Shown: positions 1 to 64,000 of the stretch, in pieces
Layout: each line of letters starts with the position of its first letter
Position numbering within the stretch: position 1 is the first letter of the stretch
Assembly (NCBI RefSeq): GCF_000423405.1
Contig: NZ_AUHX01000001.1
Coordinates: forward strand, 496,001 to 560,000
Source: Mesonia mobilis DSM 19841
GTDB lineage: Bacteria > Bacteroidota > Bacteroidia > Flavobacteriales > Flavobacteriaceae
DNA: 64,000 nt
Reading direction: 5' to 3'
Position numbers and translations under genes: made by a program
Notes under the pieces: model-generated
The model's input: the letters and a program-made list of their open reading frames with translations, nothing else
Databases searched by the model: none
What the model was told of the DNA's origin: nothing

Positions 1-1
1 C

Positions 2-1000
2 GTTGAAGAAATGAGAGATTTTTTTCAGCAAGCAGATAAAATTTATTTTGATGAAGCACCTTGTAAGGCAATTGATATAGATCAAGATGTTCCTGATAAT
101 AATATTAATCAGTTTAGAGTTTTAGCTGGGTTAGGTGCTACAGTTTCAAACGAACAAGTTTTCAATAACCTTAAACTAATTACTAAAGAAGGTTTCTTAA
201 AAAATGGAGCCACATTATTCTTTGCCGAAAATCCTGAACATTTTTTCGAAAAAGCCGTAATACGTTGTATCGCTTTTGATGGTATTTATAAACGGTTTAT
301 TGAAGACGATAAAATAATGATAGGCTCTTTATACAATCAATACTTGCAAGCAATGTCTTGGTTGAAGAAGAAATTAGATGTACGTTATGATATTGAGGGA
401 GAAGGTTCCCAACCAAGAAAAGAAATTTGGGAAATTCCGGAAACCGTTTTCAAAGAAGCTATAATTAATGCCCTGGCGCATAGAGATTATTACGATAAAG
501 GAGCTCGTATTACTATTGAGGTATTTAATGATAGAGTTGAGATTTCTAATCCTGGAGGTTTAATCAGTGGTATTCCTAAAAATGAATTTGGTAAAAGAAG
601 CTTAAGTAGAAATCCTTTAATATTTGGTCTATTTGAGAGAATTAGAATGGTTGAACAAGTGGGCTCAGGTATTGGAAGAATGAGAGACTTAATGATTGAA
701 GCTGATTTAACTGAACCTGAATTTAATACTGAAGGAATGTTTACTGTAACAGTTAGAAGACCTTTTGATTTTAATAAGTGGGTAGATAAGTGGGTTGATA
801 ATCTTACTGATAATAGAGTTAATATCATTAAAGCTATTCACGAAAATAGTAAAGTTTCTAAAAGAGAACTTGAAGATAAAGTTGGCTTAAGTGCTACTGC
901 TATTGATAACAACCTTGATGCCCTAAAAGATTTAGGTCTTATAGAAAGAGTTGGTAGCGCAAAAGGAGGTCATTGGCAAATTAATTATATACTTCCTTAA
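2..1000 (+). CDS. ATP-binding protein, AlbA_2/HATPase_c_4 type, 5'-truncated by window
   Basis: The reading frame is open to the window edge (Val-Glu-Glu precedes the first Met at 11), so the N-terminus, where this family carries its AlbA_2 (Schlafen-like) nucleic-acid-binding domain, is missing. The visible part has a GHKL-type ATPase block: EAIINALAHRDY (N box, Asn and His-Arg-Asp), then a segment with VEISNPGGL (G1-like), then EQVGSGIGRM (G2-like). A linker with a repeated WVDKWVDN stretch leads to a C-terminal winged helix (about residues 275-325). Such proteins are often annotated as transcriptional regulators or RecG-like ATPases. The stop TAA at 998-1000 is followed at once by the next gene, so the two are almost certainly co-transcribed. 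It lies in an accessory region and could regulate or partner the KAP NTPase; that link is an inference. Confidence 0.8.
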   Translation, partial: VEEMRDFFQQADKIYFDEAPCKAIDIDQDVPDNNINQFRVLAGLGATVSNEQVFNNLKLITKEGFLKNGATLFFAENPEHFFEKAVIRCIAFDGIYKRFIEDDKIMIGSLYNQYLQAMSWLKKKLDVRYDIEGEGSQPRKEIWEIPETVFKEAIINALAHRDYYDKGARITIEVFNDRVEISNPGGLISGIPKNEFGKRSLSRNPLIFGLFERIRMVEQVGSGIGRMRDLMIEADLTEPEFNTEGMFTVTVRRPFDFNKWVDKWVDNLTDNRVNIIKAIHENSKVSKRELEDKVGLSATAIDNNLDALKDLGLIERVGSAKGGHWQINYILP

Positions 1001-1024
1001 GTGGGTAAAAAGGTGGGTAGAAAA

Positions 1025-4015
1025 ATGACAATAAAAATAGAACGTTTCTTCGATAAGATTTTTGAAAATAGGATGTTTAAGATTTCATCTGTTTATGTAT
1101 TAGGAATCTTAATGTTCTATTTAGCATCATCTACAGTTAATAGAATAATTTCTAAATATTTTACTATCGATGAAAAGCTAATATTACAAATTCCTAAATT
1201 TATTTTTGTTGTTTTATTTGCTGTAGCTGTAATGTATATTTTATACAAAATAGCTTTAAAAAAGTATCAGCCTTCAATCTTTTTGATTCATTCATTAGTT
1301 GCGTCTAGCTTGATTTATGTAGTATTGAAGTGGGGAATTGATAAAGATGGATGGGACTTCATATTATTTTCTTCAAAATTATTCTACGTTGACTTTTTAG
1401 GAGTATTGTTAGTTCTTGCAATTATACTGACTGTTATAAATTTATTAAGTAAAAAAGAGCTTGAAAGAAAGCCTAATCCGTTTATCTCTGATGACCCTGT
1501 TTTATTAAAAGGCGATGACAAGTTAAACTACCACAAAAGAGCGGCAAAAATTGTCGAATATTTAGAAAGATCAAACTTTAAAAATTCATTTACAATTGGA
1601 ATTGTTGGTCCTTGGGGTAATGGTAAATCAAGTTTGATTAGCCTAATTGAAGAGAAGTTAGAAGAGAAAAGTAATGAACATACAATTCATTTAAAGTTTT
1701 TACCATATCTAAATCACAGCGAAACTGATATTATTTCAGAGTTTTTCAAACAGTTAAGTACCGAAATAAATAAGTATAGTGGGAGATTGTCAAATCAATT
1801 TTTGAGTTATTCTGATAAGCTTTTAAAACTGTACAAGAATAAAAGTATTTCTGAATTCTTTAAACCTAATTCGAGTATATTTTCTGATTCTTCTTCTTAC
1901 GATACTTATAAAAAAATTAATGATACTTTAAATCTATTAGACAAGAAATATATAGTATTTATAGATGATCTTGATAGACTTTCAAATAGTGAAGTTTTAC
2001 AAGTCTTAAAGTTAGTTAGAAATACTGCTAATTTTAAAAACTTCATTTTTCTTATAGCTTTAGATAAAGATTATGTACTTGAATCTTTATTGGTGAAAAA
2101 TGATATTGCTGACCATACATTTGTAGATAAATTTTTTCAATTAGAAGTTTACTTGCCAGAAATTGAAAAATCCCAATTAAAAACTGATTTCATAGGTTTA
2201 TTGAAACAAACAGATTTAGGTTTTGAAGGAGAATTTATTAGAAATGTTGAAGCTTGTATCTATAAAGAGGATAATTTATTTGATGATTATATTTCAAATT
2301 ATAGAGGTGTAAAACGCTTAGTAAATCAATTGGTTTTTGATTTTAAATCCTTACCAGATGAGCTTAATACAAATGATTTTTTAAATTTCACATATTTAAA
2401 AATGACGTTTCCTTACGCAATAAAATTTTTAAATAATAATTGGTCAACCATAATTCCTTATAATCCAGAAAAAAAACTTTGTGAATTGGTAGAAACCGAA
2501 GATGATTCTGATAAAGGTGATACTTTTAAAGTAATGAGAAGATATAAGGTTTTTCATTTAAATCAAAAGCTTAATATAGATTTTAGCAAGTATGAAATCT
2601 CTAAAGATATTGATAAAGAAACAAAGATTAACGAAACAAATAATTTAACTAAACAGCAAAATATTTTATTAATAAAAACATTAATTGTGCTTTTTGGTAA
2701 AGAAAATATTACTGACAGTCATACCTCAATAAAGTTTGAAAATAATCTTCGAAAACTACTTCAACAAAAAATACAAGAAAAAGATTTAAGTGAAGTTAAA
2801 TTTAAAAGCATATTTAATTTTGATAATAACTTTGAGAACTTAAATAAGTTATTGAATGAAGGTCATACGAATAGTATTTTAAATAGACTAGAATACTTTA
2901 ATACAATTGATAAAAATGAGGCTTTAAGAGCAATAATAATATTGCTATATATTTTTAACGATGCAGAATTTTATTCTTTTAATTCAACTTCTGTATGGAA
3001 TATGTTATCTGAATTTATTGTGCGTCAATTAAAGTTTAAAATAGGAAATAATGATTTTTGGACAGATAATGATAAACCAAATATTTGGAAATATATAGTT
3101 AGTGAGTTTATCGATAAGGATAATTTTAAACTTAAAAGTAAAATCCAATTTTTAGCACTCATAAGTGAGTCTAGAATTAGACTTGATTTTTCTGATTGGG
3201 GAACCACAGAAGATGATCTTAAAGATCTGTCACTTTCTTTATATAAAAAGTTATTAGACGATAAGCAAAATAATTTATGGGACATCCATGACTATTCTTT
3301 TTATCATGCCTATCATGATGTTCGAAAATTTCATACAGCTGATAAGATTAATCTAATTACAATAGACTTTTGGTCTAAAAATGATATTACTTTATTGTGT
3401 GCTCAAATGATACAAAATGATGCTTGGACTACCAAAATGCTTAAAACATCGGACTATGCAGCACAATTGTTTGGATCGAAACAAAAGTACAAAGAGTTTA
3501 TAAATAATAATTTACCAAATCCTATAACATCAGAACTGAAAGAATATGTTCAATTTTTAGAATTAGAAAGCTATACCGATTTTAGTAGATATATTAGATT
3601 TGAATTCTCAAGTTTTAATTTCATTAAACTAAAGCTTCAAAGAGTAATAGATTTTAATAACCTTGCCCAAGATGAAGCAGAAACCATTGTTGAAATAGTA
3701 TTAAAATCAGATAATAAAGACCTTTGGAACATAACATATACAGATATGAATACTAATGTTATTTCTGGGTTTATAGAATTAAGAAGATACAATATAGGTG
3801 GTACACTTTTTACTTTTATTAGATTACAATCAGGCAATTATCACAAATCTATACCCGAGATGTTCCAACATTATAAAGAAATGCTTTCCAATAATAACAT
3901 TAATTCTAAAATAGATTTAGAACAAAAATCGATAACAGTTGAGGATATTGATGAGTCCATAAAAATTATTTCAGTACAACCAACCAGTTATGATTCGAAA
4001 ATTAAATCAACTTGA
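1025..4015 (+). CDS. KAP family P-loop NTPase with N-terminal membrane segments
   Basis: Counting from the alternative GTG at 1001, there are four hydrophobic helices at about residues 28-48, 62-86, 92-110 and 127-149. They precede a KAP-type P-loop domain: Walker A GPWGNGKSS at 203-211 and Walker B YIVFIDDLDRL at 317-327. The DDLDRL form and the four-helix insertion are typical of KAP NTPases, which sit at the inner face of the membrane; some members act in phage exclusion. The remaining 600 residues are poorly recognisable, AT-rich and Lys/Asn-rich. The start is ambiguous: GTG 1001 abuts the previous stop, while ATG 1025 is preceded by a G-rich aaggtgggt stretch, so I prefer 1025. Co-transcribed with the AlbA_2-type ATPase gene. 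A role in anti-phage defence is an inference from family and context. Confidence 0.85.
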   Translation: MTIKIERFFDKIFENRMFKISSVYVLGILMFYLASSTVNRIISKYFTIDEKLILQIPKFIFVVLFAVAVMYILYKIALKKYQPSIFLIHSLVASSLIYVVLKWGIDKDGWDFILFSSKLFYVDFLGVLLVLAIILTVINLLSKKELERKPNPFISDDPVLLKGDDKLNYHKRAAKIVEYLERSNFKNSFTIGIVGPWGNGKSSLISLIEEKLEEKSNEHTIHLKFLPYLNHSETDIISEFFKQLSTEINKYSGRLSNQFLSYSDKLLKLYKNKSISEFFKPNSSIFSDSSSYDTYKKINDTLNLLDKKYIVFIDDLDRLSNSEVLQVLKLVRNTANFKNFIFLIALDKDYVLESLLVKNDIADHTFVDKFFQLEVYLPEIEKSQLKTDFIGLLKQTDLGFEGEFIRNVEACIYKEDNLFDDYISNYRGVKRLVNQLVFDFKSLPDELNTNDFLNFTYLKMTFPYAIKFLNNNWSTIIPYNPEKKLCELVETEDDSDKGDTFKVMRRYKVFHLNQKLNIDFSKYEISKDIDKETKINETNNLTKQQNILLIKTLIVLFGKENITDSHTSIKFENNLRKLLQQKIQEKDLSEVKFKSIFNFDNNFENLNKLLNEGHTNSILNRLEYFNTIDKNEALRAIIILLYIFNDAEFYSFNSTSVWNMLSEFIVRQLKFKIGNNDFWTDNDKPNIWKYIVSEFIDKDNFKLKSKIQFLALISESRIRLDFSDWGTTEDDLKDLSLSLYKKLLDDKQNNLWDIHDYSFYHAYHDVRKFHTADKINLITIDFWSKNDITLLCAQMIQNDAWTTKMLKTSDYAAQLFGSKQKYKEFINNNLPNPITSELKEYVQFLELESYTDFSRYIRFEFSSFNFIKLKLQRVIDFNNLAQDEAETIVEIVLKSDNKDLWNITYTDMNTNVISGFIELRRYNIGGTLFTFIRLQSGNYHKSIPEMFQHYKEMLSNNNINSKIDLEQKSITVEDIDESIKIISVQPTSYDSKIKST

Positions 4016-4154
4016 AATAATGAAAATTATGGCAAGAAAGATGTTAGTCATACAATTTACAGTATTTTAGAAAAAATAGTGTGAGAATGAGTTAATCACT
4101 ATTTCGATAATTATAAAAAACCTATTACCACCATTGACATTAAACCGACAATGT

Positions 4155-4751
4155 ATGCAGGTTAGTAGTATCTACTATACTAACTTATACTTTTTAATAA
4201 CCAATATTACTCCTCCCATCAACGATAAAAGTTATAGGGAACTAAAGTTAGAAGTACAAGAAGCTTCAAAAAAGGAATTGATTTTTTTATGCGCCGGTAG
4301 CTTACTTTGGTTGTTCATAACATTTATCTGGTATTTCACCAACTCTCCATATCATAAAAGTATTTATACTTTTATGATTGCCGGACTAATGTTACCCTTG
4401 GCTTTTCTGGGATCTAAAATTTTCAATACGCAATGGAAGCTTCCCTCTAATCACCTACAACCTTTAGGCTTATGGTTAAATTTTGCCCAGCTTGCTTACT
4501 TTCCTATTCTTATTTTTATATTTTTAATATCTCCAGAGTATTTTTTAATGGTTTATTCTATCATTACCGGAGCCCATTTATTTCCTTATGCGTGGTTATA
4601 TGATGAGATAGCTTATGCCATTATTGCCATATTGATTTCTGTAGGATCGCTTTTCTTAAAATTATACCTTCCTTTCGAAATAATTTGGATCATCGCTTTA
4701 TTTACTTCCATCTCATTATTGTTGTTATTTTTCAAAATAAGAAAAGGGTAA
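4155..4751 (+). CDS. Small multi-pass membrane protein (DUF7010-like)
   Basis: After a short polar stretch (NDKSYRELKLEVQEASKKE) there are about six hydrophobic helices with little loop sequence between them. Length and layout resemble the DUF7010 family, with no known function. The start is unclear: TTG 4134 and ATG 4155 are both possible, neither has a ribosome site, and the first 20 or so residues look unlike the family. The original 5' end may have been lost or replaced. It sits between the KAP gene and the integrase, inside the presumed element, so it may be cargo or a remnant. Confidence 0.6.
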   Translation: MQVSSIYYTNLYFLITNITPPINDKSYRELKLEVQEASKKELIFLCAGSLLWLFITFIWYFTNSPYHKSIYTFMIAGLMLPLAFLGSKIFNTQWKLPSNHLQPLGLWLNFAQLAYFPILIFIFLISPEYFLMVYSIITGAHLFPYAWLYDEIAYAIIAILISVGSLFLKLYLPFEIIWIIALFTSISLLLLFFKIRKG

Positions 4752-4940
4752 ATATTATTTTAGTTGAGATTATTTATTTATTTTCAAATTAAATAAATTA
4801 GATGTTAATCATCTTGCTTATTTAATTTACAAGTCGTTAACAAATCGGATATCAGTTACTAACTAAAAGTATTTTGTCCTTTGATTAGAATTAGAAAATT
4901 TAATATTCTAATTTTTTCTGGAGTTTTGATTAGATTTCTC

Positions 4941-6173
4941 CTATTCAACATTACCATTAAGTTTTGTATTTAAGAATGACATATCATCCTTAACTTTATT
5001 ATCAATCACACGCGCATAAATTTGTGTGGTCGCTAACTTGGTATGACCTAATAGCTTCGAAACTGTTTCTATAGGAACTCCATTAGTCAGCGTAATGGTT
5101 GTTGCAAAAGTATGTCTAGCTACGTGAAAGGTCAGATTCTTTTTAATTCCACAAAAATCAGATATCTCCTTTAAATAACTATTCAGTTTTTGATTCGAGT
5201 AATGAGGTAATAAAGTTTTTGAATGAGCAGTTTTTGGATGATTTTGATAAGATTTTAAAATATTTCTGGCTTGATTAAGCAAAGGAATTTTAAGCGCTGT
5301 TTTGGTTTTTTGACGTTCCGTTTCGATCCATTGATTCCCTTCAAAATCCATCCCTATATTATCTATTGAAAGTTTAGTTATATCAATATACGAAAGTCCT
5401 GTATAGCAGCTAAAAAGAAAAATGTCCTTAACTATATTAAGTCTATCTATAGAAGATTGAAAATTCTCGATAGAATCCAATTCCTCTTTAGTCAGAAACT
5501 CCCTCCTTTTCTTTATAAATGATGATTTAAATCTCACAAACGGATCCTTTGGTATCCATTCATGATGATAAGCCATAGTCACCATTTTACGCAATCTCTG
5601 AAGATGTTTCACGGCGGTATTATGACTCATTTTGCGCTGATGATCTTGAGGTTGATAGGATTTTATAAAAAATTCAAAATCTTTGATAAAGGTGTAGTTT
5701 AAATCTATTAATCTATAATCGTTTAAACTGAATTTAGCGGACAAGAATTTATACAAATATCTCTGGGTAACTTTATAATGCTTTAAAGTACGAGAAGAAA
5801 GCGATTGCTTAGAAATCTCATTATGGTATTCAAATAAATCCTTTAATGAGCGGTAAAATACATCTTTTCCTAAATATCGATTTTTGATTGCCTGAGCAGT
5901 AATCATTTTATGTTCGGACAACAACTCTTCATAAGCTAAATAAATATTTGATCTCACTTGATCTAAATACTTATTTACAAGTTTAGACTCTTGACGTTTT
6001 CCCTTCATCATACCTCGGGAAGCTTCCCAATTCTCAGCAGGAATTCTCCTTTTTAGACTAAAATTTGCCCTATTTCCATCTACAGTAATTCTAGCATAAA
6101 TTGGTACTTTGTTATTTTTGGAGCGAGAAGAATAAATCCAAAAAATTAGGCTGAATGTTGATCGATTTTTCAT
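4941..6173 (-). CDS. Tyrosine site-specific recombinase (Bacteroidota type)
   Basis: Cuts and rejoins DNA at attachment sites through a covalent 3'-phosphotyrosine. Domains in order: an N-terminal arm-binding domain (residues 5-90, FSLIFWIYSSR...VPIYARITVDG), a SAM-like core-binding domain (105-210) and the catalytic domain (225-395). Visible catalytic residues are a Lys in the QKTKTALK hairpin, His350 and Arg353 (HVARH), His377 (LLGH) and the nucleophile Tyr386 (QIYAR). The usual first Arg in the TGLR motif is Ser261 here (TGLSYIDI), as is known for the CTnDOT integrase. Length 410 fits the family. It is encoded 232 bases from tRNA-Arg and points away from it, matching a tRNA-integrating element. 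The upstream gap has an inverted repeat that could be an arm site. Confidence 0.93.
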   Translation of the reverse strand: MKNRSTFSLIFWIYSSRSKNNKVPIYARITVDGNRANFSLKRRIPAENWEASRGMMKGKRQESKLVNKYLDQVRSNIYLAYEELLSEHKMITAQAIKNRYLGKDVFYRSLKDLFEYHNEISKQSLSSRTLKHYKVTQRYLYKFLSAKFSLNDYRLIDLNYTFIKDFEFFIKSYQPQDHQRKMSHNTAVKHLQRLRKMVTMAYHHEWIPKDPFVRFKSSFIKKRREFLTKEELDSIENFQSSIDRLNIVKDIFLFSCYTGLSYIDITKLSIDNIGMDFEGNQWIETERQKTKTALKIPLLNQARNILKSYQNHPKTAHSKTLLPHYSNQKLNSYLKEISDFCGIKKNLTFHVARHTFATTITLTNGVPIETVSKLLGHTKLATTQIYARVIDNKVKDDMSFLNTKLNGNVE

Positions 6174-6256
6174 TTTTATCGTCTTTAATTATACATTTTT
6201 TAAAAAGACGAAAGTCAAATACAGGTGTCTAATATTAAGACAGTTACACTTAAATT

Positions 6257-6290
6257 GGTTCACAATTTTATAAGATTCAAATTGTGAACC
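6257..6290. repeat. Inverted repeat between integrase and tRNA-Arg
   Basis: Two perfect 12-base arms, ggttcacaattt at 6257 and its complement at 6279, are separated by 10 bases. No T-run follows, so it is unlikely to be a terminator. Its place between the integrase start and the tRNA fits a recombinase or excisionase binding site or an operator for the integrase gene. The function is inferred. Confidence 0.5.
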
Positions 6291-6347
6291 GAATTGCGAA
6301 CATTTTTAGCGGTTTTTATTAATTATAAATATAACCAATAAAAACAT

Positions 6348-6381
6348 AAAACCCTGAAAATCATACGATTTACAGGGTTTT
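6348..6381 (-). terminator. Terminator after tRNA-Arg
   Basis: The stem aaaaccctg (6348-6356) pairs with cagggtttt (6373-6381), and the minus strand continues in T-rich sequence. It lies 25 bases past the tRNA 3' end and probably ends the tRNA transcript. Confidence 0.6.
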
Positions 6382-6405
6382 AGTTTGAATTGAATACTTA
6401 AAAAG

Positions 6406-6479
<74 letters not shown>

Positions 6480-6598
6480 TTTTGCTTTGTAAGCGGTTGC
6501 AAATATATTAATACTTCTGAATAAAACAACACTAATTACTTCAAAAAATTGAGAAGAATTATTAATCTACTCATATTCAGAAAGAAAAAATTTAAAAT

Positions 6599-7960
6599 TT
6601 ATTCATATTTATTGATGTACACCGTTTTTCGGTTTAAAAACTCTTTAATTCCGTGAGATGAAAGCTCTCTACCGTAACCAGATTCTTTAGTTCCGCCAAA
6701 AGGTAATCTAGGATCACTTTTTACCAGATCGTTTACAAAAACGGCTCCATCTTCAAATTGCGGAATTAACGCTTTTGCGCGCTCATAATCTTCCGTAAAA
6801 ATAGAAACTCCTAAACCAAATGCAGATCTATTCACCAAATCGATCGCTTCCATATCAGAATTAAAGCTGGTTACCGCGATTAGAGGTCCGAAAGTTTCTT
6901 CTTTGAAAATAGGAGATTTTTTATCGACATTAATAACAATTGTGGGTTCAAAATAGGCTTTATTTCTTTTACCTCCTAGTACTACTTTAGCTCCTTTTTT
7001 CTTCGACTTTTCTAATTGTTCTTCTAATTCGATCGCGAGATCTTCACGAGCTAAAACTCCAATATACGTATCTTCATCCATCGGATCGCCACTTTTTAAT
7101 TCTCGTACTTGGGTGATAAATTCTTCTAAAAATTGCTCATAAATCGATTCTTGAACGATAAGACGTTTTCCCGCAATACAACTTTGTCCGGTGTTTTGAA
7201 ATCTGGCTTGTACGCAGGTTTTTACCGTTTCAGTAATATTTGCATCTTCAAAAACCACTAACGCATTACTTCCGCCTAATTCTAATACCGATTTTTTAAT
7301 TTCTTCGCCGGCGATTGACGCAACAGAACTTCCCGCTGGTTTGCTACCGGTAAGCGTTACGGCTTTTACACGTTTATCTCGAATTACCTGTTCTACTTTC
7401 TTACTACTAATTATTAAATTTTGAAAACAACCTTCAGGAAAGCCAGCATTTAAGATCGCTTGTTCTATGTTTTCTGCACAACGCATAACGTTACTTGCGT
7501 GTTTAAGTACGCCAACGTTACCGGCCATTAATGCCGGCGCAATAAAACGAAATACTTGCCAGAAAGGATAATTCCACGGCATTACTGCTAAAATTACACC
7601 TAACGGATCGTAACGTACGTAAGATTCTTCAGCATCGGTATCTATAAGTTCTTTTTGAAGTTGATCTTGAGCATTTTCAGCATAATATTCACAAACCCAA
7701 GCGCATTTTTCTATTTCTGCAATGGCTTGCGTAATAGGTTTTCCCATTTCTTTCGTAATCGCCGTGGCGTAATCTTTTTTATTGGTTTTTAACTCATCGG
7801 CTAAATTGAGCATGAGCTCTTTTTTACGATCAAAAGAAACGTGTTTCCAATCTTGAAAGGTTTTATCTGCTTTTTTTAATTTTTTAGTCACATCTGATTT
7901 TGAGTGAACTTTAAATTTTTCTATTTTTTCTCCGTTATAAGGGTTTATTGATGTAAGCAT
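6599..7960 (-). CDS. NAD(P)-dependent aldehyde dehydrogenase (succinate-semialdehyde dehydrogenase-like)
   Basis: Oxidises an aldehyde to the acid with NAD(P). The ALDH fold is complete: PWNYPFW with Asn130, the cofactor-loop TGSKPAG at about 204-210, general base Glu227 in VLELGGSN, and the catalytic Cys261 in NTGQSCIAGKR. The C-terminal LPFGGTKESGYGRE is also present. At 453 residues it matches the short GabD/Sad subgroup, which prefers succinate semialdehyde, but the substrate cannot be read from sequence alone. It stands alone, next to tRNA-Arg on the same strand, so it is probably a monocistronic core gene. ATG start at 7960. Confidence 0.9.
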   Translation of the reverse strand: MLTSINPYNGEKIEKFKVHSKSDVTKKLKKADKTFQDWKHVSFDRKKELMLNLADELKTNKKDYATAITKEMGKPITQAIAEIEKCAWVCEYYAENAQDQLQKELIDTDAEESYVRYDPLGVILAVMPWNYPFWQVFRFIAPALMAGNVGVLKHASNVMRCAENIEQAILNAGFPEGCFQNLIISSKKVEQVIRDKRVKAVTLTGSKPAGSSVASIAGEEIKKSVLELGGSNALVVFEDANITETVKTCVQARFQNTGQSCIAGKRLIVQESIYEQFLEEFITQVRELKSGDPMDEDTYIGVLAREDLAIELEEQLEKSKKKGAKVVLGGKRNKAYFEPTIVINVDKKSPIFKEETFGPLIAVTSFNSDMEAIDLVNRSAFGLGVSIFTEDYERAKALIPQFEDGAVFVNDLVKSDPRLPFGGTKESGYGRELSSHGIKEFLNRKTVYINKYE

Positions 7961-8141
7961 TCTATGTAGTATTTACTTTGAATTAATTTCAACCACTCAA
8001 TTTATAAATCCTAGCGTTGATAGTATTTTCAATTAAGAGTAATTTAACGCGAAGCATTGTTAACAACTACGTGCATAAGTTTAAGGCCACGAAAACTAAA
8101 GATGAATAGGATTACGTAAATTTATTAAAAATCACTTACTT

Positions 8142-8549
8142 ATGGATGTTCGCGACGAATACTTACTGCACATTAGGCCAGAAATCCCTTCAGCAAAAGT
8201 TTCAGAAAACATGTCTGATGAAGAGCGATTTCAGAATGCTACGCTTCGACCGGTTATTAAACTTCAGCATCATTTATTAATTGAAGCTTTTAAAAATTAC
8301 ATTAAAAAGCATAAGAATGTTTTTTTTGAAATTTCGATCGAACGACGCTTGATTTATATTGACAATGCCATCCATAAAGATCAAAAATTTAGAAATAGTT
8401 TAAAAGGGATGATCATTGGTCAATTTACGGTAAATGAATACCTTACCTATATCAAAAATTCTTCAGCTTTAAATAAACGAATGATGAATCTGGTTACCCA
8501 AAGAATTCAGGACAGTATTCAGCTCTTAGAACAAGATTATGTTTGCTAA
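8142..8549 (+). CDS. Conserved hypothetical protein, 135 residues
   Basis: I do not recognise a characterised domain. The protein is soluble, predicted mostly helical in its second half, and begins MDVRDEYLLHIRPEIP after a clear ATG. It contains the stretch ATLRPVIKLQHHLLIEAFKNYI. No signal peptide, membrane segment or Cys cluster is visible. It lies 22 bases upstream of corA on the same strand, and an equivalent small gene sits close to conserved genes in other flavobacteria as far as I recall. Co-transcription with corA is likely. Confidence 0.75.
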   Translation: MDVRDEYLLHIRPEIPSAKVSENMSDEERFQNATLRPVIKLQHHLLIEAFKNYIKKHKNVFFEISIERRLIYIDNAIHKDQKFRNSLKGMIIGQFTVNEYLTYIKNSSALNKRMMNLVTQRIQDSIQLLEQDYVC

Positions 8550-8570
8550 AATTATGCTATTTTTACTTTT

Positions 8571-9656
8571 ATGAGAGTGAGAAGAAAGCATAAAAAAAAG
8601 CAAAAAGTAAAAAATACTTCGGTTAATCAAATTCCCGGACAGGTTACCTATGTTGGTAATAAAGTGACCGAAACTCCTTCTGTTGAAATTATAAATTTTG
8701 ATAGAGAAAAAGTGCATCGCCAAGATAGTAAAAGCGTTTCTGATGCTTTTCATTACAAAGGTCAAGATAGCATTACGTGGATCAACATTAACGGACTTAA
8801 TCACACCAAAGAAATTGAAGAGCTGGGAAAACATTACAAACTTCACCCATTAATTATTGAAGATATTGTAAACACCCAACAACGTCCAAAATTTGACGAT
8901 TACGACGATTATATTTTTGTGGTCGTAAAAATGCTTTACAACGATAGCCAAAATGAATTTGTAAACGAACATTTAAGCATTGTTGCCGGTGATGGTTTTG
9001 TACTTACATTTCAAGAGGCCGATGGCGATGTTTTTGATGGCGTAAGAGAACGCATTAATAACACTAAAGGAAGAATGCGCACTTCTGGCTCAGATTATTT
9101 AATGTATGCCTTGATCGATGCGGTGGTCGATAATTATTTTATTATTATTGAAAGTCTTAGCGATAAAATTGAAATGATCGAAGATCTACTTTTTACGCAA
9201 GCGGTAGAAGATGAAGATATGACGCAAGAAATACAAGACCTTAAACGCGAGGTTTTACGTATTAGAAAAGCAATTTATCCGTTACGTGAAGTAATTAACC
9301 GACTTGAAAATAGTGAACATCATCTTATCGACGAAAAAACCCATAGTTACCTTAGAGATTTACAAGACCATATTACGCAAATTTCAGAGAATATCGAGAT
9401 TTACCGAGAAATGATCTGGGGACTTATGGATATGTATATGACGACCATTAGCAATAAAATGAATGAAGTTATGAAAGTACTAACCATTATGGCAAGTATA
9501 TTTATTCCTTTAACGTTTATGGCCGGTATTTATGGGATGAATTTTGAATATATTCCTGAACTTCAACTGCAATACGGTTACTTTTACCTTTGGGGAGCTA
9601 TGCTTATCGTATTCTTTTTAATGATTTGGTATTTTAGAAGAAAAAAGTGGCTTTAA
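8571..9656 (+). CDS. corA: Magnesium/cobalt transporter CorA
   Basis: Inner-membrane channel for Mg2+ (also Co2+, Ni2+), working as a pentamer. The long cytoplasmic N-terminal domain covers about residues 1-290, followed by two transmembrane helices near the C-terminus. The signature GMN is at 322-324 (AGIYGMNFEY) at the end of TM1, and the protein ends in the usual basic tail RRKKWL. Length 361 is normal for the family. The stop overlaps the upstream GTG of the following lipoprotein frame, and the downstream gene's likely ATG is 12 bases past this stop. Confidence 0.95.
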   Translation: MRVRRKHKKKQKVKNTSVNQIPGQVTYVGNKVTETPSVEIINFDREKVHRQDSKSVSDAFHYKGQDSITWININGLNHTKEIEELGKHYKLHPLIIEDIVNTQQRPKFDDYDDYIFVVVKMLYNDSQNEFVNEHLSIVAGDGFVLTFQEADGDVFDGVRERINNTKGRMRTSGSDYLMYALIDAVVDNYFIIIESLSDKIEMIEDLLFTQAVEDEDMTQEIQDLKREVLRIRKAIYPLREVINRLENSEHHLIDEKTHSYLRDLQDHITQISENIEIYREMIWGLMDMYMTTISNKMNEVMKVLTIMASIFIPLTFMAGIYGMNFEYIPELQLQYGYFYLWGAMLIVFFLMIWYFRRKKWL

Positions 9657-9667
9657 TCTATTTTATT

Positions 9668-10183
9668 ATGAAGTTTATTTTCAGCTTGATCTTATTATCA
9701 ATTTTGTTATTTTCTTGTACCGAAAAAGTTTCGACACGAGATAAAATACCTGCGCTACATTCTAAAGAAAGATTAGCCAATAAAATTGAAGCAGATTCTC
9801 TTTTAACCAAAGGCAAAACTTACCTATCTATTTATTCTCAAGTGTATAGCCTTTCTGAACATCGTAAACACAATCTAACCGTTATGGTAAGTATGAGAAA
9901 CACGAGCCTTACCGATACGCTTTACCTAAAAAAAGCCGATCATTATTCTACCGAAGGTAAACTCATTAAGCCTTATTTAGAAAATACGATTTACATCGCC
10001 CCTATGGAAACGCTTGAAATTGTGATTAATGAAGAAGAAATTTCTAGTGGAACCGGTGGAAATTTTATGTTCGATTGGATGCTGAATAAAGATGCTACTG
10101 AACCACTTTTTGAAAGTGTCATGATTTCTACAACAAGTCAGCAAGGTTTATCGTTTACCAGTCAAGGCAAACGCATTCAATAA
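9668..10183 (+). CDS. DUF3124 domain lipoprotein
   Basis: Starts at ATG 9668 with a lipoprotein signal peptide (MKFIFSLILLSILLFSC; lipobox LLFSC, Cys at about 17). An in-frame GTG at 9647 overlaps the corA stop, but using it would put extra residues before the signal. The mature part has the DUF3124 layout: TYLSIYSQVYSLSEHRK, then a beta-rich stretch with TNLT-like conserved positions and a C-terminal GGNFMFDW motif. Function unknown; probably a periplasmic lipoprotein on a membrane. It follows corA by 11 bases and converges on the next gene with a gap of 2 bases. Confidence 0.8.
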   Translation: MKFIFSLILLSILLFSCTEKVSTRDKIPALHSKERLANKIEADSLLTKGKTYLSIYSQVYSLSEHRKHNLTVMVSMRNTSLTDTLYLKKADHYSTEGKLIKPYLENTIYIAPMETLEIVINEEEISSGTGGNFMFDWMLNKDATEPLFESVMISTTSQQGLSFTSQGKRIQ

Positions 10184-10185
10184 AC

Positions 10186-10881
10186 TTAGTCTTTTTTCTT
10201 TCTTTTTTGATGATCGATATAAACAAAAACTGCATAAATCACGATCCCTGCGCCGCCAATCCAATACAGACCGGTTTTTAAGGTTTCAATATTTTCAGCA
10301 AACAAAGCAATAGCAGTTGCTAACGGTACGATACCTAACATTGTTGCGCTAATAAATTTTAGGTAATTCATTTTCACACCACCGGCTAAAACACTAATCG
10401 CATCGTTCGATAAAAACGGAGAGATCCTGAATAAAACAATGCTCCAAAACCCATAATTACCAACCCAATATTTTAGTTTATCAAACGTCTTTTCACTCAC
10501 AAATTTATGTAGCGCTTTTTCACTCACGCCAATCCCTATCGAATAACCAATGGTTGAAGCTAAAAAAACTCCCGCTGAAGAAATTAAAATTGAAGGAATG
10601 GTACCATAAACCAAAGCGGCGGCGATCATAGGTAACCACGAAGGGAAAATTACCAAGAACATTTGCAAGACAATAATCAAGATGATGGCTGCAATCCCCC
10701 AGCCTCCAAAACTTTTTATGGTAGAAGAAATTTGTTCTTGTTCTCCAGAAATTAAGGCTTTCCATAAATCATTCATCGCATCTTGAAAATCGGGATAAAC
10801 AAAATATAGAATCACTAAACTAACAACTAATGTAAGTGTAAAATATAGAGAACTGTTTTTGGCAATATTGGCTGCTTTCAA
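10186..10881 (-). CDS. TVP38/TMEM64 family membrane protein
   Basis: Integral membrane protein of the VTT/DedA-related superfamily. About five hydrophobic segments are visible: 12-30, 57-78, 84-110, a re-entrant piece at 139-165 with FRISPFLSNDAISVLAGG, and two near the C-terminus. The F/LxxRxSP...N...G core motif is the family mark, linked to lipid scrambling or transport in related proteins. The C-terminus is basic (HQKRKKKD), suggesting a cytoplasmic end. Single gene, convergent with the DUF3124 gene. Confidence 0.85.
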   Translation of the reverse strand: MKAANIAKNSSLYFTLTLVVSLVILYFVYPDFQDAMNDLWKALISGEQEQISSTIKSFGGWGIAAIILIIVLQMFLVIFPSWLPMIAAALVYGTIPSILISSAGVFLASTIGYSIGIGVSEKALHKFVSEKTFDKLKYWVGNYGFWSIVLFRISPFLSNDAISVLAGGVKMNYLKFISATMLGIVPLATAIALFAENIETLKTGLYWIGGAGIVIYAVFVYIDHQKRKKKD

Positions 10882-10944
10882 TTTTTTTGAATTTTTCTCA
10901 AAATTAACAAACCAAAAACGAAAATTTCCTAAATAAATATCAAA

Positions 10945-11730
10945 TTAATCTTCTAATTGCACTTCATTTAAAATTAATCCCGAAGGTTGCGCAATGTGTT
11001 CGAGTTTAATTCTATTTTCTGCATTTAGCGTTTTCCTAATAAAATCAAGATCGACCTCTCCTCTACCTAAATCAAACAAAGCACCCATCATTAACCTAAT
11101 TTGGTAACGCTTAAAACCTTTTCCTTTAATTTTTAAAACGTAACTTTTCTCGGGGAAGAAATTTGCGGAGTAAATATCATTTTCAGAAAGTTCACAAAAA
11201 TCTATTTTTCCCTGCGTTATCGTTTCGGGTTTAGGTCGAAAGGCATACGACCAAAAATCGTGTTCTCCTTCAAACAATTTAGCGCCTTGCTGCATTAATT
11301 CAATATTTAATTCGTGCTTAAAATACGTCATAAACGGCGCAGCAAACGGATGAAATTTTTCATTAAAAGCGAAAAAATATAAATATTCTTTTTGCTTCGG
11401 ATGATTAATAATATTGAAATCTTTATTGGTTTCCGTAATACTTAAAGCACGAATATCTGGCGGAAGATTTTTATTGAAAATTGGTAAAAATTCAACCAGA
11501 TCAAGCGGACTTTCATCTACAAAAAGTTCTACATAAGTTTGATTCACAGATACTTTTGCATCGGTTCTACCGGAAGCTAATAACTTAAAATTCTTTCTTC
11601 CCAGAACAAAAGCTACCGTACGTTCTACCATACGTTCTACGGTGATTACATCGGGTTGCTTTTGCCAACCGTGAAAACGAAAGCCTAAATATTGAAGTTT
11701 AATAAGGTAATAATACCGGATGCGCTGCAT
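10945..11730 (-). CDS. truA: tRNA pseudouridine synthase, TruA family
   Basis: Converts uridine to pseudouridine in the tRNA anticodon arm (positions 38-40 in characterised TruA). The catalytic Asp57 lies in LASGRTDAKVS, the family's RTD motif, and HGWQ at 20-23 fits the N-terminal conserved block. I start at ATG 11730 (MQRIRYYYLIKLQYLGF), since the upstream in-frame extension to 11754 adds eight unaligned residues. The length of about 261 is normal. The sequence belongs to a Bacteroidota subgroup somewhat divergent from E. coli TruA, so the exact target positions are less sure. Confidence 0.87.
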   Translation of the reverse strand: MQRIRYYYLIKLQYLGFRFHGWQKQPDVITVERMVERTVAFVLGRKNFKLLASGRTDAKVSVNQTYVELFVDESPLDLVEFLPIFNKNLPPDIRALSITETNKDFNIINHPKQKEYLYFFAFNEKFHPFAAPFMTYFKHELNIELMQQGAKLFEGEHDFWSYAFRPKPETITQGKIDFCELSENDIYSANFFPEKSYVLKIKGKGFKRYQIRLMMGALFDLGRGEVDLDFIRKTLNAENRIKLEHIAQPSGLILNEVQLED

Positions 11731-11853
11731 TTCTTTTCTTTCAAAAATAAACACAATTTAAAAACTGTCAAGAAAATGAAAGTATTTCGTCTAAAACAAT
11801 TCAATCAACACATTTTGTTGCTTCTATATTAAACGATGCAACAGAATTATTTT

Positions 11854-11861
11854 TAACTTTG
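11854..11861 (+). promoter_or_regulatory. Possible -7 box for cysE
   Basis: TAACTTTG matches the Bacteroidota -7 consensus TAnnTTTG and lies 21 bases before the cysE ATG. The expected TTG element about 19 bases upstream is not clear. Confidence 0.4.
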
Positions 11862-11882
11862 AGTTGCTAGAATTTTCAATAG

Positions 11883-12671
11883 ATGAATAAAAACGACATC
11901 ATTGCTCAAATACAAAACCAGAAACAACATCCGCATCTTAAATTTCGGCTAAAAACCGCTACAGAAAACTTTACCAATAAGTTATTTCATACGCTTTTTG
12001 ATGCTGAAATTCCTGTTGAAAAAAACCTGGAAGAATTAGAAAAAGATTTTGAAGAACTGGTCGATTTAGCCTGTTGGGAACACGATAAACCTTGTAGTAA
12101 ATTGTGGCAAAATTACATTACCAAATTACCAGAACTACTTTGTAAACTCACCAAAGATGCAGAAGCGATTCATACCAACGATCCTGCTTCTAATTCTATC
12201 GAAGAAGTTTATTTGTGTTATCCCGGTTTTTTTGCAGTAGCGATCTATCGTTTTGCGCACGAGTTTTATAATTTCGGTTTTCCATTAGTTCCAAGATTAA
12301 TGACGGAGTATGCGCATCGTTTAACAGGTGTCGATATTCATCCGGGAGCAAAAATAGGGACTTCCTTTTTTATCGATCACGCTACAGGAATCGTGATTGG
12401 CGAAACTGCTATTATTAAAAATGAAGTAAAAATTTATCAAGGCGTAACCTTAGGAGCTTTGTATGTCGAAAAAGATTTAAAAAACACCAAACGACACCCA
12501 ACCGTTGAAGATCGAGTTACGATTTATGCCAACGCAACCATTTTAGGCGGCGAAACTACTGTAGGCGAAAACAGTATTATTGGCGGTAATGTTTGGTTGA
12601 CCGCTTCTATTCCAGAAAATTCGATCGTGACGCATAGTCCCGAAATTAAAATTAGACAAAACCATGAGTAG
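11883..12671 (+). CDS. cysE: Serine O-acetyltransferase
   Basis: Makes O-acetylserine from serine and acetyl-CoA, the first step of cysteine synthesis. The N-terminal helical half (1-140) precedes a left-handed beta-helix built from hexapeptide repeats (about 145-255: TGVDIHPGAKIG, DHATGIVIGETA, GVTLGALY, TIYANATILGG). DIHPGAKIG and DHATGIVIGE are the catalytic/CoA region. The 262 residues and the long N-terminus match the EpsC-like branch of bacteria and plants. The 3' end overlaps cysM by 8 bases, showing translational coupling and a common pathway. Confidence 0.93.
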   Translation: MNKNDIIAQIQNQKQHPHLKFRLKTATENFTNKLFHTLFDAEIPVEKNLEELEKDFEELVDLACWEHDKPCSKLWQNYITKLPELLCKLTKDAEAIHTNDPASNSIEEVYLCYPGFFAVAIYRFAHEFYNFGFPLVPRLMTEYAHRLTGVDIHPGAKIGTSFFIDHATGIVIGETAIIKNEVKIYQGVTLGALYVEKDLKNTKRHPTVEDRVTIYANATILGGETTVGENSIIGGNVWLTASIPENSIVTHSPEIKIRQNHE

Positions 12672-13548
12672 TATATTAGATTTAATAGGAAATACACCTT
12701 TAGTTGAAGCACAACAAATGAATAAAAATAAAAATGTCAAACTGTTTTTTAAGTTAGAAGGAAACAATCCCGGAGGAAGCGTTAAAGATCGTCCTGCTTA
12801 CAACATGATTAAAAGTGCGGTAGAACGTGGCGATATCGATAAAAATACCAAACTAATTGAAGCCACCAGCGGAAATACGGGAATTGCCCTGGCACTTATC
12901 GCCAATCTCTACAATTTAAATATTGAATTGGTAATGCCTGAAAATTCTACCAAAGAACGCGTGCAAACCATGCGTGCTTATGGAGCTAAAGTTACTTTGA
13001 CTTCTAGCGATCGTGGTATTGAAGGCGCTCGAGATTATGCTGAAAATAAAGTGGCGAACGAAGGTTTTGTAGGATTGAATCAGTTTGCGAACGATGATAA
13101 TTGGAAAGCGCATTATAAAACCACCGGACCAGAAATTTGGCGCGATACCAATCAAAAAGTGACACATTTCGTCTCTTCAATGGGAACCACCGGAACCATT
13201 ATGGGAACTTCTACATTTTTAAAAGAAAAAAACTCGGCCATTCAAATTGTAGGCGTTCAACCTACCGACGATTCACGAATTCCCGGAATTAGAAAATGGC
13301 CCCAAGAATATTTGCCTAAAATTTTTAATCCGAAAAAAGTAGATCAGGTCATTGAAGTTAGTGAAGATGAAGCGCGTGCAATGACAAAACGTTTGGCAAA
13401 GGAAGAAGGTATTTTTGCCGGTATGAGTAGCGGTGGAGCAACAGCTGCAGCTTTAAAATTAATCGAAACACTAGATGAAGGCATCGTAGTTTCTATCGTT
13501 TGTGATCGTGGCGACCGTTACCTTTCTTCAGATTTATTTGAAGAATAA
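12664..13548 (+). CDS. cysM: Cysteine synthase B (O-acetylserine sulfhydrylase)
   Basis: PLP enzyme joining O-acetylserine with sulfide or thiosulfate to give cysteine. PLP Lys41 is in NNPGGSVKDRPAYNM, the substrate loop is EATSGNTGIALA at about 65-76, and the phosphate-binding GTTGTIMGT stretch follows at about 175. The 294-residue length and the KDRPA form favour CysM over CysK. It starts within the last 8 bases of cysE, so the two enzymes are made together. A bidirectional terminator follows at 13579. Confidence 0.93.
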   Translation: MSSILDLIGNTPLVEAQQMNKNKNVKLFFKLEGNNPGGSVKDRPAYNMIKSAVERGDIDKNTKLIEATSGNTGIALALIANLYNLNIELVMPENSTKERVQTMRAYGAKVTLTSSDRGIEGARDYAENKVANEGFVGLNQFANDDNWKAHYKTTGPEIWRDTNQKVTHFVSSMGTTGTIMGTSTFLKEKNSAIQIVGVQPTDDSRIPGIRKWPQEYLPKIFNPKKVDQVIEVSEDEARAMTKRLAKEEGIFAGMSSGGATAAALKLIETLDEGIVVSIVCDRGDRYLSSDLFEE

Positions 13549-13578
13549 ATTTCTTCAATTGATAAGATTTAAAAAATT

Positions 13579-13606
13579 CGTCATTCTAAATTAAATCAGA
13601 ATGACG
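13579..13606. terminator. Bidirectional terminator between cysM and the DUF2461 gene
   Basis: The 9-base arms cgtcattct and agaatgacg flank a 10-base loop. A T-run follows on the plus strand and an A-run precedes, so it can end cysEM and the convergent DUF2461 transcript. The arm sequence resembles the outer bases of the palindromic repeats found in the his region. Confidence 0.75.
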
Positions 13607-13654
13607 ATTTTTTTCAATATAGTTGAAACTCTCGACACCGATCGATAAGACAAC

Positions 13655-14332
13655 TCAATCGATTAAAGAAACACCATTTAAATCGGTAGTTAAAACGCTG
13701 CTCATATAATCAAAAAACGGTCTAATGGCCTGAAAATGTTTGTCTATAGTTTCAGCAAAATCTGTAGCGATCACTTCTTTATCGGTAAATTTTTTCGTGA
13801 ACGTCCATTGTTTTAAATTCAACAGATCAATCGCAGGATGTTCTTTATCAAAGCCTTTTGGTGAGGTTTTTAAGCGTTCGCCCTCCACTTCTCCCCAATA
13901 TTTTTTAAGCTCTTTTTGCTGAAGAACCTCTTTTACTTCTTCTGCATCCATTTCAACCTCTTTTCGAATTCGATACAAATCATCTTTATGCGGATTCCAA
14001 AAACCAACCGCAATAAACGATTTATTTTCCGGCTGAATATGCACATAATAACCGCCACGTAACTCTGGTTTTCTTCGGGTAAAACTTGCTCCGAAATTAG
14101 TTTTGTAAGGTGTTTTATCTTTTGAAAAACGAATGTCTCGATAAATTCTGAATGCCTTTGTTTTCTCAATCTGATCGTGAAGCTGAAGCTTTAATTCTAT
14201 TTCTTTATAGAAATCTTTCATCTCACTTTCGATCGATTTAAATTCGGCTTTGTGGTCGTTAAACCAATCACGATCGTTGTTTTGTTGAAGCTGAAGTAAA
14301 AATGAGAGTGCTTCTTTAGGTACAGATTTCAT
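13655..14332 (-). CDS. DUF2461 domain-containing protein (TIGR02453 family)
   Basis: Recognised by its conserved blocks: FLLQLQQNNDRDWFNDHKAEF at the N-terminus, AFRIYRDIRFSKDKTPYKTNFGASF in the first half, and GGYYVHIQPENKSFIAVGFWNP in the middle. Length 225 is normal. The family is common in Bacteroidota and has no proven role. No signal peptide or membrane segment. Single gene with an ATG start, convergent with cysM. Confidence 0.88.
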   Translation of the reverse strand: MKSVPKEALSFLLQLQQNNDRDWFNDHKAEFKSIESEMKDFYKEIELKLQLHDQIEKTKAFRIYRDIRFSKDKTPYKTNFGASFTRRKPELRGGYYVHIQPENKSFIAVGFWNPHKDDLYRIRKEVEMDAEEVKEVLQQKELKKYWGEVEGERLKTSPKGFDKEHPAIDLLNLKQWTFTKKFTDKEVIATDFAETIDKHFQAIRPFFDYMSSVLTTDLNGVSLID

Positions 14333-14442
14333 GACAAGTCTTTTTCTTCAAAGTTATTAAACTTCTTCCTACTAAAGCGCCAGCTTAACATTTCTAAAAA
14401 TTTGAACTTTATTTTTATGGAATAATATTATCTATCCCTTCT

Positions 14443-14474
14443 CGTCATCCCAAACTTGATTTGGGATCTCATCC
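14443..14474. repeat. Palindromic repeat, type A (copy 1)
   Basis: About 32 bases of the form cgtcatccc-(aacttgatt)-gggatctcatcc; the core tcccaaa / tttggga is a perfect inverted repeat. It lies 2 bases after the stop of the GIY-YIG gene. Seven more copies follow up to 22836. Confidence 0.8.
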
Positions 14475-14476
14475 AG

Positions 14477-14758
14477 TTAAATAAATTCAATAGTTTTTAA
14501 TTCAGGGTTTTTCTTTTTAACTAGATCAATTTTCCAATCTTTCTTCCAACTCTTTAATTGTTTTTCTCTTTTAATCGCATGTTGAATATCTAAGAATTCT
14601 TCATAATAAATTAAAAATTTCAAATCGTACTTAGCTGTGAATGAAGAACCTTTCCCTAGTTGATGTTCCGCAATTCGCTTAGTCAAATCACTCGTGATCC
14701 CAATATAAAATGTCGTTCTATATTTATTGGTTAAAATATAAACATATGAAGTTTTCAT
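14477..14758 (-). CDS. Small GIY-YIG nuclease family protein
   Basis: 93 residues from ATG 14758. The GIY-YIG core is complete: YVYIL at 5-9, FYIGIT at 17-22, catalytic Arg28 (TKRIAEH) and Glu65 (AIKREKQLK). Stand-alone proteins of this size (UPF0213/YhbQ-like) are presumed DNA endonucleases. An upstream in-frame extension exists, but it would translate a palindromic repeat (EIPNQVRDD) and is rejected. The gene is tightly bracketed by repeats: type A just past the stop, type D 21 bases before the start, then two more type A copies. This suggests a functional link between this nuclease and the repeat family, or a nuclease carried with them; that is an inference. Confidence 0.88.
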   Translation of the reverse strand: MKTSYVYILTNKYRTTFYIGITSDLTKRIAEHQLGKGSSFTAKYDLKFLIYYEEFLDIQHAIKREKQLKSWKKDWKIDLVKKKNPELKTIEFI

Positions 14759-14778
14759 TCTAAATTGTTTTAAATATA

Positions 14779-14835
14779 TGTGATGCGATGCTGAAATCGA
14801 AGATTCAACGTAGTTAATCAAGTTCAGCATGACGT
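14779..14835. repeat. Palindromic repeat, type D (expanded copy 1)
   Basis: Outer arms gatgctgaa and ttcagcatgacgta are those of the compact type D copies at 16371 and 18229, but the loop is expanded by about 25 bases. It lies just upstream of the GIY-YIG gene. Confidence 0.65.
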
Positions 14836-14862
14836 AGAGAATTCTCTTTATTTTCAAAGTAT

Positions 14863-14894
14863 CGTCATCCCGGACTTGATTTGGAATCTCATCC
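14863..14894. repeat. Palindromic repeat, type A (copy 2)
   Basis: Matches copy 1 in length and outline; core tcccgga / ttggaat is partly decayed on one arm. Lies between the GIY-YIG gene and the thiamine diphosphokinase gene. Confidence 0.75.
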
Positions 14895-14973
14895 ACATTT
14901 TTACGCAACCACTTTTATTATTTTAATTCGATACTGAAATAAATTTCAGTATGATTATTTTGTTCATTCTTGC

Positions 14974-15000
14974 GTCATCTCGGACTTGATCCGGGATCAT
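14974..15000. repeat. Palindromic repeat, type A (copy 3)
   Basis: Core ctcggacttgatccggga, truncated after gggatca. It ends 11 bases past the stop of the last gene of the his transcript and may act there as an mRNA 3' hairpin. Confidence 0.75.
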
Positions 15001-15011
15001 TAAGTAAATTG

Positions 15012-15653
15012 TTACAACCGATCTTGAATAAATAACAACAAATCACCCTCTTGAAAACTTACGGTTGCCCGATTTTCTGTGATCGTATTTCTGGTTCCTA
15101 TTCGGGAAATAATGCTGAAATTCTCGTTTACTAACGGATATTTGACTCCGCTAGAAGTGATATTTTTCGCTTCGGGAAAAGGAAATAAAGAGAAAATTTC
15201 ATCTTGAAATCCTAAGATTTCGTTTTCATTTTCAGCAAAGAAGTAAACCCCAAAATCGTCGAAACAACGAATTTCGATTTCATTTTTATGTTTGAGCATC
15301 GAAGTTAAATTTCCTAGAAAATGATCTTGCTCCAAACCGCTACAACCAAAAACCGAAACGCTTTTAAAACCTTCGTCAATAATGATTCGTAAAGCTTTTT
15401 CGAAATCGGTCGCATTTTGATCTGGAGTTTCAATGACCTTTACTTCCGAAGAAATTTCAGCCATAGAAATTGAGTCAAAATCACCGGAAACCACATCGGG
15501 TTGAATATCTACATCTACTAAATTTTGGTAAGCGCCATCGGTACAAAATACTTTTTGAAACTGAGCAATATCGGGAATTTTCTGCGGAAACTGACCGTTG
15601 ATAAACAATACTACTTCACTTTCAAACTTGTAATTTTCTCGATGTATTTGCAT
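15012..15653 (-). CDS. Thiamine diphosphokinase
   Basis: Transfers pyrophosphate from ATP to thiamine to give the cofactor thiamine diphosphate. Family marks are CTDGAYQNL near residue 35, SGDFDSIS near 57 (Asp-rich nucleotide site), and DQNATDFEKALR near 78. The C-terminal beta-sandwich ends in GDLLLFIQ. Length 213 is typical. Its ATG shares a base with the hisIE stop (TAATG-type overlap), so it is translated from the his transcript although its pathway differs. It would then also be under the his attenuator, which is an inference. Confidence 0.88.
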   Translation of the reverse strand: MQIHRENYKFESEVVLFINGQFPQKIPDIAQFQKVFCTDGAYQNLVDVDIQPDVVSGDFDSISMAEISSEVKVIETPDQNATDFEKALRIIIDEGFKSVSVFGCSGLEQDHFLGNLTSMLKHKNEIEIRCFDDFGVYFFAENENEILGFQDEIFSLFPFPEAKNITSSGVKYPLVNENFSIISRIGTRNTITENRATVSFQEGDLLLFIQDRL

Positions 15654-16249
15654 TAATTTCTGTTTTCTAACACCTTTACGATATCGTTGAGTTGATATCC
15701 TTTAGCATTCAGCAAAATTAAATAATGAAACAACAAATCTGCCGATTCATTTAAAAATAAATCTTCGTTATCGTCTTTGGCTTCAATCACAACTTCCACC
15801 GCTTCTTCCCCTACTTTTTGCGCTATTTTATTGATTCCTTTTTCAAAAAGTGAAGCGACATAACTTTTCTCTGCCGACGATTGATTTTTTCGGTTTTCAA
15901 TGATCTGTTCTAATTCAGAAATAAAGCCATAATCTTGTTTATTTTCTTCTTGCCAACACGTATCAGTTCCTTTGTGACAAACCGGACCCTCTGGATTTAC
16001 GTGAATTAAAAGCGTGTCGTTATCGCAATCTAATTTAATATCGACCAGGTTTAGAAAATTACCACTCTCCTCGCCTTTTGTCCATAAACGTTGCTTGCTT
16101 CGGCTATAAAAGGTGACTTTTTTGGTTTGATTGGTTTTGAGAAAAGCTTCTTCATTCATATATCCCAACATGAGGACTTTCATCGTTTTCGCATCCTGAA
16201 TAATCGCAGGTACGAGTCCGTCTTTGTTTTTACTAAAATCTATGTTCAT
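15653..16249 (-). CDS. hisIE: Bifunctional phosphoribosyl-AMP cyclohydrolase / phosphoribosyl-ATP pyrophosphatase
   Basis: Catalyses steps 2 and 3 of histidine synthesis. The N-terminal HisI domain (1-105) shows VLMLGYMNEEAF, the metal-binding DCDNDTLL and the Cys pair in GPVCHKGTDTCW. The C-terminal HisE domain (110-198) has the helical EEAVEVVIEAK and ESADLLFHYLILL pyrophosphatase motifs. Length 198 is standard for the fusion. It is the last his gene, and its stop overlaps the next start by one base. Confidence 0.95.
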   Translation of the reverse strand: MNIDFSKNKDGLVPAIIQDAKTMKVLMLGYMNEEAFLKTNQTKKVTFYSRSKQRLWTKGEESGNFLNLVDIKLDCDNDTLLIHVNPEGPVCHKGTDTCWQEENKQDYGFISELEQIIENRKNQSSAEKSYVASLFEKGINKIAQKVGEEAVEVVIEAKDDNEDLFLNESADLLFHYLILLNAKGYQLNDIVKVLENRN

Positions 16250-16268
16250 CGTTTATAGGTTTAATTAT

Positions 16269-16290
16269 CTCTCGACTCCGTTTGAGGTTA
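16269..16290. repeat. Degenerate type B palindrome
   Basis: The sequence tctctcgactccgtttgagg resembles the type B unit (ctcgactccgctcgaag) in hisA and at 26945 but has decayed in the right arm. It is the first of three repeats in the hisF-hisIE gap. Confidence 0.45.
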
Positions 16291-16307
16291 TATTATCTTT
16301 TTATTAT

Positions 16308-16338
16308 CGTCATCCCAGACTTGATCTGGGATCTCATC
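16308..16338. repeat. Palindromic repeat, type A (copy 4)
   Basis: Core tcccagacttgatctggga, with compensating changes in both arms relative to the tcccgga version, so the hairpin is kept. Lies in the hisF-hisIE gap. Confidence 0.8.
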
Positions 16339-16370
16339 ATCATATTTTCTAAATATATTATCATCTGAAT

Positions 16371-16400
16371 GTGATGCTGAATCAAGTTCAGCATGACGTA
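16371..16400. repeat. Palindromic repeat, type D (copy 2)
   Basis: The compact form: gatgctgaa and ttcagcatg are perfect arms around tcaag. Ends 6 bases before the hisF stop codon; nearly identical to the copy at 18229. Confidence 0.8.
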
Positions 16401-16406
16401 TAAATA

Positions 16407-17162
16407 TTACATTCTCACTAAAATTGCTTCATCATTTAAAAATTCTTTCAGCTCTGGAATTGCGATTTCTTTAAAATGAAAAACACTTGCGGCCAAGGCT
16501 GCATCGGCTTTGCCTTCTTTAAACGTGTCTGCAAAATGTTGCATCCTTCCCGCACCACCCGATGCAATTATCGGAATATTTAAATCTTCAGAAAGCTTGG
16601 CTAAAGCTTCATTAGCAAAACCATTTTTAGTGCCGTCATTATTCATAGACGTAAATAAAGTTTCTCCGGCGCCGCGCTTTTCAACCTCTTTTGCCCAATC
16701 GAATAAATTAAGTTCTGTCGCAACTTTACCACCTACCAAATGCACTTTCCATTCGCCATCAACTTGTTTAGCGTCGATCGCGACCACTACACACTGACTC
16801 CCAAATTTAGCTGAAAGCTCATTGATAAGTTCTGGTCTTTTTACTGCGGAAGAATTTATGGAAACCTTATCGGCGCCGCATTGAAGCAACACATCTACAT
16901 CTTCTACAGAAGAAATTCCGCCGCCAACGGTAAACGGAATATTTACTTTTTCAGCAACGTGAAGTACTAAATTTGCTAAAGTTTTTCGCTTTTCTTCGGT
17001 GGCAGAAATATCTAGAAAAACCAACTCATCGGCACCATTTTCTGCATAGAACTGAGCCAATTCTACAGGATTTCCGGCATCACGTAAATCTAGAAAATTC
17101 ACACCTTTTACGGTTCGTCCGTTTTTGATATCTAAACAAGGGATAATTCTTTTGGTAAGCAT
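16407..17162 (-). CDS. hisF: Imidazole glycerol phosphate synthase, cyclase subunit
   Basis: Works with HisH: ammonia from HisH is channelled into the beta-barrel and PRFAR is split to imidazole glycerol phosphate and AICAR. Clear marks are [20 protein letters not shown] (catalytic Asp11), [13 protein letters not shown] near residue 80, [12 protein letters not shown] with the second catalytic Asp near 130, and [13 protein letters not shown] near 200. Length 251 is standard. It is separated from hisA by 230 bases carrying repeats, which is unusual for an operon. Confidence 0.96.
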
Positions 17163-17235
17163 TTTTTATAATTTACAGTTTACGGCTTTCAGCGACTAGC
17201 TTTTAGCACTTTTATTTTAATTTTTATCAAGAAAA

Positions 17236-17256
17236 CTCTCGTCTCCGCTCGAGTAG
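17236..17256. repeat. Degenerate type B palindrome
   Basis: actctcgtctccgctcgagt: inverted arms actc(t)cg / cgagt around a tctccg centre, similar to the type B unit. Located in the hisA-hisF gap. Confidence 0.4.
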
Positions 17257-17272
17257 GCATCAATTGTTTATT

Positions 17273-17304
17273 CGTCATCCCGGACTTGATCCGGGATCTC
17301 ATCC
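17273..17304. repeat. Palindromic repeat, type A (copy 5, consensus)
   Basis: The best copy: core tcccggacttgatccggga with perfect 7-base arms, flanked by cgtca and tctcatcc. Lies in the hisA-hisF gap. Confidence 0.85.
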
Positions 17305-17348
17305 TGTTATATTTTAAGTTATTAATTATCTAGATGAAGTTGAAATAA

Positions 17349-17373
17349 CACTTCGACAAGCTCAGTGTGACAA
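17349..17373. repeat. Palindromic repeat, type C (copy 1)
   Basis: cacttcgacaagctcagtg-tgacaa; arms cactt/gctcagtg are imperfect. A partly decayed relative overlaps the end of hisG at 22960. Confidence 0.55.
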
Positions 17374-17392
17374 TTCAGTTTTTTATTTCTAA

Positions 17393-18139
17393 TTAATGAC
17401 TTTCTAAAATATAGCTTTCTAATTGTTTTAAACTAATTCTGTTTTCGTAAATCGCTTTGCCAATGATGGTTCCTTCGCAACCCATTTCGGCAAGTTTTGG
17501 AAGTTCACCAAACGATGAAATTCCTCCGGAAGCGATCAATTTTATCTTCTCGACTCCGCTCGAAGTGACAGTTTCTGTCAAAATCTTTTTATACAATTCA
17601 AAAGAAGGACCTTCTAACATCCCGTCTTTACTAATATCGGTACAAATCACATATTGAATTCCTTTTTCTTGGTATTGCTGAATGAACGGAATCAAATTTT
17701 CTTCTGAATCTTCTTGCCAACCCGAAACCGCTATTTTTTCGTCATTTGCATCGGCGCCTAAAATGATTTTTTCACTTCCGTATTCTTGAATCCAATTACT
17801 AAAAAGCGATTTATTTTTTACAGCGATGCTTCCTCCGGTAATTTGCTGCGCTCCACTTTCAAAAGCGATACGAAGGTCTTCGTTAGATTTGAGTCCGCCA
17901 CCAAAATCAATCTTCAAACTCGTTTTAGAAGCGATTTCTTCTAAGATTTTATAGTTGACAATATGTTTGCTTTTCGCACCATCTAAATCGACTAAATGTA
18001 AATATTGAATTCCGTAGGCTTCAAATTGTTTAGCCACTTCGATTGGATTTTCATTATAAATTTTCTTGGTATTGTAATCGCCTTTAGAAAGTCGAACACA
18101 TTTGCCGTCTATAATATCTATGGCTGGGATGATTCTCAT
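17393..18139 (-). CDS. hisA: ProFAR isomerase
   Basis: Isomerises ProFAR to PRFAR in a beta/alpha barrel. Marks: [21 protein letters not shown] (catalytic Asp8), HLVDLDGAK near 48, FGGGLKS near 79, [19 protein letters not shown] near 165-182 (second Asp) and [10 protein letters not shown] at 200-209. Length 248 is slightly above usual. The excess lies at residues 190-198 (TVTSSGVEK), where the gene contains a perfect type B palindrome in frame, between the helix after DGMLEG and the strand KLIASGG. That loop lies near the phosphate-binding end but should tolerate insertion. ATG at 18139. Confidence 0.96.
17546..17570. repeat. Type B palindrome inside the hisA coding sequence
   Basis: 25 bases identical to an intergenic copy at 26945-26969 (core tctcgactccgctcga). 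In hisA it is read in frame on the minus strand as VTSSGVEK. Intergenic identity plus the extra residues relative to typical HisA point to insertion into a functional gene rather than chance similarity. Confidence 0.85.
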
Positions 18140-18168
18140 AATTAAGTTAGATTTCGTTTAGGTTTTTT

Positions 18169-18197
18169 GTCATTCCAGACTTGATCTGGGATCGCAT
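18169..18197. repeat. Palindromic repeat, type A (copy 6)
   Basis: gtcattccagacttgatctgggatcgcat; one mismatch in the stem. In the hisH-hisA gap, followed by a type D copy. Confidence 0.75.
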
Positions 18198-18228
18198 TAC
18201 ATATTTATTTAATTAACATATTCAGGAT

Positions 18229-18258
18229 GTGATGCTGAATCAAGTTCAGCATGACGTA
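18229..18258. repeat. Palindromic repeat, type D (copy 3)
   Basis: Perfect arms gatgctgaa and ttcagcatg around tcaag; ends about 30 bases before the hisH stop. Same A-then-D order as in the hisF-hisIE gap. Confidence 0.8.
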
Positions 18259-18289
18259 TTTTTGTTATTTCAGATTTAAATTAAACAGC

Positions 18290-18922
18290 TCAAATATTTA
18301 TATTCAAAAAGTTATCTAGAATTCTCTCTCCGGCTTGGCTGCTTTTTTCAGGGTGAAATTGTACTCCGAAAAAGTTATTTTTCTTTAAAGCGGAAGCATA
18401 AGCGACATCGTAAGTGGTTTCTGAGATCATCTCGTCACATTTTTCAGCATAAAAACTATGCACGAGGTACATAAATTCTTGTTCTTTTATACCTTGAAAT
18501 AATTCTGTTTGAAGATTAGAAATTTGATTCCACCCAATTTGTGGAACTTTCACTTGATTAGAGAAACGTTTTACTTCTACATCAAAAATCCCAAGCCCTT
18601 TTGTATCGCCTTCTTCAGAATGTTTACACATTAATTGCATCCCTAAACAAATACCCAAAACCGGTTGTGTTAACTCCGGAATGAGTTGATCTAATCCCGT
18701 AGCTTTTAATTTTTTCATCGCACTACTCGCCTCGCCTACACCGGGAAAAATTACTTTATCGGCTTGCTGAATTTCTTCTGGATCATCAGAAAGTTTAGCT
18801 TCAAAACCCAATCGCTGAATCGCAAATTTGATGCTCTGAATATTTCCTGCGCCGTAATTTATTATGACTAAGCCCCCTTTGTTTCCCCCCACGGGGGAAG
18901 ACTTTTGTTCTTTGCTTTTCAT
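18290..18922 (-). CDS. hisH: Imidazole glycerol phosphate synthase, glutamine amidotransferase subunit
   Basis: Class I glutaminase giving ammonia to HisF. The triad is visible: the nucleophilic Cys in LGICLGMQLM, and His and Glu in FGVQFHPEKS near the C-terminus. HisH proteins normally begin almost directly with the strand VIINYGAGN. Here that strand is preceded by about 18 extra residues from ATG 18922 (MKSKEQKSSPVGGNKGGL), and there is no Met just before it. The extra part is encoded by a C/G-rich inverted element at 18868-18904. A GTG at 18952 would extend it further but is less likely. Confidence 0.94.
   Translation of the reverse strand: MKSKEQKSSPVGGNKGGLVIINYGAGNIQSIKFAIQRLGFEAKLSDDPEEIQQADKVIFPGVGEASSAMKKLKATGLDQLIPELTQPVLGICLGMQLMCKHSEEGDTKGLGIFDVEVKRFSNQVKVPQIGWNQISNLQTELFQGIKEQEFMYLVHSFYAEKCDEMISETTYDVAYASALKKNNFFGVQFHPEKSSQAGERILDNFLNINI
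18868..18904. repeat. C/G-rich inverted element forming the HisH N-terminus
   Basis: Runs of C and G (gccccc, ttcccccc, gggggaag) stand out in AT-rich DNA and form the stem ttcccc / ggggaa. Read on the minus strand in frame it gives KSSPVGGNKGGL at the start of HisH. I believe similar elements are dispersed in other Bacteroidota genomes, but this window has only one copy. Confidence 0.55.
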
Positions 18923-18979
18923 TCCTTTATATTTCAAATTGGTATTTCTCACCGCTCACCTCTAAAAATCTCAGTTCTG

Positions 18980-20122
18980 CTAAAGCATTCCTTTGGTACT
19001 TGGTAAAATCATTTTTTCAGTATCACGCTTTACTGCGGCTTTAATAGCTTTGGCGAACGCTTTAAAAATGGCTTCAATTTTATGATGTTCATTTTTTCCT
19101 TCAGCCTTAATATTTAGGTTGGCTTTTGCACCATCTGAAAAAGATTTAAAGAAGTGATAAAACATTTCGGTGGGCATTTTCCCGATCATTTCTCGTTGAA
19201 AATCGGCTTCCCAAACTAACCAATTTCTGCCCCCAAAATCAATCACTACTTGCGCTAAACAATCGTCCATCGGTAAGCAAAAACCGTAACGTTCAATCCC
19301 TAATTTATTCCCTAAAGCTTGCTGAAAAACTTCACCTAAGGCAATCGCTGTATCTTCGATCGTGTGGTGTTCATCGACTTCTAGATCGCCTTTTACCCGA
19401 ATCTTTAAATCCATCTGACCGTGACGCGAAAGCTGATCTAACATATGATCGAAAAATGCAATTCCTGTATCGATCTCGCTTTTTCCGGTTCCATCTAGAT
19501 TTAACTCGATGTCAATATCGGTTTCGTTGGTTTTTCTTTTAATGCTTGACGTTCGATCCTTCAGCTTTAAAAACTCATAAATCTCTTTCCAAGAATCGGT
19601 TTGCAAAGCAATCGCATTTTCAACTTCTTCTTTTTTATTCTGAATTTCATCGGCACCTAAATCTACGTGGGTATTGATAAAAATTCCTTTGCCGCCAAAA
19701 TTGTAAGCAAATTCAACATCGGTTAAGCGGTCACCAACCATAAAAGAGTTTTTCAAATCGTATTTTCCCTCTTCTAAATAACCTTGCTGTTCTAGTAAAC
19801 CGATATTTGGTTTTCGTGTTTCCGCATTATCTTTTGCATAAGTCTTATCGATCAAGCTTTCATTAAATTTTGCACCTTCATTCGCAAAAACTTTTTCTAT
19901 AAAATGCTGAATAGGCCAAAAATCTTTCTCCGGAAATTCTTCTGTTCCCAAACCATCTTGATTAGTGACCATTACCAATTCGTAATCGAGTTCTTTGGCT
20001 ATTTTAGAAAGATAGAAAATCACTTCAGAATAAAATTCAAGCTTTTCCAAGCTATCGATTTGATAATCTTCCGGTTCGTGAATTAACGTTCCGTCTCGAT
20101 CTATAAATAAAACTTTTTTCAT
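18980..20122 (-). CDS. hisB: Bifunctional histidinol-phosphatase / imidazoleglycerol-phosphate dehydratase
   Basis: Performs steps 6 and 8. The N-terminal HAD phosphatase (1-165) has the nucleophile motif [14 protein letters not shown] and [12 protein letters not shown]. The C-terminal IGPD domain (about 190-380) has the manganese-binding histidines in [28 protein letters not shown] and [17 protein letters not shown]. Length 380 matches the fused form. It is 57 bases upstream of hisH, the tightest spacing between his genes apart from the hisIE-thiamine diphosphokinase overlap. Confidence 0.96.
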
Positions 20123-20137
20123 ATTATTTTCCTTATT

Positions 20138-20216
20138 CCTGCAAGGTTTTGAAAACCTTGTAGGTTTTTGTTATTCCTTGTTTTCTATACCTACAAGGTC
20201 GGAAAGACCTTGCAGG
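20138..20216. repeat. Two inverted copies of a type E palindrome
   Basis: cctgcaaggttttgaaaacc-ttgtagg (20138-20164) and cctacaaggtcggaaagacc-ttgcagg (20190-20216) are each palindromic. They are also inverse copies of each other, so the hisC-hisB transcript can form two small hairpins or one long one. Confidence 0.8.
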
Positions 20217-20239
20217 AAAATATTATCACTTCCTTTTAC

Positions 20240-21295
20240 CTAAATTTCTTTATTTAAAAATTTTAAAGCTTCTACTAGCTTTTTATTTTCTACTGAAGTA
20301 CCAATGGTAAAACGTAAAGTGTTTTCGCAAAGCGGTTGTGTGGTTCGGTTTCTAATCACAATCCCTTTTTCAATTAATTCTTGGTAACGTTCATTGGCAT
20401 CATCTACTTTTACCAAAACAAAATTCGCATCTGTCGGAAAAATCTCTTTGATGAATTTAATTTCCTGTAAAGCAATCATCAAGCGGTTTCTTTCTTCTAA
20501 AATGCTTTCTACTTCATCAAAAACTTCATCTACCGCCAAAACACGCTCCAAAGCTTTTTGCTGCGTTAATTCATTCACATTATAAGGCGGTTTGATCTTA
20601 TTTAGAACTGAAATAATTGCTGCGGAAGCATAGCAAATTCCCAATCGAATTCCTGCCATTCCGTAGGCTTTAGAAAGCGTTTGGGTAACGATTAAATTAG
20701 GATAAAGATCTACAAAACCGATCCAAGTTTCGTAAGAAGAAAAATCGATATACGCTTCATCGATGACTACAATTCCGTTGAAATTTTCTAAAATGGTTTT
20801 GATAGCGCGAGCATCGAAAGCGTTGCCTGTCGGATTATTTGGCGAACAAATAAAAAGTAATTTGGTTTGCTCGTCGACCAATTTTAATATCGATTTTATG
20901 TCTAATTGAAATTCTTCAGTGAGTAAAACTTCCCGATTTTCGATATTATTTATTCCGGTCAAGACCTTATACATTCCGTAAGTTGGCGGAAGCGTAATCA
21001 CATTATCAACACCGGGTTCACAAAAAGCGCGGAAGATTAAATCTAAAACTTCATCGCTACCATTACCAAATAAAATTTGCTCTTCCTTTACGTTCTTCAG
21101 TTTTGCTAAAGCCGATTTTAAATCACGCTGTTGCGGATCTGGATAACGATTCATGCCATTTTCATAGGGATTCTCATTAGCATCAAGAAAAATCATTTCT
21201 GTACCTGAAGCTTTATATTCATCACGCGCCGAAGAATATGGCTGTAATTTTTGTACGTTAGCTCGTACTAAATTTTGTAAATTAAATTCGCTCAT
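20240..21295 (-). CDS. hisC: Histidinol-phosphate aminotransferase
   Basis: PLP class I/II aminotransferase making histidinol phosphate from imidazole acetol phosphate and glutamate. Marks: FLDANENPYENG near residue 32, LFGNGSDEVLDLIFRAF near 75, CSPNNPTGNAF near 150, DEAYIDFS near 178, and the PLP Lys in TQTLSKAYGMAGIRLG near 208. The C-terminal Arg is in LRFTIGT. Length 351 is standard. ATG at 21295 (MSEFNLQNLVRANVQKL). Confidence 0.95.
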   Translation of the reverse strand: MSEFNLQNLVRANVQKLQPYSSARDEYKASGTEMIFLDANENPYENGMNRYPDPQQRDLKSALAKLKNVKEEQILFGNGSDEVLDLIFRAFCEPGVDNVITLPPTYGMYKVLTGINNIENREVLLTEEFQLDIKSILKLVDEQTKLLFICSPNNPTGNAFDARAIKTILENFNGIVVIDEAYIDFSSYETWIGFVDLYPNLIVTQTLSKAYGMAGIRLGICYASAAIISVLNKIKPPYNVNELTQQKALERVLAVDEVFDEVESILEERNRLMIALQEIKFIKEIFPTDANFVLVKVDDANERYQELIEKGIVIRNRTTQPLCENTLRFTIGTSVENKKLVEALKFLNKEI

Positions 21296-21358
21296 ATTTG
21301 TCCTTTTACCACTCGAATATTTTTGAGATGAAATTAATATCTCTATACTTTAGATGAT

Positions 21359-21410
21359 GTGATGCTGTCCCTCGACTCCGCTCGGGATGACCAATAAGTT
21401 CAGCATGACG
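21359..21410. repeat. Composite palindrome: type B-like unit nested in type D
   Basis: Type D arms gatgctg and ttcagcatgacga flank a complete inner palindrome, tccctcgactccgctcggga plus tgacc. The same composite occurs at 22864. It looks like one palindrome inserted into the loop of another. Confidence 0.7.
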
Positions 21411-21423
21411 AATGGTTAATTAT

Positions 21424-21455
21424 CGTCATCCCTGACTTGATCCGGGATCTCATCC
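21424..21455. repeat. Palindromic repeat, type A (copy 7)
   Basis: cgtcatccctgacttgatcc-gggatctcatcc; one mismatch in the stem. Ends 6 bases before the hisD stop codon. Confidence 0.8.
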
Positions 21456-21461
21456 TGATTA

Positions 21462-22745
21462 TTATTCTAAACTCTTTAACCTTAAGCTTACAGCATTTTT
21501 ATGCGCTTGTAAACCTTCTGCTTCTGCCATTAATTCAATTGTTTTTCCAATAGATTTAATTCCCGTTTCATTAATTTTCTGAAAGGTCATACTCTTTTGA
21601 AAACTGTCCAAATTCACTCCGCTATATTGTTTAGCGTAAGCATTTGTGGGTAACGTATGGTTGGTTCCTGAAGCGTAATCTCCCGCACTTTCAGGTGTGT
21701 AATTGCCAATAAAAACTGAACCTGCATTTTGAATTCCGTTGACAAAAAATTCTTCATTTTTTGCGACTACAATAAAATGTTCCGGAGCATATTGATTGAT
21801 CAATTGTAAAGCGATTTCATCATTTTCAACTAAAATTAATTTTGAATTTTCAATGGCTTTTTCTGCAATAGCTTTTCTCGGTAATTCTTTTAGTTGCTGC
21901 TGAATTTTTTCTTCAACTTCTTTTAAAATATCTTCAGAAATAGTGACCAAAATCACCTGACTATCGGCTCCGTGTTCTGCTTGCGAAAGTAAATCTGAAG
22001 CGACAAAGCTTGCGTTAGCAGTTTTATCTGCAAACACCAATAATTCTGAAGGTCCTGCCGGCATATCGATCGCGACATTAAATCTTGTGGCTAGTTGTTT
22101 GGCCACCGTTACAAATTGATTACCCGGACCAAAAATTTTATAAACCTGCGGAATGCTTTCCGTACCAAAAGTTAATCCTGCAATGGCTTGAATACCGCCA
22201 ACTTTAAAGATTTTGGTGACTCCGCATAAATTTGCAGTGTACAAAATAGCCGGATGGATATTGCCTTTTTTATCTGGTGGCGTGCATAAAACAATTTCTT
22301 TACAACCTGCTAATTGCGCCGGAACTGCCAACATTAATATAGTTGAAAACAAAGGTGCAGAACCACCGGGAATATATAATCCCACTTTTTGAATCGGCCG
22401 TTTTTCTTGCCAGCATTTTACTCCGTTTTGCGTTTCAACTTCAACTCGATCGGTTTTTTGAGCAGCGTGAAATTTAGTGATATTCTCTTTCGCTAATTGA
22501 ATAGCTTCTTTTAATTCTGCTGAAATTTCTTTTTCTGCTTGCTGAATTTCTTCCGAAGAAACTTCTATATTTTTAATCACGATCCCATCAAATAAACTCG
22601 TGTATTTTTCGATAGCCTGATCACCTTTAGATCTTACTTCTGTAAAGATTTCGTTTACCGTTGCTTCAATATCATCTACCGTTTGCGTGGGGCGTTTTAA
22701 AACTTCTTCCCAGTTTTTTGATGATGGATTTTTTATGATTTTCAT
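21462..22745 (-). CDS. hisD: Histidinol dehydrogenase
   Basis: Two-step NAD-dependent oxidation of histidinol to histidine, the last step of the pathway. The conserved central block VGLYIPGGSAPLFSTILMLAVPAQLAGC (near 125-150) is present, as are IFGPGNQFVTVAKQ (near 225), the zinc and catalytic region SQAEHGADSQVILVT (near 265) and GDYASGTNHTLPT (near 365). Length 427 is standard. Separated from hisG by 233 bases with four palindromic repeats. Confidence 0.96.
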   Translation of the reverse strand: MKIIKNPSSKNWEEVLKRPTQTVDDIEATVNEIFTEVRSKGDQAIEKYTSLFDGIVIKNIEVSSEEIQQAEKEISAELKEAIQLAKENITKFHAAQKTDRVEVETQNGVKCWQEKRPIQKVGLYIPGGSAPLFSTILMLAVPAQLAGCKEIVLCTPPDKKGNIHPAILYTANLCGVTKIFKVGGIQAIAGLTFGTESIPQVYKIFGPGNQFVTVAKQLATRFNVAIDMPAGPSELLVFADKTANASFVASDLLSQAEHGADSQVILVTISEDILKEVEEKIQQQLKELPRKAIAEKAIENSKLILVENDEIALQLINQYAPEHFIVVAKNEEFFVNGIQNAGSVFIGNYTPESAGDYASGTNHTLPTNAYAKQYSGVNLDSFQKSMTFQKINETGIKSIGKTIELMAEAEGLQAHKNAVSLRLKSLE

Positions 22746-22758
22746 ACTTATATTTTTT

Positions 22759-22784
22759 ACCTCTTGATTATGCTCGAGGTGACA
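22759..22784. repeat. Degenerate type B palindrome
   Basis: acctc(ttgattatgct)cgaggt-gacaaa: the outer arms acctc/gaggt and the trailing gaca are shared with type B, but the centre differs. In the hisG-hisD gap. Confidence 0.45.
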
Positions 22785-22805
22785 AATTCTATTTTTTAAT
22801 TCTTA

Positions 22806-22836
22806 GTTATCCCGGACTTGATCCGGGATCTCATCC
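22806..22836. repeat. Palindromic repeat, type A (copy 8)
   Basis: Perfect core tcccggacttgatccggga, identical in the stem to the copy at 17273. In the hisG-hisD gap. Confidence 0.8.
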
Positions 22837-22863
22837 TACTATCTCTAATTCTATATTGTTGAT

Positions 22864-22915
22864 GTGATGCTGTCCCTCGACTCCACTCGGGATGACCTAG
22901 AAGTTCAGCATTACA
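22864..22915. repeat. Composite palindrome: type B-like unit nested in type D (second copy)
   Basis: Same structure as 21359: gatgctg, inner tccctcgactccactcggga, then ttcagcattac. Differences from the first copy are a few point changes, so the two come from one composite. Confidence 0.7.
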
Positions 22916-22959
22916 CGTTCTAATTTTTTATTATCGCATTTGTATTTAATCTCAAAATA

Positions 22960-22984
22960 CACTTCGACAGACTCAATTTTACAA
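22960..22984. repeat. Decayed type C palindrome overlapping the hisG stop
   Basis: 20 of 25 positions match the type C copy at 17349. The stop codon and last sense codon of hisG lie within its right end. Confidence 0.45.
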
Positions 22985-23830
22985 TACCATTTTTTCTATT
23001 GGGCAAATAAGAATTCCTTCGGCGCCGTTAGTTTTTAACTCGTCGATTACATCCCAAAAAGTTTCTTCATTAATTACAGAATGTAGTGAACTCCAACCTT
23101 CTTTTGCTAATGGCAACACCGTCGGACTCTTCATTCCCGGTAAAATCTCGATGATTTTATCGAGCTTATCTTTAGGAGCATTCAGCAATACATATTTTGA
23201 GGTTCTCGCTTTTAAAACCGACTGGATCCTAAATAAAAGTTTGTCTAAAATCTGATTGGCTTCCGCAGAAATTTGTGGCGAAACCGCTAAAACCGCTTCA
23301 CTTTTTAAAATTTGCTCAACTTCTTTTAAATTGTTTTTGAATAAAGTGCTTCCGCTGGAAACGATATCGACAATTGCATCTGCCAAGCCTATATTCGGAG
23401 CGATTTCTACCGAACCGGAAATTTTGTGTAATTCTGCGTTGATTCCTTTTTCAGCTAAAAAATTCTTGACGGTATTGGGATAAGAAGTGGCTATTTTCTT
23501 TCCTTCTAGATCTTGTAAGCTATTAAAATCATTTTCTTTAGGAACCGCCACCGAAACCCGACATTTAGAAAATCCTAGCTTCTCTACGATTTTTAGATCT
23601 TCGCCTTTTTCAACTAAAAGATTTTCTCCTAAAATAGCTATATCTACCACGCCATCTCTTAAATACTGCGGAATATCGCCGTTTCTTAAGTATAAAACTT
23701 CTAACGGAAAATTACGAGAAGTCGTTTTTAACTGATCTTTTCCGTTATCGATATAAATACCGGCTTCTTTTAAAATTTTAATGGAATCGTCGTGTAAACG
23801 TCCCGATTTTTGAATAGCAATTTTTAACAT
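22979..23830 (-). CDS. hisG: ATP phosphoribosyltransferase, long form
   Basis: First and committed step: ATP plus PRPP to phosphoribosyl-ATP. The 283 residues indicate the long HisG with catalytic domains 1 and 2 (1-205) and a C-terminal ACT-like regulatory domain (210-283, ending ILICPIEKMVL) that binds histidine for feedback inhibition, so no HisZ is needed. DAIVDIVSSGSTLFKNNL near 152-170 is the PRPP loop. It is the first structural gene, 107 bases after the leader peptide stop, and the attenuator hairpin lies between them. Confidence 0.96.
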   Translation of the reverse strand: MLKIAIQKSGRLHDDSIKILKEAGIYIDNGKDQLKTTSRNFPLEVLYLRNGDIPQYLRDGVVDIAILGENLLVEKGEDLKIVEKLGFSKCRVSVAVPKENDFNSLQDLEGKKIATSYPNTVKNFLAEKGINAELHKISGSVEIAPNIGLADAIVDIVSSGSTLFKNNLKEVEQILKSEAVLAVSPQISAEANQILDKLLFRIQSVLKARTSKYVLLNAPKDKLDKIIEILPGMKSPTVLPLAKEGWSSLHSVINEETFWDVIDELKTNGAEGILICPIEKMVL

Positions 23831-23871
23831 TTTTGATTAAAATAAAGTTTGAGCAGTTAAATTTAGGCAAC

Positions 23872-23904
23872 AAAAAACCCGTTTGAAACTACTCAAACGG
23901 GTTT
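23872..23904 (-). terminator. his attenuator terminator hairpin
   Basis: On the minus strand AAACCCGTTTGA (23904-23893) pairs perfectly over 12 bases with TCAAACGGGTTT (23886-23875), loop of 6, followed by TTTTTTG. It lies between the His-rich leader and hisG, where it would stop transcription of the whole operon when histidine is plentiful. Confidence 0.9.
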
Positions 23905-23951
23905 GTAAATTATCTTTGAATTTCATCAAATACATAATCACCTCGCTTGAG
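23892..23951 (-). promoter_or_regulatory. Probable antiterminator pairing of the his attenuator
   Basis: CTCAAGCGAG (23951-23942, the last leader codons) can pair with CCCGTTTGAG (23901-23892, the 5' arm of the terminator): eight Watson-Crick pairs, one G-U and one mismatch. A ribosome stalled at the His codons would leave this segment free and so block the terminator. A ribosome reaching the leader stop would cover it. The pairing is read from sequence; the mechanism is inferred from classic his attenuation. Confidence 0.7.
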
Positions 23952-23994
23952 CGTGGAAGTGAATATGATGGTGATGTAAATTAATTTGTCTCAT
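23938..23994 (-). CDS. hisL: Histidine operon leader peptide
   Basis: An 18-residue ORF, MRQINLHHHHIHFHAQAR, with six His codons (CAT CAC CAT CAT, then CAC and CAC) in eight codons. It ends in TGA at 23938, 33 bases before the terminator hairpin and 107 bases upstream of hisG. Its only likely job is to sense charged tRNA-His by ribosome stalling. A promoter -7 box ends only 8 bases before the ATG, so the message probably has almost no 5' untranslated leader. It is too short for ordinary gene finders. Confidence 0.93.
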   Translation of the reverse strand: MRQINLHHHHIHFHAQAR

Positions 23995-24001
23995 TATTTT
24001 A

Positions 24002-24009
24002 CAAACTTA
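24002..24009 (-). promoter_or_regulatory. -7 box of the his operon promoter
   Basis: TAAGTTTG on the minus strand fits the Bacteroidota TAnnTTTG consensus exactly. A T-rich stretch (ATTTTTTC) lies about 19 bases upstream in place of a clear TTG. Transcription would start within a few bases of the leader ATG at 23994. Confidence 0.65.
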
Positions 24010-24057
24010 TAAATTATTCAGAAGAAAAAATGAATTTTAGAAAAATTTAATATTCGT

Positions 24058-24876
24058 CTAATTGTTACCTAAAATTATTGGTAGTCCTTCATCGCCGCTC
24101 CCAACTACGATTACTTTAGCATTATTCGATTTTGAAAGTTCGACGGTTGCCTGGATTCCTTTTTCTTTTAAAACTTTATCGGTTAACGACTGACTCAAAA
24201 TTGTATTTGCTCTCGCTTTACCTTCGGCCTCAATTTTTTGTCGTTCAGCTTCTTTTTGTGCTTTAGTCAATCTAAATTCGTACTCTAAAGATTCTTGCTC
24301 TTGACGTAATTTACGTTCAATCGCGTCTTTAATAGTCGTTGGCAAAGAAACATCTCTTACTAAAATTTCATTTACTTGTACGTATTGGTTTTTTAGTAAA
24401 AGCTGTGTTTCTTCTAAAATTTCTTTTTGAATAGCTTCTCGCTTACTGGCATATAATTGCTCAGGACTGTAACGACCAACTACTGCTCTAGCGGCAGATC
24501 TAACTGCGGGTTTTAATAATCGTTCGATGTATTTTTCTCCTTTTTCTTTATGAAGTTTTCCTAAATCGTCATATTTAGGCTGAAACCAAGTAGATGCATC
24601 CAGTTTAATTTCTAGTCCGTTAGAACTTAACACCTGCATTTTCTCTTCTAAAGATTGTTGCCGTACTTCGTAAACAAAAACACTGTTCCACGGAGCAACA
24701 AAATGAAAACCTTCGCCCATTGGTGGTTCGTCGGTCACAACACCGCCATCGAGCGTTCTATATAAAACGCCGCCTTCACCAGAACCAATGGTTACTGTTG
24801 CTTTAAATAAAATAATTAAAAATACGATCCCGATGATGATCACGGGAATTAATGCTTTTGGAAATTTGTTGTTCAT
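24058..24876 (-). CDS. Prohibitin (SPFH/Band 7) family protein
   Basis: One N-terminal transmembrane helix (about 10-26) anchors a Band 7 domain (30-190, with GGVLYRTLDGGVVTDEPPMGEGFHFVAPW), followed by a charged coiled coil (185-235). Prohibitins form large ring-shaped membrane assemblies that organise lipids and proteases. Length 272 is normal. The gene is 9 bases downstream of the VWA-like gene on the same strand, so the two probably share a transcript. It ends about 60 bases from the his leader region. Confidence 0.9.
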   Translation of the reverse strand: MNNKFPKALIPVIIIGIVFLIILFKATVTIGSGEGGVLYRTLDGGVVTDEPPMGEGFHFVAPWNSVFVYEVRQQSLEEKMQVLSSNGLEIKLDASTWFQPKYDDLGKLHKEKGEKYIERLLKPAVRSAARAVVGRYSPEQLYASKREAIQKEILEETQLLLKNQYVQVNEILVRDVSLPTTIKDAIERKLRQEQESLEYEFRLTKAQKEAERQKIEAEGKARANTILSQSLTDKVLKEKGIQATVELSKSNNAKVIVVGSGDEGLPIILGNN

Positions 24877-24885
24877 TATATTGAA

Positions 24886-26907
24886 TTAAATAAGTCCGTA
24901 ATATTTTCTTAGAAACCATTCGGAAGATAGGCAAAAAACAATGATTGCCAATAAATAAACCCAATCGATTAAGGGAGAAACTTCTTGTTTGCTTTTTTGA
25001 ATAGGTTTGAACTCCGGCGATTGTAGCAATTGTTGTTTAATTTCTTCAAACTGATTAGGAAAATAAATTTGATCGCTTAATTGCTGAAAAGCACTTAGGT
25101 TAGCATTTAAAAATTGCTTTTCAACCTCAAAATCGACAATCGTAAAACTTCCAGATTTTGAAAGTTGTTCCCCTTCTACCTTTGCTGTAAATGTATAATC
25201 ACCTGCCGGCAAATTGCTTAAATCTACTTCATATTGATTATTCCGAAGTAAAAAAGGGAATATCTGTGAAGCATCGGTTTCTTTGTTTTTTACGGTAAGA
25301 TTTAATTTTCCGCGTGTATCAAACTCGTAATTCTTATCAAAATATTGCGCTTGTAACACGATATCTTCACCTGAATTGTAGAATGAATTATAATCTAAGC
25401 GTAATCGCTCTCGACGTTTATTGGAAGCTAAATATTGAATAAGTTTTCCGAAAAATTCATCGTACGTATTGAAGCTTTCTTCCTCTAAAAAACTTTTAGC
25501 TCTCCATTGCCAAGCGTTTTCTCCAAATAAAAATCCGTGGCGCTTACTTCCTTTTTCTAAAGTGGCTAATAAAGGTGTTTCCGTATCGTAACCGGCGATC
25601 GATTGAAAAAGTAAAGGGTTTACTTCTGTAGAAAAACTTAGATCACCAAACTTATCTTTTAAAGGCGGAAAATCGTCAAAACCAATATCTTCAAACTGAA
25701 ATGAAGAATAATTTTCGTTGTAAGCCGCTAAATAATCTTCTTCTTGATTGGTGGTTTGCTTGGTGAAAACTTGTTGATTTCTATTCAGAAATTGATAGTT
25801 CGTTTTGGTTCCTGTGACGGTTAAGGTATTCAACCCTAAACGCTCAATTTGTTCGTAAGCACGCGCAAAATTTTCATCGGGTTGATAAAGCACGACCAAT
25901 TGATATTCACCAAAATCGATATCGTCTTCAATATTTTTAATCGTTGCAGCTCGCTGCTGGTTATGTTCTATACTTTTTTTGAAAGCTCCCAAATCGGGAT
26001 GTAAAATTGAAGAAAGTAACAGTACATTTGTTTTTTCATCGATCACTTCTACCGCAAAATTCTTGGTGTTGTTTTCGATGTTTTTTTCGTTTTCTAGCGG
26101 TTGAATAGCAACTGAATAGGTTTTTACACCAACACTATTTGTAGGAAGTGTTGCATGAATAACTGCGGAAGTTTTATTGCTACTGAAGGAAATCGTTTCT
26201 GAATATAAGGTTTGATTCGCTTGCTTGATTTCGAAACGCCGAGAAATTGCTGAATTCCCTGAATAATTTACAAATACTTCTACCGGAAATTTGTTGTTGA
26301 GAAATGCATAACGATTAGCATTTAGCTGACCGATTTTTAGATCTTCATATTGTGTGGTATCGCCCACAACCACCGGAAAAATAGGTTGCTTGAGTTGTTG
26401 GGCAGAATAAGTAAAATCTTGGCCGTAAGTTTGATTACCGTCTGAAATAAAAACAACCGGAGCTGTTTTGTTTTTATAAAGTTGTTGAAGATTAGAAAAC
26501 GCTTGATGCAAATTACTTTGCGGCTCTGAAAAACTTAACGAATCTGCGTTTGTAAAGTTAGTCCCGAAACTATAAGTTTCAATAGAAAAAGCTTCCGTTA
26601 GCTCTTCGTCTTGCTGTAATTGATTCAGCAAATTTAATACTTCACCTTTTTCTCCTAAATAATTGATCGATGAAGAATTATCGACGGCAATTGCCAAAGA
26701 CGGTTTTTCTAAAGTGTAACTGGTATTCGTGAATTTCGGGTTAATTAAGAGTAAAAAAACCGAAAAATAGGTGATAAAACGCAAAGCACTGAACAGTATC
26801 CAGTGCTTTGAACGTTTATTTTTCTTCGTAAAATAATATTGTACCAACACCAATACTAATGCGATAATCGCTGCTAGAATGATAAAAAGGATGTTGGTTA
26901 CTGTCAT
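24886..26907 (-). CDS. Membrane protein with von Willebrand factor A-like domain
   Basis: Begins with two hydrophobic helices (5-25 and 38-60) and ends with another (SPLIDWVYLLAIIVFCLSSEWFL), so most of the 673 residues are periplasmic. A VWA fold follows the second helix: SLAIAVDNSSSINYLGEKG carries the DxSxS metal site and VVFISDGNQTYGQDF the later strand. Proteins of this kind are common in Bacteroidota and resemble BatA-type membrane proteins such as the one at 48755. Function unproven. Co-directional with the prohibitin gene. Confidence 0.8.
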   Translation of the reverse strand: MTVTNILFIILAAIIALVLVLVQYYFTKKNKRSKHWILFSALRFITYFSVFLLLINPKFTNTSYTLEKPSLAIAVDNSSSINYLGEKGEVLNLLNQLQQDEELTEAFSIETYSFGTNFTNADSLSFSEPQSNLHQAFSNLQQLYKNKTAPVVFISDGNQTYGQDFTYSAQQLKQPIFPVVVGDTTQYEDLKIGQLNANRYAFLNNKFPVEVFVNYSGNSAISRRFEIKQANQTLYSETISFSSNKTSAVIHATLPTNSVGVKTYSVAIQPLENEKNIENNTKNFAVEVIDEKTNVLLLSSILHPDLGAFKKSIEHNQQRAATIKNIEDDIDFGEYQLVVLYQPDENFARAYEQIERLGLNTLTVTGTKTNYQFLNRNQQVFTKQTTNQEEDYLAAYNENYSSFQFEDIGFDDFPPLKDKFGDLSFSTEVNPLLFQSIAGYDTETPLLATLEKGSKRHGFLFGENAWQWRAKSFLEEESFNTYDEFFGKLIQYLASNKRRERLRLDYNSFYNSGEDIVLQAQYFDKNYEFDTRGKLNLTVKNKETDASQIFPFLLRNNQYEVDLSNLPAGDYTFTAKVEGEQLSKSGSFTIVDFEVEKQFLNANLSAFQQLSDQIYFPNQFEEIKQQLLQSPEFKPIQKSKQEVSPLIDWVYLLAIIVFCLSSEWFLRKYYGLI

Positions 26908-26944
26908 TAAATTATATTAGAATTTTTCAATTAAATAATAAATA

Positions 26945-26969
26945 CTTCTCGACTCCGCTCGAAGTGACA
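26945..26969. repeat. Type B palindrome, intergenic reference copy
   Basis: A 25-base unit, core tctcgactccgctcga with arms cttctcga/tcgaag, identical to the unit inside hisA. Lies between fabG and the VWA-like gene, the only clear repeat of these families outside 13.6-23 kb. Confidence 0.8.
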
Positions 26970-27045
26970 ATTGAAGTAAAAAAGTTAGTTTTCGATACAA
27001 TTTTGATTTGTTTTACAGCACAAAATCATTCGAACTAATTAGGTT

Positions 27046-27792
27046 TTAAGTTAGCATTCCGCCGTCAACGTTAATTACCTGTCCGGTTACGTAACTACTT
27101 AAATCGCTACCTAAATACACACAAGCATTGGCGATGTCTTCAGGACTTCCGCCACGTTTTAATGGGATATTATCTCTCCAGCCTTGTACGGTTTTTTCAT
27201 CTAATTTAGCCGTCATTTCTGTTTCAATAAAACCTGGAGCGATCACGTTAGTTCTAATATTTCTAGAACCTAACTCTAAAGCCATCGATTTAGAGAACCC
27301 AATAATTCCTGCTTTAGAAGCGGCATAGTTAGATTGACCGGCGTTACCTTTTACACCAACTACAGAACTCATATTAATAATGCTTCCGTGGCGTTGCTTT
27401 AACATGGTACGTTGTACGGCTTTAGTCATATTAAAAATAGACTTTAAGTTCACTTCAATTACTTTATCGAAGTCTTCTTCGCTCATACGCATTAACAGGT
27501 TATCTTTTGTGATTCCTGCGTTATTGATCAAAATATCGATACTGCTAAAATCTTTAGATACTTGTGCAATTAAATCTTGCGCTTCTTCAAAACTTGCAGC
27601 ATTACTTTTATAGGCTTTTGCTTTAACGCCCATATTGGTTAATTCTTGTTCTAATTCTTCGGCTGCTTCTACCGATGAGCTATAGGTAAATGCCACGTTT
27701 GCTCCGTGTTGAGCAAAAACTTGTGCGATACCTCTACCAATACCACGACTGGCTCCGGTAATGATAGCATTTTTTCCTTCTAATATTTTCAT
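27046..27792 (-). CDS. fabG: 3-oxoacyl-[acyl-carrier-protein] reductase
   Basis: NADPH-dependent reduction of 3-oxoacyl-ACP in fatty acid elongation. Short-chain dehydrogenase fold: TGASRGIGRGIA (12-23), NNAGIT near 90, active-site Ser in NMSSVVGVKGNAGQ near 140, and YAASKAG with catalytic Tyr and Lys near 155. The C-terminal GGMLT is typical of FabG. Length 248. It stands alone between a repeat-bearing gap and the terminator of the M16 gene. Confidence 0.93.
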   Translation of the reverse strand: MKILEGKNAIITGASRGIGRGIAQVFAQHGANVAFTYSSSVEAAEELEQELTNMGVKAKAYKSNAASFEEAQDLIAQVSKDFSSIDILINNAGITKDNLLMRMSEEDFDKVIEVNLKSIFNMTKAVQRTMLKQRHGSIINMSSVVGVKGNAGQSNYAASKAGIIGFSKSMALELGSRNIRTNVIAPGFIETEMTAKLDEKTVQGWRDNIPLKRGGSPEDIANACVYLGSDLSSYVTGQVINVDGGMLT

Positions 27793-27831
27793 AATTTGAA
27801 TTGATTTAATAATAGCAAAGCCAAATATAAT

Positions 27832-27839
27832 AATTCGCT
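27832..27839 (-). promoter_or_regulatory. Possible -7 box for fabG
   Basis: TATATTTG on the minus strand fits TAnnTTTG, 40 bases before the fabG ATG and just downstream of the M16 terminator. No clear TTG element upstream. Confidence 0.4.
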
Positions 27840-27856
27840 TAGAGTTTTGGCATAAA

Positions 27857-27884
27857 AAAACCTCTCGAAATCTCGAGAGGTTTT
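27857..27884 (-). terminator. Terminator of the M16 peptidase gene
   Basis: Stem aaaacctctcga / tcgagaggtttt with a 4-base loop, followed on the minus strand by a T-run. It lies 20 bases past the M16 stop. Confidence 0.85.
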
Positions 27885-27904
27885 CTTTTAAGTTGAAGTA
27901 AAAC

Positions 27905-30886
27905 TTAGAGTTTTAAATCTTCTGAAGAATTTTCGTAATTAAATAAATAATCGATGTCTAATTCTTCCACTTCTCCTAGTTTAGACAGTGATTGCATATC
28001 GACATCTTCTTTGTTACCGATCACCATCACATTGTAATCTTGCCCTTTGATATTGTTGTTGAAAAATTCTTTTAGATCTTCCATCGTCATATCTTTAATC
28101 GCGTTGTACATTTCTTCACGATAATCGTGATCCATTCCGCGTTTTTTCAGGCTTTCGTAGTTCCAGAAAATAGAAGTTTTAGTAATTCTATCGGCAGCAA
28201 TTTGCTTTAAAGTAGCTTCTTTTGCCGATTGAAATTGCTCTTCTGCTTCTGGCATATTCGTCATTAACTCCATCATCGCATCTACCGCTTGTGGCATTTT
28301 GTTGGCTTGTGTACCAATGTAAGCCATCACGTAATTTGGCTTATCTTTTTCACTTGCGGTTTGGTATGCAGAATAGGCTGAATAAGCCAACGATTGAGAT
28401 TCTCTAATTTCTTGGAAAACAATAGATGAAAGTCCGCTACCAAAATAAGTATTGAACAACTCGGTTGCTGCCATTTTCTCCGGACTAAAATCTTCTCCTT
28501 TCGATAAGAAAACCATTTCTGCCTGCACCATATCGTAATCTACAAAGTACACTTTTTTACCGGTATCTACTTCTTTGTATTCTTTAGCTTCCGGATATTC
28601 TTTAAGTTCTGCAGGAAGTTTGTGGTTTTCGTCGATCGCTGCAACAGCTTTATCGAGATCTTTTCCGTAGTAGAAAATACGCTGTTTGTAATTACGCATA
28701 TCTTTTACCTTTTGAACTAATTCTTCAGGATTTTTATTTTTTAATTCTTCCGAAGAATAAATATCACGCAATCTTGAATTTTCACCGTAACGACCGTAAT
28801 TCATTAAACCGTTAAAAAGAATATTTCCTTTTTGCGTTTTATTGTCTTCACGACCTTTTAAGATCTGTTCTACATACTTATCGTAGGTTTCTTGATCTGC
28901 TTTGGCGTTGCTCCAAAGATCTTCTAATAATGCTAAACCTTCCGGTAAGTTTTCTTTTAATCCTGAAAGACCTACGTAAGTTTTATCGTTTCCAGAGCTT
29001 ACAAAATAGTTGATCCCTAGTTTGTAAAACTCTTGTTTTATTTCTTCCGGTGAATATTTTTCGGTTCCTAAATAATCTAAATATCCTGCTGCCAGAGACA
29101 ATTCTTTATCGTTGTCTTGCCCCATATCGAAAATGATGTATAGGTTGAATAAATCGTTATTCTCATTCTCGATATAAGCTACAGGCAAACCGCTTTCTGT
29201 TTCTGAATTTTGAATGGCTTGATCGTAATCTACATATTGCGGTTCTAACGCCGGAGATTCTGTTTTATTGAATTCTTTGATAAACTCTGATTGCTTATCG
29301 CGATTTAATTTTACAGGAGTAATTCCAGGATTTTCAACTTTCGCAATGTTAGAATCTTCTCCCTTACGTTTGTAAACCGCCACATAATTATCCTTATAAT
29401 GTTTGTTTGCGTAGTTCACTAAATCTTCTTTGGTCACCGATTTTAAGTCTTCAATAAAATCGACCTGATCTTGCCAATCTTCAAAGTGAATAAACGCATC
29501 CATATACGCGTAAGCTGTTGAAGAAGCATCTTCGTACTGACGAATTTCTGATAGTTTTAAATCGTTGATCACGGCTTCTACTAACCAATCGTCAAATTCA
29601 CCTTTTTTGATTTTTTCAATTTCAGCTAATAATAATTCTTTTACTTCATCTAAACTTTGATTAGCTTTTGGCATCCCATAAAGTAAATGGAAACCATAAT
29701 CATTATTAAAGTTGGTAAATGAAGATGCACGCTGAACTTTTTGCTGCTGATTTAAATCTAAATCGATTAAACCAGCTTGAGAATTAGCTAGAATATAATC
29801 GATAAGTGTTACGATTTTTTGGTCTTTACTTCCTACTCCATCGGTTCTAAAAGCGACGTAAACAGACTCTGAAGTTGGTCCGAAAACCTCTTTTTCTACC
29901 GGAGCTGTAATGGGTTGCTCATCCGGGAAACTTGGGTGAGAAACTTCTTTTTTCTCATAATCACCAAAGGCATCGTTTACTTTTTTGATGGTTGCATCAT
30001 AATCGATATCTCCTACTAAAACAACTGCCATATTGTTAGGCACGTAATATTTATCAAAGTAAGCGTGAATCGCTTCCATGGAAGGATTTTTAAGATGCTC
30101 AGACTTACCGATCGTACTTTGTGTACCATAAGGATGCGTTGGGAATAAACCTTCTAAAGTAGCTTGGTATTGTTTACGACCGTCGCTGTCTTGCCCACGG
30201 TTAAATTCTTCATAAACTGCTTCTAATTCGGTATGAAATAAACGTAATACTAAATTACTGAAACGCTCACTTTCTACATTTAACCATTTGTCTAACTCGT
30301 TAGAAGGAATTTTATTTACATAAACGGTTTGCTCGTTAGAAGTAAAAGCATTAGTCCCTTCAGCTCCTAAAGAAGCCACCATTTTATCGTATTCATTCGC
30401 GATGGAATATTCTGAAGCTTTTTGAGAAACAGAATCGATTTGCGTATAAATTGCTTTCTTTTTTTCAGGATCTTGTTCAGCTTTATGCTTTTCATATAAA
30501 TCTGAAATACTATCTAAAAGCACTTTTTCGGTTTCCCAATCTTGGGTTCCTATTTTATCGGTTCCTTTAAAAACCATATGCTCTAAATAGTGTGCTAAAC
30601 CTGTATTATCTGCAGGATCATAAGTAGAACCGGCACGAACGGCAATTAAGGTTTGTATTTTAGGTTCTTCTTCATTTTTGCCTAAATACACTTTTAGCCC
30701 GTTGTCTAACGTATATAGACGTAAACCGGTTGGATCGTTTTTAAAGGTTTCGTAAGAAAAACCAGCCTCATCGGTATGATGGTATTGGTCTTCTGCATCC
30801 TTGTCTTTCTCTTCTTTATCGTCGCCGCAACTAATTAATGCTACAGAGCCCAGAAAGAAGAAAATTGGTAAATAAAATTTCTTCAT
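27905..30886 (-). CDS. M16 family metallopeptidase, lipoprotein
   Basis: A pitrilysin/insulinase-type zinc protease with two repeated M16 halves. It starts with a lipoprotein signal (MKKFYLPIFFFLGSVALISCGDD; Cys at about 20), so it is anchored in a membrane and faces the periplasm. The first half has the inverted zinc motif HXXEH in GLAHYLEHMVFKG (near 100) and a downstream Glu in ELEAVYEEFNRGQ. The second half (about 530-990) lacks this motif, as usual for the non-catalytic half. Length 993 matches the long Bacteroidota form. Flanked by terminators, so monocistronic. Confidence 0.92.
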   Translation of the reverse strand: MKKFYLPIFFFLGSVALISCGDDKEEKDKDAEDQYHHTDEAGFSYETFKNDPTGLRLYTLDNGLKVYLGKNEEEPKIQTLIAVRAGSTYDPADNTGLAHYLEHMVFKGTDKIGTQDWETEKVLLDSISDLYEKHKAEQDPEKKKAIYTQIDSVSQKASEYSIANEYDKMVASLGAEGTNAFTSNEQTVYVNKIPSNELDKWLNVESERFSNLVLRLFHTELEAVYEEFNRGQDSDGRKQYQATLEGLFPTHPYGTQSTIGKSEHLKNPSMEAIHAYFDKYYVPNNMAVVLVGDIDYDATIKKVNDAFGDYEKKEVSHPSFPDEQPITAPVEKEVFGPTSESVYVAFRTDGVGSKDQKIVTLIDYILANSQAGLIDLDLNQQQKVQRASSFTNFNNDYGFHLLYGMPKANQSLDEVKELLLAEIEKIKKGEFDDWLVEAVINDLKLSEIRQYEDASSTAYAYMDAFIHFEDWQDQVDFIEDLKSVTKEDLVNYANKHYKDNYVAVYKRKGEDSNIAKVENPGITPVKLNRDKQSEFIKEFNKTESPALEPQYVDYDQAIQNSETESGLPVAYIENENNDLFNLYIIFDMGQDNDKELSLAAGYLDYLGTEKYSPEEIKQEFYKLGINYFVSSGNDKTYVGLSGLKENLPEGLALLEDLWSNAKADQETYDKYVEQILKGREDNKTQKGNILFNGLMNYGRYGENSRLRDIYSSEELKNKNPEELVQKVKDMRNYKQRIFYYGKDLDKAVAAIDENHKLPAELKEYPEAKEYKEVDTGKKVYFVDYDMVQAEMVFLSKGEDFSPEKMAATELFNTYFGSGLSSIVFQEIRESQSLAYSAYSAYQTASEKDKPNYVMAYIGTQANKMPQAVDAMMELMTNMPEAEEQFQSAKEATLKQIAADRITKTSIFWNYESLKKRGMDHDYREEMYNAIKDMTMEDLKEFFNNNIKGQDYNVMVIGNKEDVDMQSLSKLGEVEELDIDYLFNYENSSEDLKL

Positions 30887-30923
30887 AAGTTAGTATTAAG
30901 TTAAGTAACTCTTAAAAATAAAA

Positions 30924-30957
30924 AAAGTTCGTTAGTTATAAGACACTAACGAACTTT
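30924..30957 (-). terminator. Terminator of sucD
   Basis: A 13-base perfect stem (aaagttcgttagt / actaacgaacttt) with an 8-base loop, followed on the minus strand by T-rich sequence. It separates sucD from the M16 gene. Confidence 0.88.
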
Positions 30958-30997
30958 AAATGTTACAAAATCTGTTAATTTTTTAACAGAACTATTT

Positions 30998-31870
30998 TTA
31001 TGCAAGCGCTTCAGCTACTTTTTTACCAATTTCAGCTGGAGAATCTACTACGTGAATTCCGCATTCGCTCATAATTTTCTTTTTTGCTTGAGCAGTATCT
31101 TCACTACCACCAACAATTGCACCCGCGTGACCCATTGTTCTTCCTGCAGGAGCAGTTTCACCAGCGATAAAACCAACGATTGGTTTTTTAGAACCGCTTT
31201 CTTTATACCATTGTGCAGCATCGGCTTCTAATTGACCTCCAATTTCACCAATCATTACTACACATTCTGTTTCTGGATCGTTAATTAATAACTCAACCGC
31301 TTCTTTAGTAGTTGTACCAATAATTGGATCACCACCAATACCAATTGCAGTCGTAATACCAAGACCTTGTTTTACTACTTGGTCTGCTGCTTCGTAAGTT
31401 AAGGTACCTGATTTAGATACGATACCAACTTTACCTTTTTTGAAAACGAAACCTGGCATAATACCAACTTTAGCTTCACCCGGAGTAATTACACCCGGAC
31501 AGTTAGGACCAATTAAACGACAGTCTTTATTTTGAATATAGTTTGAGGCTTTAATCATATCTGCTACCGGAATACCTTCAGTAATTGTGATAATTACTTT
31601 GATTCCTGCATCTGCTGCTTCCATAATTGCGTCTGCTGCGAATGCCGGCGGCACAAAAATAATAGTCGTGTCTGCTTCAGCTTCTTTTACAGCTTCTGCA
31701 ACAGTATTAAAAACCGGTTTTCCTAAATGAGTTTGACCACCTTTGCCCGGAGTTACACCTCCTACAACATTAGTACCGTAATCTATCATTTGTTCAGCGT
31801 GAAAAGTACCTTCACTACCGGTAAATCCTTGAACAATTATTTTTGAATCTTTATTTACTAAAACGCTCAT
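30998..31870 (-). CDS. sucD: Succinyl-CoA synthetase, alpha subunit
   Basis: TCA-cycle enzyme forming ATP or GTP from succinyl-CoA together with the beta subunit, which is not in this window. The CoA-binding N-terminal Rossmann domain shows [12 protein letters not shown] near 12-24, and [13 protein letters not shown] lies near 70. The phospho-histidine loop is [18 protein letters not shown] near 245. Length 290 is standard. A promoter-like box lies upstream, and a strong terminator follows. Confidence 0.95.
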
Positions 31871-31897
31871 AATTTTTTTCTTGATTTGTTGCCTTGC

Positions 31898-31905
31898 AAA
31901 TTTAA
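31898..31905 (-). promoter_or_regulatory. Possible -7 box for sucD
   Basis: TAAATTTG on the minus strand matches TAnnTTTG and lies 28 bases before the sucD start. Confidence 0.45.
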
Positions 31906-31934
31906 TTTTTTAAAAGTAACTCTAAAAGTTTTTA

Positions 31935-32345
31935 CTAGTTTTTTGGAAGAAAAGATGAGATATTTTCTTCAGAATCGTCTCCCGGTTGACTAATTAAGTA
32001 ACCTTCGTATAATTTATTGTCTTTTATCTCCCAGATACACATAAAATGTGCTAATGCTCCATCTTCTTCCGGATCTTCAATCGTGTTGGCATGGTAAGTA
32101 AACCTGATCGCTACTTTATTATCTTCTTGTAGCAAATGCGTGATTTCACAAGAAAGACCTTCGTAAGACTTACCAAGATCTGAAGACATTCTAGAAAAAT
32201 CTTCAAAATCTAGTTTTGAAAACCCTGAACTAGAATTCCAGTAGATCGTAGCGTCTTCGTGAAGATATTTTTCTAATAAAGAAGTATCTTCATGAAAACC
32301 AGAGGTATAAAAATCTTGTACTAATTGCTTTTCTTTGGATTGCAT
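31935..32345 (-). CDS. NTF2-like / SnoaL-like family protein
   Basis: 136 residues with the alpha/beta cone outline of the NTF2 superfamily: an N-terminal helix pair (EKQLVQDFYTSGFHEDTSLLEKYLHEDATIYW) and then strands such as VAIRFTYHANT and FMCIWEIKDNKLYEGYLISQP. Substrate and function cannot be told. It begins one base after the end of the preceding lpxD-like gene, so it belongs to the lipid A gene cluster transcript. Confidence 0.8.
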   Translation of the reverse strand: MQSKEKQLVQDFYTSGFHEDTSLLEKYLHEDATIYWNSSSGFSKLDFEDFSRMSSDLGKSYEGLSCEITHLLQEDNKVAIRFTYHANTIEDPEEDGALAHFMCIWEIKDNKLYEGYLISQPGDDSEENISSFLPKN

Positions 32346-32346
32346 A

Positions 32347-33282
32347 CTAAAGTTTATCTATTTTTTCAATTAGACTTGGGATTAAACGAATAGAGGCTAT
32401 TTCTTTATATTTTTTTCTGAAAGTATCTGCCGGAGTACCAAAATAAGAAGTATGACCTGCTAACGATTTGCTTACGCCACTTTGCGCTGAAATGACTGCT
32501 TTTTCACCAATGGTAATTCCGCTCGTGATTCCTACTTGGCCCCAAATAGTAACTTCATTTTCTATCACAACACAACCGGCAATACCCACTTGCGAAGCGA
32601 TTAAACATTTTTCACCAATTACCGTATCGTGACCAATATGTACTTGGTTATCTATTTTTGTGCCTTTTTTAATAGTCGTATCGCCAGATACACCACGATC
32701 TATTGTACAAGCTGCGCCAATATCTACATTATCTTCAATAAGTACGCGTCCGCCAGATTTTAGCTGATCGAAACCTTCAGGTCGATTTTTGTAATAAAAA
32801 GCAGAAGCTCCTAAAACGGTGTTTGAATGAATGGTTACGTTATCGCCAATTTCTGTATAATCATAAATGCTCACATTTGAATGAATAATACAGTTCTTAC
32901 CAATTTTTACGTGATTGCCTATAAAACTATTAGGTTGAATCACGGTGTTCTCTCCTATTTCTGCGGAAGAAGAAATATTCTCCACAGATTTTTGAAAAGG
33001 CTTAAAATAATCGGTAAGCTTATTAAAATCTCGAAACGGATCGTCTGAAATTAACAAAGCTTTACCCTCTGGACATTCTACTTCTTTATTGATAAGAATA
33101 ATAGTTGCCGCAGATTGTAAAGCTTTATCGTAATATTTTGGATGATCTACAAAAACAATATCACCCGGAGTAACTACATGAATTTCATTCATCCCCTCGA
33201 CCGGAAAATTTGAATCACCAACAAATTCAGCATTAATAATGGTTGCGATTTGTTGAAGTGTGTGCGTTTGCGGAAACTTCAT
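32347..33282 (-). CDS. LpxD-like N-acyltransferase paralogue
   Basis: Has the LpxD layout: a short N-terminal uridine-binding-like domain (1-95) and a left-handed beta-helix of hexapeptide repeats (100-285), with a His in VHIGHDTVIG like the LpxD catalytic base. The motif around GADGFGFA, present in the true LpxD at 36062, is replaced by GASAFYYKN, so substrate binding probably differs. Length 311 is shorter than the other copy. It closes the cluster lpxD-lpxC/fabZ-lpxA-efp, a gene order common in Bacteroidota. It may acylate another sugar nucleotide; that is an inference. Confidence 0.8.
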   Translation of the reverse strand: MKFPQTHTLQQIATIINAEFVGDSNFPVEGMNEIHVVTPGDIVFVDHPKYYDKALQSAATIILINKEVECPEGKALLISDDPFRDFNKLTDYFKPFQKSVENISSSAEIGENTVIQPNSFIGNHVKIGKNCIIHSNVSIYDYTEIGDNVTIHSNTVLGASAFYYKNRPEGFDQLKSGGRVLIEDNVDIGAACTIDRGVSGDTTIKKGTKIDNQVHIGHDTVIGEKCLIASQVGIAGCVVIENEVTIWGQVGITSGITIGEKAVISAQSGVSKSLAGHTSYFGTPADTFRKKYKEIASIRLIPSLIEKIDKL

Positions 33283-33298
33283 ATAGTTTTCAACCTAT

Positions 33299-33865
33299 TT
33301 ATTCTTTAATACGTTCTTTGTACGTACCCTTTTCGGTTTCAATTTTAATTTTATCACCTTCATTAATAAATAAAGGTACATTTACTTCTGCTCCGGTTTC
33401 TACCGTTGCCGGTTTGGTAGCATTAGTTGCCGTATTTCCTTTTACACCCGGCTCGGTATGCGTAACTTCTAGAATTACACTTGGTGGCATTTCTACAGAA
33501 AGTGGCGCATTATCTTCCGAATTGATAATTACGGTTACCACTTCTCCTTCTTTCATTAATCCCGGTGCGTCTAATGCAGATTCTACTAATCTGATCTGCG
33601 TATAATCTTCTGTATTCATAAAATGATAGAATTCACCATCATTGTATAAAAACTGAAATTTATGCGTTTCTACACGAACATCATCAATTTTATGACCTGC
33701 AGAAAAGGTATTTTCAATAGTTTTTCCTGTAGTTACACTTTTTAATTTTGTTCTTACAAATGCAGGACCTTTACCTGGTTTTACGTGTAAAAATTCAATA
33801 ATTTTATAAATATCGTGGTTATAACGAATACATAACCCGTTTCTAATATCACTTGTACTTGCCAT
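33299..33865 (-). CDS. efp: Elongation factor P
   Basis: Rescues ribosomes stalled at polyproline stretches. Three beta-barrel domains: the N-terminal KOW-like domain has the loop HVKPGKGPAFVRTKLK (modifiable Lys near 33), the middle domain includes FMNTEDYTQI, and the C-terminal OB domain has GVKGNTATNATKPATVETG, the EF-P signature. Length 188 is standard. It sits between lpxA and the lpxD-like gene with short gaps on both sides. Confidence 0.95.
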   Translation of the reverse strand: MASTSDIRNGLCIRYNHDIYKIIEFLHVKPGKGPAFVRTKLKSVTTGKTIENTFSAGHKIDDVRVETHKFQFLYNDGEFYHFMNTEDYTQIRLVESALDAPGLMKEGEVVTVIINSEDNAPLSVEMPPSVILEVTHTEPGVKGNTATNATKPATVETGAEVNVPLFINEGDKIKIETEKGTYKERIKE

Positions 33866-33878
33866 TTCTGTTTATGTT

Positions 33879-34661
33879 TTAATTTGAAAAATAACCCTTC
33901 ATAATTCCGCGTTGAGAATTCTTGATGAATTCTAAAATATCATCTCGCTCTGGAGTTGCTTCCATTTCTGCTTCGATGATCGTAACGGCTTGAGAGTTAT
34001 TATAATTTTTTTGATATAAAATTCGATAAATATCTTGAACTTCTCTAATTTTTTCTGTTGAAAAACCTCTTCTACGTAAACCAATAGAATTGATCCCAAC
34101 ATAAGATAAAGGTTCACGAGCAGCTTTTACAAATGGCGGAACATCTTTTCTTACCAAAGAACCTCCGGTAATAAAGGCGTGACTACCTACCATACAAAAT
34201 TGCTGAATAGCAGTCATTCCCGCTAAAACTACGTGATCTCCTACTGTAATATGACCTGCTAACGTACTATTGTTCGAAAAAATACAGTTGTCACCCACAA
34301 TACAATCGTGAGCAATATGGCAATACGCCATAATCCAACAATTTTTACCGATCACGGTTTTCATTCGGTCTGAAGTACCTCTATTAATGGTTACACACTC
34401 TCTAATGGTTGTGTTATCACCAATAATGGTTACGGTTTCTTCATCGTTAAACTTTTTATCTTGTGGTACCGCTGAAATTACAGCTCCCGGAAAAATACTT
34501 ACATTTTTACCAATACGAGCACCTTCCATAATGGTTACGTTAGAACCGATCCAGCTTCCTTCACCTATTTCCACATTATTATGAATGGTAGTAAAAGGCT
34601 CAATCACTACATTTTTGGCTATTTTAGCTCCCGGATGTACATATGCCAATGGCTGATTCAT
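33879..34661 (-). CDS. lpxA: Acyl-ACP--UDP-N-acetylglucosamine O-acyltransferase
   Basis: First step of lipid A synthesis. A left-handed beta-helix of hexapeptides begins at HPGAKIAKNVVIEPFTTI and runs to about 185. The catalytic His lies in MAYCHIAHDCIVGDN near 125. The C-terminal helical domain (195-260) includes SIGLRRRGFSTEKI, which matches LpxA. Length 260 is standard. The gene starts 4 bases after the lpxC/fabZ stop. Confidence 0.95.
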   Translation of the reverse strand: MNQPLAYVHPGAKIAKNVVIEPFTTIHNNVEIGEGSWIGSNVTIMEGARIGKNVSIFPGAVISAVPQDKKFNDEETVTIIGDNTTIRECVTINRGTSDRMKTVIGKNCWIMAYCHIAHDCIVGDNCIFSNNSTLAGHITVGDHVVLAGMTAIQQFCMVGSHAFITGGSLVRKDVPPFVKAAREPLSYVGINSIGLRRRGFSTEKIREVQDIYRILYQKNYNNSQAVTIIEAEMEATPERDDILEFIKNSQRGIMKGYFSN

Positions 34662-34665
34662 AAAA

Positions 34666-36069
34666 TTACGCGTCTTTTGATTTTACAATTTGTGCCATTA
34701 ATTCTGCTTCGGCACATAATTTACCATTTGCAAAAGCATAACCTTGCATATGGCAAATACCCCTTCTAATTGGAGTAATTAAATTACATTTAAATATTAA
34801 TTGATCTCCCGGAACTACTTTTTGCTTAAACTTCACCTTATCGATCTTCATAAAATACGTTAAGTAGTTTTCAGGATCTGGAACTGTACTTAAAATAAAG
34901 ATTCCGCCGGTTTGCGCCATTGCTTCTACAATTAAAACACCGGGCATTACCGGAGCTCCAGGAAAGTGACCATTAAAAAATTGCTCGTTCATCGTCACTC
35001 CTTTTGTACCGATCACATATTCATCTGTTAATTCGAAAATTTTATCGACTAATAAAAATGGCGGACGGTGAGGAAGCATTTTCATAATTTGATTCACATC
35101 CATTAAAGGAGGTTGATTCAAATCTACTTGCGGAACGTTATTTCTCTTTTCATCTTTAATGTGCTTCGCTAATTTCTTAGCGAATTCTGTATTTACAAAA
35201 TGTCCAGGTTTTGTAGCAATTACTTTACCTCTAATTCTTGTACCTATTAAGGCTAAATCACCAATAACGTCTAGCAGTTTGTGTCTCGCTGCTTCATTTG
35301 GATGATGTAAAGTAAGATTATCTAAAATTCCGTTAGGTTTTACAGAAATTTCATCTTTATTAAAAGCTTTTCTTAGCTTTTCCATTGTATCTGAAGAAAG
35401 CTCTTTATCGACATAAACAATTGCATTATTTAAATCGCCACCTCTAATTAGTCCGTGTTCTAAAAGGGTTTCTAACTCGTGTAAAAAACTAAAGGTTCTA
35501 GAGTCTGAAATTTGATCTTTAAATTCTGAAAGACTTTTGATCGAAGCATTTTGAGTTCCTAAAATTTTAGTCCCAAAATCAACCATCGTCGTAATTTCAT
35601 ACTCATTTGATGGCATAATAACGAGCTCGCTTCCAGTTTTTTCATCTACATAAGAAATCACGTCTTTCACTACGTATTCTTCTCTGGCAGCATCAAGCTC
35701 AGTTTTTCCTGCTTTCTCTAAAGCTTCAACAAAAAATTTAGAAGAACCATCCATAATTGGAGGTTCACTTTCATTCATTTCAATTAAAACATTATCGATC
35801 TCTAAACCTACACAAGCCGCTAATACGTGCTCACAAGTTTGAATAGAAACGCCGTTTTTTTCTAATGAAGTACCTCTTTGCGTATCTACGACATAACTTA
35901 CATCGGCAGCAATTTCTGGAGCACCTTCTAAATCTACTCTCTTAAATACATAACCTGTATCTGCAGTTGCCGGCTTAAAGGTTAAAGTTACTTGTTTACC
36001 GGTGTGCAAACCTACACCTTCTAAAGTAACTTCATTTTTAATAGTAGTTTGGTTAATTTGTTCAGCCAT
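34666..36069 (-). CDS. lpxC/fabZ: Bifunctional LpxC deacetylase / FabZ dehydratase
   Basis: A fusion typical of Bacteroidota. The LpxC part (1-310) removes the acetyl group of the LpxA product. Zinc ligands are seen in [11 protein letters not shown] and [13 protein letters not shown], and the general acid His in [12 protein letters not shown]. The FabZ part (325-467) dehydrates 3-hydroxyacyl-ACP; [13 protein letters not shown] holds the active His, and [20 protein letters not shown] the Glu. Length 467 is normal for the fusion. Its start overlaps the lpxD stop by 8 bases, so the lipid A steps are translationally coupled. Confidence 0.96.
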
Positions 36070-37090
36070 TAGTATTTAGCTTTTTTTCTATTTTATGAAG
36101 TGTTTTTATTGAATTTGGTAAATTTTTAAAGTGTACGTACGATTTATTAAAATCGTTATAACCCAAAGCGGGAGAACCTTGTAAAGCTTCATCGTCTTTT
36201 ACATTACGACCAATCCCCGATTGTGCTTGAATACGAACACGATCACCAATGGTTATATGACCAACAATACCTACTTGACCACCAATAATACAATTTTTAC
36301 CAATCTTGGTTGAACCGGCTACACCGGTTTGTGCAGCGATCACGGTATGTTCTCCAATCTCTACATTGTGTGCAATTTGTATTTGATTATCAAGCTTTAC
36401 GCCTTTACGAATTACTGTAGAACCTAAAGTTGCACGATCGATACTTGTACCGGCACCAACATCTACATTATCTTCAATAATCACATTCCCAATTTGTGGT
36501 ACTTTGTCGTACTCTCCTTTTTCGTTAGGTGCAAAACCAAAACCGTCGGCTCCAACAATAGCTCCGCCGTGAATTACACAGTTATTCCCAATAATGGTTT
36601 CTGAATAAATTTTGGCTCCGGCAAATACAATTACATTATCGCCAAGTTTACTATTATCTCCAACATAAGCATTCGGATAAATCTTTACGTTATTACCGAT
36701 TTTTACATTTTCACCAATATACGCGAAAGCTCCGATATAGATGTTTTCTCCGTGACTTGCTGTTGAAGCAATGTAAGACGGGTTTTCGATTCCTGTCTTA
36801 CTCATTTTTACTTGATTGTAATATTCTAACAACTTAGAAAAAGAATTTCGAGCATCTTTGACCTTAATTAGTGTCGCCGATATTTCTTTTTCTGGTTCAA
36901 AATCTTCATTAACAATGCAAATGGCTGCATTGGTTGTATATATATAATGAGTGTATTTCGGGTTTGATAAAAAAGTTAAGGAAGAAGAATGACCTTCTTC
37001 TATTTTAGAAAGTTCAGAAACCTCTGCTTCCGGATTTCCTACAATAGTACCTTCTAAAACTTCTGCAATTTGTTCTGCTGTAAATTTCAT
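36062..37090 (-). CDS. lpxD: UDP-3-O-(3-hydroxyacyl)glucosamine N-acyltransferase
   Basis: Third step of lipid A synthesis. The N-terminal uridine-binding domain (1-100, with [16 protein letters not shown]) precedes a hexapeptide beta-helix (105-305). [11 protein letters not shown] near 180 and the catalytic His in [11 protein letters not shown] near 240 mark it as true LpxD. The C-terminal helix ([15 protein letters not shown]) is the ACP-contact helix. Length 342 is standard. It heads the lipid A cluster. ATG at 37090. Confidence 0.95.
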
Positions 37091-37120
37091 TCTGACAAAA
37101 ATAGAAAAAATTGTTAATCT

Positions 37121-38344
37121 TTATGGTTTTGGATAACAGATATAATATTTTACTACCGGTTTGGTGAGTGCGCTAAGGTTAAATTGGTCTGAAGCTTTGA
37201 TCACATCGCTCACTTTACCATTTTTATAAAGGATGTTGATATTCTCTACATCATCACGATAAGCAAGGTTAGAAACGCTTCCTTTAAACACAAAATAATT
37301 AGCTTCTTCTTTACTTATATTATATTTCTGCTGAAGTTCTTCTAAGTGTTTTTCAACTTTACCGCTTTCAATCGGCGTTTTCTTCAGTTTCACTTTTAAA
37401 AGATCTCTATTGATGATTGATTTGCAGAGATTTTTCAGTACAAAGTCGTCACAAGAAATCCATTCTTTCATCGCTGAAACAATATCGTAATCGTCTAATT
37501 TGCTAAACGTATGCAAGGTTTTATCGGTAAAATTTTCAAAATTCATTTCATTCTTTAAAAAGAAAGAAAGTGCTTTACTTGCCGGAAGCTCTACTCCTTT
37601 TCCCGATAGTTCTTTCGCTCTTTTTAATACGCGAATTAATAATTGCTCGGCACCTAAACTGGTTTTGTGTAAATAAACCTGCCAATACATTAATCGTCTG
37701 GCTACCAGAAATTTTTCTACCGAATAAATTCCTTTTTGCTCAACCACCAATTCATCGTTATTCACGTTAAGCATAGTAATTAAACGTTCGCTGTTAATAT
37801 TTCCTTCAGCAACTCCGGTATAAAAACTATCACGCTTTAAATAATCTAAACGATCGACATCAAGCTGACTTGCAATAAGCTGTTTAAAAAACTTTCGGTG
37901 ATATTCACCTTTGAAAATTTGAATGGCAAGCGTTAAACTTTGGTTAAATTCAGCATTCATTTTTTCCATAAATTGAAGCGAAAGCCACTCGTGACTCACT
38001 CCACTTACGATGCTATGTTCCATTGCGTGAGAGAACGGTCCGTGCCCAATATCGTGCAATAAAATGGCGATAAGCAGCGCTTCTTCTTCCTTTTCAGAAA
38101 TTTTAACTCCCTTAAAACGAAGCACCTCCAACGATTTTCGCATAAGATGCATGCAACCCAACGCATGATGAAATCTTGTATGTTGCGCTCCCGGATAGAC
38201 CAAATAAGACATGCCCATTTGAGAAATTCGGCGCAATCTTTGAAAGTATTTATGCTCGATAATGTCGAATATACGTTCGTTAGGAATGGTAATAAATCCG
38301 TAAATTGGATCGTTTAATATTTTGAGTTTATTACGTGAATTCAA
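37121..38344 (-). CDS. HD superfamily phosphohydrolase
   Basis: The HD metal site is clear: RFHHALGCMHLM near 57, then AILLHDIGHGPFSHAMEHS near 92-110, and a later Asp in SQLDVDRLDYLKRD near 165. It begins with the block ILNDPIYGFITIPNERIFDIIEHKYFQRLRRI shared by this dNTPase-like family (similar to B. subtilis YwfO). Such enzymes hydrolyse nucleotides; the true substrate is not readable. Length 407. Divergent from porX with only 36 bases between the start codons, so both promoters must overlap. Confidence 0.88.
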   Translation of the reverse strand: MNSRNKLKILNDPIYGFITIPNERIFDIIEHKYFQRLRRISQMGMSYLVYPGAQHTRFHHALGCMHLMRKSLEVLRFKGVKISEKEEEALLIAILLHDIGHGPFSHAMEHSIVSGVSHEWLSLQFMEKMNAEFNQSLTLAIQIFKGEYHRKFFKQLIASQLDVDRLDYLKRDSFYTGVAEGNINSERLITMLNVNNDELVVEQKGIYSVEKFLVARRLMYWQVYLHKTSLGAEQLLIRVLKRAKELSGKGVELPASKALSFFLKNEMNFENFTDKTLHTFSKLDDYDIVSAMKEWISCDDFVLKNLCKSIINRDLLKVKLKKTPIESGKVEKHLEELQQKYNISKEEANYFVFKGSVSNLAYRDDVENINILYKNGKVSDVIKASDQFNLSALTKPVVKYYICYPKP

Positions 38345-38380
38345 ATTGATAGTTTAATAGAAAAAAACAAATATACATAT

Positions 38381-39931
38381 ATGAATAATATCAAGGTACT
38401 TTGGGTAGATGATGAAATAGATTTATTAAAACCTCATATTTTATTTTTAGAGAAGAAAAACTACGAAGTTACCACTTGCCAAAGTGGAACTGAAGCTATA
38501 GAAGAAGTTGAAAACCAAAACTTTGACATTGTTTTTTTAGATGAAAACATGCCGGGTTTAACGGGTCTTGAAACTCTTGCTGAAATAAAAGAGAAAAAAA
38601 ATAATCTTCCGGTAGTGATGATCACTAAAAGTGAAGAAGAATATATTATGGAAGAAGCTATTGGTTCTAAAATAGCAGATTACCTTATTAAACCGGTGAA
38701 CCCTAATCAAATCTTGCTGAGTTTAAAGAAAAACTTAGATCATTCAAGATTAGTTTCAGAAAAAACAACTTCCAACTACCAACAAGAGTTTAGAAAGATC
38801 GCCATGGATATGTCGATGATCAATTCTTGGGAAGGTTGGGCTGAACTTTACCAAAAACTTATTTATTGGGAAATTGAACTAGAAAATATCGAAGACACCG
38901 GTATGTTCGAAATCTTGGAATCTCAAAAATTAGAAGCCAATACCCAATTTTGCAAGTTTGTAGAAAAAAATTACACCGGCTGGTTTGATGGTGATGAAGA
39001 TGCGCCAACGCTTTCGCACCAATTATTTAAAAAGAAAATTGTCCCGGAATTAAGCGATAAGCAACCTACGCTACTTTTAGTGATCGATAATTTGCGCTAC
39101 GACCAATGGCGAGCTTTTGAACCCATTATTAATAATTACTACAAAAAAGATAAAGAAGCAGCGTTTTCAAGTATTTTACCAACCGCTACGCAATATGCTA
39201 GAAATGCGATCTTTTCTGGGTTAATGCCTTCAGATATGCAAAAACTTCATCCAGATTTATGGCTGAATGATACCGATGAAGGCGGAAAGAATATGCACGA
39301 AGAAGAATTTCTGCAAGCTCAAATGAAGCGTTTAGGCTTAGATTATAAGATGGAATACTATAAAATTGCCAGTCTAAAAGCAGGTAAAAATTTAGTGCAG
39401 AATTTTAAGCAACTTAAAAACAATGACTTAACTGCGGTAGTTTACAACTTCGTAGATATGCTTTCACACTCTAAAACTGAAATGGAAGTGATTAAAGAAC
39501 TTGCTTCTACAGATAAATCTTACCGATCGTTAACAGAAAGCTGGTTTAAAAACTCTCCATTGCTAGAAATGATTCAAAAAGCGCAACAATTAGGTTTTAA
39601 ACTTATCATTACAACTGACCACGGAACAATAAATGCTCAAAACCCGTCTAAGGTTATTGGAGATAAAAACACGAGTTTAAATCTACGTTACAAAACTGGA
39701 AAGAGTTTAACCTATGAAGATAAAGATGTGATAGCTGCAAAAAACCCTAAAGATTTTCATTTACCAAGTATAAATATGAGTAGCTCTTATATATTTGCAA
39801 AAGGAGATTTGTTTTTTGCATATCCTAACAACTATAACCATTACGTAAGTTATTATAGAAACACCTATCAACACGGCGGAGTATCTTTAGAAGAAATGGT
39901 GATTCCTTTCTCGGTGCTCAGCCCAAGATAA
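38381..39931 (+). CDS. porX: PorX: response regulator with PglZ domain (type IX secretion regulator)
   Basis: The N-terminal receiver (1-120) has the acidic pocket Asp10/Asp11, phospho-acceptor Asp54 (FLDENMPG) and Lys104 in LIKPVNP. A helical linker leads to a PglZ-type alkaline phosphatase-like domain (205-510) with a zinc site in LLVIDNLRYDQW, the Thr in ATQYARNAIFSG, and TTDHGT. In Porphyromonas gingivalis PorX partners the kinase PorY and controls type IX secretion genes; the PglZ part is a phosphodiesterase acting on oligonucleotides. Length 516 is standard. PorY is not next to it. Six bases separate it from tsaE. Confidence 0.93.
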   Translation: MNNIKVLWVDDEIDLLKPHILFLEKKNYEVTTCQSGTEAIEEVENQNFDIVFLDENMPGLTGLETLAEIKEKKNNLPVVMITKSEEEYIMEEAIGSKIADYLIKPVNPNQILLSLKKNLDHSRLVSEKTTSNYQQEFRKIAMDMSMINSWEGWAELYQKLIYWEIELENIEDTGMFEILESQKLEANTQFCKFVEKNYTGWFDGDEDAPTLSHQLFKKKIVPELSDKQPTLLLVIDNLRYDQWRAFEPIINNYYKKDKEAAFSSILPTATQYARNAIFSGLMPSDMQKLHPDLWLNDTDEGGKNMHEEEFLQAQMKRLGLDYKMEYYKIASLKAGKNLVQNFKQLKNNDLTAVVYNFVDMLSHSKTEMEVIKELASTDKSYRSLTESWFKNSPLLEMIQKAQQLGFKLIITTDHGTINAQNPSKVIGDKNTSLNLRYKTGKSLTYEDKDVIAAKNPKDFHLPSINMSSSYIFAKGDLFFAYPNNYNHYVSYYRNTYQHGGVSLEEMVIPFSVLSPR

Positions 39932-39937
39932 TATATT

Positions 39938-40351
39938 ATGGAAATTACTTATAATATAGAGCAACTGCCAGAGGTTGCTGAAAAAATCTTAAAAGTGTCT
40001 TCTACCAAGACACTTTTATTTTACGGTGAAATGGGCGCCGGCAAGACCACTTTAATCAAAGAACTAGCAAAACAATTAGGTTCTAAAGATCGAGTATCGA
40101 GTCCTACCTTTTCTTTAGTTAATGAATATCACGCAGAAAATGATTATATTTATCACTTTGATTTTCATAGAGTTGAAGATGAAAAAGAAGCTTACGATAT
40201 CGGTTTCGAAGAATATTTACTGGAGAGCCATTGGGTTTTTATAGAATGGCCAGATAGAGTTAAAAATTTACTTCCCACAAAAATCTTGAAGATTTCAATA
40301 GAAAAAATTTCAAATAAAACAAGAAAAATTTCAATTTCTACTGAAATTTAA
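39938..40351 (+). CDS. tsaE: tRNA threonylcarbamoyladenosine biosynthesis ATPase TsaE
   Basis: ATPase partner of TsaB/TsaD in making t6A37 of ANN-decoding tRNAs. Walker A GEMGAGKTTL at 30-39, the conserved SSPTFSLVNEY near 56-66, and HFDFHRVEDEKEAYDIGFEEYL near 72-93, with FIEWPDR near 104. Length 137 is normal. It follows porX by 6 bases, an arrangement I recall from other flavobacteria. It ends before a 183-base gap that carries the next promoter. Confidence 0.94.
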   Translation: MEITYNIEQLPEVAEKILKVSSTKTLLFYGEMGAGKTTLIKELAKQLGSKDRVSSPTFSLVNEYHAENDYIYHFDFHRVEDEKEAYDIGFEEYLLESHWVFIEWPDRVKNLLPTKILKISIEKISNKTRKISISTEI

Positions 40352-40475
40352 AATGTTAAATCGAAAAATACAGCCACAGCAGTTATTTGTAAATAATTGA
40401 TTATCAAATATATATGTTGTTAAAAACGGACAAAGGTACGGTAAAGAAAATTAAAAATTTTAACTAATTTCTTTC

Positions 40476-40483
40476 TAGGTTTG
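40476..40483 (+). promoter_or_regulatory. -7 box before the small lipoprotein gene
   Basis: TAGGTTTG matches TAnnTTTG and lies 52 bases before the ATG at 40535. The -33 region is AT-rich without a clear TTG. Confidence 0.5.
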
Positions 40484-40534
40484 TACCAGAACAAAACGAA
40501 AAAACAACTTTAATAAACTTAAAAATTAATTATT

Positions 40535-40681
40535 ATGAAATTAAAAAACGCTATCTTCGCCATCGCAGCATTAGGATTTTTAGTAACATCTTGTTCCCCA
40601 CAATCTATAGATGAGCACACAACACAAGACAACATCCAAAACATCGATAAATCGAAAATCATCGTCCCTTCTAATGGGTAG
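40535..40681 (+). CDS. Small lipoprotein, 48 residues
   Basis: Begins MKLKNAIFAIAALGFLVTSC, a textbook lipoprotein signal with lipobox LVTSC and Cys at 20. The mature peptide is about 29 residues, polar, and ends KSKIIVPSNG. I recall homologous tiny lipoproteins with the same ending in other flavobacteria. A promoter-like box precedes it, and its stop overlaps the next gene's ATG by 8 bases, so the two are translationally coupled. Function unknown; it falls below the length limit of usual gene calling. Confidence 0.78.
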   Translation: MKLKNAIFAIAALGFLVTSCSPQSIDEHTTQDNIQNIDKSKIIVPSNG

Positions 40682-41141
40682 CATTATTGCTTTTTCAATA
40701 GCAATATCACCTTACATATTTTATTCTTATAGAAGTTTCCCTCAACAAAAAGTGTGGGAAACTTTTTTATTTACTTATGAAGCCAATTGGTATCAAGAAG
40801 TATATACTAGCGTTTGGACGTTTATGGGAAAGTTTATTCCTTTATATTTACTTACAATTTGGTTCCTAACTTGTAAACATTGGTGGTATCACGTAATTTT
40901 GATTCCTATAGGGATGTTTTTATTTCAATTAATTAGTGCTATTAATGACGATATAAAGTTCTCTGATGAAATTGAAATATGGTATCTTGTTCCAATCATG
41001 GCGGTTATTGTACCTTTAGTTTATTTAATTCGGGCTAAGATTTTTGCGAGTATGCATAATCCTTCGTTAGAAGAGATTGAATATGAGCTACAGAACAAAA
41101 AAAATATCTTCTCTCACTTTAGAGATTTATTTCGCAACTAA
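40674..41141 (+). CDS. Four-helix membrane protein, 155 residues
   Basis: Starting at ATG 40674, the protein opens with a hydrophobic helix (MGSIIAFSIAISPYIFYSY), followed by helices near 48-65, 72-92 and 105-125 and a cytoplasmic charged tail. A longer frame from ATG 40611 would overlap the whole mature part of the small lipoprotein and add a polar stretch with no homology I know, so the shorter start is preferred. No family recognised. Probably acts with the small lipoprotein, by coupling only. Confidence 0.72.
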   Translation: MGSIIAFSIAISPYIFYSYRSFPQQKVWETFLFTYEANWYQEVYTSVWTFMGKFIPLYLLTIWFLTCKHWWYHVILIPIGMFLFQLISAINDDIKFSDEIEIWYLVPIMAVIVPLVYLIRAKIFASMHNPSLEEIEYELQNKKNIFSHFRDLFRN

Positions 41142-41203
41142 TTAAATTCTCTTTTGCTAATCAGCAATATTTTTCATTTCTTTAGTTCATTATCTTAGAA
41201 ATA

Positions 41204-42400
41204 ATGAACAAACCAACCACTCCATTTAGTCAACGAGAACTTCTTCCGCAGGAAGAAATGCTTGAAATTCAAAAGAAAAAAGGTGAACTCTTTATTGGTT
41301 TACCCAAAGAGACTTCTTACCAAGAAAAAAGGGTTTGTTTAACACCCGATGCGGTAGCAGCAATCACTGCCAATGGTCATCGAGTTTTAATAGAAAGTAA
41401 TACCGGTGCAGACGCAAATTTTTCAGATAAAGATTATAGCGAAGCCGGAGCAGAAGTAACTAAAGATACTTCTAAGGTTTTTGCGTGTCCGATTATTTTA
41501 AAAGTCGAACCGCCATCACTTAAAGAGTTAGAAATGATGAATCCGCAGACGACGCTTATCTCTGCGCTTCAGCTTAAAACTCAAGAAAAAAGCTACTTTC
41601 AAAAACTTGCCGAAAAAAGAATTACTGCACTTGCTTTTGAATTTATTAAAGATGAAGACGGTACTTACCCGGCCGTTAGAGCGCTTAGTGAAATTGCCGG
41701 AACTGCTTCGGTGCTTATCGCTTCAGAAATATTAGCAAGCCCGAAAGGTAGCGGACTCATGTTCGGCAATATTAGCGGAGTTCCTCCTTTAGAAGTTGTA
41801 ATTATTGGTGCAGGAACCGTTGGAGAATTTGCAGGAAGATCTGCTTTAGGTTTAGGAGCAAATATTAAGATTTTCGATAATTCATTAACTAAATTACGTT
41901 GTATTCAGACTAATTTAGGTAGACCACTATATACTTCTACCCTTCAACCCAAAAATTTATTAAAATCTTTAATGAGAGCAGATGTGGTGATCGGCGCCGT
42001 TAGAGGTCAAGATCGATCGCCGGTGATCATTACAGAATCGATGGTCGAAAATATGAAACCCGGTTCTGTAATTATTGATGTGAGTATCGATATGGGGGGT
42101 TGTGTAGAAACTTCAGAAATTACTACTCACGATCATCCAACCATTAAAAAATACGATGTAATTCATTACGGGGTTCCAAACATTCCTTCCAGATATCCGA
42201 GAACTTCTTCAATTTCAATTAGTAACATATTTACGCCTTATTTACTTCATATTGGTGAAGAAGGTGGTTTAGAAAATACTTTAAGATTTGATCGTGGTTT
42301 AAGAAACGGTTTGTACTTTTACCACGGAATTTTAACCAACAAATCGGTTGCAGATTGGTTTAATCTCACGCACAGAGACATCAATTTGCTTATTTTTTAA
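41204..42400 (+). CDS. ald: Alanine dehydrogenase
   Basis: NAD-dependent interconversion of alanine and pyruvate plus ammonia. The N-terminal AlaDh/PNT domain has GLPKETSYQEKRVCLTPDAV near 30-50. The Rossmann domain has VVIIGAGTVGEFAGRSALGLGA near 200 and the catalytic region in SVIIDVSIDMGGCVETSE near 300. Its 398 residues are longer than the Bacillus enzyme, mostly through an N-terminal extension of about 25 residues, as usual in Bacteroidota. It is followed after 5 bases by a small protein gene. Confidence 0.92.
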   Translation: MNKPTTPFSQRELLPQEEMLEIQKKKGELFIGLPKETSYQEKRVCLTPDAVAAITANGHRVLIESNTGADANFSDKDYSEAGAEVTKDTSKVFACPIILKVEPPSLKELEMMNPQTTLISALQLKTQEKSYFQKLAEKRITALAFEFIKDEDGTYPAVRALSEIAGTASVLIASEILASPKGSGLMFGNISGVPPLEVVIIGAGTVGEFAGRSALGLGANIKIFDNSLTKLRCIQTNLGRPLYTSTLQPKNLLKSLMRADVVIGAVRGQDRSPVIITESMVENMKPGSVIIDVSIDMGGCVETSEITTHDHPTIKKYDVIHYGVPNIPSRYPRTSSISISNIFTPYLLHIGEEGGLENTLRFDRGLRNGLYFYHGILTNKSVADWFNLTHRDINLLIF

Positions 42401-42405
42401 GTAAT

Positions 42406-42783
42406 ATGAAATTAATTCATCGTATAGGCTATTACCTTGGCGGTTTTACCATTGGTATTGTTATTCTTATCTTTTTTTTAAGTGGAAAGAAAACTTCTTG
42501 CGATTACGGTCCTAACGCACGAGTTTTAAAAAATATTAGAAGTAAACATAAAACTTACACTGCGGAAGCTGAAAAGCAAATGAAAACTTTTCAATTAGAT
42601 TCGATTTTTATAGATCAAACTCTACAAACCGGTGACGTTTTATTTAGTGAAAGTGAAACTTCTTTAGATTCTTGTAATGTGTATTTAGTTGAATCGAAAA
42701 AGGATGAAAAAACCTTTAAAACAAGTTTTAGAAATTGCGATAGCTTGGTAACAATCTTAACTATAGACTATCAAAAAAATTAA
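42406..42783 (+). CDS. Small membrane-anchored protein (possibly DUF4258-like)
   Basis: One N-terminal transmembrane helix (IGYYLGGFTIGIVILIFFLSG) with a short cytoplasmic start, then an extracytoplasmic domain of about 95 residues with paired Cys (CDYG, SCNV, NCDS) that could form a disulfide. NARVLKNIRSKHKTY is a conserved-looking block. I recall such proteins next to alanine dehydrogenase in flavobacteria, often labelled DUF4258, but the function is not known. Confidence 0.72.
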   Translation: MKLIHRIGYYLGGFTIGIVILIFFLSGKKTSCDYGPNARVLKNIRSKHKTYTAEAEKQMKTFQLDSIFIDQTLQTGDVLFSESETSLDSCNVYLVESKKDEKTFKTSFRNCDSLVTILTIDYQKN

Positions 42784-42868
42784 TATAAGTTTTTAATATT
42801 ATCGCTTCAATTTAAAAGAAACTTTTTTATTATTGTTTTCGTTAAGCACTAAAACTAAGCTATTGAAT

Positions 42869-43210
42869 ATGAAACGAGTTATCGTAGATTATAAAAAATT
42901 AACTCCAGAAATTTTAGGAATGTTGGTTGAAAAATATCCTGACGGATATGATGACGATCACATTATCACGTTTAAAAATGCCAAAAATGAAACGGTTGAA
43001 GCGGTTGAAGTAAGAACTGAAGATTGCATTTACTTAGTAAAAGTAAGTACACGTCTTGAAAACACGATGGCAAATTATGATGAAGATGATTATGAAGATG
43101 AAGATCTAAACGAACCTATTGTAGATATTCCTGAAAGCGTCAAAATTTCTAAAGAAGATCAAGAAGAAATGGAAGACGACGATGAAGATGATGAAGAAGA
43201 CGAGGATTAA
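42869..43210 (+). CDS. Small acidic protein, 113 residues
   Basis: Starts at ATG 42869 (MKRVIVDYKKLTPEILGMLVEKYPDGYDDDHIITF); an upstream TTG at 42833 is less convincing. The N-terminal 70 residues look folded, with two strands (ITFKNAKNETVEAVEV, CIYLVKVSTRL). The tail of about 45 residues is almost all Asp and Glu, giving a very low pI. Function unknown; homologous acidic proteins exist in flavobacteria. A strong bidirectional terminator follows. Confidence 0.8.
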   Translation: MKRVIVDYKKLTPEILGMLVEKYPDGYDDDHIITFKNAKNETVEAVEVRTEDCIYLVKVSTRLENTMANYDEDDYEDEDLNEPIVDIPESVKISKEDQEEMEDDDEDDEEDED

Positions 43211-43215
43211 AAATA

Positions 43216-43250
43216 AAAAAAAGGCTATCGAAATTTGATAGCCTTTTTTA
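43216..43250. terminator. Bidirectional terminator after the acidic protein gene
   Basis: Stem aaaaaggctatc / gatagccttttt with a short loop, A-run before and T-run after, between convergent genes. Confidence 0.88.
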
Positions 43251-43252
43251 TT

Positions 43253-43555
43253 TTACGAAATCACTTCGGTATACTGAATGTCTTCTACTTGATTCTTCTT
43301 CCAAACAAAGTTATAAATCCACATTAACGTGAATGTTGGTATAATATCTGTAAACGGTAAAATCTCTTCAATGAAAACTAAAATGGAAGCTATTTTACCT
43401 TTTTTAGAAGGATACATTTCCTGCATTTTTTTAGCCGCATAAGGCGCCCAAGCAAGATCTAGAAAAGGACCAACAACCGGTATTGCACTACTTAACATAC
43501 CAATACCATCATACAGTAATCCTTTTAGTAACAATTTATTTTTCAGGTTTTTCAT
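43253..43555 (-). CDS. Small hypothetical protein with hydrophobic segments
   Basis: 100 residues: a basic start (MKNLKNKLLLKG), an amphipathic to hydrophobic stretch (GIGMLSSAIPVVGPFLDLAWAPYAA) and a second hydrophobic piece (FTDIIPTFTLMWIYNFVW). It probably lies in or on the membrane. The motif AIPVVGPFLDLAWAP is distinctive, but I cannot assign a family. Single gene, sharing its terminator with the convergent acidic protein gene. Confidence 0.72.
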   Translation of the reverse strand: MKNLKNKLLLKGLLYDGIGMLSSAIPVVGPFLDLAWAPYAAKKMQEMYPSKKGKIASILVFIEEILPFTDIIPTFTLMWIYNFVWKKNQVEDIQYTEVIS

Positions 43556-43617
43556 AATTCATTTTAATTAATTCAACTATACAATAGCAAAAAACCTGCC
43601 GAAATTTAATTGAAGCT

Positions 43618-44163
43618 TTAAGCAGATCTTAGCTTATGCGCAAAAACCTCTTTGAGTTTCTTAATTTTTGGGTCGATGATAAATTGACAATAAGGCTGAC
43701 TTGGATGATTATTATAGAAATTTTGATGTTCAAATTCCGCTGAATAAAAAGGAGAAGCTTGCGTGATTTCAGTTACAATTTTACCGTCAAAAACTTCCTC
43801 ATTTAAACGATTGACCACTTTTTCAGCTATCAATTTTTGTTCTTCAGAATGATAAAAAATCGCACTTCTGTATTGTGTTCCCACATCATTACCTTGTCTG
43901 TTTAAAGTAGTAGGATCGTGAGTTGTAAAAAAGACCAACAATAATTCTTCATAACTAATTAAAGTTTCGTCATATTTTAGTTGAATGGCTTCTGCGTGAC
44001 CAGTCCTTCCCTGCACTACTTCTCGATAAGGTGGGTTTTTTATATTTCCACCCGTAAAGCCGGAAACAATATGACTTACACCTTCTAAACGCTGAAAAAC
44101 TGCTTCTGTACACCAAAAACATCCGTTAGCAAAAGTTGCGGTTTTTATATTTTCTGTATTCAT
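43618..44163 (-). CDS. msrA: Peptide-methionine (S)-S-oxide reductase
   Basis: Repairs oxidised methionine (S-epimer). The catalytic Cys15 is in the signature GCFWCTE, followed by GGNIKNPPYREV and GRTGHAEAI. YRSAIFYHSEEQ and the Glu/Tyr residues around the active site are present. Length 181 is normal; no MsrB domain is fused and no signal peptide is visible, so it is cytoplasmic. Single gene. Confidence 0.94.
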   Translation of the reverse strand: MNTENIKTATFANGCFWCTEAVFQRLEGVSHIVSGFTGGNIKNPPYREVVQGRTGHAEAIQLKYDETLISYEELLLVFFTTHDPTTLNRQGNDVGTQYRSAIFYHSEEQKLIAEKVVNRLNEEVFDGKIVTEITQASPFYSAEFEHQNFYNNHPSQPYCQFIIDPKIKKLKEVFAHKLRSA

Positions 44164-44283
44164 TTTTTATTTTAAAATTAAGCCTAAAATCTGAATCTAG
44201 AACAACAAAACTTATAAAGCTTTGTTATCATACGATTGTTCCTACAAAATAGTTTATTTTAGCATTACAAATTTATTAGCTGA

Positions 44284-44946
44284 ATGATCACTGCTCAAAA
44301 TATTCATAAATATTACGATGATTTGCACGTGCTTAATAACGTAAATCTATCGATAAAAAAAGGAGAAATTGTTTCAATCGTTGGCGCTTCCGGAGCAGGA
44401 AAAACCACATTATTACAAATTTTAGGAACATTGGATTTTGCGACCAAAAACAAAAAATCTTCTCTAAAAATTAATGACATTGAAATTTACAATTTATCTA
44501 AAAATGAATTAGCAGCCTTTAGAAATAAACACATTGGTTTCATTTTTCAGTTTCATCAATTATTACCAGAATTTACGGCTTTAGAAAATATTTGCATCCC
44601 TGCATTTATTAATAAAACTGAAAAAGCTGCTGCAGAAAAAAGAGCATTAGAGTTGTTAGAGTTTTTAGGTTTATCGCACCGTAAAAACCATAAACCTTCT
44701 GAACTTAGTGGTGGTGAACAACAACGTGTTGCGGTTGCGCGTGCGTTAATCAATAATCCTGAAGTAATCTTAGCCGATGAGCCTTCGGGAAATTTAGATT
44801 CTGAATCTGCTGAAAATTTACACCAGTTATTTTTTAAATTACGAGAAGAATTTGGGCAAACATTTGTGATCGTTACACATAACAAAGAACTCGCCAATAT
44901 GGCCGATAGAAAACTCACCATGGTCGACGGCACAATTGGTTCGTAA
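44284..44946 (+). CDS. ABC transporter ATP-binding protein, LolD-like
   Basis: Walker [10 protein letters not shown] at 34-42, Q-loop [15 protein letters not shown], signature [15 protein letters not shown] near 140, Walker [13 protein letters not shown], and the switch His in VTHNKELA. The [12 protein letters not shown] stretch and the GNLDSE form point to the LolD/MacB subfamily, which powers lipoprotein release or efflux. No permease gene is next to it; the gene for a large membrane protein follows directly with no gap (stop TAA 44944, ATG 44947). ATG at 44284. Confidence 0.9.
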
Positions 44947-46659
44947 ATGATTATCGTTTTACTCTCTTTTCTCTACATTTTTTTTTCTGCCAGTAGCTGG
45001 GGAGTAATTACTGCTAAAATTTTTAAAGTTGAAAAAAGTCACGCGATCATTAAGCAGTTATTGGGTTTATTCTCGATCTGTCTGTTTACTTCTATTTTTG
45101 CTTTTTTCAGTCGAATAAATATTGAATTTCATCTCGTTTTATTACTGCTGAATATCATTTTCGTAGTTTGGCAAAAACATGAACTTTTCAGCATATTTAA
45201 ACATTATCACATTGCTTTTAAATCTTTCAGTAAGTTTTTAAAAGTTTGTTTTGCTTTACTTAGTCTTTTTATTTTGGCTCAAGCTGCTTCTGCCCCATTC
45301 GTTATCGATAATGAATCATATTATCTACAAACTATTAAATGGCTCAACGAATATGGTTTTGTGAAAGGTTTAGCAAATCTACACCTGTTTTTTGCACAAA
45401 ATAGTGGTTGGCACATTTTGCAAAGTGCATTCAATTTCAGCTTTTTATATGATCGTTTAAATGACTTAAGTGCCTTTTTATTTTTGATGATGAATTTTTT
45501 CGCATTCGAGAAAATCAACTTGTTTCTACAGAAAAAGAGTTTTCAATTATCCGATATATTTTTAGCGATTATTCCGTTAGGAAGTATTTTATTTTTTCAA
45601 TTTATAAGCGCGCCATCTTCAGATATTCCGATATTTTTAATTTCATTTTTACTGTTTCATTTACTGCTGAAACATTGGGAAAATATTTCAAAAGAGATCT
45701 TTATCACAATTTACCTACTTTCTTTTTTCACCATCTATATTAAAGTAAGTACAATTTTTATAGCCTTTTTACCTCTCGGAGTTTTAGTTTTTCATTTTCA
45801 GCAATTAAAAAGAAGCACACCTTCAATGTTCATAGTTGGTACTTTTACGCTATTATTAATAATCCTTAAAAATCAAATTTTAAGTGGTTATCCTTTATTC
45901 CCTATCCAAGAAATTAATTTTATCGATAGTGATTATAGGCTTCCTGAATCTTATAAATTTTATTTCGAGCGTTCTTTTGTAAAAGACGGATACGATATTA
46001 GTTATCGTCATTTCAAAAATTTATCTATCGTAGAAAAATTCCTGCAATGGCTTTCTATAAAAGGCTTAACAGGGATAGTCAATAAATTTATTTTGGTTTT
46101 AATGTTATGCTTTCCGATTTTTATTATAAAATCAAAATACAAAAAACCATTAGTATTTATCTACTTTTTAGCGGTCATTCAGTTATGCGTTTTGTTTTTA
46201 ACTTCACCGCAATACCGTTTCTTTTTGGTATTTGTTCTGGCATTTATGGCGATTATTTTTTTCAGCATATTTCAGCAAAAAAAATTACTCAAAATTCTTT
46301 TAGTCTTCGGAATTATATTCAGCGCAATCCCTCTATTTTTTAGCTTTCAATTAGCAAAATTCACTAACAATCAATTCACCCAAAATAATAGTCAGTTTCA
46401 ATTTAAAAATATCGTAGTTCCGCATAAAAATTCGAAATACGAATATGTGTATCAAAAAGAAAAAATAGGGAACTTAGAATATAACAATCCGGTTAACCAA
46501 AATTTTTTCTGGATTACCGGCGATGGCGAATTACCTTCCATAAAAAAGGAACAAATCGAGTTTTTCTATAAAAATTTTCATACTATTCCTCAATTAAGAA
46601 CCGGAAAATTAAAGGACGGTTTTTATGCCAAACCCGTAGAAAATTTTGAAGATGAATAA
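44947..46659 (+). CDS. Multi-pass membrane protein (LIC_10190-like, GT-C outline)
   Basis: 570 residues with about 11-13 hydrophobic helices. A conserved loop after the third or fourth helix reads PFVIDNESYYLQTIKWLNEYGFVKGLANLHLFFAQNSGWHILQS. It resembles the first periplasmic loop of GT-C glycosyltransferases, with an acidic residue after the helix. Similar Bacteroidota proteins are called the LIC_10190 family. The substrate is unknown. It is adjacent to the LolD-like gene and overlaps the next gene by 8 bases. Confidence 0.75.
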   Translation: MIIVLLSFLYIFFSASSWGVITAKIFKVEKSHAIIKQLLGLFSICLFTSIFAFFSRINIEFHLVLLLLNIIFVVWQKHELFSIFKHYHIAFKSFSKFLKVCFALLSLFILAQAASAPFVIDNESYYLQTIKWLNEYGFVKGLANLHLFFAQNSGWHILQSAFNFSFLYDRLNDLSAFLFLMMNFFAFEKINLFLQKKSFQLSDIFLAIIPLGSILFFQFISAPSSDIPIFLISFLLFHLLLKHWENISKEIFITIYLLSFFTIYIKVSTIFIAFLPLGVLVFHFQQLKRSTPSMFIVGTFTLLLIILKNQILSGYPLFPIQEINFIDSDYRLPESYKFYFERSFVKDGYDISYRHFKNLSIVEKFLQWLSIKGLTGIVNKFILVLMLCFPIFIIKSKYKKPLVFIYFLAVIQLCVLFLTSPQYRFFLVFVLAFMAIIFFSIFQQKKLLKILLVFGIIFSAIPLFFSFQLAKFTNNQFTQNNSQFQFKNIVVPHKNSKYEYVYQKEKIGNLEYNNPVNQNFFWITGDGELPSIKKEQIEFFYKNFHTIPQLRTGKLKDGFYAKPVENFEDE

Positions 46660-47419
46660 AAAGGAACTCCGCGATTTTTTAGATTTTAAAGTTGCTCAAT
46701 ACAATCAACCAGAATTTATTGAAACCGATCCAATTCAAATTCCGCATTTATTTTCAAAAAAAGAAGATATTGAAATTTCAGGTTTTCTAACCGCAACCAT
46801 CGCTTGGGGAAATCGTAAAAGCATTTTAAATAATGCCCGAAAATTGATGGAATTGCTGGATATGAGTCCGCACGATTTCATTTTAAATTTTAAAGAAAAA
46901 GATCTAGCACGATTTGATGGTTTTGTGCATCGCACGTTTAACGACATAGATTTAAAATATTTTCTTATGTCGTTGCAAAACATCTATCTACATCACGGCG
47001 GTTTAGAAGAAGTTTTTGGTAAACACGCGACGCCAACTTCTACACAAACTGCGATTCACGAATTTAAAAAAGTGTTTTTTGAACTTCCACATTTAAAACG
47101 GACACAAAAGCACGTGAGCGATCCTTTAAAAAATTCAGCAGCAAAACGCATCAACATGTATTTACGCTGGATGGTTAGAGATGATGAAAAAGGAGTTGAT
47201 TTTGGTTTTTGGAAAAAAATTTTACCTGCAGCGCTTTCTTGCCCTTTAGATGTACACAGCGGAAATATTGCTCGAAAATTAGGCTTACTCAAAAGAAAGC
47301 AAAATGACGCGAAAGCTTTGGCAGAATTAGATAAAAATTTGCGTAAACTAGACAAAAAAGACCCTGTAAAATATGACTTTGCGCTTTTTGGAATTGGCGC
47401 TTTTGAAAAAGATTTTTAA
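46652..47419 (+). CDS. TIGR02757 (DUF2400) family protein
   Basis: Starts at ATG 46652 inside the end of the previous gene (MNKKELRDFLDFKVAQYNQPEFI). Family marks are FLTATIAWGNRKSILNNARKLMELLDMSPHDFI, then RTFNDIDLKYFLMSLQNIY, KRINMYLRWMVRDDEKGVDFGFWK and PLDVHSGNIARKLGLL. The helical fold and the late VHSGN motif resemble helix-hairpin-helix DNA glycosylases, but no activity is proven. Length 255 is typical. Confidence 0.9.
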   Translation: MNKKELRDFLDFKVAQYNQPEFIETDPIQIPHLFSKKEDIEISGFLTATIAWGNRKSILNNARKLMELLDMSPHDFILNFKEKDLARFDGFVHRTFNDIDLKYFLMSLQNIYLHHGGLEEVFGKHATPTSTQTAIHEFKKVFFELPHLKRTQKHVSDPLKNSAAKRINMYLRWMVRDDEKGVDFGFWKKILPAALSCPLDVHSGNIARKLGLLKRKQNDAKALAELDKNLRKLDKKDPVKYDFALFGIGAFEKDF

Positions 47420-47431
47420 TAATTTTTTTCT

Positions 47432-47439
47432 TAAATTTG
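47432..47439 (+). promoter_or_regulatory. Possible -7 box for the GAF histidine kinase gene
   Basis: TAAATTTG fits TAnnTTTG, 19 bases before the ATG. The -33 spacing is poor. Confidence 0.4.
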
Positions 47440-47458
47440 TCTTAATATTCTTCTTAAG

Positions 47459-48688
47459 ATGATTAAACCAGAGATTCCGAAAAATGAGACTTTTAGGCTT
47501 CAGGCTTTAAAAGAACTCAACATTTTAGACAGCAAAGCAGAACAAGAATTTGACGATCTTGCTTCGCTAGCTTCTTATATTTGTGAAACTCCAGTGTCGT
47601 TAATTACTTTTTTAGAAGAAAAAAGACAGTGGTTTAAATCTCATATTGGTACCGATTTATGTGAAACCGATAGAGATATTTCTTTTTGCGGTCACGCTAT
47701 TAATCATCCTCAAGAATTAATGATTGTTGAAGATGCCACCAAAGACGAACGTTTTGCCGATAACCCATTAACTTCTTTAAAAGATACTCCGGTGATTTTT
47801 TATGCCGGAATGCCACTTACCGATAAAATGGGAAATGCTTTAGGAACGCTTTGTATTATCGATCATCAACCTAAAACACTTACCGAGACGCAAAAGTCTA
47901 AATTAAAAACGGTGGCCAATCAAGTAGTAAAACTTTTAGAACTTAGATTAAGAAACAATAAGCTGAAAACTATTGAAAAAGAGTTAAGAGCTAAAAATGA
48001 ATTACTGAAAAATTTTGCAGGTGTGGTTTCTCACGATATGAAAATGCCACTTACTAATATGATCGTAACTGTCGATATTTTAAAAGAAAAATACAGCGCG
48101 CAATTAGATGAAAAAGGAAAACAATATTTAAAATATCTAAAACAATCTTCATTCACCTTAAGCGATTATATCACCAAAATTTTAACGCATTACGAAAGTG
48201 ATAAATTTGATGATCTAGAAGAAAGCGAAACTTTCGATATTCATCACCTGTTAGAAGAAATTGTCGATCTGTTTAATATTCGTGAAGATTGTGAAATTAA
48301 TTTCCCGGAGCAAAACATCGAACTTCACTGTAATCGTGTTGCTTTAGAACAAATTTTATTGAATTTAATTGGCAATAGTTTAAAATACAATGACAAGGAG
48401 AAAATCGTGATCGATGTAGAATGCTACCTTCATCAAGATGTTTATAATTTTACCGTAAGTGATAATGGTATGGGAATCCCAGAACATAAACAAAAAGAGA
48501 TTTTCGAACTTTTTTCTACCGTGGCAGAAATTGATAGAAATGGGAATAAAGGTAACGGCATCGGACTTTCTACTGTTAAAAAACTAATCAATAAAATGGG
48601 TGGCGATATTAAGGTGACTTCAACCTTAGGAGAAAAAACCAGCTTTAGCTTTAGCATCAAGAAAAATACTGTGAAGAAAACCGCATAA
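47459..48688 (+). CDS. GAF domain sensor histidine kinase
   Basis: Cytoplasmic: no membrane helices. The N-terminal GAF domain (20-160; CETPVSLITFLEEKRQWFKSHIG and YAGMPLTDKMGNALGTLCIID) is of the type seen in many Bacteroidota sensors. A short coiled coil follows, then HisKA with His192 in SHDMKMPLTN. The HATPase part has the N box NLIGNSLKYND, G1 DNGMGIP and G2 GNGIGLSTVKKL. Length 409. No response regulator is adjacent, so the partner is unknown. Confidence 0.92.
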   Translation: MIKPEIPKNETFRLQALKELNILDSKAEQEFDDLASLASYICETPVSLITFLEEKRQWFKSHIGTDLCETDRDISFCGHAINHPQELMIVEDATKDERFADNPLTSLKDTPVIFYAGMPLTDKMGNALGTLCIIDHQPKTLTETQKSKLKTVANQVVKLLELRLRNNKLKTIEKELRAKNELLKNFAGVVSHDMKMPLTNMIVTVDILKEKYSAQLDEKGKQYLKYLKQSSFTLSDYITKILTHYESDKFDDLEESETFDIHHLLEEIVDLFNIREDCEINFPEQNIELHCNRVALEQILLNLIGNSLKYNDKEKIVIDVECYLHQDVYNFTVSDNGMGIPEHKQKEIFELFSTVAEIDRNGNKGNGIGLSTVKKLINKMGGDIKVTSTLGEKTSFSFSIKKNTVKKTA

Positions 48689-48754
48689 AAACGCGGCGAA
48701 CATCACAATTTTGCGTTTCATTTTCTATATTTGAGACTCTATAGAAAACGACGA

Positions 48755-50680
48755 ATGCTATTTAAACATCCGCAACTTCTTTACGCGTTATTTTTACTGA
48801 TAATCCCTATCATTGTTCATCTTTTTCAGTTAAGAAGATTCAAAAAAGAATATTTTACCAACGTTAAGTTTTTAAAGAAAGTTCAGTTAGAAACTCGTAA
48901 AAGCTCACAAGTTAAAAAATGGCTAACGCTTTTAGCAAGACTTTTAGCTTTGGCTTGTTTAATTCTAGCTTTTGCGCAACCTTACTTCCCAGAAACTTCG
49001 CAAACATTGCAAGAAAAAGAAACGGTTATTTATCTGGATAATTCGTTTAGTATGCAACAAAAAGGAGCTCAAGGTGAATTGCTGAAAAAAGCCGTACAAG
49101 ATCTTTTAACAGAAATTCCAGAAAATTATAGCTTTTCGTTAGTTACCAACGACGAGGTTTATAAAAACACCACCAAACAAGAACTTACTGAAGAATTACA
49201 GCAAATTAATTATAGCGCCACTTCGTCAAATTTTAAAACCAACTATTTACGAGCGCAAAATCTATTTTCAGAAAAGGCAGATGTGCTTAAAAAATTTGTA
49301 GCGATTTCAGACTTTCAGCAGCAAAATGTAGAAGATTTAGATTTTAATGCTGAAATTGAAAATACGATCATTCAATTAAAACCGGAAAGCAATTTTAACG
49401 TAAGTATCGATTCTGTTTTTGTAAAAGAAAAAACGATTGAAAATACCGAATTGCAAGTAAACCTTTCTGCGGCCACAACTACAGAAGAATTATTTACGGT
49501 AAGTCTTTACAACCGCGAAAATTTGATGGCTAAAAGCAGTGTAAGTTTTGCTGAAAACAAAATTGCTCCCACCAGTTTTAGCGTTCCTACCAACGAAAAT
49601 ATTGAAGGTGTTTTACAAATAAACGATAATAGCTTGCAGTTTGATAATCGCTTGTATTTTTCACTTCAACAAAATGAAAAAATAAAAGTGGCTGCAATTA
49701 GCGATGCCGACAATGCTTTCTTGAAAAGAATATACACCAAAACTGAATTTGAGCTGAATCTCATTAACAGCGATCAATTAAACTACAACGAACTTTCTGA
49801 GCAAAACCTCATTATTCTCAACGAGTTAAAAACGATTCCGCAAGGTTTGTCGACGATCTTAAATGAACATATTGAAAATGGCGGAATGTTAGCTATTATT
49901 CCTTCCGCAGAGATCAATCAATCAAGTTATCAACAACTTTTTAGTTCGTTAAATTTAAGTTCGCTTCAGCAAAAACAGGATGAAGAATTAAAAATCACGA
50001 ATATTAATTTTTCGCATCCGTTGTACCATAATGTTTTCAACAAACAAATTAAAAATTTCGACTACCCAAAAGTCAATTCTTATTACACGACTACAAACGC
50101 CGGTGATCAAATTTTAAATTACAATAACGGACAGGCGTTTTTGAAGAAATTTGGGAATAGTTATGTGTTTTCTTCAGCCATCGATCAAGAAAACAGCAAC
50201 TTTAAAAATTCGCCTTTAATCGTTCCTACTTTTTATAATATTGCGAAACAAAGCCTACAATTACCACAACTTTATTACATTAATCAAGGGACAAATACGA
50301 TCGAGATCAATGTCAATTTAAATGAAGATGAAGTGGTAAAAGTGCAAGATTCTAGTCAAAGTTTTATTCCGTTACAGCAACGTTTTGCCAATAAAGTAAG
50401 ACTTACCCTACAAGACGAGCCAAAAACAGCCGGTAATTACGATTTAGTTGCTCAAGAAAATAACTTAAAGCAAGTGAGTTTTAATTACAGTAGAGATGAA
50501 AGTGAACTTATTTTTACCGATTTTTCTGACTATAAAAACATTACCCAACAAGACTCGATCACAAATTTCTTTACCCAAGAGATTAATGCTAATCAAATGA
50601 ACTTTCTTTGGAAATGGTTTGTTATTTTTGCATTACTATTTTTAGTGATTGAATTTTTACTCTTAAAGTTTCTAAAATAA
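48755..50680 (+). CDS. BatA/VWA-like membrane protein
   Basis: Starts at ATG 48755 with the BatA N-terminal motif MLFKHPQLLYALFLLIIPI, then a second helix (WLTLLARLLALACLILAFAQPYF) and a VWA-like region (VIYLDNSFSMQQKGAQGELL, with DxSxS). A long periplasmic part follows, and a C-terminal helix (FLWKWFVIFALLFLVIEFLLLKFLK). Length about 641. Homologues are frequent in Bacteroidota with no known role. It is 5 bases upstream of the dihydroorotase homologue. Compare the VWA-like protein at 24886. Confidence 0.85.
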   Translation: MLFKHPQLLYALFLLIIPIIVHLFQLRRFKKEYFTNVKFLKKVQLETRKSSQVKKWLTLLARLLALACLILAFAQPYFPETSQTLQEKETVIYLDNSFSMQQKGAQGELLKKAVQDLLTEIPENYSFSLVTNDEVYKNTTKQELTEELQQINYSATSSNFKTNYLRAQNLFSEKADVLKKFVAISDFQQQNVEDLDFNAEIENTIIQLKPESNFNVSIDSVFVKEKTIENTELQVNLSAATTTEELFTVSLYNRENLMAKSSVSFAENKIAPTSFSVPTNENIEGVLQINDNSLQFDNRLYFSLQQNEKIKVAAISDADNAFLKRIYTKTEFELNLINSDQLNYNELSEQNLIILNELKTIPQGLSTILNEHIENGGMLAIIPSAEINQSSYQQLFSSLNLSSLQQKQDEELKITNINFSHPLYHNVFNKQIKNFDYPKVNSYYTTTNAGDQILNYNNGQAFLKKFGNSYVFSSAIDQENSNFKNSPLIVPTFYNIAKQSLQLPQLYYINQGTNTIEINVNLNEDEVVKVQDSSQSFIPLQQRFANKVRLTLQDEPKTAGNYDLVAQENNLKQVSFNYSRDESELIFTDFSDYKNITQQDSITNFFTQEINANQMNFLWKWFVIFALLFLVIEFLLLKFLK

Positions 50681-50685
50681 TATTG

Positions 50686-51936
50686 ATGAAAATCCTTATA
50701 AAATCTGCTACCGTTGTTCAACCCGAAAGTAAATACCACCAACAAAAAGTAGATATTTTACTCGATAACGGTAAGATTGAGAAAATTGATAAATCTATTG
50801 CTGCAAAAGCAGATCAAACCATTGAAAAAGAAAATCTTCACCTTTCGTTAGGTTGGTTTGATAGCAGCGTTTGTTTTGGAGAACCAGGTTACGAAGAGCG
50901 AGAAACTTTAGATAACGGATTAAAAACTGCGGCAAAAAGCGGTTTTACTTCAATTGCTTTAAACCCAACCGGTAACCCAATTGCCGATCAAAGCACTTCG
51001 ATCAAATTTTTAAAAAGTCATTCAGGTGAATATGGCGTTGAAGTACATCCTGTAGGCGCGCTAACCGTAAAAAGTGAAAGCGTAGATCTAGCGGAATTAT
51101 TTGATATGAAAAATTCCGGCACGGTAAGTTTTTCAGATTATAAAAAGCCGATTAAAAATCCGAATCTTTTAAAGATCGCTTTGCAATACGCTCAAAATTT
51201 TGACGGCTTGGTGCAATCTTTTCCGCAAGAAAATGCAATTGCCAGAAATGGTTGTGCTCACGAAGATTACCAAAGTACACAATTAGGTTTAAAAGGAATC
51301 CCCGCGCTTGCAGAAGAATTACAAATTACCAGAGATTTATTTATTTTAGAATATACCGGCGGTAAATTACACATCCCGACGATCTCGACAGAAAAGTCTG
51401 TTCAACTTATTAAAGAAGCCAAGAAAAAAGGCCTAGATGTAAGCTGTAGCGTTGCGATACATCAATTGGTGTTTACCGATGAAAAATTACAGAACTTCGA
51501 TGCGAATTATAAAGTTTTGCCTCCGCTAAGAACTTCTAAAGATGCAAAAGGATTAATTAAAGGTTTAAAAGATGGCGTGATCGATATGGTCACTACCGAC
51601 CACTGCCCTATCGATATTGAAGAGAAAAAAGTTGAATTTGAAAATGCAGCTTACGGTACTATTGGTTTAGAAACTGCTTTTGGAGCTTTGCAGAAAATAT
51701 TTTCAACAGAAAAAGCAATTGAATTATTAACCAAAGGAAGAGAACGTTTCGGGTTAAACACTTCGGTTTTAGAAGAAGGAGCGCAAGCAGATTTCACCCT
51801 ATTTAATCCTGAAGAAAAATATACGTTTACCAAAAATGATATTCTTTCTACCTCAAAAAATTCAATGTTTTTAGAAACTGAATTAAAAGGAAAAGTTTAC
51901 GGAATAATTGCCAACCTAAAATTTACAGAAGCCTAA
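50686..51936 (+). CDS. Dihydroorotase homologue, probably non-catalytic
   Basis: Amidohydrolase fold of the PyrC/PyrX type, about 416 residues (a TTG at 50683 precedes the ATG). The metal site DxHxH near 60 is lost. Numbered from TTG 50683, it reads D60-S-S62-V-C64-F-G66-EPG, so both His are Ser and Cys, and the substrate-binding Arg of HLREPG is Gly. The late Asp is kept in TDHCPI. Such proteins resemble the inactive partner (PyrC', PyrX) that supports aspartate transcarbamoylase in some bacteria. No pyrB is near. A true dihydroorotase must be encoded elsewhere if pyrimidines are made. Confidence 0.85.
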   Translation: MKILIKSATVVQPESKYHQQKVDILLDNGKIEKIDKSIAAKADQTIEKENLHLSLGWFDSSVCFGEPGYEERETLDNGLKTAAKSGFTSIALNPTGNPIADQSTSIKFLKSHSGEYGVEVHPVGALTVKSESVDLAELFDMKNSGTVSFSDYKKPIKNPNLLKIALQYAQNFDGLVQSFPQENAIARNGCAHEDYQSTQLGLKGIPALAEELQITRDLFILEYTGGKLHIPTISTEKSVQLIKEAKKKGLDVSCSVAIHQLVFTDEKLQNFDANYKVLPPLRTSKDAKGLIKGLKDGVIDMVTTDHCPIDIEEKKVEFENAAYGTIGLETAFGALQKIFSTEKAIELLTKGRERFGLNTSVLEEGAQADFTLFNPEEKYTFTKNDILSTSKNSMFLETELKGKVYGIIANLKFTEA

Positions 51937-52289
51937 TGAATACTTCGGAAGAAATTAGCGCAGGAAAATCGAATGCGATTGTAGCTTATTTTACCATTAT
52001 AGGTTGTGTAATCGCTATGTTTATGAATAATGACAGTAAGAATAGCTTTGCTAGCTTTCATATAAAACAAGCTTTAGGTATTCATATTATCTATTTTGCT
52101 ACGATGGCGATCGCTAATGGTTTTAACGATGTAGAAAGTGAATTTATATTCTTAAGTATTTTTTCATCGTTTTTACTTTTCAACTTTATTTTATGGGGTT
52201 ATAGTTTTATTTCTGCTTTGCAAGGCAAGAAAAACTTACTCCCGTTTGTGGGGGAATATTTTCAAAAATGGTTCGATAAATTAGCATAA
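51936..52289 (+). CDS. DUF4870-like small membrane protein
   Basis: 117 residues with three to four helices: IVAYFTIIGCVIAMFM, FHIKQALGIHIIYFATMAIA and a double C-terminal hydrophobic span ending FISALQGKKNLLPFVGEYFQKWF. The SFASFHIKQALG and QGKK...PF..E motifs are the DUF4870/Tic20-like signature. Its ATG shares a base with the preceding stop (TAATG), and its stop likewise overlaps the esterase start, so it lies in a coupled cluster. Function unknown. Confidence 0.85.
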   Translation: MNTSEEISAGKSNAIVAYFTIIGCVIAMFMNNDSKNSFASFHIKQALGIHIIYFATMAIANGFNDVESEFIFLSIFSSFLLFNFILWGYSFISALQGKKNLLPFVGEYFQKWFDKLA

Positions 52290-52942
52290 TGACAACACAA
52301 AATTTAAGCTTAGAGCATCTTATAAAACCTTCATCGTTAACCGAAAAAGCACCATTAATTATAATGTTGCACGGTTATGGCAGCAATGAGAACGATTTAT
52401 TTTCGTTCGCTTCAGAGTTGCCAGATGAATATTTAATTGTTTCAGCTAAAGCTCCGTTACCCATGCAACCTTACGGTAACGCTTGGTATGAAATTAATTT
52501 TGATGCCGACCAAAATAAATTCACCAACGATGAGCAAGCCATTGCTTCTCGAGATTTGATCGCAAAATTTATAGATGAAGTAATTGAAGCTTATCATGCC
52601 GACGCCAGCCAAGTTACCCTTTTAGGATTTAGCCAAGGCGCAATTTTAAGTTATGCCGTAGCACTTTCTTATCCTGAAAAAGTAAATCGTGTTGTTGCTT
52701 TAAGTGGTTATATTCACGAATCTATTTTTAAAGAAGGTTATAAAAATAACGATTTCTCTAATTTGAAGATCTACGGTTCTCACGGTACGGTCGATCAAGT
52801 AATCCCGATCGAATGGGCACGTAAAAACAAACCTTTTATCGATAGTCTAAAAATCGATTATACGTTTTCAGAATTTCCGGTAGGTCACGGTGTAAATCCG
52901 CAAAACTTTATGGAATTTAAAAACTGGTTAGCGAACAATTAA
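52289..52942 (+). CDS. Alpha/beta hydrolase, phospholipase/carboxylesterase type
   Basis: Serine esterase: nucleophile Ser in LLGFSQGAILSYA near 118, oxyanion LHGYGSNENDL near 27, catalytic Asp near GTVDQVIPIEWA (residue 170) and His in PVGHGVNPQN near 200. Length 217 matches the small carboxylesterase family (YitV/EstB-like, acyl-protein thioesterase relatives). Substrate not readable. No signal peptide. Starts at the stop of the DUF4870-like gene. Confidence 0.9.
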   Translation: MTTQNLSLEHLIKPSSLTEKAPLIIMLHGYGSNENDLFSFASELPDEYLIVSAKAPLPMQPYGNAWYEINFDADQNKFTNDEQAIASRDLIAKFIDEVIEAYHADASQVTLLGFSQGAILSYAVALSYPEKVNRVVALSGYIHESIFKEGYKNNDFSNLKIYGSHGTVDQVIPIEWARKNKPFIDSLKIDYTFSEFPVGHGVNPQNFMEFKNWLANN

Positions 52943-53439
52943 TTACCGTACAAAAAGCCGTCATTGCTTTCAAAAGTGATCGATCCGTCTTCTTCGATGT
53001 AATAATTTAGGAGAGCTTCTCCCCAGTATTTGCCATCGGTAAATTCAATTAACACCCATTTGTGGTTAATAATTTTCATTCCGTTAATACGCATAAAACC
53101 TTCCATTCCACTATACGGAACTAAGGCATTATCGGCATCGGCTTTGTTTTCAGAGAAAATTTTGGTTTCTAAAGAAGTTTTAAAATCGTTGATGTTGTAA
53201 CCTAAATCTTCGATATACATACGAGCTTTTTCATCACCGTCTAAGGTAAATTCTTCAGCAATTGAAGCACTATTTAATTGAAGTAAAGAATCTGTAGTTG
53301 CTTCGGCTTCTTCAACTTCAGCTTTTAAGGTTTTAATATCGTGTTCTTGAGCTTCGTAAGTTTTTTTCACATTTGCGTACTGAAAAATAATGAACAGAGC
53401 TGCAAACAGAAACAGGTACATAAAAATTTTACCTTTCAT
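52939..53439 (-). CDS. Membrane-anchored hypothetical protein with coiled coil
   Basis: 166 residues: N-terminal helix (IFMYLFLFAALFIIFQYANV), then a coiled coil (YEAQEHDIKTLKAEVEEAEATTDSLLQL) and a C-terminal globular part with KWVLIEFTDGKYWGEALLNYYIEEDG. I do not recognise a family beyond homologues in flavobacteria, where it is labelled hypothetical. It lies 1 base after the MBL-fold gene on the same strand, so they are co-transcribed. It overlaps the esterase gene by 4 bases at their 3' ends. Confidence 0.75.
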   Translation of the reverse strand: MKGKIFMYLFLFAALFIIFQYANVKKTYEAQEHDIKTLKAEVEEAEATTDSLLQLNSASIAEEFTLDGDEKARMYIEDLGYNINDFKTSLETKIFSENKADADNALVPYSGMEGFMRINGMKIINHKWVLIEFTDGKYWGEALLNYYIEEDGSITFESNDGFLYGN

Positions 53440-54201
53440 CTAAATTGTAATTTTTAAATTATCATACGCTAGAAAAACATTCTCCGGCAATTCTTTTTCT
53501 ACTTCTTCGTGAAAACCTAATAAATGACTTATATGTGTTAGATAGGCTCGTTCCGGATTCACTTTTCTTATAAAATCTAAGGCTTCCTCTAAATTAAAAT
53601 GTGATAAATGCGGCTCTTTTCTTAAGGCATTAACCGTAAGTACTTTTACACCTTTTAATTTTTCAAGTTCTTCCTCCTCTACTGTTTTTGCATCGGTTAC
53701 ATAAGCAAAATCGCCAAATCGAAACGCGTAAACTTGTAATTTATGGTGCCACACATTTACAGGAACAACTTCTAAATTACCGATCGTAAAAGGCTTGTCG
53801 TTAATTTCGTTAATTTTTAAACTCGGTGTTCCTGGATATTTGTTGACCGTTTCAAAAACATAATCAAAACGCTTTTCTAAAGCCTTAATAACTCTTGGGT
53901 GAGCAAATACCGAAATATCGCCTTGTCTAAAATAAAATGGTCTTACATCGTCTAAACCAATAATGTGATCATTATGCTCGTGGGTAAATAAAATTCCGTC
54001 GATTTTCGATACTTGATTGGCGAGCATTTGTTGTCTAAAATCGGGACCACAATCTACTACATAAGTATAATTATCCCATTCTACCAAAATAGATACACGC
54101 AATCTTTTATCTCGAGAATCTTCACTTAAACATACGGGATGGTCGCTACCAATTATAGGAATACCTTGTGAAGTTCCTGTTCCTAAAAATGTAATTTCCA
54201 C
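53440..54201 (-). CDS. MBL-fold metallo-hydrolase (PhnP-like)
   Basis: Metal-binding motif FTHEHNDHIIGLDDVR near 75-90 (HxHxDH), preceded by YVVDCGPDFRQQ and followed by HKLQVYAFRFGDFAYVTDAKT (Asp metal ligand) and a C-terminal His in AYLTHISHLLG. The start EITFLGTGTSQGIPIIGSDHPVC is the PhnP/lipoate-linked subgroup mark (phosphodiesterase on cyclic phosphates in E. coli PhnP). No phn genes are near, so the substrate here is unknown. Length 253 is typical. Confidence 0.9.
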   Translation of the reverse strand: MEITFLGTGTSQGIPIIGSDHPVCLSEDSRDKRLRVSILVEWDNYTYVVDCGPDFRQQMLANQVSKIDGILFTHEHNDHIIGLDDVRPFYFRQGDISVFAHPRVIKALEKRFDYVFETVNKYPGTPSLKINEINDKPFTIGNLEVVPVNVWHHKLQVYAFRFGDFAYVTDAKTVEEEELEKLKGVKVLTVNALRKEPHLSHFNLEEALDFIRKVNPERAYLTHISHLLGFHEEVEKELPENVFLAYDNLKITI

Positions 54202-54232
54202 AGCTTAATTTTATCACAAAAGTAATTATATT

Positions 54233-54263
54233 TTTTTGTTTAAACGCCAATTCACTACCTTTG
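54233..54263 (+). promoter_or_regulatory. Promoter of the conserved 54303 gene
   Basis: TTTTTTG (-33, ends about 54238) and TACCTTTG (-7, 54256-54263) are 17 bases apart, an excellent match to the Bacteroidota consensus. The -7 box ends 39 bases before the ATG at 54303. Confidence 0.75.
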
Positions 54264-54302
54264 ATATAAAGAATAACACACAACTTAAATCTCTAGATCG
54301 AT

Positions 54303-55760
54303 ATGCCAATAACCATTATGGGCGATAAGGAATTTGAAAACGTTCCTTCGATAAAAAGTAAAGCGCTGCGCATTAATCTTAATGAAAATATTTACGGCAC
54401 ATTTGCAGAAATTGGAGCCGGACAAGAAACCGTTAGAAATTTTTTTAGAGCGGGAGCAGCTTCTGGTACCATTGCCAAAACAATGAGTGCTTACGATAAA
54501 GATTTTAGTGATGCTATTTATGGTATTGAAGATGATAAGAGATATGTAACTGAAGCTAGACTTAAAAAAATGCTTTCTCACGAAATGCGTTTAATGGAAG
54601 AGCGAATGGATCGTAAAAAACATCCTAAGAAGCTATTTTTCACCTATGCTAACACCGTTGCAACCATCGATTTTGCTAAGAAATACAAAGGTCACGGTTG
54701 GGTAGGAATTAGATACCAAGTGCGACCAGATGAAGATTATAATGAAATTAGTCTTCACATTCGCTTCAAAGAAAATGATGCTCGCTTACAACAGAATACT
54801 TTAGGAATTTTAGGAGTAAATCTAATTTATGGAGCTTACTATAAATACGACAACCCTAAGAAACTTTTACGCTATTTATACGATCATATAGATAAAGATC
54901 AATTAGAAATAGATACGATTAACTTTTCTGGTCCGCGTTTTGAAAATGTAGATAATCGTTTAATGAGTCTGCAATTGGTTAAAAACGGAATGACCGAAGC
55001 AGTAATGTTCTCTCCAGATGGTAACAATGTTTTACCGGCGAGAATTTTATACAAGAAAAACGTACTTGCTTTAAGAGGTAGTTTTAGACCGGTAACTAAA
55101 GTAAATATGGATATTTACAGGAACTCGATGGAATTGTTTAAGCAAGAAAGCCGAGTTGAAGAAGAAAATACCGTTTGTGTTTTTGAAATTACACTCTCTA
55201 ACCTAAGATCTGAAGGTGAAATTGACGAAAAAGATTTTATGGCGCGTGCTAAATTACTGTGTGCTTTAGGACAAACCGTAATGATCTCTAATTTCCAAGA
55301 ATATTACAAAGTAGTTGAATATTTCTCTCGTTATACCAAAGAACGTATGGGCTTAGCAATGGGAGTAAATAACTTAGTCGATATTTTTGATGAAAAATAT
55401 TATCGCCATTTAAGTGGAGGAATTTTGGAAGCTTTTGGTAAATTGTTCTTTAAAGATCTAAAGGTTTACTTATATCCTTTAAAAGACAAGAAAACCGGAG
55501 AAATTACCGATAGTGATAACTTAAAAGTGCATCCTCGTATGAAAGAATTGTACAAATTCTTTAAATACAACGGTAAAGTAGTCGATATTCAAGACTACGA
55601 CCCAACTATTATGGATATTTTCTCTAGAGAAGTTTTACAAATGATTACTGAAGGTGAAGATGGCTGGGAAGAAATGCTTCCGCCGGAAACTGCAGAAATG
55701 ATTAAATCTCAAAACTTATTTGGGTATCGAAATAACAATAAAGTAATTGAACAGAAATAA
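54303..55760 (+). CDS. Conserved Bacteroidota protein of unknown function, 485 residues
   Basis: A soluble, charged protein with no signal peptide or membrane segment. Its distinctive opening MPITIMGDKEFENVPSIKSKALRINLNENIYGTFAEIGAGQETVRNFF is highly conserved in flavobacteria as far as I recall, where annotations vary (nicotinate-nucleotide adenylyltransferase, TonB-dependent receptor), none supported by motifs visible here. No Walker motifs. GAGQETVRNFFRAG is glycine-rich but does not fit a P-loop. It has a strong own promoter and a bidirectional terminator, so it is a single transcription unit. Confidence 0.85.
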   Translation: MPITIMGDKEFENVPSIKSKALRINLNENIYGTFAEIGAGQETVRNFFRAGAASGTIAKTMSAYDKDFSDAIYGIEDDKRYVTEARLKKMLSHEMRLMEERMDRKKHPKKLFFTYANTVATIDFAKKYKGHGWVGIRYQVRPDEDYNEISLHIRFKENDARLQQNTLGILGVNLIYGAYYKYDNPKKLLRYLYDHIDKDQLEIDTINFSGPRFENVDNRLMSLQLVKNGMTEAVMFSPDGNNVLPARILYKKNVLALRGSFRPVTKVNMDIYRNSMELFKQESRVEEENTVCVFEITLSNLRSEGEIDEKDFMARAKLLCALGQTVMISNFQEYYKVVEYFSRYTKERMGLAMGVNNLVDIFDEKYYRHLSGGILEAFGKLFFKDLKVYLYPLKDKKTGEITDSDNLKVHPRMKELYKFFKYNGKVVDIQDYDPTIMDIFSREVLQMITEGEDGWEEMLPPETAEMIKSQNLFGYRNNNKVIEQK

Positions 55761-55782
55761 ATTCAATTCAACTTTAACCAAT

Positions 55783-55817
55783 AAAAAAAGGAGTTTCAAA
55801 TTGAAACTCCTTTTTTT
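55783..55817. terminator. Bidirectional terminator between the 54303 gene and murA
   Basis: Stem aaaaaaaggagtttcaa / ttgaaactccttttttt with a tiny loop; T-runs on both strands. Confidence 0.9.
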
Positions 55818-55837
55818 ATGCTTTATATTTTAGTTAT

Positions 55838-57148
55838 TTACAGACGAGTAATTTTTGCTCCGATCTTTCTAAGTCTTCCGTCAATATCTTCGTAACCACG
55901 ATCGATCTGTTCGATGTTATGAATAGTTGAAGTTCCTTTGGCAGATAAGGCAGCGATTAATAACGAAATACCGGCTCTAATATCCGGACTCGTCATCGTT
56001 GTAGCTTTTAATTGTGATTCAAAATTATGACCAATTACTGTAGCGCGGTGCGGATCACATAAAATAATCTTCGCTCCCATATCGATCAATTTATCGACGA
56101 AGAACAAACGACTTTCAAACATTTTTTGATGAATTAGCACACTTCCTTTAGCTTGTGTAGCCACCACCAACATAATACTCAACAAATCTGGAGTAAAACC
56201 CGGCCAAGGAGCATCGCTAATATTCATAATAGAACCATCGATAAAACTTTGCACTTCGTAACCCTCTTTATGTGCAGGAATGTAAATATCGTCTCCTTTT
56301 TTCTCGATGGTAATTCCTAGTTTTCTAAACGTATTTGGGATTAATCCTAAATTTTCCCAGCTTACGTTTTTGATGGTTAATTCACTTTTTGTCATTGCGG
56401 CTAAACCAACCCAAGATCCAATTTCGATCATATCGGGTAAAATGGTATGCGTACAACCACCAAGTTCTTTAACTCCGTTAATCTTCAGCATATTAGAACC
56501 AATACCATCGATATTAGCTCCCATAGAAACCAACATCTTACAAAGTTGTTGTAAGTAAGGTTCACAAGCGGCATTGTAAATAGTCGTTTCACCTTCAGCT
56601 AAAGCAGCTGCCATCACGATGTTTGCAGTCCCGGTAACCGATGCTTCTTCTAAAAGCATATAAGTTCCTTTTAAACCATCGGGAGCTTCAACACCATAAA
56701 AACGTTCTTCTTTATTATACCTAAATTTTGCGCCAAGTTTAATAAAACCTTCAAAGTGGGTATCTAAACGACGACGACCAATTTTATCACCTCCGGGACG
56801 CGGAATGTATCCTTTTCCAAATCTACCTAACAACGGCCCAACAATCATGATCGAACCTCTTAAACCACTACCCTCTTGTTTAAATTGTTCACTTTCTAAG
56901 TATTCTAAATTAAGCTCGTCACTTTTAAAACTGTAACTGCCTTTACCTAGTTTCTGAATTTTAACTCCAAGATTACTTAAGATGTCTATAAGTTTATTTA
57001 CATCTCTAATATCGGGTATGTTATTAATTTTTACGGTTTCGTTAGTAAGAAGTACTGCACATAAAATTTGAAGTGCTTCATTTTTTGCGCCTTGAGGTTG
57101 AATTTCACCTTTTAAAGGTTGCCCACCCTCGATCTGAAATGTAGCCAT
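55838..57148 (-). CDS. murA: UDP-N-acetylglucosamine 1-carboxyvinyltransferase
   Basis: First committed step of peptidoglycan synthesis: transfers enolpyruvate from PEP to UDP-GlcNAc. The two-domain inside-out barrel shows GAKNEALQILCAVLL near 20-35 (Lys22), GSGLRGSIMIVGPLLGRFG near 93-111 and ITSPDIRAGISLLIAALSAKG near the C-terminus. The catalytic loop has Asp121 (RPGGDKIGRRRLDTHF) where E. coli has Cys115. That change keeps activity but abolishes fosfomycin binding in enzymes studied (for example mycobacterial and chlamydial MurA). Length 436 is slightly long. It is followed 16 bases upstream by the DUF4290 gene on the same strand. Confidence 0.95.
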   Translation of the reverse strand: MATFQIEGGQPLKGEIQPQGAKNEALQILCAVLLTNETVKINNIPDIRDVNKLIDILSNLGVKIQKLGKGSYSFKSDELNLEYLESEQFKQEGSGLRGSIMIVGPLLGRFGKGYIPRPGGDKIGRRRLDTHFEGFIKLGAKFRYNKEERFYGVEAPDGLKGTYMLLEEASVTGTANIVMAAALAEGETTIYNAACEPYLQQLCKMLVSMGANIDGIGSNMLKINGVKELGGCTHTILPDMIEIGSWVGLAAMTKSELTIKNVSWENLGLIPNTFRKLGITIEKKGDDIYIPAHKEGYEVQSFIDGSIMNISDAPWPGFTPDLLSIMLVVATQAKGSVLIHQKMFESRLFFVDKLIDMGAKIILCDPHRATVIGHNFESQLKATTMTSPDIRAGISLLIAALSAKGTSTIHNIEQIDRGYEDIDGRLRKIGAKITRL

Positions 57149-57164
57149 AGTTGGTTAGTTGGTT

Positions 57165-57806
57165 TTAATAACGCTTGCGTCCGCGGTTTTTTCCTTTTGT
57201 ATTTTTCTTGTGATTATTATTGTTATTACGACGTTTTCCTCTTAAAAGATCTGAAGAATCAGAAAGGTCTTCATCTTTTTTGTTTAGGTTAATTTGCCCG
57301 TCGCTTAACTCAAATAAATGATCAAAAATTACTTTATCTTCAACCGTATCACGGTTCCAATTTAAGTAACATTTTTTCATATGGTTAGCAATGGTAAATA
57401 CTAAACCTTCTTTTAAAGGTCCGCTTTCCATTTTCATCGCTTCATCGATCATTCGCTTAATATTATTTCCGTAGAAACGATATTTAGGGAAGTTTTGCGG
57501 GTATGCTAACGCATCTGGAGATTCTTGTAATTGTTCTCGAGAAGGCTTTGGGAACGGCGAATCTACGTCTAATTTAAAATCGCTGATAATAAATAACTGA
57601 TCCCATAGTTTATGCTGAAAATCGGGCACATCACGCAAATGCGGATTCAAATTTCCCATCACCGCAATAATCGAGTTCGCAACTTCATTCCTTTTCTTAT
57701 CATCTTCAATGCTCACCGCATATTCAACCATTTTTTGAATATGACGTCCATATTCAGGAATAATTAATTTGCTTCTCTCTGAATTGTATTCTAAATCGTA
57801 TATCAA
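57165..57806 (-). CDS. DUF4290 domain-containing protein
   Basis: 213 residues. The N-terminal two thirds has the DUF4290 marks: YNSERSKLIIPEYGRHIQKMVEYA, VMGNLNPHLRDVPDFQHKLWDQLFIIS and PQNFPKYRFYGNNIKRMIDEAMKM. The C-terminal 40 residues are low-complexity and very basic (RGKRRNNNNNHKKNTKGKNRGRKRY), which suggests nucleic-acid or ribosome contact. The family is confined to Bacteroidota, with no known role. It lies just upstream of murA, probably co-transcribed. Confidence 0.9.
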   Translation of the reverse strand: MIYDLEYNSERSKLIIPEYGRHIQKMVEYAVSIEDDKKRNEVANSIIAVMGNLNPHLRDVPDFQHKLWDQLFIISDFKLDVDSPFPKPSREQLQESPDALAYPQNFPKYRFYGNNIKRMIDEAMKMESGPLKEGLVFTIANHMKKCYLNWNRDTVEDKVIFDHLFELSDGQINLNKKDEDLSDSSDLLRGKRRNNNNNHKKNTKGKNRGRKRY

Positions 57807-57916
57807 AACTGAAGTTTACTAAATATTAAGTTATTGGTTATCGTAGTAGTCATAACCTTCTTGCGCAAAATAACAAATTATATTGAAGGTTACTTAAAAA
57901 AATGTATAATAAATAA

Positions 57917-58210
57917 TTAAAGTGAAATTACGCCTTCTACTTTTTCTCCAACTTCTTTATATTTTTCGATCACGTGATCAGGATTATTCATCGTTACATT
58001 AACAGAAACACTGGTATAAGTCCCTTTTGAAGATTGTTTGGTATTGATAACTGCTCCCATATTATCAAAAATACCTTCAACCAAAGCTATTTTATGATTA
58101 TCTGAAGGAACGATAAATTTATATAGGTATTCACTTGGCCAAGAAGTAGTTTCTTGCAATTGGCTATGCAATTTTTTATAAAACTCTTCCGGATTCTCTT
58201 TTGCACTCAT
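57917..58210 (-). CDS. DUF493 (YbeD-like) family protein
   Basis: 97 residues with the ferredoxin-like alpha/beta outline of DUF493: FYKKLHSQLQETTSWPSEYLYKFIVPSDN, then KGTYTSVSVNVTMNNPDHVIEKYKEVGEKVEGVISL, with the conserved YTSVSV strand. The family resembles ACT-like regulatory folds; function unproven. Single gene, divergent from the NTPase gene at 58292 with 81 bases between. Confidence 0.88.
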   Translation of the reverse strand: MSAKENPEEFYKKLHSQLQETTSWPSEYLYKFIVPSDNHKIALVEGIFDNMGAVINTKQSSKGTYTSVSVNVTMNNPDHVIEKYKEVGEKVEGVISL

Positions 58211-58291
58211 AAAATCTATTTCTTTTTTTGTGTCACAAAGATACTGTAATTAAGCTATTTTTTTAAATTGCCTTTAATTAAATAGCGATTC

Positions 58292-58837
58292 ATGCCAAAA
58301 CATTCTAAAATATTAATTCTCGGAGGTCCCGGTACCGGAAAAACATCTGTAATTAACGGATTAAAGAACAGAAATTACACGTGTTTCGATGAAGTTTCTA
58401 GAGAGATCATTCAGCAAGCACAACAAGAAGGAATCGAGCAGTTATTTTTAACCGATCCTTTACTGTTTAGCCAAAAACTTTTAGAAGGTAGAATAAAACA
58501 GTTTGAAGAAGCTGAAAAAATTAACGAACCCGTTTTCTTAGATCGCGGTATTCCCGATGTGACGGCTTATATGGATTTTAAAGGTGATACTTACCCGGAA
58601 GAATTTCTGCAAGCCAATAAAAAATATACCTACGATCAAACCTTTATTTTTCCGATCTGGGAAGAGATCTATCAATCTGATAACGAACGTTACGAAAACT
58701 TAGAACAAGCGATCGAGATTGAAAAATACCTTGAAAAAACTTATCAAAGCTTAGGCTATAATTTAATTGAAGTTCCTAAAGTTTCTGTTGAAAAAAGAGT
58801 TAACTTCATTTTAGAAAATATAAAATCAAACTCATAG
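58292..58837 (+). CDS. Small P-loop NTPase (AAA_28-like)
   Basis: Walker A GGPGTGKTS at 11-19 after the strand KILILGG. CFDEVSREIIQQAQQEG near 31-47 and EPVFLDRGIPDVTAYMDF near 82-99 (Walker B-like DRG) fit the AAA_28/ATP-dependent kinase-like family. Length 181. Substrate unknown; such proteins could phosphorylate a nucleotide or act on an RNA. Its last bases (stop TAG 58835) overlap the probable start of the recQ gene. Confidence 0.85.
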   Translation: MPKHSKILILGGPGTGKTSVINGLKNRNYTCFDEVSREIIQQAQQEGIEQLFLTDPLLFSQKLLEGRIKQFEEAEKINEPVFLDRGIPDVTAYMDFKGDTYPEEFLQANKKYTYDQTFIFPIWEEIYQSDNERYENLEQAIEIEKYLEKTYQSLGYNLIEVPKVSVEKRVNFILENIKSNS

Positions 58838-60735
58838 GAAGAGCCGAAAACATATTACAAAAATATTGGGGCTATACTAAATTTAGGCCAAGCCAAGAAG
58901 AAGTGATTCGTCATATCTTAAATGAAGATGATGTGATTGCTTTAATGCCTACCGGTGGTGGCAAATCTTTATGTTTTCAAGTTCCCGCATTGCTAAAAGA
59001 AGGCATTTGTATCGTGGTTTCTCCGCTACTTGCCTTAATGCAAGATCAAGTAAATAATCTAAATAAAATCGGGATTCCCGCGTTGATGATCGAAGGCGGA
59101 ATTTCTTACGCAGATCTCGACAAAACCCTTGATAATTGCATTTACGGGAAGTATAAATTTTTATATTTATCGCCAGAGCGTTTAAGTCAAGAATTGGTAC
59201 AAGAACGCATCAAATTAATGAATGTAAGTTATTTGGTGGTCGATGAAGCACATTGTATTTCTGAATGGGGTCACGATTTTAGACCGGCTTACCAGAATAT
59301 AATTTCATTTAAAAACTTACATCCAACTATAAAAACCATTGCACTTACGGCAACCGCTACTCAAAAAGTGGTTGAAGATATTACAACATATCTCGATATC
59401 CCGAATGCGAAGGTCTTTAAGCAAAGTTTTAAGCGAGATAATCTCTCGATCAACCTTGAAAAATTTGAAGACAAAAATTATAAGCTTCAGCAGTTTCTTC
59501 AAAAATATCAGGGTTCAAGCATTATTTATGTTCGAAACAGAAAAGCAACCGAAGAAATTGCGCAATTTCTTACAACCGAAAATTTTACCGCGGCAGCTTT
59601 TCACGGCGGTTTAAATAATTCAACAAAAAATCAACTTTTAGAAGATTGGCTGGCAGAAAAAACCCAAATTATGGTAGCGACCAGCGCTTTTGGAATGGGT
59701 ATCGATAAAGCCAATGTGCGAAGCGTGATTCATTACCATTTACCGGAAAGTTTAGAAAGCTATTTTCAGGAAATTGGTCGAGCCGGTCGTGATGGTAAAG
59801 AAGCTTATACGTATTTAATTTATAATGAAGCCGATCGCTTACGCTTAAAAAATCAGTTTTTAAATACGCTTCCGCAGGTAGAAGATGTAAAATTGACTTA
59901 TAAAAAGTTAAACGCCTATTTTTCGATCGCATTTGGTGAAGGCAAAGAAAGTTTTCATAATTTCAACTTTTTAGAATTCTGCAAAACTTACCAATTACAT
60001 ACGTCTAAAACTTTTCAGTCGCTACAACTTTTAGATCGAACCAGCGTGCTTACTTTAAAAAAAGAATATACGCAGCGAATCGAAATTAAATTTCGAGTAA
60101 GCGCTAAACAGTTAGATTTTTACTTAGAAAAGAACCCAAAATACTTTCAATTAACTCAAGTTTTAACCAGGAATTATTCCGGTATTTTTGAGCAATTTAC
60201 TCCGCTAGAATTTAAAGAACTTCAATACAAAACCGGTTTTAGTCGTTCTGCGTTAAAAGAAGATTTAAGCGAATTAAAGCAGCAAGAAATTATTGAGTTA
60301 GAAATCGTGAATCAAGATACTTCGGTATTTTTTCTTCAGCCTAGAGAAGACAATTCGACCATTAATCCGTTAATTCCTTATATTCAGCAGCAATACAAGA
60401 ATAAAGAACATAAAATAAATGCAGTACTCGATTTTATTGAAAATCAAGAAACCTGCAAAATGGTGCAACTCCTCTCCTATTTTGGAGAGAAAAATGTTTC
60501 TAACTGTAACAAATGCTCTGTTTGTTTAGCGGAAGAAAAAAAGCCTGCAAAAAATAGCTACAAAAAAGAATTAGCTTTAAATATTTTAAAAATTTTAAGC
60601 CGAAAAGCTTATTCTTCAAGAGAATTAATTTTACTTCTACAGAAAGATGAAAAATTAATGTTAGAAATTATAGAACGTTTGCATCAAATAGAAAAAATTA
60701 CCTTAACCCCAGATAAAAAATACAAGCTCAAATGA
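58834..60735 (+). CDS. recQ: RecQ family DNA helicase, start codon unclear
   Basis: 3'-5' helicase for DNA repair. The in-frame stretch before the first possible start GTG 58903 still reads as RecQ (KYWGYTKFRPSQEEVI, motif 0 with the adenine-binding Gln), so translation should begin near 58834. The codon there is ATA, in the overlap with the previous stop. No ATG, GTG or TTG exists in frame between the upstream stop (58801) and 58903. Further motifs: MPTGGGKSLCFQ (I), VVDEAHCISEWGHDFRP (II), TATATQKV (III), FHGGL, and the QEIGRAGRDG block (VI). The RecQ zinc-binding Cys are at CNKCSVC near the C-terminus. An HRDC domain is lacking. Confidence 0.85.
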   Translation: MGRAENILQKYWGYTKFRPSQEEVIRHILNEDDVIALMPTGGGKSLCFQVPALLKEGICIVVSPLLALMQDQVNNLNKIGIPALMIEGGISYADLDKTLDNCIYGKYKFLYLSPERLSQELVQERIKLMNVSYLVVDEAHCISEWGHDFRPAYQNIISFKNLHPTIKTIALTATATQKVVEDITTYLDIPNAKVFKQSFKRDNLSINLEKFEDKNYKLQQFLQKYQGSSIIYVRNRKATEEIAQFLTTENFTAAAFHGGLNNSTKNQLLEDWLAEKTQIMVATSAFGMGIDKANVRSVIHYHLPESLESYFQEIGRAGRDGKEAYTYLIYNEADRLRLKNQFLNTLPQVEDVKLTYKKLNAYFSIAFGEGKESFHNFNFLEFCKTYQLHTSKTFQSLQLLDRTSVLTLKKEYTQRIEIKFRVSAKQLDFYLEKNPKYFQLTQVLTRNYSGIFEQFTPLEFKELQYKTGFSRSALKEDLSELKQQEIIELEIVNQDTSVFFLQPREDNSTINPLIPYIQQQYKNKEHKINAVLDFIENQETCKMVQLLSYFGEKNVSNCNKCSVCLAEEKKPAKNSYKKELALNILKILSRKAYSSRELILLLQKDEKLMLEIIERLHQIEKITLTPDKKYKLK

Positions 60736-61679
60736 AAGATCTAAGAATACTATTTATGGGAACGCCAGATTTTGCTGTTACCATTTTAGATAAAATAATT
60801 GCTGAAAATTATAATGTTGTTGGCGCTGTAACTGCAGTAGATAAACCTGCCGGAAGAGGACAAAAACTAAGAGCTTCTGCCGTAAAACAAGCAGCCTTAA
60901 AACATAATTTAGAAGTTTTACAACCTACTAATTTAAAATCTGACGACTTTCAAGCAGATTTAGAACGTTTGAATCCTAATTTAATTATCGTCGTTGCCTT
61001 TAGAATGTTACCTAAAAAAGTTTGGGATTTTCCAGAATTAGGTACATTTAATTTGCACGCTTCTTTATTACCCCAATATCGTGGTGCCGCTCCTATAAAT
61101 TGGGCAATTATCAACGGAGAAGAAAAAACCGGTGTAACCACATTTTTTATTGATGAAAAAATTGATACTGGAGCCATTATCGACAGGAAGGAAATTGATA
61201 TTAACCCGAAAGAAAATGCAGGATCTTTACACGACAAACTCATGCATTTAGGAGCAGATTTAGTTGCCAATACTTTAGAATCGATAGCAAAAGATGAAGT
61301 GAAAACGATCACTCAAGACCAAAACGATAATTTAAAAACAGCCTATAAACTAAATAACGAAAACACCAAGATAGACTGGCAACAACCTAGTAAAACTATT
61401 TTTAATTTAATAAGAGGTTTAAGTCCGTATCCCGTGGCATGGACGTATTTTAACAACGGTGAAAAGCAATTGCGATGTAAAGTTTATTCGGCAGACTATT
61501 CTATCGAAAAACACGAATTACCGATCGGGAATATTGCTGTTGAAGAAAAAAAGCTAAAAGTCGCTACCTCAGATGGTTTTATTTTTATTGAAGAAATTCA
61601 ACTTCCCGGAAAACGAAAATTAGCAACAAAAGATTTGCTCAACGGATTTTCGTTAGAAGAAAATGCAAAAATGTTGTAA
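60732..61679 (+). CDS. fmt: Methionyl-tRNA formyltransferase
   Basis: Formylates initiator Met-tRNA with 10-formyltetrahydrofolate. FMGTPDFAVTILDKI near 8-22 starts the Rossmann domain. The catalytic Asn-His-Asp set is seen in FNLHASLLPQYRGAAPINWAIINGE near 105-130 and the Asp in DTGAIID near 147. The C-terminal OB-fold domain covers about 205-315. Length 315 is standard. Its ATG overlaps the recQ stop by 4 bases (ATGA), so the two are coupled. Confidence 0.96.
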   Translation: MKDLRILFMGTPDFAVTILDKIIAENYNVVGAVTAVDKPAGRGQKLRASAVKQAALKHNLEVLQPTNLKSDDFQADLERLNPNLIIVVAFRMLPKKVWDFPELGTFNLHASLLPQYRGAAPINWAIINGEEKTGVTTFFIDEKIDTGAIIDRKEIDINPKENAGSLHDKLMHLGADLVANTLESIAKDEVKTITQDQNDNLKTAYKLNNENTKIDWQQPSKTIFNLIRGLSPYPVAWTYFNNGEKQLRCKVYSADYSIEKHELPIGNIAVEEKKLKVATSDGFIFIEEIQLPGKRKLATKDLLNGFSLEENAKML

Positions 61680-61783
61680 ACCCTTATAAATAGTGAAGTG
61701 AGCAAATTTTAAATAAAACAAGATAGTTTTATTAACAATTAACCAAAGTTATTAACAATTATCCGCATTTCGCTTGCTATTGC

Positions 61784-61813
61784 TTGCATAGATGAGATTT
61801 CCGTATAAATTTG
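61784..61813 (+). promoter_or_regulatory. HU gene promoter
   Basis: TTGC at 61784-61787 and TAAATTTG at 61806-61813, spacing 18, match the Bacteroidota TTG / TAnnTTTG consensus. The -7 box ends 50 bases before the HU ATG. Confidence 0.7.
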
Positions 61814-61863
61814 TAGAGGAATTCAATAAATGTTTAACCAACAATTAGTTTAAAACAAAAATT

Positions 61864-62136
61864 ATGAACAAAACGAATTTAATTGATGCAATGGCAGAAG
61901 ATGCCGGAATCTCTAAAGCTGCTGCTAAAAAAGCATTAGAATCTTTCTTAGAAAACATCGAAGGATCTCTTAAAAAAGGAGATAGAGTTTCTCTAGTAGG
62001 ATTTGGATCTTGGTCTGTATCTAAAAGAGCTGCTCGTGAAGGTAGAAACCCACAAACAGGAAAAACTATCAAGATCGCTGCTAAAAACGTAGTGAAGTTT
62101 AAAGCTGGATCTGATTTACAAAAAGCAGTTAATTAA
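61864..62136 (+). CDS. hup: HU family DNA-binding protein
   Basis: Histone-like dimer that bends and packages DNA. The 90-residue HU fold is complete: [50 protein letters not shown] (helices and first strands), then the arm [15 protein letters not shown] with the conserved NPQTG turn, and a C-terminal [15 protein letters not shown]. It has its own promoter and terminator. Codon use looks favoured (AAA, GCT, GGA), fitting high expression. Confidence 0.96.
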
Positions 62137-62170
62137 TTTATGAATTAACTGTAATTCATAAAAAATCAAA

Positions 62171-62198
62171 GCCTTTCTCTCTTGAAAGGCTTTTTTTT
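62171..62198 (+). terminator. Terminator of the HU gene
   Basis: Stem gcctttc / gaaaggc around tctctt, followed by eight T. Confidence 0.9.
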
Positions 62199-62270
62199 AT
62201 TGACTTTTTTTACTGAATTATTGCATTTATAAGATTTTTAAATTAGATTTAATTTAAAAGAATTGAATTT

Positions 62271-62831
62271 TTGATATCATTACCACCAAATAAAGGGAAA
62301 TTATTAGTAGCAGAACCTTCGATCATAGGAGACGTATCCTTTAATCGATCTGTTGTTCTATTGGCAGATCATAATGCAGAAGGATCGGTAGGTTTTATCT
62401 TGAATAAGGTTTTAGATTATAGCCTTTCTGAACTTGTACCCGGCGTAAATAAAGATTTTAAAATCTATAACGGTGGTCCGGTCGAGCAGGACAATCTCTA
62501 TTTTATACATAAAGTTCCAGACCTTATTCCTGGCAGTATAGAAATTGATGGCGGTATCTTTTGGGGCGGTAATTTTGAAGTCGTAAAAAGCCTCATTGAA
62601 AATAATCTTATTTTTGAAGATGATATCAAGTTTTTTCTAGGCTATAGCGGTTGGGATTCTAATCAACTTAACGTAGAATTAGATGCCAATGCTTGGGTCG
62701 TGATCGAAAACAAAGACAACAAAGGTATTTTACAACAAGATGCTACCAACTTCTGGAAAGATAAGATGGAAGAGCTTGGTGGTGATTACCTTATTTGGTC
62801 TAACGCACCAGAAAATCCTAGTTATAATTAA
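62271..62831 (+). CDS. YqgE/AlgH family protein
   Basis: The family is marked by LPPNKGKLLVAEPSIIGDVSFNRSVVLLADHNAEGSVGFILNK at the N-terminus, YNGGPVEQDNLYFIH near 75-90, and GYSGWDSNQLNVELDANAWVV near 130-150. Length 186 is typical. Function remains unclear in all organisms (linked to alginate regulation in Pseudomonas). The start codon is TTG at 62271 (typical homologues start Met-Ile-Ser/Thr); no ATG precedes it in frame. Preceded by an A-rich aaaagaa stretch. Confidence 0.92.
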   Translation: MISLPPNKGKLLVAEPSIIGDVSFNRSVVLLADHNAEGSVGFILNKVLDYSLSELVPGVNKDFKIYNGGPVEQDNLYFIHKVPDLIPGSIEIDGGIFWGGNFEVVKSLIENNLIFEDDIKFFLGYSGWDSNQLNVELDANAWVVIENKDNKGILQQDATNFWKDKMEELGGDYLIWSNAPENPSYN

Positions 62832-63673
62832 CCTAATCTTGCCGTCGTATTTAATTTAGCTAACAGTTGCTTCGCTACTTTATTTTCAAATTTTTTCTTT
62901 CTGTATTTTGTAATAGGTTGAATCCCAGAAATTACATTGGTGATGAATAATTCATCAGCTTTTTGTAACTCGAATGGTGAGATTGACGCTTCTTCAAAAG
63001 TAAATTCTTCCGTTTTTTGAATGATCCCTATTAATTGCTTACGCGTAATACCGTTTAAGCAACCATCACTTAATGGCGAAGTCTTAATTTTATTGCCTTT
63101 TACAACAAATAAATTCCCATTAATCGCTTCAACAATACTTTTATTTTCATTCACCAATAAACAGTTTTGGTAAGCGTTTTCTTCAGCAAAAATACTTGCC
63201 AAGATATTTAAGGTTTTATTGGTCGATTTTAACGTAGAAAGCAATCCGCTGGTGAGGTAATGATCTTTAAATAATTCTACCTCATAATCTTCTTCATTTA
63301 AAATGTAGAAAGGATTTTCTAATTCGTAAGTTCTAATCGCATAACCAACTTCTCTTGTCGTTGGACGATAAAGACCACCGGGCTTTCTGTAAACGTTTAT
63401 TTTTACTTTTACCGGTTTTTGGCTTAAGCCATTAGCTTCAATAAGCTGAAGGATTTGTTCTTCTAAATATTCTGGAGAGAAATTCATCGGGATTTCCATA
63501 CGTAAAATTCGCATCGAAGCCATTAAACGAAAATAATGATCTTCCCAAAACATAATTTTACCATTAATCACTCTAATGGTTTCAAAAAGGCCGTCTCCGT
63601 AATTAAAAGATCGGTTATCTAAGTCTAACTTTGCGTTTTGATCTTCTAATAGTTCACCTTCAAAATGTATCAT
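62828..63673 (-). CDS. Class IV aminotransferase (PabC/BCAT family)
   Basis: PLP fold type IV. Begins at ATG 63673 (MIHFEGELLEDQNAKLDLDNRSFNYGDGLFETIRV). The block NRSFNYGDGLFETIR is the class signature; the PLP Lys lies in TLKSTNKTLNILASIFAEENAYQNCLLVN near 150, and KADELFITNVISGIQPI is the late cofactor motif. It could be aminodeoxychorismate lyase (folate) or a branched-chain or D-amino acid aminotransferase. The size (281) and the late EFTFEEASISPFEL favour PabC-like, but this is not decided. An in-frame extension upstream to 63778 covers a terminator and is rejected. Confidence 0.87.
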   Translation of the reverse strand: MIHFEGELLEDQNAKLDLDNRSFNYGDGLFETIRVINGKIMFWEDHYFRLMASMRILRMEIPMNFSPEYLEEQILQLIEANGLSQKPVKVKINVYRKPGGLYRPTTREVGYAIRTYELENPFYILNEEDYEVELFKDHYLTSGLLSTLKSTNKTLNILASIFAEENAYQNCLLVNENKSIVEAINGNLFVVKGNKIKTSPLSDGCLNGITRKQLIGIIQKTEEFTFEEASISPFELQKADELFITNVISGIQPITKYRKKKFENKVAKQLLAKLNTTARLG

Positions 63674-63679
63674 AAAAAA

Positions 63680-63703
63680 CCCCGTATTTAAGTAAAAACG
63701 GGG
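63680..63703 (-). terminator. Terminator of the START-like gene
   Basis: Arms ccccgt (63680-63685) and acgggg (63698-63703), followed on the minus strand by TTTTTTATG. It ends the upstream START-like gene transcript and lies just before the class IV aminotransferase ATG. Confidence 0.75.
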
Positions 63704-63729
63704 CAAATATACTAAATTAAAAGGGTCTT

Positions 63730-64000
63730 TTAAACAGAACCTAATACATGTTTTAAATCTGAAATCATGTTTTCCCAAAGCATTTTTCCTTCATTTACTT
63801 CATCTTCGTCTTCCGCAAAATCGGTAATCATTAAAGAAACATCTTTGGTGATCTCATCTACCTGAATTCTTAATTCAAAAAAATACGGATCGCCTTCTTC
63901 TTCATCTTCTAACCAACGCAGCTTAATACGCTCGCCACTTTTTTTACTTACTAACTTGGCTTGCTCTTCGCTTCCTTCCCAAATAAAGGTGAAAATTTCT
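63730..64000 (-). CDS. START-like domain protein, cut by the window end
   Basis: The last 90 codons of a minus-strand gene: GEEIF-like FTFIWEGSEEQAKLVSKKSGERIKLRWLE, then FFELRIQVDEITKDVSLMITDFAEDEDE and a final helix GKMLWENMISDLKHVLGSV, ending in TAA at 63730-63732. This is the C-terminal half of the SRPBCC (START_2-like) proteins of Bacteroidota, presumed to bind a lipid or other hydrophobic ligand. The N-terminal half is outside the window. It ends at the terminator 63680-63703. Confidence 0.85.
   Translation of the reverse strand, partial: EIFTFIWEGSEEQAKLVSKKSGERIKLRWLEDEEEGDPYFFELRIQVDEITKDVSLMITDFAEDEDEVNEGKMLWENMISDLKHVLGSV

Follow-up and report, generated by a model that had tools for sequence, protein, structure and literature searches.

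A very probable ribosome-mediated attenuator upstream of hisG in Mesonia mobilis, with an antiterminator strand in the last codons of its leader

How might the histidine operon be controlled in a flavobacterium? The question is raised by the DNA just upstream of hisG in Mesonia mobilis DSM 19841, within the 64,000-nucleotide stretch that we analyzed (contig NZ_AUHX01000001.1, positions 496,001 to 560,000; here called the window, and numbered from its first letter). A first-pass annotation had described an 18-codon minus-strand ORF with six His codons in eight, a 12-bp perfect hairpin with a T-run between this ORF and hisG, and a competing pairing of nine of ten bases, and had likened the arrangement to the textbook layout of ribosome-stalling attenuation. 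Here, we conclude from the sequence and its conservation that the region very likely controls the histidine operon as a ribosome-mediated transcription attenuator. Its parts and the genes behind it are as follows.

24009..24002 (24002..24009), minus strand: −7 promoter box TAAGTTTG (TAnnTTTG in the Bacteroidota consensus), its end 7 nt ahead of the leader ATG
23994..23938 (23938..23994), minus strand: leader peptide ORF MRQINLHHHHIHFHAQAR, 18 codons, stop included in the coordinates, conserved in relatives
23965..23976, minus strand: His codons 7-10 (CAT CAC CAT CAT), the conserved, putative sensing run, recognized by the position of the first HH and its distance to strand 2
23940..23951, minus strand: strand 2, CTCAAGCGAGGT, 5′ strand of the antiterminator inside the last leader codons, pairing with strand 3 and beating nearly all synonymous recodings
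23903..23937, minus strand: linker between strands 2 and 3, a small hairpin capping the antiterminator, examined by linker shuffles and folding
23892..23902, minus strand: strand 3, ACCCGTTTGAG, common to antiterminator and terminator, with the invariant octamer CCGTTTGA
23904..23875 (23875..23904), minus strand: intrinsic terminator hairpin (strands 3:4), recognized by pairing, fold, and conservation, with its T-run at 23877-23872
22979..23830, minus strand: hisG (TIGR00070), the first gene past the terminator
15653..22745, minus strand: hisD, hisC, hisB (bifunctional), hisH, hisA, hisF, and hisIE (NCBIfam)
15012..15653, minus strand: thiamine diphosphokinase (TIGR01378), the final gene of the row, with a one-base overlap with hisIE

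The leader ORF was reread at 23994..23938 and is as the annotation had it, with six His within eight residues of MRQINLHHHHIHFHAQAR. Among the 2,916 start codons of the window that open frames of 6 to 40 amino acids (both strands, nested starts counted apart), it is the sole case with more than three His per eight residues, and the fold of the leader region has an energy of −37.1 (z −6.1). The window's HisG shares 98% identity with its counterpart in Mesonia sp. UWMA-0090, and for comparison we took the 80 best of 509 HisG relatives in GTDB genomes. In 79 of these 80, hisG is preceded by a leader that begins with ATG and carries three or more His within nine residues; the remaining relative, L005, has a TTG-started leader with two His (HHYY). 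The relatives are mutually related, so that the counts given for them are not of independent events. The annotation had named a leader and His run missing from close relatives as the finding that would tell against it, and this is not what the genomes show. With the window, the set comprises 81 leaders, or 71 distinct ones once 10 identical leaders are dropped (the window's leader is that of L002), and the usual form is M(R/K)xxx(T/L)HHH(H)...QAR. The first HH falls at codon 7 in 68 of the 71 distinct leaders, and 22 or 25 nt separate it from strand 2 in 70. A second ORF, opening behind GAGGTGA in the window, was discarded, as the GAGG is often GAGC or GAGA in the alignment and the frame, judged by eye, is soon closed in several relatives.

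The hairpin that follows the leader is also as first described, with 12 Watson-Crick pairs to which a closing G-U adds a 13th, followed by six T at 23877..23872. Folded alone, it reaches −17.6 kcal/mol (z −5.0), and it ends 44 nt before hisG. It is the one structure returned by RNAalifold on a MAFFT alignment of the family leaders; of its 11 consensus pairs, none is broken in any of the 71 distinct leaders and 3 show two-sided changes, so that compensatory evidence of the kind the annotation had called for does exist for the terminator. A hairpin this good could serve merely to terminate the upstream gene at 24058-24876, which lies on the same strand and ends 63 nt before the leader ATG, the His-rich ORF then being a chance reading of the spacer. 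This reading leaves unexplained why 79 of 80 relatives have the ORF and its His run at a like distance from the terminator, why a His leader recurs across the class, as described below, and why a promoter box lies between the upstream gene and the leader, and we regard it as extremely improbable.

An attenuator requires an alternative to the terminator, and the pairing of CTCAAGCGAG with CCCGTTTGAG stands as first reported, at nine of ten pairs, one of them G-U. If one bulged A is allowed, it extends to 11 pairs, CUCAAGCG-A-GGU of strand 2 with ACC-CGUUUGAG of strand 3, and this antiterminator, folded alone, has an energy of −19.1 kcal/mol (z −4.7). Ten of the 11 pairs are retained in 62 to 71 of the 71 distinct leaders, and the weakest (alignment columns 57/105) is retained in 51. 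Compensatory changes, which the annotation had proposed to look for here as well, amount to a single case, a C-G to T-A exchange at the terminal pair of one sequence, with no others among the 71. RNAalifold, run on the MAFFT alignment, did not return the antiterminator, probably because linker lengths differ, and we then used per-sequence folds, a synonymous-codon test, and linker shuffles. Because strand 3 hardly varies (all 71 distinct leaders share its octamer CCGTTTGA) and just one two-sided change was seen, we tested codon choice. Over the 71 leaders, the strand 2:3 duplex has a mean energy of −12.35 kcal/mol, whereas the full set of synonymous recodings of its four codons averages −6.62; the native strand 2 has a median rank of 2.1% among its recodings and lies within the best 5% in 53 leaders and the best 10% in 65. 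In a control that took the four codons from the first His, the median rank was 37.5%, and 0 of 71 leaders fell within 5%. The linker folds better than its shuffles across the 71 leaders (z −1.98 on average; in 43, no more than 5 of 100 shuffles equal it), and that of the window shows no significant excess over its shuffles (z −0.88, with 16 of 100 as good). Over the family, antiterminator and terminator are balanced, with a mean energy of −16.5 for both; in 29 of 71 leaders, the terminator is the stronger structure.

The codon test also bears on a reading in which the peptide itself is the product, for instance a His-rich metal-binding or trans-acting small protein, and the RNA pairing is secondary. 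His-rich peptides can bind metals, and a leader peptide with a function in trans has been published (PMC7298713). Against this, the tail of the peptide varies (QAR, QAS, QAW, or LAR) while the pairing of strand 2 is kept. In L006, L050, L053, and L064, the peptide is even shortened by a stop within strand 2, TAG replacing the CAG or CAA of the others, and the pairs are retained through G-U. Moreover, distant leaders are similar in little but the His run, and we consider it exceedingly unlikely that the peptide itself is the product.

Taken as an attenuator, then, the region would work as follows. RNA polymerase would start some 2 to 3 nt before the leader AUG, and a ribosome would load once the 5′ end emerges and translate the leader. 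When His-tRNA is scarce, the ribosome would stall at His codons 7-10, with its front edge upstream of strand 2, and strand 2 would pair with strand 3 immediately once the latter has been transcribed, blocking the terminator. When His-tRNA is ample, the ribosome would reach the stop and cover strand 2, strands 3 and 4 would pair, and transcription would stop at the T-run ahead of hisG, leaving a terminated leader RNA. If the front edge of the ribosome is assumed to lie 15 to 16 nt beyond where the P-site codon begins, the sensing codons are sited such that a ribosome stalled on them should leave strand 2 free and one that has finished the leader covers it. Modeled with this edge at 16 nt and before strand 4 is made, the probability of the 2:3 pairing averages 0.83 with a ribosome at the first His (0.99 in the window) and 0.86 with a ribosome at the third, and it is 0 by construction with a ribosome at the stop, since strand 2 is then masked. 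When no ribosome is present, the mean is 0.40, with 31 of the 71 leaders above 0.5. The window's value in this state is only 0.04 because its leader and linker can pair with each other when the ribosome is absent, which hints at a protector structure there, and the outcome in the absence of translation may thus differ among species. At equilibrium of the whole leader, the 2:3 probability exceeded 0.5 in 0 of 71 leaders in all three ribosome states tried (in the window, with a ribosome at His 7, the best fold has −28.2 kcal/mol, and −21.1 when 2:3 is forced), and we infer that the switch must be kinetic, decided while the RNA is still growing, as it is in classical attenuators. The self-folds of the ORF do not support a conserved first (1:2) hairpin: against synonymous recodings, their z averages −0.48, lies below −1.5 in 4 of 71 leaders, and is −0.83 in the window. 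Leader conservation, together with the comparative tests of both pairings, supports the textbook stalling layout that was first proposed.

The place where this transcript is predicted to start is itself unusual. The −7 box ends 7 nt before the leader ATG. In Flavobacterium johnsoniae a distance of 4 or 5 nt from box to start marks probable promoters (PMC6847099), and in F. psychrophilum the box lies at −12 to −5 (PMC9723704); from these spacings we predict a start at 23996-23997 and a leader 5′ UTR of 2 to 3 nt. This would belong to a rare class, given that 87% of those F. johnsoniae transcripts have leaders longer than 10 nt (PMC6847099) and that leaderless mRNAs make up 5.5% in F. psychrophilum (PMC9723704). 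Among the 81 family leaders, 57 have a TAnnTTT(G/A) box whose end is 7 to 9 nt from the ATG, which implies a near-leaderless leader mRNA; base-composition shuffles have such a box at 6 to 9 nt in 2.1% of cases. With G as the last base, the box is found in 28 of 81 leaders, against 0.4% of shuffles. Twelve of the 81 have no box within 45 nt, and another 12 have it elsewhere, ten of these 11 to 23 nt away. Within the window, 4 of 62 long-ORF starts have a box within 10 nt. Across the class, the distance in 71 leaders is at most 10 nt in 17, 11 to 20 nt in 27, and 21 to 37 nt in 11, the box being absent in 16; as judged from these box positions, short 5′ UTRs are common class-wide, and near-leaderless ones are not universal. 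A short 5′ end may allow the ribosome to load early enough for coupling to RNA polymerase.

How far does the arrangement reach beyond the family? A HisG match was found in 87 of 198 genomes drawn across the class (our own included). Of the 86 remaining genomes, we examined 83; G153, G161, and G178, with a weak match or one at a contig end, were left out. In the regions upstream of hisG, we scored ORFs of at most 40 codons within 300 nt by their His content in eight residues. At least three His occur in 71 of the 83 regions, compared with 3.9% of dinucleotide shuffles and 7 of 83 reverse strands, and at least four His in 61 of 83, compared with 0.1% and 0 of 83; L105, which was wrongly anchored, is one of the 12 misses. 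The device is thus not special to this organism, and the data suggest that a mechanism best known from enterobacteria is the usual his control in the sampled class. These distant leaders have little in common beyond the His run, and many terminators beyond the order are wholly unlike the family type, with the same layout. A simple finder, which misses mismatched hairpins and misread L041 (whose end was trimmed by hand for the alignment), recovered a strict terminator in 51 of the 71 class leaders. By our count from the listing, the 5′ arm of the terminator contains GGCTTACC or GGCTTGCC in 22 of these 51. The partner strands, GGTAAG-like, are supplied by the leader end, mostly at ORF nt ∼40 to 60, and a strand like CCGTTTGA or GTCTGA is kept in L133, L098, L111, and L149. 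The leader-terminator pairing reaches P ≤ 0.05 in only 25 of the 51 (14 of them better than 99% of shuffles), the remainder of the 51 being singly nonsignificant.

Of the 20 class leaders without a strict terminator, 19 (all but L102) were folded and inspected by eye. Ten have a hairpin and T-run (L085, L088, L089, L092, L094, L096, L100, L101, L104, and L136), two have a weak hairpin (L157 and L158), and no evident terminator was found in the other seven His leaders (L147, L155, L125, L135, L156, L159, and L162). As a side observation, L156, L159, and L162 (family f41) and L125 and L135 (family f16), with a His leader and no evident terminator, possibly have another mode of control. A few distant lineages, such as those five, do favor the view that the leader acts on hisG translation initiation or via Rho, instead of through intrinsic termination. 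We nevertheless find this view very unlikely: none of the 71 distinct family leaders has a broken terminator stem, and in the window the stem ends 44 nt before hisG. Outside the class, we examined 40 regions, chosen for spread from 78 genomes with a HisG match and scored for the His leader alone. Where HisG is 39 to 55% identical, a His leader is present in 19 of 25 regions; where it is at most 34% identical (L195-L209), a His leader was found in 0 of 15, so that the leader and the HisG type seem to be linked.

Downstream of the switch, nine ORFs follow the leader on the same strand (hisG, D, C, B, H, A, F, IE, and thiamine diphosphokinase), with gaps of 27 to 233 nt among the eight his genes. 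No other minus-strand hairpin with a T-run and more than 6 pairs was found in the nine-gene unit. The annotation had proposed that histidyl-tRNA supply controls the whole nine-gene transcript; if the nine genes do form one transcript, attenuation would reach them all. Of 4 other Mesonia genomes searched, 3 have thiamine diphosphokinase on the his contig; in L002, L003, and L004, it follows hisG at a distance of 7.5 to 8.2 kb, on the contig bearing the same number. It was not found in L006 or in one other genome of the genus, and in a search of 60 family genomes, the 4 others with a homologue had no hisIE in the fetched flanks. Since the kinase is attached in only some Mesonia, its possible control by histidine would be a local matter. 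The gaps of the operon also hold dispersed repeats, of which a palindromic one, GTCATCCCGGACTTGATCCGGGATC with its relatives, is present in 5 of the 7 his operon gaps and behind thiamine diphosphokinase; the palindromic repeats had no match in Rfam at an E value of ≤1.

14968-15010, 16303-16345, 17268-17310, 18163-18205, 21419-21461, and 22800-22842: copies of the palindromic repeat
21355-21409 and 22860-22914: a second repeat
20136-20218: an inverted pair in the hisC-hisB gap

Candidate leaders for other amino acids are found in the same genome, all on the minus strand, and count in favor of the attenuator reading.

G000:C2:411839-411895 (locus L221), minus strand: Trp leader MKILTVHTWWWNNLRKTS with a 13-pair terminator, preceding a chorismate-binding enzyme gene, presumably trpE
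G000:C2:266586-266654 (locus L220), minus strand: Ile/Leu/Val leader MKTNNNIVISIILLVIIIPIMS with a 13-pair terminator, preceding ilvD
G000:C1:284159-284260 (locus L219), minus strand: Thr/Ile-rich leader MIHSNNISLIFTEISTSGSIAISTITTITPFGV, preceding a homoserine dehydrogenase domain gene whose start reads like aspartokinase

The promoter box of the Trp leader, TATCTTTG, ends 5 nt before its ATG. At a glance, pairing of the strand 2 kind looks good for the ilv leader and weak for the trp leader, and a simple scan of the Thr/Ile-rich leader gave only a weak hairpin.

These observations lead us to a broader proposal, which we hold tentatively and with slightly less than even confidence: his attenuators of a common design, perhaps ancestral, would be found across the class and in other Bacteroidota classes, the ribosome loading without a Shine-Dalgarno sequence on a near-leaderless or very short 5′ end behind RNA polymerase, in a compact variant whose antiterminator strand is formed by the final leader codons themselves. 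If this is true, the persistence of the device would mean close transcription-translation coupling in Bacteroidota, whose mRNAs are without Shine-Dalgarno sequences (PMC6847099), and the leader offers a concrete and widely conserved target on which such coupling in mRNAs of this kind can be tested.

Vitreschak et al. reportedly predicted, in 2004, amino-acid attenuators in Bacteroidetes/Chlorobi also. Searched with Rfam at the gathering score, the whole window gave tRNA alone and neither a leader-peptide family nor a T-box; at an E value of ≤10, positions 23820-24080 gave no His leader or T-box, and Phe_leader (17.3 bits, with 55 needed) and Trp_leader (15.2, with 41 needed) scored far under their thresholds. 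The best sub-threshold match of the leader, L10_leader (30.6 bits, with 44 needed), was taken as chance. No similar DNA was found in phages. Among open-licence papers, we found no report on his attenuators of Bacteroidota, and a comparative study of his genes in the superphylum mentions attenuation for S. enterica and E. coli (PMC8305728). Leader-peptide attenuation in flavobacteria is already known in general terms: in Flavobacterium psychrophilum, of the same family, there are strong clues for it upstream of amino-acid biosynthesis operons, in a passage that names no his leader, the word "histidine" occurring 0 times in the main text (PMC9723704). In Bacteroides thetaiotaomicron, short ORFs in long 5′ UTRs are described as reminiscent of transcription attenuation leader peptides; a hypothetical gene serves as the example, the passages name no his leader, and "histidine" occurs 0 times (PMC7366714). 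The Bacteroid-trp RNA (RF01692) is a putative cis-regulatory RNA of Bacteroidetes, linked to trp by its name (PMC2864571), and has no match in the window.

A parallel to the predicted start comes from another phylum. In the actinobacterium Streptomyces lividans, attenuator peptides are transcribed leaderless, close to what we predict for the window leader, although those of S. lividans concern leu, trp, ilv, thr, and met and have mapped starts, whereas the start in the window is a prediction (PMC8079986). In its parts, the locus resembles enterobacterial hisL, in which, as in the window, the his operon is preceded by a short leader carrying a run of His (18 residues in hisL, seven His in a row among them [PMC3896937]) and one strand is common to terminator and antiterminator. 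It differs from hisL in that the 5′ strand of the antiterminator lies within the last leader codons, the self-folds do not support a conserved first hairpin, the predicted start is near-leaderless, the phylum is one whose mRNAs have no Shine-Dalgarno sequences (PMC6847099), and the leader has no match to the Rfam His leader. The features worth following are the near-leaderless start, the antiterminator strand inside the ORF, and the wide spread of the arrangement.
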